A stretch of DNA of 32,029 bases from Methylibium sp. (lineage in GTDB: Bacteria; Pseudomonadota; Gammaproteobacteria; Burkholderiales; Burkholderiaceae_C). The notes below the pieces were generated by a model. That model was given only the letters and a program-made list of their open reading frames with translations, did not search any database and was not told the DNA's origin. This document shows, in pieces, positions 1-32,029 of the stretch. Location of the stretch: positions 1 to 32,029 of the forward strand of contig NZ_JACDCW010000040.1 in assembly GCF_013817345.1 (NCBI RefSeq). Reading direction: 5' to 3'. How positions within the stretch are numbered: the stretch's first letter is position 1; each line of letters opens with the position of its first letter. Both the position numbers and the translations under genes were made by a program.

Positions 1-1338
1 GTCGCGCCCGTCGCGCCGGCCTATCCCGGCTCGAGCGCCGAGCCCGCACCGGCCGGCGCGCAGGCCGCCGACATCGCCTGGCAGGAGTTCTTCGCCGACC
101 CGCGCCTGCAGCGCCTGATCGAACTCTCGCTGCGCAACAACCGCGACCTCCGCATCGCGGTGCTGTCGATCGAGCAGGCGCGCGCGCTCTACGGCATCCA
201 GCGGGCCGACCGGCTGCCGACGGTCAACGCCGCGGCCAACGCCACGCGCCAGCCGCTGGGCGCGGGCGGCGACGTCAGCAGCCTGTACACGGCCGGGCTG
301 GCGGTCACGGCGTTCGAGCTCGACCTGTTCGGCCGCGTGCGCAATCTGAGCGAGGCGGCGCTCGCGCGCTACTTCGCCACGGAAGAAGCCCGCAAGGCCA
401 CGCAGATCAGCCTGATCTCCGCGGTAGCCAACCTGCACCTCGCGCTGCTCGCCGACGACGCGCTGCTCGAGCTGACCCGGCGCACGCTCGAAACGCGCCT
501 GGAGTCGCTGCGCCTCACGCAATTGCGCTTCGAGGGGGGCGTGGTTTCGGAGCTGGATTTCCGCCAGGCGCAGTCGCTCGTGGAGAGCGCTCGCGCCACG
601 CTGGCGCAGCAGCAGCGCCAGCGGGCGCTCGACGAGAACGCGCTGGTGCTCGTGGTCGGGCAGCCCTTGCCGGCCGATCTGCCGGCTGCGGACGGGCTGG
701 CCGGCCTCGCGGCCGCCTCGCTCGGCCCCGAGTTGCCCGCTGGCCTGCCTTCGGCATTGCTCGTCAACCGGCCCGACATTCGCCAGGCCGAGGAACTGCT
801 GCGCGCCGCCAACGCCAACATCGGCGCGGCGCGCGCGGCGTTCTTCCCGCGCATCACGCTGACCGGCAGCGCCGGCGTGGCGAGCGACAAACTCTCGGGG
901 CTGTTCAACAACGGGGTGGCGGCCTGGTCGTTCATTCCGCAAATCGTGTTGCCGATCTTCGACTACGGCCGCAACCGCACCGGGCTCGAGGTGGCGCAGG
1001 TCGATCGCGACATTGCCGTGGCGCAATACGAGCGCACGGTGCAGATCGCGTTCCGCGAAGTCGCCGACGCGCTTGCCGGTCGCGCCACGCTCGGCGAGCA
1101 GGTGCGCGCGCTCGAAGCGCAGTCACAGGCCGAGCGTCGGCGTTTCGAGTTGTCGGACCTGCGCTACCGCGCCGGCGCGGCCAGCTACCTCGATCTGCTC
1201 GATGCGCAGCGTTCGCTGTTCGCTGCACAGCAGGCTGCGTTGCAGACCCGGTTGGTGCAGTTGCAAAACCAGGTCACGCTCTATAGCGTGCTGGGCGGGG
1301 GCTGGCAGGAGCCGCAGGAACCACTGGCTGCGAACTGA
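1..1338 (+). CDS. RND efflux system outer-membrane lipoprotein, NodT/OprM family (5' end outside window)
   Basis: The reading frame is open from base 1, so the gene starts upstream and its signal peptide and lipobox are not visible. About 445 codons are present. The protein shows the two repeated outer-membrane efflux protein (OEP) halves of TolC-like factors: an early stretch reading WQEFFADPRLQRLIELSL with NNRDLRIA, as in NodT/CusC/OprM proteins, a central NRPDIRQAEELLRAANANIG motif that opens the second repeat, and a C-terminal RYRAGAASYLDLLDAQRSLF motif. This family forms the trimeric channel through which an RND pump and a periplasmic adaptor expel drugs, metals or solvents. The pump and adaptor genes are presumably upstream of the window, so the substrate cannot be stated. 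A perfect stem-loop lies about 50 bases after the stop. Family call secure; substrate unknown. Confidence 0.93.
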   Translation, partial: VAPVAPAYPGSSAEPAPAGAQAADIAWQEFFADPRLQRLIELSLRNNRDLRIAVLSIEQARALYGIQRADRLPTVNAAANATRQPLGAGGDVSSLYTAGLAVTAFELDLFGRVRNLSEAALARYFATEEARKATQISLISAVANLHLALLADDALLELTRRTLETRLESLRLTQLRFEGGVVSELDFRQAQSLVESARATLAQQQRQRALDENALVLVVGQPLPADLPAADGLAGLAAASLGPELPAGLPSALLVNRPDIRQAEELLRAANANIGAARAAFFPRITLTGSAGVASDKLSGLFNNGVAAWSFIPQIVLPIFDYGRNRTGLEVAQVDRDIAVAQYERTVQIAFREVADALAGRATLGEQVRALEAQSQAERRRFELSDLRYRAGAASYLDLLDAQRSLFAAQQAALQTRLVQLQNQVTLYSVLGGGWQEPQEPLAAN

Positions 1339-1389
1339 CTGAGACTGCGTCCTCTCCGTCGTCATCGGAAGGCAGTCGAACATGTCGTT

Positions 1390-1410
1390 CCCTCTCCCTC
1401 TGGGAGAGGG
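1390..1410. repeat. Perfect 9-bp stem-loop of the common CCCTCTCCC/GGGAGAGGG intergenic type, possible bidirectional terminator
   Basis: CCCTCTCCC (1390-1398) and GGGAGAGGG (1402-1410) pair perfectly around a TCT loop, followed by CTAGGGTGAGGG. This short palindrome is a familiar dispersed intergenic element in many proteobacterial genomes. It lies between two convergent genes (ends 1338 and 1517), where it could stop transcription from either side, but it lacks a clear T tract. The rest of 1339-1516 shows no gene. Confidence 0.55.
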
Positions 1411-1516
1411 CTAGGGTGAGGGTCAGCCGGAACGCCGATGCTGCTCGATGGGCGCATCTAGGGGGCCGCCCTCTACCAAAGCAAAAGGTAGCCCATCCGA
1501 GAGCGCGAGGCACGCA

Positions 1517-2158
1517 TCAGGTCATGTTCTCCATCCCGATGGCCGCATTCCTGGTCGTGCCTTTGCCGACCTTGATCGCCGTGTCCGGCCGCTCATAAGT
1601 CCCGATCAGGCAACCGCTTGCGATCGCCCGGTCTCGCAGCGTGTCGACCACGGCATCGCGGCCGGGTGTGCCGGAGAAAGCCTCGCCCTCGGCCAGCGCG
1701 AAGATCTGGAAGGCATAGCGGTGCACGCCATGCCCGGGAGGAGGGTCCGGCGGCAGCCAGCTCTTGCCGAGGTAGGAGTTGCGGCCGGTCTTCACGCCTT
1801 CGCCTTCATGATCAGGGCTCTTCAGCGCCCCTTCGCTCAAGCCGGTTTCGTGCGGGCTGATGTCGACGGCAATGGCATGTACCAGCGGCTGCGGCGTGGG
1901 TGCATCGGCGTCCTCGACGATGAGCAGCAGCGAGCGGGCTGCGACCGGTACGCCCGACCAAGCGAGCGGCGGCGAGTGGCCCGCCCCATCGGCGGTGTAC
2001 AGGGCCGGAATCGGCGCGTGGTCGCCGAAGGCCAGGCTGGTCAGCGTGATCGCCGCCGTACCGGCGCGCAGGTCGAGCTGGCGGTAGACGGTTTTCTCGA
2101 TGCCGGCGCGCTGCTCGCGCAGCGCATGGCCTACGACGTCGGGCAATTTCTCGAGCAT
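1517..2158 (-). CDS. YbhB/YbcL family Raf-kinase-inhibitor-like (PEBP) protein
   Basis: A 213-residue protein of the phosphatidylethanolamine-binding protein fold. The ATG ending at 2158 is chosen because AGGAG lies about seven bases upstream; the frame runs further upstream, but that extension (to 2299) has no PEBP homology and no ribosome site. The ligand-pocket signatures are visible: PPLAWSGVP, then VEDADAPTPQPLVHAI (usual form DPDAP...HW), then GVHRYAFQIFAL near the C terminus. No signal peptide is evident, so it is probably cytoplasmic, like E. coli YbhB. The physiological ligand of bacterial PEBPs is largely unknown. It follows the DegP-like gene on the same strand after a 147-bp gap, so co-transcription is possible but not shown. 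Confidence 0.88.
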   Translation of the reverse strand: MLEKLPDVVGHALREQRAGIEKTVYRQLDLRAGTAAITLTSLAFGDHAPIPALYTADGAGHSPPLAWSGVPVAARSLLLIVEDADAPTPQPLVHAIAVDISPHETGLSEGALKSPDHEGEGVKTGRNSYLGKSWLPPDPPPGHGVHRYAFQIFALAEGEAFSGTPGRDAVVDTLRDRAIASGCLIGTYERPDTAIKVGKGTTRNAAIGMENMT

Positions 2159-2305
2159 GGTGGGGCTCCTTCCGGTTGTTCCCTGGTTTCGCAGCAGCCC
2201 ACGTGCCCGCCGCAAAGCGTGTTCGTCGCTCAAAGAAAAAAGGGCTGGCAGCTTGCGCCACCGGCCCCCCTCGAGCCTGCCCGCCGAAGTGGGCAGCAAG
2301 ATCGC

Positions 2306-3829
2306 TCAGCCCAGGTTCACCGGCACGAAGATCTTGTTCTCGCCGCGCTGAACCAGCAGCGCCACGCTCTTGGGCTCTTTCTCCAACACGCTCTTGACCT
2401 GCGCCACCGACTCGACCGGGTTGCCGTTGACCGACAGCAGCACGTCGCCGCGCTGGATGCCGGCGCGCGCCGCCGGCCCGCCGACCTGCTCGATCAGCAT
2501 GCCGCCGCTCTTGACCTTCGCGGCTTGCTGTTCCTGCGCCGTGAGGGGGCGCAGGGCCAGACCGAGCTGGCCGCCTTCGGTGGGCATCTCGTCAGCGCTG
2601 GCAACCGCCTCGGCGTCCTCGAAGGCGCCCAGCTTGGCGGGCACCGTGGTGAACGCGCGGTCACGCCAGACCTTGAGCTCCACCGTCTCGCCCGGCGTGG
2701 ACATACCGATGACGCTGGACAGCGACCCCGAGCGGATCACCGGCTCGCCGTCGACCGCGGTGATCACGTCACCGGACTTCAGGCCGGCCGCCGCAGCCGG
2801 GCTGTCCGGCGCCACGCTGGCGATCAGGGCGCCGTCCGGCGTCTTCAGACCGAACGACTCGGCCAGGCCCTGGTTAACGTCCTGAATCACCACGCCGAGC
2901 CGTGCATGCGAGGCTTTGCCGGTCGCGACGATCTGGTCCTTGACCTTGAGCGCCACGTTGATCGGGATCGAGAAACTCAGGCCTTGATAGCCGCCGGTGC
3001 GTGAGTAGATCTGCGCGTTGATGCCGACCACCGCGCCGCTGCCGTCGAACAGCGGGCCGCCCGAGTTGCCGGGGTTCACGGCCGCGTCGGTCTGGATGAA
3101 CGGCACCACCGACGAGTACTCGCCCGGCAGCGTGCGGCCCTTGCCGCTGACGATGCCCTGCGTGGCCGTCTGCTCGAAGCCGAACGGCGCGCCGATTGCC
3201 AGCACCGGGTCGCCGACCTGCAGCGAGGCCGGGTCGCCCAGGCGCACCATCGGCAGGTCCTTGGCCTCGATCTTGAGCACGGCCACGTCGGTCATCACGT
3301 CGGAACCAAGCACTTTGGCCGTGAACTCGCGGCGGTCGCTGAGCTTGACGGTCACTTCATCCGCTTCATGCACGACGTGGGCGTTGGTCAGGATCAGACC
3401 GTCCTCGCTGATGATGAAGCCCGAACCCTGGCCGCGCATGGGCGACGGCGGGCCTTCCTGGCCGCCGGGGCCGCCCGGCGGCATGCCGCGGAAGAAGGGC
3501 GCGAACGGGCTGTTCTCGAAGCCAGGCGGCAGCTTGAAGCCCGGCGGCAGGCCGCGCTCGGGGCCTTCGTCGCTGTTCGACTTGCGCGTGCCCTGCACGG
3601 TGATGCCGACCACGGCCGGGCCGGCCTGTTGCACGATCGCGCGGTAGTTCGGCACCGCGTCGGCGGAAAGCTGCGGCACCGGCTTGGCCGGCACCGTGGC
3701 CACCATAACGGCATTGGTCTTGACGGCTCGCGCCTCGCCCGGCAACCATTCGTTCTGTATCGCACCGGCGGTGCCGACGGCCAGGACGCCTGCCGCGACG
3801 AGGGCGGCGCTGAGGGACTTCATTCGCAT
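2306..3829 (-). CDS. degP: Periplasmic serine endoprotease of the DegP/HtrA (Do) family
   Basis: A 507-residue precursor that degrades or refolds damaged envelope proteins in the periplasm. The start at 3829 has AAGGAG six bases upstream. Residues 1-24 form an uncleaved-looking hydrophobic segment or signal peptide. A flexible Gly/Pro-rich linker (about 85-130) precedes the trypsin-like domain. The catalytic triad is intact: His151 (TNAHVVHEADEV), Asp181 (VMTDVAVLKI) and Ser256 (NPGNSGGPL). Two PDZ domains follow (about 290-385 and 410-495), as in DegP, DegQ and MucD. The upstream region (3834-4033) carries a 15-base stem-loop in the probable leader and a four-copy 11-bp repeat that looks like a response-regulator operator, suggesting envelope-stress control. 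The name degP versus mucD or degQ cannot be settled from sequence alone. Confidence 0.94.
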   Translation of the reverse strand: MRMKSLSAALVAAGVLAVGTAGAIQNEWLPGEARAVKTNAVMVATVPAKPVPQLSADAVPNYRAIVQQAGPAVVGITVQGTRKSNSDEGPERGLPPGFKLPPGFENSPFAPFFRGMPPGGPGGQEGPPSPMRGQGSGFIISEDGLILTNAHVVHEADEVTVKLSDRREFTAKVLGSDVMTDVAVLKIEAKDLPMVRLGDPASLQVGDPVLAIGAPFGFEQTATQGIVSGKGRTLPGEYSSVVPFIQTDAAVNPGNSGGPLFDGSGAVVGINAQIYSRTGGYQGLSFSIPINVALKVKDQIVATGKASHARLGVVIQDVNQGLAESFGLKTPDGALIASVAPDSPAAAAGLKSGDVITAVDGEPVIRSGSLSSVIGMSTPGETVELKVWRDRAFTTVPAKLGAFEDAEAVASADEMPTEGGQLGLALRPLTAQEQQAAKVKSGGMLIEQVGGPAARAGIQRGDVLLSVNGNPVESVAQVKSVLEKEPKSVALLVQRGENKIFVPVNLG

Positions 3830-3850
3830 GCTGATCTCCTTGAAGAGGGC

Positions 3851-3865
3851 GCGGAGAAGCTCCGC
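3851..3865 (-). promoter_or_regulatory. Stem-loop in the probable degP leader
   Basis: GCGGAG (3851-3856) and CTCCGC (3860-3865) form a six-base-pair GC-rich stem with a three-base loop. It sits between the candidate -10 region (TATCTT on the minus strand, 3880-3875) and the AAGGAG ribosome site. It could affect translation or mRNA stability; no function is shown. Confidence 0.3.
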
Positions 3866-3889
3866 ATGCGATGAAAGATAGGCGCCGCC

Positions 3890-3933
3890 GGTTAGGGCTC
3901 GGTTAGCGTTGGGTTAAGCGAAGATTAAGCACC
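3890..3933 (-). promoter_or_regulatory. Four tandem 11-bp repeats upstream of degP, candidate OmpR/PmrA-type response-regulator operator
   Basis: On the plus strand the units are GGTTAGGGCTC, GGTTAGCGTTG, GGTTAAGCGAA and GATTAAGCACC, starting at 3890, 3901, 3912 and 3923: exactly 11 bp apart, with an invariant TTA core. Read on the degP strand these are CTTAATC, CTTAACC, CTAACC and CTAACC half-sites. Tandem half-sites one helical turn apart are typical of winged-helix OmpR-family regulators (PhoB, PmrA/BasR). The promoter-proximal units would overlap the -35 position of a promoter whose -10 is TATCTT at 3880-3875, a usual activator arrangement. Which regulator binds is unknown. The array is also about 100 bp upstream of the divergent nnrS gene. 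Confidence 0.5.
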
Positions 3934-4033
3934 GAGGCTACGGACGGGCGCTCATTCTCGACAACGCTCTGCGCAGCACTTCCGAACGGTTCGGCGAATC
4001 CGGTTTTTCATCGCTCATCGCGGAGGCTCTCAC

Positions 4034-5254
4034 ATGCGTTTTCGGCCTGCGACCGTAGAGCCTCGTTCCGAGCCTTCTCAACCGCTCGCTGGCGCGGGCA
4101 TTCCCGCCAGCGGCCTTGCGCTGTGGGAGTCGGGCTTTCGACCCTTCTATCTGCTCGCCAGCGCGTTCGCTGCACTGTCGATCGGCCTGTGGGCCGCGCA
4201 GTTCGCCGGCTGGCTGGGTCGCCCCTACCTGTCGGGGCCGCTGTGGCATGCGCATGAAATGCTGTTCGGCTTCGCCCTCGCCGTGGTGGTCGGATTCCTG
4301 TTCACTGCGGGACGCAACTGGTCGATGCAGCCCACGCCGACGGGCTGGCTGCTCATGGCATTGGCAGCGCTCTGGGTGGCGGGGCGCTTGCTCGTCCTCA
4401 CGCCTTTCGCCTGGGCCGCCGCCATCGTCAACGCGGCCTTCCCTTTCGCGGCGGCCGTCGGACTTGCGGTGCCACTCTGGGCTGCGCGCAACCGGCGCAA
4501 CTATTTCTTTGTCGGCCTGCTCGTGGCGATGGGCATCGCCAGCCTTGCAGTTCACCTCTCGCAACTCGGCATGCTGAAGCTGCCTCCTTGGCTGGGTGTG
4601 CAAATCGCCCTCGACGTGTTGCTGTTCCTCATGGCGGTGATGGGTGGACGCGTCATCCCGATGTTCACCAACGCCGGTGTGCCGGGTTGCGGTGCCGTGC
4701 GCAACGCGATGCTCGAGAAAGTCGCGCTCGCTGCGCTCTTGAGTCTGCTGGTTGCGGACCTGCTGCAGTGGCACGGCGCGGCCCTGGCCGCCCTCGCGCT
4801 GCTTTGCGCGAGCCTTCACACCGTCCGCTGGGCGCTGTGGAGGCCCTGGAACACTTGGCGAGCGCCGCTGGTGTGGGTGCTGCATGCGGCGTATGCGTGG
4901 ATCCCGCTGCACCTTGCGCTGCGCGGCGCGTCGGAACTCGGCTGGATCAACGCTTCGTCGGCCACGCACGCGCTGACCGTCGGCGCCATCGGCGGCTTGA
5001 CCATCGGAATGATGACGCGCACGGCGCGCGGACACACCGGCCGGCCTCTTCGCGCCGACCGCTTCGACATCGCGTGCTATGTGCTGGTGCTCGGCGCAGC
5101 GGTCGTGCGCGTGCTGATGCCGCTCGCCCTACCAGCGTGGTCCATGCACGCCGTGGTCGGCTCCGCGAGCCTGTGGTGCGCGGGCTTCGGGCTGTACGCG
5201 CTGCGCTACTGGCCGGTCCTGACTCGGCCGCGGTTGGACGGCAAGCCGGGTTGA
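4034..5254 (+). CDS. nnrS: NnrS family multi-span membrane protein (nitric oxide response)
   Basis: A 406-residue integral membrane protein with about twelve hydrophobic spans. GGAGG lies just upstream of the ATG. After a short polar N terminus (about 30 residues) comes the family signature LWESGFRPFYLLASAFA, then PLWHAHEMLFGFALAVVVGFLFTAGRNW, a VMGGRVIPMFTNAGVPG motif and a late GGLTIGMMTRTARGHTGRPL motif. Rhodobacter NnrS is a haem- and copper-containing protein made with denitrification enzymes, and in Vibrio it eases nitrosative stress; its exact chemistry is unsettled. The NO reductase gene begins 150 bp downstream on the same strand, which supports a nitric-oxide role. His and Arg residues in the motifs are kept, so the protein looks intact. 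Confidence 0.92.
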   Translation: MRFRPATVEPRSEPSQPLAGAGIPASGLALWESGFRPFYLLASAFAALSIGLWAAQFAGWLGRPYLSGPLWHAHEMLFGFALAVVVGFLFTAGRNWSMQPTPTGWLLMALAALWVAGRLLVLTPFAWAAAIVNAAFPFAAAVGLAVPLWAARNRRNYFFVGLLVAMGIASLAVHLSQLGMLKLPPWLGVQIALDVLLFLMAVMGGRVIPMFTNAGVPGCGAVRNAMLEKVALAALLSLLVADLLQWHGAALAALALLCASLHTVRWALWRPWNTWRAPLVWVLHAAYAWIPLHLALRGASELGWINASSATHALTVGAIGGLTIGMMTRTARGHTGRPLRADRFDIACYVLVLGAAVVRVLMPLALPAWSMHAVVGSASLWCAGFGLYALRYWPVLTRPRLDGKPG

Positions 5255-5404
5255 GCCGAGGCGGCCGGCTCCTGCGGCGCGCGTGCGACAGCTCACAGAC
5301 TCCCGCCCCTATCGGGCGCATGGTGGAGTCACATCCCGACTGTGCTTCCGTGCATTACTCAGTCGTTGCAAGTTGGTTTGCATTCGATCGAGCGCTGGAG
5401 TTTC

Positions 5405-7675
5405 GTGGATAACACAAAAAAGCTTTGGGTCTATCTGGCGATTTTGTTAATCGCTTCTTTCGCCACGCTGCTGTGGACGGGCGGCGAAATCTACCGACAA
5501 GCGCCGCCCATGCCCGAGCGGGTGGTGTCGACCGACAAGAAAGTTATCTACGTTCGCGCGGACATCGAACTCGGCCGTCAGGTGTGGCAGTCGTTCGGCG
5601 GGATGCAGCTCGGCTCCATCTGGGGTCACGGCGCCTATGTAGCGCCTGACTGGAGCGCGGATTGGCTGCACCGGGAGGCGGTGGCCCTGCTCGACCTGTG
5701 GGCCAAGCGCGAGGCCGGAGCAGACAGCTACGACGACTTGTCGGCGGAGCAAAAGACGGTCTTCCAGGGTCGGCTGGAAACCAGAATCCGGGAGAACACG
5801 TTCGATCCCGAAAGCGAAACGATCACGCTCAGTGCCGACCGCGCCATTGCGATCGCCAGCGTTGCCGCCCATTACCGAAGTTTGTTCGGCAACGATCCCG
5901 CCACGGCCGGGCTGCGTGAAGCCTACGCAATGAAGAACGACACCGTGCCGGATGCGGAGCACCGTCGCGCCCTCGCTGCGTTTTTCTGGTGGACCGCTTG
6001 GGCAACGGTCACCGAGCGCCCTGGGAGCGAGATCACCTATACCAACAACTGGCCGAGCGAGCCGCTGGTCGGCAATCGACCGCCGGCGAGCTTGTTTCTT
6101 TGGTCGGCGTTCAGCGTCATCCTGCTTCTCGCCGGCATTGCGCTATTGGGTTGGCACCATGCCGTCACGGCAGGGCGCGCGGAAGAACCGCATGAAATGC
6201 CGGCCACGGATCCGATGTCGCGGGTTCAGGTCACGCCATCGATGAAGGCGGCCGCACGGTACTTCTGGGTCCTGTTGGCGATGTTTCTGTTGCAGCTCGT
6301 GCTCGGCGCCATCACGGCCCACTACCAGATCGACGGCCAGCACCTGTACGGCTTCAGTCTTTCGGAAATACTGCCCTATTCGCTCACGCGCACCTGGCAC
6401 ACCCAGTTGGCGGTTCTCTGGATAGCGACCGCCTGGCTGGCGACGGGCCTGTATATGGGGCCGGCCATCTCGGGCTACGAGCCGAAGCATCAAAGCTTGG
6501 GCGTCAACGTGCTTCTTGCCTGTCTGGTGATCATCATCGTCGGCTCTTTCGCCGGCCAATGGTTTGCAGTGATGCAGAAGTTGGGGCTGGAGCACAACTT
6601 CTGGTTCGGTCACCAGGGATGGGAGTACGCCGACGGCGGCCGTTTCTGGCAATGGTTCTTGTTCATTGGTCTGATGCTGTGGCTCGTGCTGGTCGGGCGT
6701 GCGTTGTGGCCCGCATTGCGTGCCGCGAACAAGGAATCGCGATCGCTGGTGGGACTGCTGTTCCTGTCGACCGTGGCGATCGGCCTGTTCTATGGCGCAG
6801 CGTTGCTGTGGGGCGAGCACACCCATCTATCGGCGGTCGAGTACTGGCGCTGGTGGCTGGTGCATTTGTGGGTGGAGGGGTTCTTCGAAGTCTTCGCCAC
6901 GGCAGTGCTGGCCATCATCTTCACCCGCCTGGGCCTTCTGTCCGTCAAGATCGCGACGGTCGCAGTGCTGTTCGGAACCATCGTGTTCATGGCCGGCGGG
7001 GTGCTCGGAACTTTGCATCATCTGTACTTCAGCGGTACGCCGACCGCGGTCATCGTGTTGGGTGCCAGCTTCTCCGCGCTCGAGGTCGTACCGCTCGCGT
7101 ATGTCGGTTTCGAGGCTTACGACAGGTACCGGCAAAGCTCCGCGACGCCGTGGATGTACCGCTATCGCTGGCCAGTGATGTTCTTTCTGGCGGTCGCCTT
7201 CTGGAACATCGTGGGGGCGGGGCTGTTCGGTTTCCTGATCAATCCGCCGCTGTCGCTTTATTACATGCAGGGGCTCAACCTGACCCCGTTGCACGCCCAC
7301 ACTGCTCTGTTCGGGGTGTACGGCATGCTCGGCATCGGGCTCGTGTTGTTCTGCCTGCGCGGCCTCAAGCCGGATCTGATTTGGAACGAAGGCCTCCTCA
7401 ACGTCAGCTTCTGGTCGCTGAACATCGGGCTGGCGCTGATGGGCGTGCTGACCCTTCTTCCGATCGGCACGCTGCAACTGCTGGCGGCGGTCGATCACGG
7501 CTACTGGTATGCGCGCTCGACCGAGTTCATGCAGCAACCTCTGATCGATGTTTTGGTGTGGATGCGGGTGCCGGGCGACATCATCTTCAGTGTCGGGGCT
7601 TTGACGCTCGCCTGGTTCGTGGTCGGACTTTGGTTCAGGCCGCAGCGCCGGCCCGTGTTGCAAGAAGCTGCGTGA
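5405..7675 (+). CDS. norZ: Quinol-dependent nitric oxide reductase, single-subunit qNOR
   Basis: It reduces two NO to N2O with electrons from quinol in the inner membrane, for denitrification or NO detoxification. I choose the GTG at 5405 (756 residues) because GGAG lies four bases upstream and DNTKKLWVYLAILL then opens the first span; an in-frame ATG at 5342 would add 21 unlikely residues. Residues about 30-225 form the periplasmic NorC-like domain fused to the catalytic part, which marks qNOR rather than cNOR; no haem c CXXCH motif is seen. Ligands visible are His332 (WHTQLAVLW), His487 with Glu491 and Glu495 (VHLWVEGFFEVF), His538 and His539 (LHHLYFSGTP), and His630 and His632 (LHAHTALFGVYG). 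About fourteen spans. The upstream 150 bp shows no convincing FNR, NorR or NsrR site. Confidence 0.95.
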   Translation: MDNTKKLWVYLAILLIASFATLLWTGGEIYRQAPPMPERVVSTDKKVIYVRADIELGRQVWQSFGGMQLGSIWGHGAYVAPDWSADWLHREAVALLDLWAKREAGADSYDDLSAEQKTVFQGRLETRIRENTFDPESETITLSADRAIAIASVAAHYRSLFGNDPATAGLREAYAMKNDTVPDAEHRRALAAFFWWTAWATVTERPGSEITYTNNWPSEPLVGNRPPASLFLWSAFSVILLLAGIALLGWHHAVTAGRAEEPHEMPATDPMSRVQVTPSMKAAARYFWVLLAMFLLQLVLGAITAHYQIDGQHLYGFSLSEILPYSLTRTWHTQLAVLWIATAWLATGLYMGPAISGYEPKHQSLGVNVLLACLVIIIVGSFAGQWFAVMQKLGLEHNFWFGHQGWEYADGGRFWQWFLFIGLMLWLVLVGRALWPALRAANKESRSLVGLLFLSTVAIGLFYGAALLWGEHTHLSAVEYWRWWLVHLWVEGFFEVFATAVLAIIFTRLGLLSVKIATVAVLFGTIVFMAGGVLGTLHHLYFSGTPTAVIVLGASFSALEVVPLAYVGFEAYDRYRQSSATPWMYRYRWPVMFFLAVAFWNIVGAGLFGFLINPPLSLYYMQGLNLTPLHAHTALFGVYGMLGIGLVLFCLRGLKPDLIWNEGLLNVSFWSLNIGLALMGVLTLLPIGTLQLLAAVDHGYWYARSTEFMQQPLIDVLVWMRVPGDIIFSVGALTLAWFVVGLWFRPQRRPVLQEAA

Positions 7676-7713
7676 GCTGCGCGTTCTCTTCCAAAGCCAT
7701 CCGGGAGTACGCC

Positions 7714-7725
7714 GACCGGCCGGTC
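7714..7725. repeat. Perfect 12-bp palindrome between convergent norZ and the GGDEF gene
   Basis: GACCGGCCGGTC reads the same on both strands. It lies in the 106-bp gap between the converging ends of the NO reductase gene and the diguanylate cyclase gene. It might be part of a termination structure, but no T tract follows, and a chance palindrome in GC-rich DNA is possible. Confidence 0.25.
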
Positions 7726-7781
7726 TGCTGCAGGTCTACTGTTTCACCTTGGCAAAACCAGATAGGCCGTCAGTCAAGCGC

Positions 7782-8681
7782 TCAAGCCGGAACTGTTCCT
7801 GCTTCTCGCGCGCAGAACAGCGCGTACCGACTCATACCTTTCTTGGCTCGGTACATTGCCGCATCGGCATTGTTTATCAGTTGTTCTCCACTCAACCCGT
7901 CGCCCGGATAAACAGCGATACCGATGCTCGGCTCGATGAAAAGTTGCAGATCGGCGAGTTGAATCGGCTGTGCAATATTTTTTACTACCGACCCGGCGAT
8001 GCGCTCGATATTCTCGCTGCCCTGAGGATTCATCAACAAGTACAGAAACTCGTCGCCACCGTTGCGGCATACAGTATCTTCGTCCCGGCAGCTGAGTGAT
8101 AGTCGTCTTGCGACCTCTTTCAATACTGAATCTCCCGCGGTATGCCCGTGCACATCGTTGACGCTTTTAAAGCGGTCCAAGTCCAGAAACATCACCGCCA
8201 GCGTCCACCCGTGCCGTTCTGCCAAGGCAATAGCGTGTGCCAACCGGTCGTCGAACAGGACACGGTTCGGTAAGCCGGTTGCGGGGTCGTGCAAAGCCCG
8301 CAACGTAGCTTGCTTTTCGCCTTCCAGTGCCACCGTCAAGGCAGCTTCGCTTTGCGCCAAGGCTTGATGCGACTGCATTAGGGCGATTTCAGTCTGCTCG
8401 AGATCGTCGATCCCTTCGACCAGGGTTTTCGTCACGCTGGTTAAATCGTCTGCACATTCCTGCACAGTGGTTTCAACGGCCTGACTGCGTGCCAAGGCTT
8501 TATGCGCCGACAGCATTGTTGTACCGGCGGCAATCTTTTGCTTGACGCGATTATTTGCCAATGCCAACTCGTCGGCACAGGCTTCCGCCTTGGCTTTTAC
8601 AATTTGGCTTGTCTCCAGCGCCACCTGCAAAGCGAATGGCGCATCTGCAGGAATGAAAGTATTAATTCTATCGAAAGACAT
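7782..8681 (-). CDS. Diguanylate cyclase (GGDEF domain) with N-terminal coiled coil
   Basis: A 299-residue soluble protein predicted to make cyclic di-GMP from two GTP. The first roughly 120 residues are helical and heptad-rich without membrane spans or a recognised sensor, and resemble a coiled-coil dimerisation region. The catalytic domain begins at LHDPATGLPNRVLFDDRL; FLDLDRFKSVNDVHGHTAGD carries the metal and nucleotide residues; GGDEF (about 208-212) is canonical. An inhibitory RxxD site (RDED, five residues before GGDEF) is present, so product feedback is likely. The start is uncertain: ATG at 8681 or GTG at 8684, neither with a good ribosome site. Codon use is clearly less GC-rich than in neighbours, and the upstream 90 bp is AT-rich, hinting at transfer. 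There is no EAL domain. Confidence 0.92.
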   Translation of the reverse strand: MSFDRINTFIPADAPFALQVALETSQIVKAKAEACADELALANNRVKQKIAAGTTMLSAHKALARSQAVETTVQECADDLTSVTKTLVEGIDDLEQTEIALMQSHQALAQSEAALTVALEGEKQATLRALHDPATGLPNRVLFDDRLAHAIALAERHGWTLAVMFLDLDRFKSVNDVHGHTAGDSVLKEVARRLSLSCRDEDTVCRNGGDEFLYLLMNPQGSENIERIAGSVVKNIAQPIQLADLQLFIEPSIGIAVYPGDGLSGEQLINNADAAMYRAKKGMSRYALFCAREAGTVPA

Positions 8682-9172
8682 CACGGGCCCCGTTTTCGAT
8701 TTGAATGAACTCTGTAGTGTCTCATCATTGCGGTAGCTTTAAAAGGTTAATTCGTGAATTTGTAAGCATTAGGCATTTCGAGAAGTTATTTCTGATGCGC
8801 GGTGGTAGGAAGTGGCAACCGCTTCGGACGCCCACATCCAGACGCTCTCCCACCCGTCGGTACGGGTGCGCGCTGCTGCGCGCGAGAGTCCGCTCGGCCA
8901 TCGTTAGTGGCGCGGCCTGCCCGACTTTGCCGAAGGCCGGTCGCGCCAGGTTCTGGACTCTTGCGCTCGCCGCGGTTCCAGCCGATCGTTGCAAGCGTGG
9001 CTGGATGGGTGGCGGGGCCAGCTGGAAGCCGGGCAGCTAAGCGGGCGGTTTTTCTCTGCACATGGATCCCGCTCGCTCGGGCAGCAAAACAGGCGCCGAT
9101 GCTCCAGCCGGGTCGAGCGATGCATCCGAGCGCCGCGCCGGCGTTGACCGCCGCGGCCGCTTCGCGGGTTTT
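8682..9172. other. Gene-free stretch between the GGDEF gene and the sensor kinase
   Basis: About 490 bp without a supportable gene. The part next to the GGDEF gene (8701-8790) is AT-rich and presumably holds its promoter; an AATTC-GT-GAATT inverted repeat sits at 8749-8760. At 8851-8883 there are two adjacent perfect hairpins. TGGCGCG (8908-8914) and CGCGCCA (8942-8948) form a wider inverted repeat. Open frames here have no family resemblance. I found no transposase, recombinase or attC-like site. Confidence 0.5.
8851..8883. repeat. Two back-to-back perfect hairpins
   Basis: CACCCGT (8851-8857) pairs with ACGGGTG (8862-8868) around a CGGT loop. Immediately adjoining, GCGCGC (8868-8873) pairs with GCGCGC (8878-8883) around TGCT. 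They lie about 170 bp upstream of the GGDEF start, in the boundary between its AT-rich leader and GC-rich DNA. They could be a terminator for something lost or part of a dispersed repeat. No T tract is present. Confidence 0.4.
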
Positions 9173-10510
9173 TCAGCCGGCGCTCGCCGAGCGTCGGGCG
9201 ACCGCTTCCTGCGCATTGAATCGCACCGTCGCGCGCAGCCCTCCCGGCTTCGATTCGCCCAGCGTCACACTGGCCCCATGCGCAGCGGCGACGCTGCGCA
9301 CGATGGCCAGGCCCAGGCCCGTGCCGCTCGCTTCCGACTCGTTCGAGCGGCGGTAGAAGCGGTCGAACACGCGCTCGCGTTCCGTGGCCGGGATGCCCGG
9401 GCCGGCATCGTCGATCTGCAGCACCGGCACTCCGGCATCGCTGAACACGCGCAGCTCGACGCGCGAGCCGATCGGCGCGTGCCGCACGGCGTTGTCGGCC
9501 AGGTTGCGCGCCAGGCTGCCGAGCGCGGCACCGTCGCCGGTGAGCGGGACCGGCGCATCGGCGTGGAGCTCGAACTCGACTTTGCGCGATATCGCGAAAG
9601 GCACAGTGTCGGCCACTGCCAGGCGCACCGTCTCGCTCAGGTCGAGCGGCGCCATCGCCAGGCCCGGAGCGCCCGGTTCGCTGCGAGCCAGGGTTAGCAT
9701 CTGCTCGACGAGCCGCGCGGCGCGATCGATGCCGCCGGACAGCGCATCGATCGCCGTCAGGCGGGCGGCATCGTCCGGCGCACGCCGCAGAAGTTGTAGC
9801 TGCAGCTTGAGCGCGGTGAGCGGCGAGCGCAGTTCGTGGGCGGCATCGGCGACGAAGGCGCGCTGGTTGTCGAAGGAGCGCGAGAGCCGCTGCAGCAGGC
9901 CGTTGAGCGCCTCGACCAGCGGCGAGACCTCGTCGGGCAAGCCTCGCGTGGGCAGCGGTTGCAGCGACTGTTCGCTGCGCTGCTGGACGTCGCGCGCCAC
10001 CGTGCGCAACGGCCGCAGCGCGATCAGGGCCAGCCACCAGATCGCCAGCGCCAGCACCGGGGCGACGAAGAGCAGCGGCCGCACGCTGCGAAGCGCGGCG
10101 CCGGCGGCGAGCCGGCGGCGGATCTGCAGCGGCTGCGCGACTTGAATGACGCGGTCTCGTGTAGCCACACTGAAGGTGCGCCACGTCTCGCCCGCCACCG
10201 ACACATAAGCCAGACCCAGATAGGCGCGCGAGGGCAGGGCGGTGTGCAGGCGGGAGGCGTAGATGTTGCGGCCGTCGGCCGTCCAGATCTGCACCACGAA
10301 ATCGAGTTGGCCGTCGGCCAGCGCGCCCGCCTGCTCGGGTGCGATTTCGCCCTGGTCGCGCAGCGACAGCGCCATCTGGCGCAGCTGGTAATCGAACAGG
10401 GCTTCGGTTTCGGCGAGCACGGTGCGGTAGGCGATGGCGCCCATCACCGCAGCGGCGAGCGCAAGCATCGCCACCAGCAGCAGCAGCAGCCGCACGCGCA
10501 GCGAGTTCAT
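9173..10510 (-). CDS. Two-component sensor histidine kinase (QseC/TctE type)
   Basis: A 445-residue inner-membrane kinase. A first span (about 5-28) and a second (about 143-165) bracket a periplasmic sensor domain whose start, ETEALFDYQLRQMALSLRDQ, matches the 2CSK_N sensor type found in TctE and QseC kinases. A HAMP-like linker follows. The phospho-acceptor is His225 in DAAHELRSPLTALKLQL. The N box (ARNLADNAVRHA), G1 (DDAGPGIP), F (FDRFYRR) and G2 (GTGLGLAIV) motifs are all intact. Its ATG overlaps the stop of the response regulator gene (ATGA), so the two are translationally coupled. The signal is unknown; metal, polyamine or organic acid sensing are all seen in relatives. Confidence 0.94.
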   Translation of the reverse strand: MNSLRVRLLLLLVAMLALAAAVMGAIAYRTVLAETEALFDYQLRQMALSLRDQGEIAPEQAGALADGQLDFVVQIWTADGRNIYASRLHTALPSRAYLGLAYVSVAGETWRTFSVATRDRVIQVAQPLQIRRRLAAGAALRSVRPLLFVAPVLALAIWWLALIALRPLRTVARDVQQRSEQSLQPLPTRGLPDEVSPLVEALNGLLQRLSRSFDNQRAFVADAAHELRSPLTALKLQLQLLRRAPDDAARLTAIDALSGGIDRAARLVEQMLTLARSEPGAPGLAMAPLDLSETVRLAVADTVPFAISRKVEFELHADAPVPLTGDGAALGSLARNLADNAVRHAPIGSRVELRVFSDAGVPVLQIDDAGPGIPATERERVFDRFYRRSNESEASGTGLGLAIVRSVAAAHGASVTLGESKPGGLRATVRFNAQEAVARRSASAG

Positions 10511-11295
10511 GCGTCGGTGGCCGGAGGCAACGGCGGCGCCGAAGAAGGCGCTGGCGGTGCTTCGCCGCGCGCGGCGCCGACGTAGTAGCCCACGCCGCGC
10601 ACGTTCTGGATGAACTCGGGCCCCAGCTTGCGGCGCAGTTGGTGGATATAGACCGAGACCGCGTTGCTTTCGATCTCCTCGCCCCAGCCGTAGAGGCGGT
10701 CCTCGAGCTGCGCGCGCGAGAGCAGGGCGCCGGGGCGGGTGAGCAAGGCTTCGAGCACGGCGAACTCGCGCGCCGAGAGTTGCACGGGCTGGCCGTCTTT
10801 TGCGACCTGGCGGGTGGCGGGGTCGAGCGTGACGCCACCGTGCGCGAGCAGCGGCTGCGCTCTTCCCGCATGGCGCCGCAGAACGGCGCGTATGCGGGCA
10901 TTGAGCTCCTCGAACTCGAAGGGCTTGACTAGGTAGTCGTCGGCGCCGGCATCGAGGCCGGCGACGCGGTGGCCGAGCGCGTCGCGCGCGGTGATCACGA
11001 TGACCGGGGTGGCGTCGTTGCGCGCGCGCACGCTGCGCAATACGGACAGGCCTTCGCTGCCGGGCGCCTCGGTGGCTAGGCCGGGCGCGGCCGGTGAAGC
11101 GTCTGCGCCGATCGCGCGCGGGCCGCCTTCGGGCAAGCCCAGGTCGAGCAGCACCAGATCGAAACGCTCGCTGGCGAGCACCGCCTGTGCCGCCGAAGCG
11201 TCACGCACCCAGTCGACGGCGTGGCCTTCGAGCCGCAGCGCGGCGCGCAGGCTCTCGCCGATCATGCGGTCGTCTTCGACCAACAGCAAACGCAT
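10507..11295 (-). CDS. OmpR-family response regulator with an unusual insertion in the receiver domain
   Basis: A 262-residue transcription factor, partner of the kinase just downstream. The receiver keeps Asp8/Asp9, phospho-acceptor Asp51 (LVLLDLGLP), Thr102 and Lys124 (DDYLVKPFE). The winged-helix domain (about 148-245) shows LSAREFAVLEALL, SNAVSVYIHQLRRKLG and VRGVGYYVG. Between LGLP and the alpha-3 helix (GLSVLRSVRARN) there is an Ala/Pro/Gly-rich insertion of about 23 residues (about 57-80) where the family normally has only a few residues; the frame is continuous. A Pro/Ala-rich tail ends the protein, and the total is about 30-40 residues longer than usual. The cysteine-rich protein gene lies just upstream on the same strand, so metal control is conceivable. 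Confidence 0.93.
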   Translation of the reverse strand: MRLLLVEDDRMIGESLRAALRLEGHAVDWVRDASAAQAVLASERFDLVLLDLGLPEGGPRAIGADASPAAPGLATEAPGSEGLSVLRSVRARNDATPVIVITARDALGHRVAGLDAGADDYLVKPFEFEELNARIRAVLRRHAGRAQPLLAHGGVTLDPATRQVAKDGQPVQLSAREFAVLEALLTRPGALLSRAQLEDRLYGWGEEIESNAVSVYIHQLRRKLGPEFIQNVRGVGYYVGAARGEAPPAPSSAPPLPPATDA

Positions 11296-11448
11296 CGGCA
11301 GTGGCTCCGGTTCGTGGTGAACGCAAAAGCATACCGTCGGCTTTCACCCGCACGCCGCAGCACGGCAAGGGCCGTCGCGGCTCCGAGACGCAGTCGGGCG
11401 TTGAGTAGTGCGTGGCGGGAGTGATGCGGAACGGCCCGCCTCGTGCGG

Positions 11449-11820
11449 TCAGGCGACGTGCGTGCCGGCCGGCGTGCTGGCGCGCGCGGGCCGTTCGGCC
11501 ATCTGGCGGCATTCGCTCGCGCATCGCCGGCAGGCTGTGGCGCACTGCTGACAATGGTCCATCGCGTGCCGGTTGCACTCTTCGGCGCAGGCCTCGCAGA
11601 CCATGGCGCACAGCGCGCACGCGGCGCTGTCGTGGGCGCTTCCGCGCGCCATGAAACCTGCGGCCAGGCGACAAAGCTGGGCGCAGTCGATGTCGAGCGC
11701 GACACAGCGCGCCATGAGCTTGGGCTGCGGCTCGCCGAGGCAGGCGATGGCGCAGTGATCGCAGGCATCGGCGCAGGCATAGCAGGCATCGATGCAGGAG
11801 CGGTGGTGGTGAGCGGGCAT
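11449..11820 (-). CDS. Cysteine-rich four-helix-bundle copper-binding protein (Csp3/DUF326-like)
   Basis: A 123-residue protein with 19 cysteines, mostly in CxxxC and CxxC spacing along predicted helices: SCIDACYACADACDHCAIAC at the start, CALCAMVCEACAEEC in the middle and CQQCATACRRCASEC late. This matches cytosolic Csp3-type copper storage proteins, whose four-helix bundle is lined with thiols that hold many Cu(I) ions. AAGGAG lies six bases before the ATG at 11820, which fixes the start; there is no signal peptide or Tat motif, arguing for a cytosolic Csp3 rather than exported Csp1. It is encoded about 150 bp upstream of the response regulator and kinase on the same strand. Function is by family; metal binding is not shown here. 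Confidence 0.85.
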   Translation of the reverse strand: MPAHHHRSCIDACYACADACDHCAIACLGEPQPKLMARCVALDIDCAQLCRLAAGFMARGSAHDSAACALCAMVCEACAEECNRHAMDHCQQCATACRRCASECRQMAERPARASTPAGTHVA

Positions 11821-12162
11821 GAAAGGCTCCTTGTTGGGAGGCGCGACATCCGGACGGGTGGCGCAACCCTGAATGCGGCAAGGCGCGTGCCGATGGTGCG
11901 CCGTCGCTGCGCCCCAGCGCCGCGTAGGTCTACTTGCGCCGCACTCGGCGAGGCACGGCGCCATGGGGGACAGTCGTTGCAGTCAGCGACTCTCGGGTTG
12001 GGTTTGGGCGCTTGCCTCCCGAGCGAAGCCGCCACAATGTAGGCCTTGCGCGGCGATTGCTCTTGCCCGTTGCAAAGCAGCATCGGTGGCCCGCGCCGAG
12101 GAAGCGAAGCCGCCTCGCGTAACTCCCCGTCAGTCCTTCCATTTGAAAAGGCCCCCCAGCGC
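11821..12162. other. Divergent intergenic region between the Cys-rich protein and the MscS channel
   Basis: This 342-bp stretch separates two divergent genes and should contain both promoters. No clear -35/-10 pair or copper-responsive palindrome is recognisable. One imperfect inverted repeat, AGTCGTTG (11972-11979) with CAGCGACT (11984-11991), could be an operator or structure. I see no additional gene. Confidence 0.4.
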
Positions 12163-13359
12163 ATGAACGACCTGAACTTCGCCGAGACCTGGTTCGCAAC
12201 GACGACGTTGCTGGGCGTGCCGCTCACGAGCTGGGCTCTCGCCTGCGCCGCGGCGTTGGGCTTTTATCTGGTATTCACGTTCGGGCTGCGTTTTGCACTG
12301 CGGCGCGCTTCGCGCATTGCCGCCAACACCAGCAACCGCGTCGACGACACCTTGATCGAGGTGCTGAGCCGCACCAACCGCTGGCTCCTCGCGCTGGCCG
12401 CGCTGCTCATCGGCCTGAGCCTGATCGATCTGTCCGATCGCTGGAGCTCGCGTGTCGGGCAGCTCTGGTTCATTGCGCTGGCGTTGCAGTTCGCCCTGTG
12501 GGGCAACACCGCGATCCGTATTTTCCTGCGGCGCTACACCGAGCGCCATGCTTCCGCCGCGATGACGCAGGTCAGCGCCTCGGCGACGCTCATGTCATGG
12601 GGCCTGCGCACGTTGCTGTGGGCCACCGTGCTGCTGGCGATGCTGTCCAACCTGGGCGTGAACATCACCGCCTTCGTGGCCAGCCTGGGGGTGGGCGGCA
12701 TTGCGGTGGCGCTGGCGGTGCAGAACATCCTCGGCGACCTGTTCGCCTCGCTGTCCATCGCGGTGGACAAGCCCTTCGAGATCGGCGACTTCATCATCGT
12801 CAACGAAGTGATGGGCTCGGTCGAGCATGTGGGCTTGAAGACGACCCGGCTGCGCAGCCTGAGCGGCGAGCAGATCGTGATCTCGAACACCGAGCTGCTC
12901 AAGCAGGTGATCAAGAACTACAAGCGCATGGCGGAGCGGCGCATCGTCTTCACTTTCGGTGTGACCTACAGCACCACGCCCGAGCAGGCCGAGCAGATCC
13001 CGCAGATCGTCAAACGCCTCGTCGACGCCAGCGAGAAGCTGCGCTTCGACCGCGCCCACCTGCTGAAGTTCGGCGACAGCTCGCTGGACTACGAGGTCGT
13101 CTACATCGTCAAGGAGCCGGGTTTCAACGCCTACATGGACGAGCAGCAGCGCATCAACCTGGCGCTCATGCGCGAGCTGGAACAGATCGGTGTGGAGTTC
13201 GCCTTTCCAACGCGCACCGTGTACGTCATCAACGATCCGGCCGCGGACAGCGCGGAAGAGGGCGGCAACGAGAAGGAAGGAGCCGCCCACACCAGCGGCG
13301 CAGCGCCCGGCGGCAACGGCAGCAGCGAGCCTCAGCCCAGCCCGAACTCGGCCCGATAG
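12163..13359 (+). CDS. MscS-family small-conductance mechanosensitive channel
   Basis: A 398-residue inner-membrane channel that would release solutes on hypo-osmotic shock. I start at ATG 12163 (MNDLNFAETW); upstream in-frame codons do not look coding, and only a weak AAGG lies before this ATG. Spans are visible at about 19-42, 74-90, 100-120, 145-163 and 167-190. The pore-lining helix and beta-domain signature are canonical: ASLGVGGIAVALAVQNILGD followed by DLFASLSIAVDKPFEIGDFI. The cytoplasmic vestibule domain continues to about 355, ending in a low-complexity Gly/Ser/Glu tail. The five-span layout is larger than E. coli MscS (286 residues) and nearer to YnaI-like members. The 3' end overlaps the convergent gene by 28 bp. 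Confidence 0.93.
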   Translation: MNDLNFAETWFATTTLLGVPLTSWALACAAALGFYLVFTFGLRFALRRASRIAANTSNRVDDTLIEVLSRTNRWLLALAALLIGLSLIDLSDRWSSRVGQLWFIALALQFALWGNTAIRIFLRRYTERHASAAMTQVSASATLMSWGLRTLLWATVLLAMLSNLGVNITAFVASLGVGGIAVALAVQNILGDLFASLSIAVDKPFEIGDFIIVNEVMGSVEHVGLKTTRLRSLSGEQIVISNTELLKQVIKNYKRMAERRIVFTFGVTYSTTPEQAEQIPQIVKRLVDASEKLRFDRAHLLKFGDSSLDYEVVYIVKEPGFNAYMDEQQRINLALMRELEQIGVEFAFPTRTVYVINDPAADSAEEGGNEKEGAAHTSGAAPGGNGSSEPQPSPNSAR

Positions 13360-14231
13360 CGCTCGAAGCAGCGCGCGCCGCAGCGCAGGCGCATCAGGGC
13401 GCCTTCGGCAATGGCGCGCGCGCATCGCGGTTCGCTCTCCACCAGGGGGCGGATCACCTCGCGGTTCCAGTCGCGCGAATGCACGATGTCGAGCCCGGCG
13501 TGCAATTGGAAATAGCGGCGGCCCTGGGGCGAGATGCCGAGCCGCTCGAGGCCGACGTTGATCTGCGAAACGCGGCCCGGCGCGGTGAGTTCGATGACCC
13601 CCAGCGCCCCCACCGAGTGATAGGCATATCGGCGATTCGCAGCCAGCGCGAGCATCACATTGCCCAGCGCGAGCGACTCCCACACGGTCGCCTCGACAGA
13701 GGGCTCGAGCGCGAGTTCGTGCACCGCCATCTCGAGCATCGGGCCGTGCATGCCGCCGCGCTTGCCGCGGCCCATTTCGTCCCAGTAGTTGCGCGCGAGC
13801 TCCAGTTTGGGCTGGGGCGGCATGCGCAACTGGGTCAGTGCGACGAGGTCGTCGAAGCCCGCCTCGCCGGCCACTTCCTGTGTGAGGAACCAGCGCATCT
13901 GTTGCAGGTTCGCCTGCGTCGCCAACCACGGGAAAAGCGGATCGCCCTGACCCGGCCCGTTCTCCGCCAAGGCCTCGAACCAGTGCATGAACGCGTCGGG
14001 CTCGTGCGGCACCTGCAGCACCTGTTCGGCGACAGTGCGGCGTTCGTCCTCGACGAGCCGGCCTTCCTCGAGCCGCAGCGTGAACTCGTCGTCGAGGTCG
14101 CTTTGCCATTGCCCGCCGGGAAAACCAGGCAGCAAGCGGCGGCGGTTGCCTTCGGCAAGGCGGCGGTGCCGCACATCGGGCGAGAGGGGGGCCTGCATCG
14201 CAGACAGAGCATGGCGATCGGGAGCGTTCAT
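13332..14231 (-). CDS. Iron-containing redox enzyme family protein (heme-oxygenase-fold di-iron oxidase, HDO-like)
   Basis: A 299-residue protein of the Haem_oxygenas_2 / iron-containing redox enzyme family. The ATG at 14231 has GGAG about nine bases upstream; a TTG further up is less likely. Candidate di-metal ligands occur in family order: Glu119 (FLTQEVAGE), Asp151/Glu152 and His162 (NYWDEMGRGKRGGMHG), Glu214 (LGVIELT), then His244, Asp248 and His251 (LHAGLDIVHSRDW). Relatives such as UndA, BesC, SznF and CADD use a di-iron centre and O2 to oxidise small substrates, often amino acids or fatty acids; the substrate here is unknown. A methyltransferase gene ends 33 bp upstream in the same direction, so the two likely form an operon. 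The gene's 3' end overlaps the mscS-like gene by 28 bp. Confidence 0.82.
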   Translation of the reverse strand: MNAPDRHALSAMQAPLSPDVRHRRLAEGNRRRLLPGFPGGQWQSDLDDEFTLRLEEGRLVEDERRTVAEQVLQVPHEPDAFMHWFEALAENGPGQGDPLFPWLATQANLQQMRWFLTQEVAGEAGFDDLVALTQLRMPPQPKLELARNYWDEMGRGKRGGMHGPMLEMAVHELALEPSVEATVWESLALGNVMLALAANRRYAYHSVGALGVIELTAPGRVSQINVGLERLGISPQGRRYFQLHAGLDIVHSRDWNREVIRPLVESEPRCARAIAEGALMRLRCGARCFERYRAEFGLG

Positions 14232-14264
14232 CGAAATTTTCTCCAACAACAAAAAGGAAAGGGC

Positions 14265-15314
14265 TCAGCGGACTTGCACGCTGAGGCCGGCGACGGCCAG
14301 ACGCTCGACGTCGCCGTAGCCGGGTTGCGCCAGCTCGGCGCCGAACACGTCGGGGTCGATCTCGGCGTAGTCGTAGACCGCGCCTCGGCTCGCAGCGGCC
14401 TCGGTCAGTCGCGGCTGCAGGGCCTGCCAGAGAAGATCGACGCCGGCAACGACCGGTGCTGCCGTGTAGAGGATCAGCCGGCCGCCCGGCGCCAGCCGTT
14501 GCAGCGACTCGTCCACGATGCGCAGCGCCAGGCCTGTGCCGAGCCGCCCGCCGCCGTGGCGATAGGCGCGCTCCTTTGCGTCGATCAGATAGGGCGGATT
14601 GGCGAGCACCAGATCGACGGGCTCGTCGACGGCGGCCAGCACGTCGCTGTGGCGGCACTCGCAGTGTTCCAGGCCGGCAAGCTGCGCGTTCACTGCTGCC
14701 AGGCGCAGCGCTTCTGGGTTGATGTCGGTGAAAAGCACCCGCGCGGGCAACTCATGTCCGATCAGGCGGGCGGCCACGATGCCGCCAGCGCCGCTTCCGC
14801 AGCCGAGATCCACCACGGTGCAGGGTGCGGTGCGGGGGGTCTGCGATCCCCGGCCATGTTTCGCGAGCACGCGCTCGATCAGGGCGGTAAAGCGGTAGGT
14901 GTCCGGGCCGAAAAATACCGCGTCCGCCTGCGTCGTCGGCCACGCAGAATGCGCAAGCAGGGTGTCTGAAAAGCTCGAGAAGCGAACGCGGCTTCGCCAC
15001 AGGGCACCGCCGCCGGCCACGGGTTCCAGCGCGCCGGCCTCGCGCATCAAAGCGAGCAACGGCGCAGGCAGCACCGCAGTGTCGGAAGCGTTGAAAGGCC
15101 GGCTCCATCCGAATACACCGCGCAGATCGTGTGCGCGCTCGTTGCCGGGCCGGGCATTCACGAGGGCCTGTGTGTCAGGCGTCGGGCAAACCCATCGGTA
15201 GCCGGTGCCGATCAATGCACGACCGAGGGCGAGCAGCGCATCGTCCGCGTCCCGTGCCGCCGGCGGCGCGATGCGTGGCCCGGTTTCTTGCCGGGCCGAC
15301 TTTTCCAGAATCAT
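14265..15314 (-). CDS. Class I SAM-dependent methyltransferase (PrmC/HemK-like, NPPY motif)
   Basis: A 349-residue protein from ATG 15314; GGGAAG lies about ten bases upstream, and an ATG six codons earlier (15332) is an alternative. The C-terminal half is a Rossmann methyltransferase: VVDLGCGSGAGG (about 167-178) binds SAM, FTDINPEALRLAAVNAQ is the acidic loop, and LANPPYL (about 237-243) is the NPPY motif of enzymes methylating amide or amino nitrogens (PrmC, N6-adenine, RlmG/RsmC types). The first 160 residues, with FGWSRPF and a VFFGPDTYRFTALIE segment, resemble the N-terminal domain of small-molecule or RNA methyltransferases in this group. It is followed after 33 bp by the di-iron oxidase gene, hinting at a joint modification pathway. 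Substrate unknown. Confidence 0.85.
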   Translation of the reverse strand: MILEKSARQETGPRIAPPAARDADDALLALGRALIGTGYRWVCPTPDTQALVNARPGNERAHDLRGVFGWSRPFNASDTAVLPAPLLALMREAGALEPVAGGGALWRSRVRFSSFSDTLLAHSAWPTTQADAVFFGPDTYRFTALIERVLAKHGRGSQTPRTAPCTVVDLGCGSGAGGIVAARLIGHELPARVLFTDINPEALRLAAVNAQLAGLEHCECRHSDVLAAVDEPVDLVLANPPYLIDAKERAYRHGGGRLGTGLALRIVDESLQRLAPGGRLILYTAAPVVAGVDLLWQALQPRLTEAAASRGAVYDYAEIDPDVFGAELAQPGYGDVERLAVAGLSVQVR

Positions 15315-15418
15315 TGCCAACGTACTTCCCATCTTGTTGCGGGAAGGGGGCAATCGGCATACCGGCCGCGGTTCGAGGAGTGTTTTGCCTCCCAGGCGGC
15401 GGGCTGCAGACCGAAAAG

Positions 15419-16468
15419 TTACCGGGTGGCCTCTTCGATCTTCTCGCTCGCTTCGTTGTGCTCGGCGGCGTCGGCCTGCGGCTCTTCCTGTGTGTGCGCC
15501 GCCTGCGGCTCCAGGCTCAGCTCGATGAACACCGGGAAATGGTCGGAGCCGAAAAAGCCCAACCGTTGGAAGGCAACCAGCCGGAAATCGTTGGAGTGGA
15601 AGAAGTGGTCCAGCGGAAAGCGGATCAGCCGGTGCTTGGCGTTGAAGGTGTTGAAAAAGCCCCGGCCGACCCGCGGGTCGAGCAGGCCGCTGATCTGCTT
15701 GAAGAGGTCGTTGGTGTGCGACCAAGCCACATCGTTGAGGTCGCCGAACACGACCACGGGGCTGGGGTTGCGCTTGATTTCCCGGCCGACGATGAGCATT
15801 TCGGCATCGCGCTCCGTCGAACGGTCGTTCTCCGTGGGCGAGGGCGGGCGCGGGTGCATGCAATGCAGTTGCACCGTCTGCCCGGAGCGCAGGCGTACGC
15901 GCGCGTGGATCGACGGCACCCCCTCCTCGACGAGGAAAGCCACGCTCGGCTCCTGCAGCTCGAGCCGTGAATACAGCAGCATGCCGTAGGTGTTGTCCTG
16001 CGGCTGGTGCACTTGGTGCGGATGGCTGAGGGCGAATTCTTTCAACTGGCCTTGCCACCACGTGTCGGTCTCGAGCGCGAGGATCAGGTCCGGGTCGGCC
16101 TCGCGAATGATGTCCTTCAGGCGCTCGGCTTGATGGTTCGACTGCAGCACGTTGGCGGACAGCAGGCTCAGCGTCGATCCGGGCTTCGGCTCGGCGCACT
16201 GCTCGACTTCCTTTCGCGCCAGACGCGTGTAGGGATACATGCGCCTGGCCTGCAGCCCCAGGCTGGCCAGCAAAGCGAGCAGGAACGAAGTCTCGGCGAT
16301 GCCCTGCACGCCTAGCGCCGCACGGGCCGCGGCCACGATCAGCAGCACGAAGCTGATCTGCAGACGCGGGAAATCGAACACCCGAATCCACCAGGCCTCG
16401 AAGCGCAGCAGCGGCAGCAGCGTGGCGGCGACCATCACGCCGCCGACGATGAGCAGGGCCGTTTCCAC
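15419..16468 (-). CDS. Membrane-anchored endonuclease/exonuclease/phosphatase (EEP) family protein
   Basis: About 349 residues with three hydrophobic N-terminal spans followed by an EEP hydrolase domain. The catalytic set is visible: Asn in LLSANVLQSN, Glu in LALETDTWW, His in MHPRPPSP, Asp/Asn in FGDLNDVAW and the Asp-His pair in FGSDHFPVF. Such proteins cleave phosphodiesters, but membrane-bound bacterial members with this layout are of unknown substrate. I place the start at GTG 16468, eight bases after the upstream phosphatidyltransferase stop; an earlier in-frame ATG (16561) would lengthen it into that gene by 85 bp. The tight spacing suggests co-transcription with the phospholipid gene and perhaps a role in lipid or envelope phosphate metabolism. 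The C terminus is Glu/Ala-rich. Confidence 0.85.
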   Translation of the reverse strand: METALLIVGGVMVAATLLPLLRFEAWWIRVFDFPRLQISFVLLIVAAARAALGVQGIAETSFLLALLASLGLQARRMYPYTRLARKEVEQCAEPKPGSTLSLLSANVLQSNHQAERLKDIIREADPDLILALETDTWWQGQLKEFALSHPHQVHQPQDNTYGMLLYSRLELQEPSVAFLVEEGVPSIHARVRLRSGQTVQLHCMHPRPPSPTENDRSTERDAEMLIVGREIKRNPSPVVVFGDLNDVAWSHTNDLFKQISGLLDPRVGRGFFNTFNAKHRLIRFPLDHFFHSNDFRLVAFQRLGFFGSDHFPVFIELSLEPQAAHTQEEPQADAAEHNEASEKIEEATR

Positions 16469-16476
16469 GAGGGGGC

Positions 16477-17118
16477 TCAGAGCTTGGGAATGCGCAGGGT
16501 CTTGCTGATCATCAGGCTGCCCGACAGCACGAACACGAGTGCGAACGGATGCAGCGTCCATGGGCCCAGCAGCATGACGCCACCGTAGATGTCATCGCCC
16601 AGCCGCCCTTGCCAGGCGGCCACGGCGAGCAGCAGGCTCAAGAGCACGGTCGTCGGAATGGGTGTGCCCTCGAAGTAAGACACCTTGCCTTCGTCGCCGG
16701 AGAGGCTCTCTGCGGTGACGTTGTAGCGTGCCAAGCGGCTCACGCCGCAGCAGACGAAGTAGATCAACGCCAGCATGTCCCAGCCGCCGCGCAGGCCGGC
16801 CGCGAAGGCCAGCGTGGCGGGGCCGACGCCGAAGGAAACGATGTCGGCGAGTGAATCGAGTTCGCGACCGAGCGGCGAGTGCTGATGACGCCAGCGCGCG
16901 ATGCGGCCGTCGAACACGTCGAACAGCAGCGCCAGCGGCGCGAGCAGGGCGGCGGTGAAGAAGTGCAGGGGCGACTGGCCGCCGACGAACATCATTGCGA
17001 AGAACACCGAGCCCATGCCGCAGGCCGCGTTTGCCAGGGTGAAGAAGTCCGCCAGATGGAAGCCGCGGATCATCGTGAAATGGCGGCGTTCGGGGTTCGG
17101 TGTCGGGCGCATCGTCAT
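16477..17118 (-). CDS. CDP-alcohol phosphatidyltransferase family protein (PssA-like)
   Basis: A 213-residue inner-membrane enzyme that transfers a phosphatidyl group from CDP-diacylglycerol to an alcohol, possibly serine. The signature D-G-x2-A-R-x8-G-x3-D-x3-D is complete, from DGRIARWRHQ through SPLGRELDSLAD, preceded by LLFDVF. About six to seven hydrophobic spans follow, beginning with GFHLADFFTLANAACG. The start at 17118 has GAGAAAG just upstream; an ATG two codons later also fits. It is followed within 8 bp by the EEP protein gene. The N-terminal sequence differs from the usual betaproteobacterial PssA (which has a LPNLFT motif), so phosphatidylserine synthase is a guess; a different acceptor alcohol is possible. 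Confidence 0.82.
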   Translation of the reverse strand: MTMRPTPNPERRHFTMIRGFHLADFFTLANAACGMGSVFFAMMFVGGQSPLHFFTAALLAPLALLFDVFDGRIARWRHQHSPLGRELDSLADIVSFGVGPATLAFAAGLRGGWDMLALIYFVCCGVSRLARYNVTAESLSGDEGKVSYFEGTPIPTTVLLSLLLAVAAWQGRLGDDIYGGVMLLGPWTLHPFALVFVLSGSLMISKTLRIPKL

Positions 17119-17228
17119 TTCTTTCTCGAATGAAATGGGCAGCTTCGTACCCACCGTATTGTTGGCACAAGCATGCAAGGTAGCCCTGGCAGCCAGCGTC
17201 TCGGCACCGGCGCGCAGCGAAGGAGCCC

Positions 17229-17480
17229 TCAAGTCGGCGCGTGATCGTCGGGCGGCTCGGTCTTCTTGACCCCCCGCATGTTGAGCGCCGCCAGGCAGAC
17301 CTGCAAGGCGATCAACGCGTAGGCGCCGGTGTGCCAGCCCCACACGACCCACAGCACGTTGCTGAGCAGGAAAAGCCAGAAACCGATGCGCCGCTTGAAC
17401 GGCCGCTGAGAGGCGATCAACCAGGCCGCCGCGACGGTGACAAGCATCGCCGGCCACTGCATCAAGTCGAGCACATCCAT
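17229..17480 (-). CDS. Small hypothetical membrane protein, 83 residues
   Basis: I do not recognise a named family. The sequence reads as three short hydrophobic spans (about 7-24, 33-48 and 52-68) with a positive RPFKRR loop between the first two, and a charged tail KKTEPPDDHAPT. The pattern RRIGFWLFLLSNVLWVVWGW resembles small uncharacterised membrane proteins common in proteobacteria, related in layout to one repeat of PnuC or SWEET-like transporters. The ATG at 17480 lacks a strong ribosome site (GGGAG is 15 bases away). It lies 110 bp upstream of the phosphatidyltransferase gene on the same strand and may start that operon. Confidence 0.65.
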   Translation of the reverse strand: MDVLDLMQWPAMLVTVAAAWLIASQRPFKRRIGFWLFLLSNVLWVVWGWHTGAYALIALQVCLAALNMRGVKKTEPPDDHAPT

Positions 17481-17613
17481 CTGTGGTTGTCTGGCTCCCG
17501 AATCGGGTGGAAGGGATGCTTGCGGCGCAGCAACGAGCGGCCGACGGCGAAGCCATGCGCCGCTATCGGCAACGGCCTTGTCCGTGCCTCTTGCTGCCGC
17601 GCTTGCTACGGCT

Positions 17614-17718
17614 CTAGTACCGGCGCTGGCTCGAGCGAACGCCGCGGGCCAGGAAGGAACGGTAAAGCTTTGCGGCAAGCCCTGATGTGATCGCGTAAAC
17701 GAGCAGTCTGCGCAGCAT
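17614..17718 (-). CDS. Possible 34-residue basic micro-protein
   Basis: ATG at 17718 preceded by GGAG at seven bases' distance; the peptide begins MLRRLLVYAITSGLAAK and ends in a basic RSSQRRY tail. It would be a single amphipathic or membrane-inserted helix with Arg-rich ends. Nothing else supports it, and it has no recognised family. It could equally be chance in GC-rich DNA. Confidence 0.35.
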   Translation of the reverse strand: MLRRLLVYAITSGLAAKLYRSFLARGVRSSQRRY

Positions 17719-17918
17719 GGGGCGGCTCCGTTGAAGGTGAGTGGGATGCGCGCTGCAAGCAAACGGCGTTCCTGGCCCTTGCAGTTGCAGACGATGGGCA
17801 GGGTCACCCCCCCGCGATGCGTGCCCTCGAGTGCGGGGCGCGTTGCCATCGCGCCGTCACGCTTGCGCGCTAAGGTGACTTCACGCGCAGCCAAGCCTGC
17901 GCGCCGGAGCTCAACACC

Positions 17919-18041
17919 ATGGCCACGCAATTGCAAACGACTGCGCTGTATCGCCGACTCGGCCGGCGCACCCGGCTGCCCACCGTCTGCCCGACACGCC
18001 CGAGCTACCTGCAGCGGCTCCTGTCGCTGTTCTCGCCCTAG
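17919..18041 (+). CDS. Possible 40-residue basic micro-protein
   Basis: ATG at 17919 with GGAG about nine bases upstream; the frame has strongly GC-biased third positions like neighbouring genes. The peptide begins MATQLQTTALYRRLGRRTR and ends LLSLFSP. It is Arg- and Leu-rich, with no family recognised. A chance frame cannot be excluded. Confidence 0.25.
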   Translation: MATQLQTTALYRRLGRRTRLPTVCPTRPSYLQRLLSLFSP

Positions 18042-18254
18042 GCTTTTTGCCGAGCTGGCCCGTTGCGGTGATGCGCGGGTACGGCGCTTGGAACGCGGGC
18101 GTGTGCGCTTTCGCCCCTGAGCCCTGGCGAACCGGCCGGTTGAGTGTCGCCGCCGAGAGGCTGAGCCGAGGGCACCGAAAGTCTTCAGCCGTCGCCCCGT
18201 CGGCGGGAACATCGGTTGCCGATGCTCCTGTGCACAACCGCCTGGAGACCCGCC

Positions 18255-18839
18255 ATGAACCCGATGCTGCGCAAGATGTCGCCGTCCGCCACCAAGATGA
18301 TCCGCCTGGACCATTCGCACGCGCTCGTGACCTTTCACAAGTACGAAAACAAGACGCCGCCGCAGACCAAACGAGCGATCGTCAACACCGTGAGCGCGGC
18401 GCTCGAAATCCATGCGCAGCTGGAGGAGGAGATCTTCTACCCGGCGATCCGTGAGCTCGATGTCGAGGGCGAGGTGATCAGCAAGAGCGTTCCCGAGCAC
18501 GACGAAATGCGCCGGTTGATCGCCAAGCTGCGCGCCATGGAGCCCACCGATGCCGGCTTCGACGACACCTTCATGGAGCTCATGCGCGACGTGATCCATC
18601 ACGTGGCCGACGAAGAGACGGTGCTGCTGCCTGCGGCGGAGCGCTTGCTGGGCGAAGAGCGGCTCAGTGACCTGGGCGCGCGCATGACCAAGCGCCGGTT
18701 CGAGCTTGCGATGCCACGCGCCGGCGAGATCGCCATCAACACGGCGCGCGCCATGCCGACGAGCACGGTGCTGATGACGGCCGGTGCGGTGGTTGCGGGT
18801 GGCTTTCTGGTCAGGCGGGCGCTCTCCAGCCGGCTCTGA
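18255..18839 (+). CDS. Hemerythrin HHE domain protein with C-terminal membrane anchor
   Basis: A 194-residue protein; ATG 18255 follows GGAG at eight bases. The hemerythrin-like four-helix bundle carries the expected di-iron ligands: His20 (RLDHSHALV), His53 and Glu57 (EIHAQLEEEIFYPAI), His82 (VPEHDEM), and His115 or His116 with Asp119 (VIHHVADEETVLLP). These domains bind O2, NO or serve iron and redox sensing. After the domain, residues about 170-187 are hydrophobic (TVLMTAGAVVAGGFLV) and followed by an RRALSSRL tail, which should anchor the protein in the inner membrane with the domain in the cytoplasm. Given the NO reductase and NnrS genes elsewhere in the window an NO role is possible, but they are over 10 kb away. 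Confidence 0.9.
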   Translation: MNPMLRKMSPSATKMIRLDHSHALVTFHKYENKTPPQTKRAIVNTVSAALEIHAQLEEEIFYPAIRELDVEGEVISKSVPEHDEMRRLIAKLRAMEPTDAGFDDTFMELMRDVIHHVADEETVLLPAAERLLGEERLSDLGARMTKRRFELAMPRAGEIAINTARAMPTSTVLMTAGAVVAGGFLVRRALSSRL

Positions 18840-18951
18840 GCGCGCTCGGCCGGTTCGCAGGCAGGCGCCGTGTGCAACACGGCCCTGTTCCCTCGTTCGC
18901 TGCGGTTTGCAGTACTCCGTACGGAATTCAGGGCATCAGGATGCTTGCGCC

Positions 18952-19575
18952 ATGAAATCGACATCAAAGGGGGCTTTGCCCCAGCACATCGGCTTCATTC
19001 CCGATGGCAACCGGCGTTGGGCGCAGTCGCGTGGGCTGAAGAAGGAAGAGGGCTATGCCCGCGGCATCGAGCCCGGCCTTGCATTGTTCGAAACCTGCAA
19101 GGCGCTCGGCGTTCCCGAGGTGTCGGTTTACGGCTTCACGGCGGACAACACGCGGCGTGCGACTGGGCAAATCGAAAATTTTCGCGCCGCCTGTGTGGCT
19201 TTTGCGGAAGAAGTCGACCGGCGGGGCGCTGACCTGCTGGTGCTCGGCGATGACACGTCGAGCCAGTTCCCGCAGGCGTTGATGCGGTTCCGCGAACGCC
19301 GGGGCAGCGGCATCAAGGTCAACTTCCTGGTGAACTACGGCTGGCAATGGGATCTCGATGGCCTGAAGAATGGCGGCCTGCGTTCGCGCGAGGTGTCGCG
19401 AATCGACCTCATCGTGCGCTGGGGCGGCGGTCGGCGGCTCAGCGGATTTCTTCCCGTGCAATCGGTGTATGCCGATTTCTTCGTGGTCGACGACTTCTGG
19501 CCCGATTTCGAGGCCAGCCATCTGGACAGCGCGTTGAGCTGGTTCGGCAAGCAGGACCGCACCCTCGGCGGTTGA
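18952..19575 (+). CDS. Divergent cis-prenyltransferase (undecaprenyl diphosphate synthase family), short paralogue
   Basis: A 207-residue member of the UppS family, which condenses isopentenyl diphosphate onto an allylic diphosphate in cis. HIGFIPDGNRRWA holds the catalytic Asp18 (E. coli Asp26). Further on, Arg156, Arg162 and Ser164 match E. coli Arg194, Arg200 and Ser202 that bind IPP. Departures: the RTGGE motif is RWGGG (Glu198 position is Gly160), the Mg-binding Glu213 position is Asp175 (SVYADFF), Trp75 is Thr67 (FTADNTRR), and it is about 45 residues shorter than UppS. It is probably not the housekeeping UppS, which normally sits beside frr and cdsA; it may make a shorter or different product, or be catalytically weak. 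An AGG 11 bases before ATG is the only ribosome site. Confidence 0.82.
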   Translation: MKSTSKGALPQHIGFIPDGNRRWAQSRGLKKEEGYARGIEPGLALFETCKALGVPEVSVYGFTADNTRRATGQIENFRAACVAFAEEVDRRGADLLVLGDDTSSQFPQALMRFRERRGSGIKVNFLVNYGWQWDLDGLKNGGLRSREVSRIDLIVRWGGGRRLSGFLPVQSVYADFFVVDDFWPDFEASHLDSALSWFGKQDRTLGG

Positions 19576-19609
19576 GCGTCGCCTCGGTCGCCGAGCCCGG
19601 GCCAACGCT
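19575..19609. terminator. Nested inverted repeats between convergent genes, possible terminator
   Basis: CTCGG (19583-19587) pairs with CCGAG (19591-19595) around TCG, and AGCGT (19575-19579) pairs with ACGCT (19605-19609) outside it. The structure lies between the converging ends of the prenyltransferase gene and the aminotransferase gene. There is no T tract, so termination is only suggested by position. Confidence 0.3.
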
Positions 19610-19628
19610 CTTGCCGGAACGGAGCGAT

Positions 19629-20837
19629 CTACAGGCGCTCAGACAGCCGCTTCAGCGCACCGTCGAGCGTCTGTTCTCGCTTGGCAAAGCAAAAGCGCAC
19701 GACGCGCTGCTCGAAGCCGCCGTCGTAGAACGCCGACAAGGGAATGGCCGCCACGCCGACTTCGGTGGTCAGCCAGCGGCAGAAGTCTGCCTCGCTGCAG
19801 TCGCGGTGAGCCTGCAGCGCCGAGTAGTCCACGCACTGGAAGTAGCTGCCCTCGCTCGGCAACAGACGCAGGGCAGTGCCCGCCAGGCCGGCGCGGAAGC
19901 GGTCGCGCTTGGCGGCGTAGAACGCGGGCAAGCCGAGATACGGCGCCGGGTCGGCCAGGTAGGCCGCCAGCGCATGCTGCATGGGCGCATTGACCGTGAA
20001 GACGTTGAACTGGTGGACCTTGCGGAACTCGGTCATCAGGGCCTTCGGCGCGGCCGCGTAACCGACCTTCCAGCCCGTGACGTGAAACGTCTTGCCGAAG
20101 CTTGACACGACGACGCTGCGCGCAGCCAGTTCCGGGTGGCGCGACACGCTTTGGTGCACGGCGCCGTCGAACACCATGTGTTCGTAGACCTCGTCGGCGA
20201 GCACGAGCACGTCGGTCGGCCGCAACAGCTCGGCCAGGCGCTGCATGTCGGCGGCGCTCCACACGGTCGCGCTCGGGTTGTGCGGCGTGTTGACCACGAT
20301 GGCGCGGGTGCGAGGCGACAGGGCCGCGGCGATCCGGTCGAAGTCGGGCCGGAACTCGCCGGCTGCGGCACCGAGCGCGAGACGCACCACCGTGCCGCCG
20401 GCCAGCTCGATGGCCGGCTGGTAGCTGTCGTAGCAAGGTTCGAGCACGATGACTTCATCGCCGGGGTGCACCAGGGCCAGGATCGCGGTCAGGATCGCCT
20501 GCGTCGCACCGGCCGTGATGGTGATTTCGCTGCCGGCGTCGTAGCGGTGGCCGTAGAGCGCTTCGATCTTGGCCGCGACCGCCTCGCGCAATGCGGCGAC
20601 TCCCTGCATCGGCGGGTACTGGTTGTGGCCCTCGCGCATGGCGGTCGCAACGGCGTCGACCAGCTTCGGGTCGCAGTCGAAATCCGGGAAGCCCTGCCCT
20701 AGATTGACCGCGCCGTGCGCTTGGGCCAGTGCCGACATGACGCTGAAGATGGTGTCGCCCGTGCGCGGCAGGCGGCTGGTGACGGACAGCACGCGGGGCA
20801 AGGCGGGGGAAGGCTCGGCGGGGCTCATCGTCGGCAT
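19629..20837 (-). CDS. PLP-dependent class I/II aminotransferase (methionine aminotransferase, YbdL-like)
   Basis: A 402-residue cytoplasmic aminotransferase. The start codon overlaps the cysB stop as TGATG, so it is translationally coupled to it. Family motifs: NLGQGFPDFDCD, NQYPPMQGVAALREAVA, ITITAGATQAI, VVNTPHNPSATVW (Asn187 near the PLP ring), ADEVYEH (Asp215) and SSFGKTFHVTGWKVGY, where Lys249 forms the Schiff base, and Arg in RVVRFCFAKR for the substrate carboxylate. The sequence is closest to the YbdL/kynurenine-aminotransferase branch that prefers methionine and aromatic residues with 2-oxo acids. Being next to CysB and CbiX suggests sulfur amino acid turnover, for example methionine salvage. 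Confidence 0.92.
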   Translation of the reverse strand: MPTMSPAEPSPALPRVLSVTSRLPRTGDTIFSVMSALAQAHGAVNLGQGFPDFDCDPKLVDAVATAMREGHNQYPPMQGVAALREAVAAKIEALYGHRYDAGSEITITAGATQAILTAILALVHPGDEVIVLEPCYDSYQPAIELAGGTVVRLALGAAAGEFRPDFDRIAAALSPRTRAIVVNTPHNPSATVWSAADMQRLAELLRPTDVLVLADEVYEHMVFDGAVHQSVSRHPELAARSVVVSSFGKTFHVTGWKVGYAAAPKALMTEFRKVHQFNVFTVNAPMQHALAAYLADPAPYLGLPAFYAAKRDRFRAGLAGTALRLLPSEGSYFQCVDYSALQAHRDCSEADFCRWLTTEVGVAAIPLSAFYDGGFEQRVVRFCFAKREQTLDGALKRLSERL

Positions 20838-21790
20838 CACAGTTCGTAGTTTTCGGCGTTGCCCGTCATGGCGCGGATGATCAGTGCCCGCGTCAGCCGG
20901 TCGGAGAGCAGCTCGGCAAAACCGTACACGAAATTGCGCAGGTAGGCGCCGCGCTTGAACGCGAGGCGCGCGACGTTGTTGCCAAACAAGGCGCCGGCGG
21001 GTCGCGTGACGAGGTCGCCGCCGGCCGCGCAGGCCGGGTCGTCGCGCACCGCCATCTCGGCCACGATGCCCACACCCAGGCCGAGCCGCACGTAGGTCTT
21101 GATGACGTCGGAATCGATCGCCTCGAGCACCACTGTGGGCTTCAGGCCCCTGATGGCGAAGGCTTGGTCGATGCGGGTGCGCCCCGTGAAAGACGGGTGG
21201 TAGGAGATCAGCGGCTCGGCGGCCAGCTGCTCGAGCGTAATGCGCTCTTGCGCGGCCAGCGCATGGCCGGCGGGCAGCACGATCACGTGCTGCCAGTCGT
21301 AGCAGGGCAGGGTGACCAGGGCGTCGAAGGTGGCGAGCGACTCCGTCGCCAGGCCGACTTCGGCGGTCTCGTCTAGCAGCATCTGCGCCACCTGCTCAGG
21401 CGTGCCTTGGTGCAGGCTGATCGCGACCTTGGGATGGCGCTTGCGCAGCGCGGCCACCGGCCCGGGCAGCACGTAGCGAGCCTGCGTGTGCGTGGTGGCG
21501 ATGGACAGCGTGCCGGCGTCTTGCTGGCTGAACTCTTCGCCGATGCGCTTGAGGTTGTTCACCTCGCGCAGGATGATCTCGATGGCCTTGAGCACCTCCT
21601 GGCCCGGCTCGGTGATGCGCTTGAGGCGCTTGCCGTGGCGCGCGAAGATGTCGATGCCCAGTTCGCCTTCGAGCTCCAGGATTGCCTTGGAGATGCCGGG
21701 CTGCGAGGTGTGCAGCGCCTTGGCGGTTTCGGTGAGGTTCAGGTTGCGGCGGGCGGCCTCCTGGACGAATCGGAACTGGTGCAGGTTCAT
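20837..21790 (-). CDS. cysB: LysR-type regulator CysB/Cbl of sulfur assimilation
   Basis: A 317-residue LysR-type regulator, the usual CysB length. The N-terminal winged helix-turn-helix reads MNLHQFRFVQEAARRNLNLTETAKALHTSQPG in two parts typical of CysB, followed by ILELEGELGIDIFARHGKRLK. The inducer domain contains TTHTQARYVLP (the anion-binding TTHTQ loop of CysB), SYHPSFTGRTRID and VLEAIDSDVIKTYVRLGLGVGI. CysB with N-acetylserine activates cysteine biosynthesis genes and represses itself. ATG 21790 is used; the frame continues upstream without homology. It is encoded directly upstream of, and overlapping, the aminotransferase gene and downstream of the CbiX/SirB gene (61-bp gap), giving a sulfur-related unit. 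Confidence 0.94.
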   Translation of the reverse strand: MNLHQFRFVQEAARRNLNLTETAKALHTSQPGISKAILELEGELGIDIFARHGKRLKRITEPGQEVLKAIEIILREVNNLKRIGEEFSQQDAGTLSIATTHTQARYVLPGPVAALRKRHPKVAISLHQGTPEQVAQMLLDETAEVGLATESLATFDALVTLPCYDWQHVIVLPAGHALAAQERITLEQLAAEPLISYHPSFTGRTRIDQAFAIRGLKPTVVLEAIDSDVIKTYVRLGLGVGIVAEMAVRDDPACAAGGDLVTRPAGALFGNNVARLAFKRGAYLRNFVYGFAELLSDRLTRALIIRAMTGNAENYEL

Positions 21791-21851
21791 CGATGGGATG
21801 CGGTTTGGCGCGCCGCAGCAGGGGCGCGAATGGTTCTTCTGGTGCCGCGCT

Positions 21852-22220
21852 TCATGAGCGGGCGTGCCGCCACGCGACTTCGGCCATCGCGGCCACGACC
21901 GTAGCGTCTTCGCCGACGGCTGGCGCGAGTTGCCATTCGATGTGCGGATGTGCGGCGCGCAGCGCATCGAGCAGCAGCGGCAAATCCTTGCGCACATGAC
22001 CGCCGGCGCCGAGGAACAGCGGCACCACGCTCACCTTGCCGCAGCCCCGCGCCGCCAGCGTGTCGCCGGCGCCGCGCAGGTCGGGTGTCATGAATTCGAG
22101 GAAGCCCAGCGCCACCGGCATTTCCGGCTCGCGCGCTCGCAGCGCCTGTGCGACGGCCTCGAAAGGCCGCGCCCACAGCGGGTCGCGCGCACCGTGCGCG
22201 AACAGCAGCACGCCATTCAT
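21852..22220 (-). CDS. cbiX: Short CbiX/SirB-type sirohydrochlorin chelatase
   Basis: A 122-residue single-domain chelatase. Metal-binding histidines are visible in LLFAHGARDPLW (His9) and in VPLFLGAGGHVRKDLP (about His76). The size matches CbiXS, which works as a homodimer and inserts Co or Fe into sirohydrochlorin. Beside CysB, ferrochelation for siroheme (cofactor of sulfite and nitrite reductases) is the likely use, though cobalt insertion for vitamin B12 cannot be excluded. ATG 22220 follows GAGGG at about six bases. An in-frame ATG does not occur nearby upstream. Confidence 0.9.
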   Translation of the reverse strand: MNGVLLFAHGARDPLWARPFEAVAQALRAREPEMPVALGFLEFMTPDLRGAGDTLAARGCGKVSVVPLFLGAGGHVRKDLPLLLDALRAAHPHIEWQLAPAVGEDATVVAAMAEVAWRHARS

Positions 22221-22284
22221 TGGGGACCCTCGTCGGACGAGTACATCCGCCGATCCCGCAGGAATCGTTTCGACGCCGTGTGCT

Positions 22285-23403
22285 TCATCGGTACCTCACC
22301 AGCCAGCTGAACGCCGCCAGCGACAGCATCAGGTAAATCACGCTCGGCGCGGCCGCCGCCACCCAGGGCGTCCAGTCGCGTAGCAGGCCGAGATGGGTCG
22401 ACACATTGCTGAGCAGCACGAAGCTGATGCCCAGCAAGATGCCGCCGAACACCTTGACGCTCACGCCGCCGCTGCGCGCATGCAGGTAGGCGAAGGGCAG
22501 CGCCAGGCCGACCATCACCAGGCAGGCCAGCGGGTAGAGCGCCTTCTTCCAGAACTGGATCTCCTGGCGCTGCGCCGCCTGTTCGTTATCGGACAAATGG
22601 CTCATGTAGCGGTAGAGGTCGACGGTGGACATGCTGCGCAGCGGCGACACCGAGGCGCCGACGACGGCCGGCGAGAGCTGCGTAGTCCAGCGCAATTCGC
22701 TGAGCTGTTCGTCCGCCGGCAATTGCCCGCTCTGGCCGGGCTGCCAGCGCGTGACGCGCACGTTGCTGAGCAACCAGGCGCCGTCTTCGACCTGCCCGCG
22801 CTCGGCCGCAATGCGCGCCAGCATCTCGCCGTCGGCGCTGAACTCGTAGATGCGCACGTCCTCGAGCCGGCCAGCCGCGCCCACATGGCCGACGTTGATC
22901 GAATCGATGCGCTCGCCGGGCGGCTCTTCGCCGGGCGCGGCCATGCGTCGATCCTTCAGCCAGGCGCTGTTCGCGCCGCGCGCCGCGTCGCCGCGCAGGC
23001 CGCCGCGCAACGAGTCGGCCTTGGCGTCGAAATAGGGCCCGGCATAGTCGCCCACCACGAAGGTGACCAGACCGAACGCCAGGCCGAGCATGGCCAGCAG
23101 CCTCAGCGCGCGGCCGGGCCCCAGGCCGCCGGTGCGCAAGATGGTGAATTCGGAGGACTGTGCCAGCCGTGCCATCGCGAAGATGCTGCCGATCAGCACT
23201 GCGATCGGAAACAGCTCGTAGAAGTGCCCGGGCAACTGAAGCAGGCAGTACAGCGCCGCATGCTGAACCTCGTAAAGCCCGCGGCCCACGTTGTCGAGCT
23301 CCTCGACGAAGTCGATGAAGAAGAAGAGCGACAGGAAGGCGAGCGCGACGAAAGCGACGGCACGCAGCACGTCGGCATAGAGAAGCCGGCGAACGGTGCG
23401 CAT
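22285..23403 (-). CDS. lptG: LPS export permease LptG
   Basis: A 372-residue inner-membrane permease of the LptB2FG exporter that lifts lipopolysaccharide from the inner membrane onto the LptC-A-D bridge. It shows the YjgP/YjgQ pattern: three N-terminal spans (about 14-35, 60-80, 100-120), a periplasmic beta-jellyroll (about 125-275) and three C-terminal spans (about 290-360). Motifs include SSEFTILRTGGLGPGRALR, the coupling-helix region, and a late RSGGVSVKVFGGILLG. Start ATG 23403 comes seven bases after the lptF stop. Order lptF-lptG is conserved in proteobacteria. Confidence 0.94.
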   Translation of the reverse strand: MRTVRRLLYADVLRAVAFVALAFLSLFFFIDFVEELDNVGRGLYEVQHAALYCLLQLPGHFYELFPIAVLIGSIFAMARLAQSSEFTILRTGGLGPGRALRLLAMLGLAFGLVTFVVGDYAGPYFDAKADSLRGGLRGDAARGANSAWLKDRRMAAPGEEPPGERIDSINVGHVGAAGRLEDVRIYEFSADGEMLARIAAERGQVEDGAWLLSNVRVTRWQPGQSGQLPADEQLSELRWTTQLSPAVVGASVSPLRSMSTVDLYRYMSHLSDNEQAAQRQEIQFWKKALYPLACLVMVGLALPFAYLHARSGGVSVKVFGGILLGISFVLLSNVSTHLGLLRDWTPWVAAAAPSVIYLMLSLAAFSWLVRYR

Positions 23404-23410
23404 GGGGGTC

Positions 23411-24502
23411 TCAGCCGGCCGGCCGACGGCGCCTGAGCACCATCGACGAGCCGCGTTCCCGCCACCACAGCAAGGTGACCGCCACCATGAACATGCCGCC
23501 ATGCACGACCGCCAGCGCCGGGCCGAACGCAAGCGTGCCGCTCGCCACCCAGGCCTGGCTCAGGCTGAGCAGGTTGTAGTAGACGACGAAGGCGAGCAGG
23601 GCCACCAGCAGGTTCCAGTTGCCGGCCCGTCGGGGGTTGGCGGACGCCAGGCCGATGCCCAGCAACACCAGGTTGATGCCGCCCAGCGCCAGGCCGATGC
23701 GCCAGGCCAGCTCGCCGAGGTGGCGCTCCGTGGGCTGGGTAAGCAACTGCCAGGTGCTGCGCGCTTTGGCCGGCAGGTTGTCGGTGCCGCTGGTGAGGGC
23801 TTCGCCGACCAGCACCCGGTAGCTCTCGAACTCGGCCAGCCGCTTCTCGCCGGTGGCCAGCTCGAGATCGGTGCGCTGCCCGTCCTCGAGCACCACGAAG
23901 CGCTGGTCGCCGTCGAGCTCGATGCGCCCGCTGCGCGCCGAAGTGACGCTTTCGCTGCCCTCGCGCCGCTCGAGCACGAAGACGTTGTTCGCGATGCTGC
24001 CGTCGCCCGTATCGCGATCGATGAAGAACACGCGGCTGCCGTCGGCCGAGCTCTGGAACTGGCCCGGCGCGACACGCGAGATGTCGGATCGGCGCTCGTA
24101 GCGGTCACGCAGTTCGACGACCTGCCGGTTGCCCCAGGGCCACACGAACAGCGCCAGGATCGCCACCAGCACCAGCAGCGGCCAGACCAGGCTCAGCACC
24201 GGCCGCACGAACCGCGCGAGTCCCACGCCGCTGGCGAACCAGATCACCATCTCGCTGTCGCGGTACATGCGCGTGAGCGTGGTGACGATCGCGATGAACA
24301 GCGACAGGCTCAGCATCGTCGGCAGGTTCTCGAGCGAGATGTAGCCCAGCAGCAGCGCTACGTCCTGCGGCGCCACGGCGCCGCCCGCCGCCTGGCCGAG
24401 CGTGCGGATCAGGAACATGGTGATGACGATCGTCATGATGACGATCAGCGTCGCGCCGAAGCTCCGAGAGAGGTCTCGGCGCAAAGTGGAATCGAATAGC
24501 AT
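23411..24502 (-). CDS. lptF: LPS export permease LptF
   Basis: A 363-residue partner of LptG in the LptB2FG complex. It begins MLFDSTLRRDLSRSFGATL, has spans at about 13-33, 50-75 and 95-117, a periplasmic jellyroll (about 125-265) and three C-terminal spans. The coupling-helix sequence LTRMYRDSEMVIWFASGVG is the LptF hallmark. ATG 24502 is the only sensible start; its ribosome site is weak. Only 27 bp separate it from the divergent pepA start, so its promoter must overlap the pepA gene; a CATAAT -10 candidate lies on the minus strand at 24532-24527, overlapping the pepA start codon. Confidence 0.94.
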   Translation of the reverse strand: MLFDSTLRRDLSRSFGATLIVIMTIVITMFLIRTLGQAAGGAVAPQDVALLLGYISLENLPTMLSLSLFIAIVTTLTRMYRDSEMVIWFASGVGLARFVRPVLSLVWPLLVLVAILALFVWPWGNRQVVELRDRYERRSDISRVAPGQFQSSADGSRVFFIDRDTGDGSIANNVFVLERREGSESVTSARSGRIELDGDQRFVVLEDGQRTDLELATGEKRLAEFESYRVLVGEALTSGTDNLPAKARSTWQLLTQPTERHLGELAWRIGLALGGINLVLLGIGLASANPRRAGNWNLLVALLAFVVYYNLLSLSQAWVASGTLAFGPALAVVHGGMFMVAVTLLWWRERGSSMVLRRRRPAG

Positions 24503-24529
24503 TCGAGGTCTTTTTTTGAGCCTCGCATT
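24503..24529. promoter_or_regulatory. 27-bp divergent lptF/pepA intergenic region with a short inverted repeat
   Basis: Between the two divergent start codons are only 27 bases. CGAGG (24504-24508) and CCTCG (24521-24525) form an inverted repeat around a T7 run, spanning nearly the whole gap, so it could serve both leaders. There is no space for two separate promoters, so at least one must lie inside the opposite gene. Confidence 0.4.
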
Positions 24530-25987
24530 ATGGACTTCCGCCTGCTGAACACCCCGATCGACGGCCTCTCCAAGACCGCCTGCGATGCGCTCCTGATCGT
24601 GGTGAGCGGCGAGCCCGCCGAGCAGCGGCTCGATGCCCCGCTCGCCGCGCTGCTGGCCGATGCGCTTGCCTGCGATGACATCGTTGCCAAGGCCGGCCGC
24701 ACGCTTTACCTGCACCGGCCGGCCGGGGTGAAGGCCGCCCGCCTGGTGTTCACGATGGCCGCCGACGGCAGCGCGAAGGCGTTCAAGGCCGCAGCGATGG
24801 CGGGGCTGGCGCAGATCAAACCGCTGGGCGTGAAGCACCTTGCGGTCGCGGCGGCTGGGGCCGAACTCGACGCAACGCACGCCGAGGCGCTGGTCTGCGC
24901 CGTGTCCGACGCGATCTACGCTTACCGCCACACCAAGCCCAGCGCGCCGGCTGCGCCGCCCCTGGCCAAGGTGAGCTTGCTGTGCGAGAAAGCCTCCGCC
25001 AAGGCGCTGCAGACCGGCCTGGCCCGCGGACAAGGCATTGCCGCCGGCGTGACGCTGGCGCGCGAATGCGGCAACCGTCCGGCCAACCACTGCACGCCCA
25101 CCTTTCTGGCGGCGGAGGCCAAGCGGCTCGGCAAGGCGCACGGCTTCAAGATCGAGGTGCTCGACCGCAAGGACTGCGAAAAGCTCGGCATGGGCGCGTT
25201 TCTCTGCGTGGCTCAGGGCTCGTACGAGCCGCCGAAGTTCATCGTGCTGCGCTACGACGGCGCGGCCAAGGGCGAAGCGCCCGTGGTGCTGGTCGGCAAG
25301 GGCATCACCTTCGACACCGGCGGCATCTCGATCAAGCCCTCGGGCGAGATGGACGAGATGAAGTTCGACATGGGCGGCGCGGCCAGCGTGCTGGGCGCCT
25401 TCCGCGCGCTCGGCGAGCTCAAGCCCAAGGTCAACGTGGTGGGCCTTATCCCCTCTTGCGACAACATGCCCAGCGGCCGGGCGGTGAAGCCGGGCGATGT
25501 GGTCACCTCCATGTCGGGTCAGACCATCGAAGTGCTCAACACCGACGCCGAAGGCCGGCTGATCCTGTGCGATGCGCTCACCTATGCCGAGCGCTTCAAG
25601 CCGCGCGCGGTGGTCGATATCGCCACCCTGACGGGCGCGTGCGTCATCGCGCTGGGACACCATCGCACGGGCCTGTTCACCGCCGACGATGCACTCGCCG
25701 AAACGCTGCTCGCTGCGGGCAGCGCGGGGCTGGACCCGGCGTGGCGCATGCCGCTCGACGACGAGTACGAAGAAGCGTTGAAGAGCAACTTCGCCGACAT
25801 GGGCAACGTGGGCGGCCGGCCCGGTGGCTCCATCACCGCAGCCATGTTCCTCAAGAAGTTCACCGGCAAGTACCGCTGGGCGCACCTCGACATCGCCGGT
25901 ACCGCCTGGAAGTCGGGTGCGGCCAAGGGTTCCACCGGCCGGCCGGTCGCCCTGCTGACGCATTTCGTGCTGTCGCAGGCGAGCTGA
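24530..25987 (+). CDS. pepA: Leucyl aminopeptidase PepA (M17 family)
   Basis: A 485-residue cytosolic di-zinc/manganese aminopeptidase, hexameric in relatives, which removes N-terminal residues and in E. coli also binds DNA (XerB). The M17 metal site is intact: Lys257 and Asp262 (VGKGITFDTGG), Asp280 (KFDMGGAA), and Asp339, Glu341 and Arg343 in the signature NTDAEGRL (337-344). The N-terminal non-catalytic domain fills the first 165 residues or so. It lies directly upstream of holC, as in many proteobacteria, and diverges from lptF, also a conserved arrangement. Confidence 0.96.
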   Translation: MDFRLLNTPIDGLSKTACDALLIVVSGEPAEQRLDAPLAALLADALACDDIVAKAGRTLYLHRPAGVKAARLVFTMAADGSAKAFKAAAMAGLAQIKPLGVKHLAVAAAGAELDATHAEALVCAVSDAIYAYRHTKPSAPAAPPLAKVSLLCEKASAKALQTGLARGQGIAAGVTLARECGNRPANHCTPTFLAAEAKRLGKAHGFKIEVLDRKDCEKLGMGAFLCVAQGSYEPPKFIVLRYDGAAKGEAPVVLVGKGITFDTGGISIKPSGEMDEMKFDMGGAASVLGAFRALGELKPKVNVVGLIPSCDNMPSGRAVKPGDVVTSMSGQTIEVLNTDAEGRLILCDALTYAERFKPRAVVDIATLTGACVIALGHHRTGLFTADDALAETLLAAGSAGLDPAWRMPLDDEYEEALKSNFADMGNVGGRPGGSITAAMFLKKFTGKYRWAHLDIAGTAWKSGAAKGSTGRPVALLTHFVLSQAS

Positions 25988-26036
25988 GCCGGCAAAACGG
26001 CCGCGAGTCTTCCAGCCTCGGCGCCACGGACCCACG

Positions 26037-26462
26037 ATGACCGAAATCAACTTCCACCACGGCGTCGCCGATCCGCTCGCCTACGCCTGCCGGCTGCTGC
26101 TCAAGGCGCAGCAACGCGGCGCCCGCGTGGCGGTGGTCGCCGAGGCCGACGCGCTGGAGCGGCTCGACGTGCAGCTATGGACCTTCGACGCCACTTCGTT
26201 CGTGCCGCACCTGCGCGTGCGGGAGCCCGCCCAGGCCGCATTGGCCGACACGCCGATCTCGCTGGTCGAGCGCACGGGCGACGCCCTCCATCACGAAGTG
26301 CTGGTGAACCTGGGCCCGCAGATCGCGCCCGGCTTCGAAAGCTTCGAGCGCCTGTTCGAAATCGTCGGCAGCGCCGATGAAGCGCGCGCGGCGGGCCGTG
26401 AGCGACTGCGCCACTACAAGAGCCGCGGCTACGAGATCGTGCTGCATGAGGTGCGCCCGTGA
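26037..26462 (+). CDS. holC: DNA polymerase III chi subunit HolC
   Basis: A 141-residue protein. HolC with HolD links the clamp loader to single-strand-binding protein at the replication fork. Family features: an opening TEINFHHGVADPLAYACRLLLKA, then VAVVAEADALERLDVQLWTFDATSFVPHLR, and FERLFEIVG with LRHYKSRGYEIVLHEV near the end. It starts 49 bp after pepA. Its TGA stop overlaps a GTG that opens the first of two 107-bp repeat units (GTGA). Confidence 0.93.
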   Translation: MTEINFHHGVADPLAYACRLLLKAQQRGARVAVVAEADALERLDVQLWTFDATSFVPHLRVREPAQAALADTPISLVERTGDALHHEVLVNLGPQIAPGFESFERLFEIVGSADEARAAGRERLRHYKSRGYEIVLHEVRP

Positions 26463-26672
26463 GCCGCGAAAGAGGGGCCCCGCGCAGCGGGGATCGAAGC
26501 GAGCGAACGGGCGCTGCGCCCGACGGCAAGGCCTGTGCGCGAGACCGGGTGTACGGAGGGCGCCCGTGAGCCGCGAAAGAGGGGCTCCGCGCAGCGGGGA
26601 TCGAAGCGAGCAAACGGGAGCTGCGCACGACGGCAAGGCTTGTGTGCATGAGCGGATGTGCAGAGGGCGCAC
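26459..26672 (+). repeat. Two tandem 107-bp repeat units with coupled mini-ORFs, plus a partial third start
   Basis: Units run 26459-26565 and 26566-26672, differing at about 14 of 107 positions with no indels. A third, about 27-base copy of the unit start (from 26673) begins the downstream gene. Each unit starts with GTGAGC (third copy ATGAGC), whose TGA is the stop of the preceding frame, and each start is preceded by a Shine-Dalgarno-like GAGG or GAGGG within the end of the previous unit. Each unit therefore encodes a 36-residue frame opening MSRERGAPRSGDRSE (26459-26569 and 26566-26676). CCCCG (26478-26482) and CGGGG (26488-26492) form a stem in unit one, with a wobble version in unit two. 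Whether the peptides are made is unknown. Confidence 0.75.
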
Positions 26673-27095
26673 ATGAGCGGCGAAAGAGAGACCCCGCGCG
26701 TGCTGCCGCCGCGACAGGTTCCCACCTTGACCGAGGTGGTCGACGAAGACCTGGTCGACGAGCAGGCGCGGGTTATGTCGAACGACGTCGAGGACGATGC
26801 GGGCGTTGCGCCCGAGGTGCAGGACGCGCAGCGCGACGAGCCTGTCGATGTTGCGGCCGACGAGCTTTCGCTCGACCGGTCGGCCGAGCACCAACTCGTC
26901 GAGCGTGTGTTGGCCGACGTGCAGCGCCAGATCGACCCGCTGCTCGAGCAGCGCCTGCGCGAGATGCTCGCGCCCGTGCTCGCGCGCTGGAGCGAAGCGC
27001 TGGTCGAAGACAGCCGCGAGCGGCTCGCTTCGGTGCTGCACGACGTGGTCGCGCAGGCGGTTGCCCGCGAATTGGAGCGCCAGCGCCGCCGTTGA
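26673..27095 (+). CDS. Small acidic protein, DUF2486-like (hypothetical)
   Basis: A 140-residue hydrophilic protein of unknown function. ATG 26673 is preceded by AGAGGG at four bases and overlaps the stop of the second repeat-unit frame. The N terminus has PPRQVPTLTEVVDEDLVDE, like the short PTLTEVV opening of DUF2486 proteins found after holC in Burkholderia-type genomes; the middle is Asp/Glu-rich and low complexity; the last 70 residues form predicted amphipathic helices (EHQLVERVLADVQRQIDPLL onward) ending in RQRRR. The position right after holC supports the DUF2486 assignment. An in-frame ATG at 26658 is possible but has no better ribosome site. Confidence 0.65.
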   Translation: MSGERETPRVLPPRQVPTLTEVVDEDLVDEQARVMSNDVEDDAGVAPEVQDAQRDEPVDVAADELSLDRSAEHQLVERVLADVQRQIDPLLEQRLREMLAPVLARWSEALVEDSRERLASVLHDVVAQAVARELERQRRR

Positions 27096-27246
27096 GGTGA
27101 GCGCCGCGCACCGTCATGGCTTGACGCCGATGGTGTTTCCTCGGGGCGTCCGGGGGCTCGAACGCGCAGGGTTTTGGAGTAACGTTCCTGCCGTTGAGGA
27201 CACCCCGTTCCACTCGACCCGATCTTCCAACCCGGAGGTTTTCCCT

Positions 27247-28380
27247 ATGCAAGTCGAACTCACGGCCGTCGTGGCTGCTATGACCCTGCTGTGTGCTGCG
27301 AGCGCGTCCGCTCAGGACGTGCAGACGATCAGGATCGGCCATGTCGGCCCGGTCTCCGGCGCGCAGGCGCACTACGGCAAGGACAACGAGAACGGCGCGC
27401 GCATGGCGATCGCCGAACTGAACTCGCAGAACCTCACGATCGGTGGCAAGAAGGTCAAATTCGAGCTCGTTGCCGAAGACGACGCAGCCGATCCGAAGCA
27501 GGGCACCGCCGCGGCGCAAAAGCTGTGCGATGCCAAGGTCAACGGCGTTATCGGCCACCTGAATTCGGGCACCACCATCCCGGCCTCGAAGATCTACAAC
27601 GACTGCGGCATCCCGCAGATCACGCCTGCGTCCACCAACCCCACGTACACGCAAGCGGGCTACAAGATGGCCTTTCGCCTGCTGGCCAACGACAACGCGC
27701 TGGGCGCCGGACTGGCGCTGCATGCCGCCAACAACCTCAAGCTGAAGAAGATCGCGATCATCGACGACCGCACCGCCTACGGGCAGGGCGTGGCCGAGGT
27801 GTTCAAGAAGACCGCGCAGGCGCGCGGCATCCAGATCGTCGACCAGCAGTTCACCACCGACAAGGCCACCGATTTCATGGCCATCCTGACCTCGATCAAG
27901 TCGAAGGGTCCAGACGGCGTGTTCTACGGCGGCATGGACCCGCAGGCCGGCCCGATGCTTCGCCAGATGGAGCAGCTGGGAATGTCCAAGATCAACCTGT
28001 TCGGCGGCGACGGCATCTGCACCGCCAAGCTGGCTGAGCTTTCGGGCGGCGCCAAGACGCTCGGCAACGTGGTCTGCGCAGAAGGCGGCGCTTCGCTCGG
28101 CAAGATGCCCGGCGGCAAGGAATGGAAGGCCAAGTACGACGCCAAGTACCCGGGCGAGTTCCAGGTCTATGCGCCTTACGTCTACGACGCAACGATGGTG
28201 CTGGTCGAAGCGATGAAGCGCGCCGATTCGGCCGATCCCAAGGTCTACGGCCCGAAGATCCACGAGACCAACTACACCGGCGTGACGGCGCAGGTCGCCT
28301 TCGAGAAAGACGGCGAACTGAAGAACCCGGCGATGACCCTCTACGTCTACAAGGACGGCAAGAAGTCGCCACTCAACTGA
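27247..28380 (+). CDS. Branched-chain amino acid ABC transporter substrate-binding protein (LivK-like)
   Basis: A 377-residue periplasmic binding protein. GGAGG eight bases before the ATG fixes the start. Residues 1-22 are a signal peptide (ending ASASAQ). The type I fold is clear: TIRIGHVGPVSGAQAHYGKD, NGVIGHLNSGTTIPASKIY, the ligand-contact ITPASTNPTYTQ, KKIAIIDDRTAYGQG and a late YAPYVYDATMVLVEAMKRA. Relatives bind Leu/Ile/Val, other amino acids or amides, so the ligand is not certain. No permease or ATPase genes follow: a strong terminator and a tRNA come next, so it is an orphan or monocistronic binding protein. Confidence 0.93.
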   Translation: MQVELTAVVAAMTLLCAASASAQDVQTIRIGHVGPVSGAQAHYGKDNENGARMAIAELNSQNLTIGGKKVKFELVAEDDAADPKQGTAAAQKLCDAKVNGVIGHLNSGTTIPASKIYNDCGIPQITPASTNPTYTQAGYKMAFRLLANDNALGAGLALHAANNLKLKKIAIIDDRTAYGQGVAEVFKKTAQARGIQIVDQQFTTDKATDFMAILTSIKSKGPDGVFYGGMDPQAGPMLRQMEQLGMSKINLFGGDGICTAKLAELSGGAKTLGNVVCAEGGASLGKMPGGKEWKAKYDAKYPGEFQVYAPYVYDATMVLVEAMKRADSADPKVYGPKIHETNYTGVTAQVAFEKDGELKNPAMTLYVYKDGKKSPLN

Positions 28381-28465
28381 GCGACTTCGGCAGGCGGTGC
28401 CTGTGCACCGTTTCAGCACAGCGCAAGCGATGCGAACCCCGCGCAGTCGACTCCGCGACACTTCG

Positions 28466-28489
28466 AAAGGCGCCCCGCGGGGCGCCTTT
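28466..28489 (+). terminator. Strong stem-loop terminator after the binding protein gene
   Basis: AAAGGCGCCCC (28466-28476) and GGGGCGCCTTT (28479-28489) form an 11-bp inverted repeat (realistically a nine-pair stem with a small loop) followed by CTCG. It lies 85 bases after the stop codon. The A/T ends make it able to work in both directions. Confidence 0.8.
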
Positions 28490-28507
28490 CTCGTGCAGGC
28501 GCGTGGC

Positions 28508-28513
28508 TACAAT
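28508..28513 (+). promoter_or_regulatory. Probable -10 box of tRNA-Ser
   Basis: TACAAT lies ten bases upstream of the tRNA 5' end. With a usual spacer the -35 would fall at about 28485-28490, inside the terminator stem, where no good TTGACA is present. A transcription start near 28520 fits. Confidence 0.45.
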
Positions 28514-28523
28514 CGCAGGCTCC

Positions 28524-28614
28524 GGAGAGATGGATGAGCGGTTTAAGTCGCACGCCTGGAAAGCGTGTGGGGGTTAACAGCCCCCCGCGGGTTCGAATCC
28601 CGCTCTCTCCGCCA
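28524..28614 (+). tRNA. tRNA-Ser (anticodon GGA)
   Basis: The acceptor stem GGAGAGA (28524-28530) pairs with TCTCTCC (28604-28610), followed by discriminator G and an encoded CCA (28612-28614). The anticodon arm CACGC/GCGTG encloses CTGGAAA with anticodon GGA at 28558-28560, reading UCC and UCU. A long variable arm and a GGTTCGAATCC T arm mark a class II serine tRNA. Confidence 0.97.
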
Positions 28615-28684
28615 CTTCGCATACACCACGATGCCGTCGCCGATAGCACGCAGGCACGCACCGTCCTGACAAAGCGGAGGATGC

Positions 28685-30131
28685 TTGGCTGACTCTTTTG
28701 CTCTTGGCAAGCAGGCGTCCACGGCGTCATCGGAAGCAGTCGCGCCCTTGCCTGGCCTTGACGACATCGTGATTACCCACGAGCTCGCGCAGCGCCCTTG
28801 TCGCCCGGCCGCCATGGCGCTCGAGATCAAGGCGTTCAAGGCGATCGCCGAAACACTGGTTTCGTCGCCTCGCGGGGTGGCTCAGCGCCTGGTCGATCTC
28901 GCCCTGGAGCTGACCGGCGCCGACTCGACGGGGCTCAGTCTGGAAGACGAATGCGACGGCCAGCCGGTGTTTCGCTGGGTCGCCATGGCCGGCGAATTGC
29001 GCCCGCATCTTGATCAGACCCTGCCGCGACTTCAGCCCCTGCGGCGCCGTCGTGCAGGCGGGCGAAGGGATGCTGATGCGCGATCCGGCGCGCTACTTCC
29101 CGTACATCGAGGCCTTGGGCACGCCGATCCAGGAAGTGCTTCTCGCGCCTTTCTCCAGGGCGGGTCGCGCCATTGGGACGGTGTGGGCGGTACTCGAGCC
29201 GGAAAGCAAGCTCTTCGATGCCGAGGATCTTCGCGTCTTGCAGAGTCTTGCCGAGTTCGCCGGCATGACCGCTCAGTCCTCCGATGCCTTGCACACGCAC
29301 AAGACCGCTCACGACACCACGGAGCGCCGGCTCTCGGAGGTGAGCGGCATCTCCGTGCAGGGCAACGACGTCGCCGAACACGAGCGGGTTCTGAGGGAAC
29401 TGCAGGAAGCGGATCGACGCAAGGACGCGTTCCTGGCGACTTTCGGGCACGAGCTGAGGAACCCGCTGGGTACGATCCGCCTCGCAACGCACCTCTTGCA
29501 GCAATCAGCCACCGAGGCGCAGAAAGGCGCCATCGCCATCATCGAGCGTCAGAGTTCTGCGCTCGTGACGCTCATTGACGATCTGACGGATCTCACGAGC
29601 GTTCGCCGCGGCAAGATCGTGCTCGCGTCGTCGTGGATCAACGTGCAGGACGTCTTGGCAGCGGCCGTGGAGGTCGCTCGACCCCTGCTGGAAAAGCACC
29701 AACACACGCTCGACGTTGCGGTGCCGCAGGCGCCCCTGCGGGTGTTTGCCGATCAGGCGCGCCTGACGCAGGTGCTAGGCAACCTGTTGAACAACGCGGC
29801 GAAGTACACGCCGCGCGGCGGAAAGATTTTCGTTCGCGCCGCACAGACCGAACGCCACATCGAGCTGAGCGTGCGTGACACCGGCATCGGCATCGATCCG
29901 TCGGTGCTTCCCCGCGTCTTCGACATGTTCATGCAGTCCGCTCAAGCGCCCGATCGAGCGCAAGGCGGGTTGGGCATCGGCCTGGCGCTGGTGCGCCAGC
30001 TCGTCGAGTTGCACGGGGGCCGGGCCATGGCACGCAGCGAAGGCATGGGAAAGGGCAGCGAGTTCATCGTTCTTCTTCCCATGAATGGTCAGGAAGCCGG
30101 CGTGACAGGTGACGGAAAAGACGCCGCCTGA
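28685..30131 (+). pseudogene. GAF-domain sensor histidine kinase interrupted by a frameshift
   Basis: Two overlapping frames together make one kinase of about 480 residues. The first (TTG 28685, GGAGG four bases upstream) gives PLPGLDDIVITHELAQRP and the first half of a GAF domain up to about 29026; the second continues with RDFSPCGAVV (from about 29025) through FDAEDLRVLQSLAEFAGMTAQ. Alignment to the family pattern PRDFSPCG points to loss of two bases in a CG run (CCGCGAC at 29024-29030). Downstream are a coiled linker, an intact H box (FGHELRNPLGTIRLATHLL), N box (NLLNNAAKYTPRG), G1 (DTGIGIDP) and GLGIGLALVRQLVELHGG, so the kinase core is complete. It lacks membrane spans. It may be a recent pseudogene or a sequencing error. 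Confidence 0.8.
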
Positions 30132-30223
30132 GCGGCAGCTCGCGTCGCTTGCTGAATCGCTGATCACCCGTGCATTGGCCGCGCACGCCGTATAAGAGCT
30201 GGCTTGCCAACAAGGAGCCGCCG

Positions 30224-30922
30224 ATGTCGATCCGCAGACGACAGATCCTGCTGGCGGGGCCCGTGCTCCTCAGCCTGCAGGCCTGCTCCACGCCGCCTGT
30301 GCAACCTGCGCCTGCGCAGCCCACGGAACCCGTGCGGCCCGCGCAACCGGTGCAGCCGGCCCCTGCGGCGTCGTCCGACGAGGTGGCGGTCTACCTGGTT
30401 CCACTCGGCGATTTCCCCCAAAGGCTCGCCGTCAACCTCGCCAAGGGACTGCAACAGGCCTTGGGTGTCCGCATCGAAACCACCGCTCCGCTCGAGCCTG
30501 GGCGCTTGACCCCGCTTCCCGGCACGAACCAGTACGAGAGCGAGGCGCTTCTGGTCGCCGGCCGCGTCGCATCGGCATCGTTCGCAGGCATCCCCGAAGC
30601 AAGCTATTGCCTGTTCCTGACGGTTCGCCCGATCAACTCCGCCGCCGCTGCATCGCGCTATCAAGTTTCAGCCCACAACCGGGGACTCAACAGTTCGGTG
30701 GTGTCGTTGGCCGGCCTGCTCGAACCCGGGCAGGACCGGCCGGTCTTCACCGAGCGGACCGCGTGGCGGCTGTTCAAGATGAGCAAGCGCGCGATCGGTG
30801 AAATGCATCTCGGCTGGTCTCGATCCACCGAGCCCACCGATCTCATGTACGCGCCGATCCTGAGTCTGGAAGATGTCGATCGCCTCGGCTACGAGCACGC
30901 TGCGCAGCCGGGGGCCCACTGA
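30224..30922 (+). CDS. Putative lipoprotein resembling archaemetzincin with a degenerate zinc site
   Basis: A 232-residue protein; AAGGAG precedes ATG 30224. Arg-rich start, hydrophobic stretch and lipobox LQAC (Cys21) indicate a lipoprotein, followed by a Pro/Gln-rich spacer (22-50). The body opens VYLVPLGDFPQRLAVNLAKGLQQALGV, then QYESEALLVAGRV, VVSLAGL and RTAWRLFKMSKRAIGEMHLGW, with STEPTDLMYAP and SLEDVDRLG at the end. The order and spacing match archaemetzincins, where the last part is a HExxH, then C-x4-C-x-M, then VD. Here HExxH reads GEMH (192-195) and the cysteines are Ser201 and Asp206, so zinc catalysis is unlikely. This homology is my inference from reading; function unknown. Confidence 0.5.
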   Translation: MSIRRRQILLAGPVLLSLQACSTPPVQPAPAQPTEPVRPAQPVQPAPAASSDEVAVYLVPLGDFPQRLAVNLAKGLQQALGVRIETTAPLEPGRLTPLPGTNQYESEALLVAGRVASASFAGIPEASYCLFLTVRPINSAAAASRYQVSAHNRGLNSSVVSLAGLLEPGQDRPVFTERTAWRLFKMSKRAIGEMHLGWSRSTEPTDLMYAPILSLEDVDRLGYEHAAQPGAH

Positions 30923-30938
30923 GGCGCCCACGCAGCGC

Positions 30939-32029
30939 TCATAGCCTCAGCGCTGCGGTATAGCCGGTCATCTCCAGATATCCCCGCCCGACGCGTTTGC
31001 CGCTCGCGTCGATCAAGTCGCTCAGCCCTTCCCAGTAGACCGCGCCGGTCGAGCCGCGGCTGTCGAGTTCCTGCGCGTCGAGTCGGGCTCGCACTTCGAA
31101 GCGGCCGGCCGGTGTTTCGATGCGCCAGGCGACCGGGTAGGTCGCGCGCGTGGCGGGGCTGACCCAGGTTCGCAAGGGTTCGAAACGCACGGCGTTGCTT
31201 GCGAAGCTTTGCGCCGTGCCGCCCGGCGCGCGGAAGCTGCCGCCGGCCCACAGCGTGCTGCCGTCGCGCCGGCGCAGCCTGAAGGCGGTGAGCGCGCCGC
31301 CATCGTCCAGGTTCATTCCGATCCAGTCCCAGCCCACCGCATCGGGATGCAGCAGTGCCTCGCTCCATTCATGATCCAGCCAGGCGCGGCCGGCGACACG
31401 CAGCGCGCGGCCGTCGAGTCGCAGCGTGCCGCTGACGGCGAGCTGCGGCTCGCTCAGGTAGTAGCTGGCCTGCGAGGGCTCGGGGCCCTTGCGCGAATAG
31501 CCGGCGTCGCCTTGCAGCAGCACGGGCTGCGTGGCATCGAAGCGCAGGTCGAAGGCGAAACCTTGCGAGGGAGCGTCGAGCCGGGCGCGGTAGTGATGGC
31601 TGCCGACAGGGCCATGGCGGTCGAGCTGCCAGCCGCGCAGCGTGACGGCGGTGTCGGTGGTTGATGCCTCGGCGATGCCGAAACCCGCGCGGGCGATGCG
31701 TTGATCGTGGCGCAGGCGGCGCTGTTGCGGATCGGTCAACGCGGCGTGCGCGAACAGCAGTTGGTGGGCGGCGAAGCGGCTGGGGTGGCCGGGCGCCAGA
31801 TCGGTCCGCGACCTGAAGAAGGTCAGCTGGAAGCCGAAAGGCTCGACGCTGCCCGGCACGTCGAGCGCGCCGGTGACGTACCACCATTCGGTGCGGTACT
31901 CGGGGTGCGAACCGAAGTCGCGCGGCAGGCGGATCGGCACGCCGGGGCGCACGACAGGCGCCGCCGCGGTCTGCGCCTGTGCAGGCTGTGCGTGGCTCTG
32001 TCGCATCGCGGCGGCCAGTGCCGGAGCCA
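30939..32029 (-). CDS. CrtC/AttH-like lipocalin-domain protein (5' end outside window)
   Basis: The frame stays open to the window edge; the first ATG inside (32006) would miss an upstream ALAAA stretch that looks like the end of a signal peptide, so the real start is probably beyond 32029. The protein has the CrtC/AttH pattern: TEWWYVTGALDV near the N terminus, FGFQLTFFRSRTDL, a RFAAHQLLFAHAALTD segment, AWLDHEWSEALLHPDAVGWDWIGMNL and a late YWEGLSDL. Carotenoid 1,2-hydratase uses this fold; AttH-type relatives are periplasmic partners of an ABC exporter (AttEFG). No carotenoid genes are in view, so the AttH role is favoured; its transporter would be upstream outside the window. Only 16 bp separate its end from the convergent lipoprotein gene. 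Confidence 0.85.
   Translation of the reverse strand, partial: APALAAAMRQSHAQPAQAQTAAAPVVRPGVPIRLPRDFGSHPEYRTEWWYVTGALDVPGSVEPFGFQLTFFRSRTDLAPGHPSRFAAHQLLFAHAALTDPQQRRLRHDQRIARAGFGIAEASTTDTAVTLRGWQLDRHGPVGSHHYRARLDAPSQGFAFDLRFDATQPVLLQGDAGYSRKGPEPSQASYYLSEPQLAVSGTLRLDGRALRVAGRAWLDHEWSEALLHPDAVGWDWIGMNLDDGGALTAFRLRRRDGSTLWAGGSFRAPGGTAQSFASNAVRFEPLRTWVSPATRATYPVAWRIETPAGRFEVRARLDAQELDSRGSTGAVYWEGLSDLIDASGKRVGRGYLEMTGYTAALRL

What the first reader, a model, noticed from the sequence alone, without database searches (positions are those of the whole stretch)
13332..15314. Methyltransferase plus heme-oxygenase-fold di-iron oxidase pair: a possible unknown small-molecule pathway
A PrmC/NPPY-type methyltransferase and an HDO-like iron enzyme lie 33 bp apart on one strand with no other genes. 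HDO enzymes often perform unusual N-oxygenation or C-C cleavage, and several known ones act in natural product pathways with tailoring methyltransferases. The full ligand set (Glu119, Glu152, His162, Glu214, His244, Asp248, His251) seems intact. I know of no described function for this two-gene unit.
Basis: partly seen in the sequence, partly recalled or inferred. Interest (0 to 1): 0.6.

Follow-up and report, generated by a model that had tools for sequence, protein, structure and literature searches.

The report
Methyltransferase and iron N-oxygenase gene pair
Two neighbouring genes, a methyltransferase and an iron-dependent oxygenase, travel together across distant bacteria, in some of them beside genes for an arginine-rich storage polymer, and may make a small protective molecule whose identity is still unknown.

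Summary
In detail: an intact heme-oxygenase-like diiron enzyme (HDO, 13332-14231 -, seven ligands) follows a methyltransferase (MT, 14265-15314 -) by 33 bp. The pair is real: MT lies near HDO in 25 of the 80 best related loci, from four proteobacterial classes, 16 times as MT then HDO within 250 bp. In two even class samples (276 and 289 genomes) MT is in 4 and 5 genomes, always beside an HDO: this one in seven, a DtpC-family HDO in two. HDO's nearest solved relatives are N-oxygenases (HrmI; then RohS, SznF by fold). MT is not PrmC; its predicted full-length fold is closest to the natural-product N-methyltransferases AerE and GenN. Recurrent partners in subsets of loci are cyanophycin synthetase and cyanophycinase, a PurD-like ligase, and a dimethylargininase/arginine-dihydrolase-like enzyme; mostly in sphingomonads HDO carries EcfG-type stress promoters. 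DtpC is a published desiccation factor. Best reading: N-methylation and N-oxygenation of an arginine- or lysine-derived compound for stress protection. Pairing is shown; substrate, chemistry and product are inferred. A new variant of a known kind, worth testing.

The parts
13332..14231 (-). HDO: heme-oxygenase-like diiron oxygenase, 299 aa, predicted N-oxygenase; ligands E119, E152, H162, E214, H244, D248, H251
   Evidence: PF14518 E 5.3e-41; HrmI E 2.6e-37 by sequence, top fold match TMq 0.87; ligands invariant in 42 rows; AF2 pLDDT 91.7
14232..14264 (-). 33-bp gap between MT and HDO with a GGAG box 8 nt before the HDO ATG
   Evidence: read; one terminator-like match at 14285-14264, no more than in shuffles (1 found, mean 1.4)
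14265..15314 (-). MT: class I SAM methyltransferase, 349 aa, NPPY (N239-Y242), with a conserved N-terminal part (about residues 27-150); predicted N-methyltransferase
   Evidence: PF05175 E 2.5e-14; below PrmC/L3/RsmC cut-offs; fold nearest AerE and GenN; A2 alignment of 22
15419..16561 (-). Neighbour: endonuclease/exonuclease/phosphatase-family protein, same strand, 104 bp upstream of MT; among the 80 loci seen only in the close relative L002
   Evidence: PF03372 E 2.4e-34; synteny
12046..13359 (+). Neighbour: MscS-type channel, convergent, overlapping the HDO 3' end by 28 bp; a related channel gene lies 0.8 kb from HDO in L013 and 2.5 kb in L135
   Evidence: PF00924 E 6.5e-19

Best explanation
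MT and HDO are two tailoring enzymes of one stress-linked small-molecule pathway. MT moves a methyl group from SAM to a nitrogen of an amino-acid-derived substrate; HDO uses a diiron site and O2 to oxygenate a nitrogen of the same compound (to the hydroxylamine, nitroso or nitro level). The substrate most likely comes from arginine (or lysine). In lineages with a fuller unit an ATP-grasp ligase (cyanophycin synthetase, a PurD-like ligase, or a third ligase-like protein) joins it to an amino acid. The product helps cells survive drying or oxidative stress. SHOWN: gene integrity, ligands, conservation, linkage, co-occurrence, EcfG-type motifs before HDO (mostly sphingomonads); folds are predicted. 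INFERRED: N-methylation, N-oxygenation, substrate, ligation, protection. Odds by step: same pathway 0.85; HDO is an N-oxygenase 0.65; MT is an N-methyltransferase of a small substrate 0.6; arginine- or lysine-derived 0.4; stress protection 0.5 (lowered from 0.55 in my draft, as the motif is nearly confined to sphingomonads).
For: Linkage: MT within the fetched locus in 25 of 80 HDO loci: 16 as MT then HDO on one strand with a gap under 250 bp, one on the same strand 945 bp apart with a third gene between, eight on opposite strands 62-3998 bp apart. Co-occurrence: in 289 genomes of the class of G023, HDO in 5 and MT in 5, the same five (four of them gave rows to the alignments used); in 276 genomes of the window's class, HDO in 3, MT in 4, both in 2 (Fisher p 4.7e-4), and the two others with MT have a DtpC-type HDO directly before it. 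N-oxygenase: HrmI by sequence and fold, then RohS and SznF by fold; E-x9-H and H-x3-D-x2-H kept. MT: AerE/GenN fold. Partners: cphA, isoaspartyl peptidase, cyanophycinase, MT, HDO in one row in Sphingobium yanoikuyae pKN1 (synthetase and cyanophycinase pass NCBIfam cut-offs) and in L051 and L058; CphA in 7 of 42 HDO genomes, in 6 of the 7 within 7 kb of an HDO or MT copy; PurD-like ligase in 13 of 80; dimethylargininase/arginine-dihydrolase-like gene in 12 of 80, and fused to MT in a Legionella sainthelensi plasmid. Stress: EcfG-type motif before 13 of 48 HDO genes against 22 of 530 other genes of the same loci, p 6.7e-7; KatE-type catalase in 9 of 80 loci; DtpC (PMC13232832).
Against: No substrate or product is known. 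In the window the ligase, cyanophycin and guanidine-enzyme genes are absent; in its genome the PurD-like partner is not found (only matches at E 5e-13, which would fit ordinary PurD) nor the guanidine enzyme (an empty answer without a positive control). 12 of 37 HDO genomes have no MT at E 1e-20, among them Hydrocarboniphaga effusa and a Solimonas with long contigs; 14 of the 25 with MT were already known to have it from the loci. The ten Corallococcus-type loci with the guanidine enzyme have no MT in the locus. 35 of 42 HDO genomes show no CphA at E 1e-80. The EcfG motif is absent from the caulobacter-type loci and from MT and ligase genes (0 of 10, 0 of 3). The A. baumannii chromosome with DtpC has no MT. 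HrmI, the nearest solved enzyme, acts on lysine. HDOs with the same ligands can differ in chemistry (PMC13108848, section 11). By sequence profile MT's first PDB match is PrmC/HemK, not AerE.
Confidence: 0.45

Rival explanations
1. HDO is itself a protective factor of the DtpC kind (it lowers O2 or peroxide, or binds iron, in dried or stressed cells) and makes no metabolite; MT modifies something else in the stress response.
For: DtpC, an HDO that needs E143, H153 and H232, limits H2O2 in dried A. baumannii and is co-transcribed with katE (PMC13232832, abstract and section 6); the chromosome searched here has no MT. Our HDO has KatE-type catalase in 9 of 80 loci and EcfG-type motifs.
Against: DtpC belongs to a different, longer HDO family (469 aa; hhalign probability 76.8 against ours). 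Constant pairing with a methyltransferase and ligases near it are hard to explain for a scavenger; [quoted passage not shown]
Confidence: 0.2
2. The pair modifies cyanophycin or its dipeptides (beta-Asp-Arg/Lys): MT methylates and HDO oxygenates polymer side chains or recycled dipeptides.
For: Row of cphA, isoaspartyl peptidase, cyanophycinase, MT, HDO in S. yanoikuyae pKN1 and in L051, L058; both genes flank a cyanophycin cluster in L132; HDO beside cphA in L004 and beside cyanophycinase in L046; the window's own genome has a DtpC-type HDO beside a cyanophycinase-like frame and the start of cphA, and a degraded MT copy beside cphA-like pieces.
Against: 35 of 42 HDO genomes show no CphA at E 1e-80, so the pair mostly occurs without the polymer; a PurD-like ligase is found in other loci.
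Confidence: 0.15
3. HrmI-like lysine N-oxygenation: HDO makes N6-hydroxylysine or 6-nitronorleucine and MT caps the product.
For: HrmI is nearest by sequence (34% over 232 aa) and fold (TMq 0.87), with all ligand positions and many residues around them kept.
Against: Invariant residues of this family (G122, E123, R155, E276) differ in HrmI (L164, D165, N197, V320), which hints at another substrate; which HrmI residues hold lysine was not available to me. Whether hormaomycin-type genes lie nearby was not searched.
Confidence: 0.15
4. MT is a translation-factor or ribosome methylase (PrmC-like) and its nearness to HDO is incidental.
For: PrmC-type catalytic domain (TIGR03534 E 9.1e-19; first PDB match of the family profile is HemK/PrmC, E 1.4e-16).
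Against: Far below PrmC/L3/RsmC cut-offs; rare (4 of 276 and 5 of 289 genomes at E 1e-40 and 1e-60), and beside an HDO in all nine; AerE/GenN fold.
Confidence: 0.05

Closest known systems
HrmI / BelK (lysine side-chain N-oxygenases)
   Same: Closest solved HDO by sequence and predicted fold; all seven ligand positions align
   Different: 34% identity over 232 aa; differing invariant residues; here paired with an MT
SznE-SznF (streptozotocin; SznF N-oxygenates a methylarginine, PMC13108848 section 8; SznE recalled)
   Same: Logic of a methyltransferase plus an HDO N-oxygenase; E-x9-H and H-x3-D-x2-H align with SznF
   Different: No cupin domain here; SznE was not compared
RohS (N-oxygenase of azomycin biosynthesis; substrate recalled)
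   Same: Next-best fold match after HrmI
   Different: 14-17% identity in the fold alignment
DtpC-KatE of Acinetobacter
   Same: HDO in a desiccation/oxidative-stress setting beside KatE; DtpC-type HDOs sit directly before this MT family in two other genomes
   Different: Longer HDO family; no MT in the A. baumannii chromosome searched
AerE / GenN N-methyltransferases
   Same: Closest fold to the MT model; AerE methylates asparagine side-chain amides (PMC11285071, one passage)
   Different: 16-21% identity, TMq 0.53-0.65; RiPP precursors or aminoglycoside genes were not searched for
MboA-type HDO plus ATP-grasp clusters (mangotoxin)
   Same: HDO near an ATP-grasp ligase; 1447 such HDO sequences in at least 25 cluster types are reported (PMC13185094, section 7)
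   Different: Alkyne-forming HDO; whether our units are among the 25 types could not be seen (supplement not available)

Membership tests
HDO superfamily (PF14518) | Pfam profile above cut-off | tested here: met
   140.8 bits against 28.9
HDO superfamily (PF14518) | 3 His and 3-4 carboxylate ligands on the heme-oxygenase fold | tested here: met
   seven residues invariant in 42 of 42 rows; AF2 pLDDT 91.7, HrmI top match
HDO superfamily (PF14518) | metal binding and O2-dependent catalysis | not testable with these tools
   needs protein
HrmI/BelK lysine N-oxygenases | lysine-binding pocket conserved | tested here: inconclusive
   many aligned residues kept, G122, E123, R155, E276 differ; the HrmI lysine contacts were not available
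HrmI/BelK lysine N-oxygenases | lysine side-chain amine to nitro activity | not testable with these tools
   needs assay
SznF | C-terminal cupin domain | tested here: not met
   299 aa, only PF14518 found
DtpC family (long HDO) | about 440-470 aa with a conserved C-terminal part | tested here: not met
   299 aa; hhalign 76.8% probability over 189 columns. A member is elsewhere in this genome (C113)
PrmC / HemK release-factor methyltransferases | equivalog cut-off | tested here: not met
   67.9 bits against 199.1
AerE / GenN N-methyltransferases | same fold over the full length | tested here: inconclusive
   best Foldseek matches, TMq 0.53-0.65, but rmsd 5.6-7.7
Cyanophycin gene cluster | cphA and cyanophycinase next to the pair | tested here: not met
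   absent from the window's flanks. Elsewhere met for both genes in L051, L058, L132, L144 and for HDO alone in L004 and L046

The most novel reading that the evidence does not exclude
MT, HDO and an ATP-grasp ligase form a widespread, so far undescribed biosynthetic module that turns arginine (from or into cyanophycin) into an N-methylated, N-oxygenated guanidine-type stress metabolite, and DtpC-type HDOs are a second branch of the same system, so that the desiccation factor of Acinetobacter works by making a small molecule.
Probability: 0.25. Interest if true: 0.85.

Novelty: new variant of a known kind. Interest (0 to 1): 0.62.

Why it matters
About a dozen of more than 10,000 HDOs have a validated function (PMC13108848, section 4). 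Here one conserved HDO subfamily gets a regular partner, a predicted reaction type, a candidate substrate class and a stress setting, and is tied through its methyltransferase to the DtpC family, whose protective mechanism is an open question. It also points to a possible role of cyanophycin genes beyond nitrogen storage. The S. yanoikuyae plasmid gene row makes the question testable with a few genes in E. coli.

Tried and rejected
PrmC-type housekeeping methylase: rejected on curated cut-offs and rarity, though the catalytic domain is of that kind. CADD/4-aminobenzoate synthase or PqqC/TenA relationship: only remote matches. The upstream phosphatase gene and the MscS channel as core parts: both kept in the close relative L002, the channel also in two Panacagrimonas loci, so left as neighbours. 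An RNA element: no Rfam match at gathering scores in 11000-18000. Promoter or terminator in 13250-15500: nothing above shuffles. PurD-like partner or guanidine enzyme elsewhere in the window's genome: not found. The third PF14518 match of this genome (C6, 33 bits) was fetched but not pursued.

Dropped rows and limits. Of 375 related loci the tool kept the best 80. Searches used 37 genomes behind 38 of the 80 loci, chosen by me and not at random (14 of the 37 were known to have MT, 7 to have the PurD-like ligase); one search used 42 genomes. A1, A2 and A3 used 11, 22 and 42 sequences, chosen by me. The neighbour count includes short contigs. Whole-genome searches score only the best candidates of a first look in large samples, so weak matches can be missed. 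Gene calls for the EcfG test come from a simple codon-model script of mine, so starts are approximate; the EcfG consensus is recalled; 'other' genes are neighbours and may include stress genes; of the 13 hits, all but L062 are sphingomonad or unnamed loci, and L051 and L058 are near-copies. Counts are not phylogenetically independent. The names AgrE and ArgZ for Alr4995 and Sll1336 are recalled (NCBIfam also names ArgZ).

Literature: no paper linking this MT to an HDO, or an HDO to cyanophycin, appeared in the listings of searches (at most 20 papers listed each; 74, 56, 58 and 43,943 papers matched in the first four); subscription papers and supplements were not available. Papers seen: PMC13108848 (abstract, sections 4, 6, 8, 11), PMC13185094 (abstract, section 7), PMC10206079 (listing and passages), PMC13232832 (abstract, passages, sections 3 and 6, first part of 10), PMC11285071 (one passage); PMC13133933 is not held.
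Full report
What is there. The window holds an intact HDO gene (13332-14231, minus, 299 aa) and, 33 bp upstream on the same strand, a methyltransferase gene (14265-15314, 349 aa). HDO matches PF14518 at E 5.3e-41. The flanks are an endonuclease/phosphatase-family gene 104 bp upstream and a convergent MscS-type channel gene overlapping the HDO end by 28 bp. The window is one contig of a 4.14 Mb, 207-contig genome; the nearest named locus is a Methylibium MAG (L002, 97% for HDO).

What HDO resembles. By sequence the only strong solved relative is HrmI (E 2.6e-37 alone, 1.1e-45 as a profile; SznF follows at 9e-6). HrmI is 34% identical over 232 residues, with all seven ligand positions kept. An AlphaFold2 model (pLDDT 91.7) finds HrmI first (TMq 0.87), then the N-oxygenases RohS and SznF, then FlcD, BesC and CADD. 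HrmI oxidises the side-chain amine of lysine to nitro and SznF oxygenates a methylarginine (PMC13108848, section 8). N-oxygenation is therefore the best guess for the reaction. Against assuming lysine: the invariant G122, E123, R155 and E276 differ in HrmI. Against any firm guess: HDOs with the same ligands can differ in chemistry (PMC13108848, section 11).

What MT resembles. The catalytic half is of the MTS/PrmC kind with NPPY, but scores are far below the curated cut-offs of PrmC (67.9 against 199.1 bits), L3 (40.2 against 229.7) and RsmC (27.3 against 295). The family has conserved stretches outside the catalytic core. The AlphaFold2 model (pLDDT 89.7) is closest to AerE and GenN; PrmC comes thirteenth. 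Told against this: a profile search by sequence ranks HemK/PrmC first (E 1.4e-16) and AerE later (1.7e-12), and the fold matches are moderate (TMq 0.53-0.65). AerE methylates asparagine side-chain amides (PMC11285071, one passage).

The pair is conserved. Of 375 related HDO loci the 80 best were kept. MT lies in 25 of these 80: 16 as MT then HDO on one strand within 250 bp, one on the same strand 945 bp apart, eight on opposite strands 62 to 3998 bp apart. Apart from HDO and frames overlapping it, MT is the most frequent neighbour family. Among 37 HDO genomes searched whole, 25 have MT; 14 of these were known from the loci, and of the other 23 genomes 11 have it. In an even sample of 276 genomes of the window's class HDO is in 3 and MT in 4, with both in 2 (Fisher p 4.7e-4); the window's genome is one of the two, and the third HDO (G065) is a distant one of 29% identity. 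In the two genomes with MT but without this HDO, MT is directly preceded by another PF14518-type protein (24 bp apart in L136, 1 bp overlap in L137). In an even sample of 289 genomes of the class of G023, a Sphingopyxis MAG, HDO is in 5 and MT in 5, the same five, each with the two genes within about 2 kb. Four of these five, the centre included, had given rows to the alignments, so only one is new; the informative part is that none of the other 284 has either. Plasmid records show the same: MT next to HDO in six Komagataeibacter records, a Variovorax replicon and S. yanoikuyae pKN1.

Counter-evidence on pairing. Twelve of 37 HDO genomes have no MT at E 1e-20. In several sphingomonads and caulobacters MT is elsewhere in the genome. 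In Novosphingobium sp. ES2-1 HDO and MT are on different plasmid records. In Sphingobium sp. TomTYG74 MT sits beside an amino-acid symporter gene on a record that is not among the HDO matches.

Partners. (1) A PurD-like ATP-grasp protein lies in 13 of 80 loci, 12 of them with MT. It aligns with GARS domains and PurD structures but scores 90.9 bits against a PurD cut-off of 288. Nine of 37 HDO genomes have it at E below 1e-180. (2) Cyanophycin genes: in L051 (Sphingopyxis), L058 (unnamed) and S. yanoikuyae pKN1 (L144) the order is cphA, isoaspartyl peptidase, cyanophycinase, MT, HDO, symporter on one strand. The pKN1 synthetase and cyanophycinase pass the NCBIfam cut-offs (1048 against 850; 275.8 against 126.6). 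In L132 MT and HDO flank such a cluster; in L004 HDO is beside cphA (whose frame holds one stop) and in L046 beside cyanophycinase, both without MT in the locus. CphA at E 1e-80 is in 7 of 42 HDO genomes, and in 6 of the 7 it is within 7 kb of an HDO or MT copy (in G001 the degraded MT copy); the exception is G013. (3) A guanidine-modifying enzyme, between dimethylargininase (146 bits, cut-off 300) and arginine dihydrolase (105 bits, cut-off 450) and nearest in the PDB to Alr4995 and Sll1336, lies in 12 of 80 loci, ten of them Corallococcus-type without MT in the locus. It is fused to the N-terminus of MT in a Legionella sainthelensi plasmid, where HDO follows after 26 bp; the copy in L040 is a distant one (26% to that of L146). 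(4) A third ligase-like protein (weak ATP-grasp evidence: RimK E 0.0038, cyanophycin synthase E 0.0011) is next to MT in L054, L143 and L145. Cyanophycin has an aspartate backbone with arginine side chains (PMC10206079, abstract as listed), so partners 2 and 3 both point to arginine.

Stress setting. In the alphaproteobacterial loci an EcfG-type motif (GGAAC-N15-18-[CGT]GTT, consensus recalled) lies 25-130 bp before 13 of 48 HDO genes against 22 of 530 other genes in the same loci (p 6.7e-7); three altered motifs give 0, 0 and 1 of 48; in the other loci it is 0 of 28 HDO genes. The hits are sphingomonad or unnamed loci plus one Rhodospirillales locus; no caulobacter-type locus has it, and MT (0 of 10) and the PurD-like ligase (0 of 3) do not either. 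A wider window gave 15 of 49 against 26 of 670, with MT 3 of 19. KatE-type catalase lies in 9 of 80 loci, directly before MT and HDO in L003.

Tie to DtpC. The second HDO type is the DtpC family: with the ATG start at 5926, the A. baumannii protein in L152 has E143, H153 and H232 as published, and katE starts 54 bp after it, as described (PMC13232832, a passage of section 5 and section 6). The window's own genome carries a DtpC-type gene on contig C113, followed by a cyanophycinase-like frame and the start of a cyanophycin synthetase, and on C104 a degraded second MT beside cphA-like pieces. So two HDO families share the MT partner and, in some genomes, cyanophycin surroundings. But the A. baumannii chromosome has no MT at E 1e-20, so DtpC there works without it.

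Mechanism proposed. MT N-methylates and HDO N-oxygenates an amino-acid-derived compound, most likely a guanidine or amine from arginine or lysine, joined by an ATP-grasp ligase where one is present; the product protects stressed cells. Pairing and setting rest on the calls above; every chemical step is inferred. The closest known logic is SznE/SznF; it is not a member, as the cupin domain is missing.

Novelty. HDO is a new subfamily member of a known superfamily. The MT-HDO unit with cyanophycin, ligase and guanidine-enzyme partners was not found in the listings of searches, with the limits stated. HDO-ATP-grasp clusters as such are known (PMC13185094, section 7). I therefore rate it a new variant of a known kind.

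Noticed in passing
G000 contig C113 (L150:3538-6874): DtpC-type long HDO followed by a cyanophycinase-like frame and the start of a cyanophycin synthetase, at a contig end.
   Followed up: partly
G000 contig C104 (L141:5421-7250) and L142: A second, degraded copy of the methyltransferase beside cyanophycin-synthetase-like pieces; a transposase-like ORF (by eye) is near it in L141; the related MAG shows a similarly broken match.
   Followed up: partly
window 11449-11964 (-): Cys-rich DUF326 protein with a weak match (25.1 bits, cut-off 100) to Csp1 copper storage proteins.
   Followed up: no
L013:6026-7207, L135:12138-13433, window 12046-13359: A related MscS-type channel gene lies near HDO in two Panacagrimonas genomes as well as in the window.
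   Followed up: no
L146:10867-14502: DNA ligase D and Ku genes downstream of HDO on a Legionella sainthelensi plasmid; a LigD-like frame (by eye) also lies in L077.
   Followed up: no
L156:5869-8114: In Sphingobium sp. TomTYG74 the MT gene overlaps an amino acid:proton symporter gene; an SDF-type symporter also follows HDO in L144, L051, L058 and L022. The two were not compared.
   Followed up: no
NZ_CP064203.1, NZ_CP077849.1, NZ_CP104448.1: A. baumannii records of 3.7-4.1 Mb, by size whole chromosomes, are filed as plasmids in the plasmid collection.
   Followed up: no
L138:9033-9857: A much more distant HDO (29% identity) in a 1.4 Mb genome (G065) that has no MT match.
   Followed up: no
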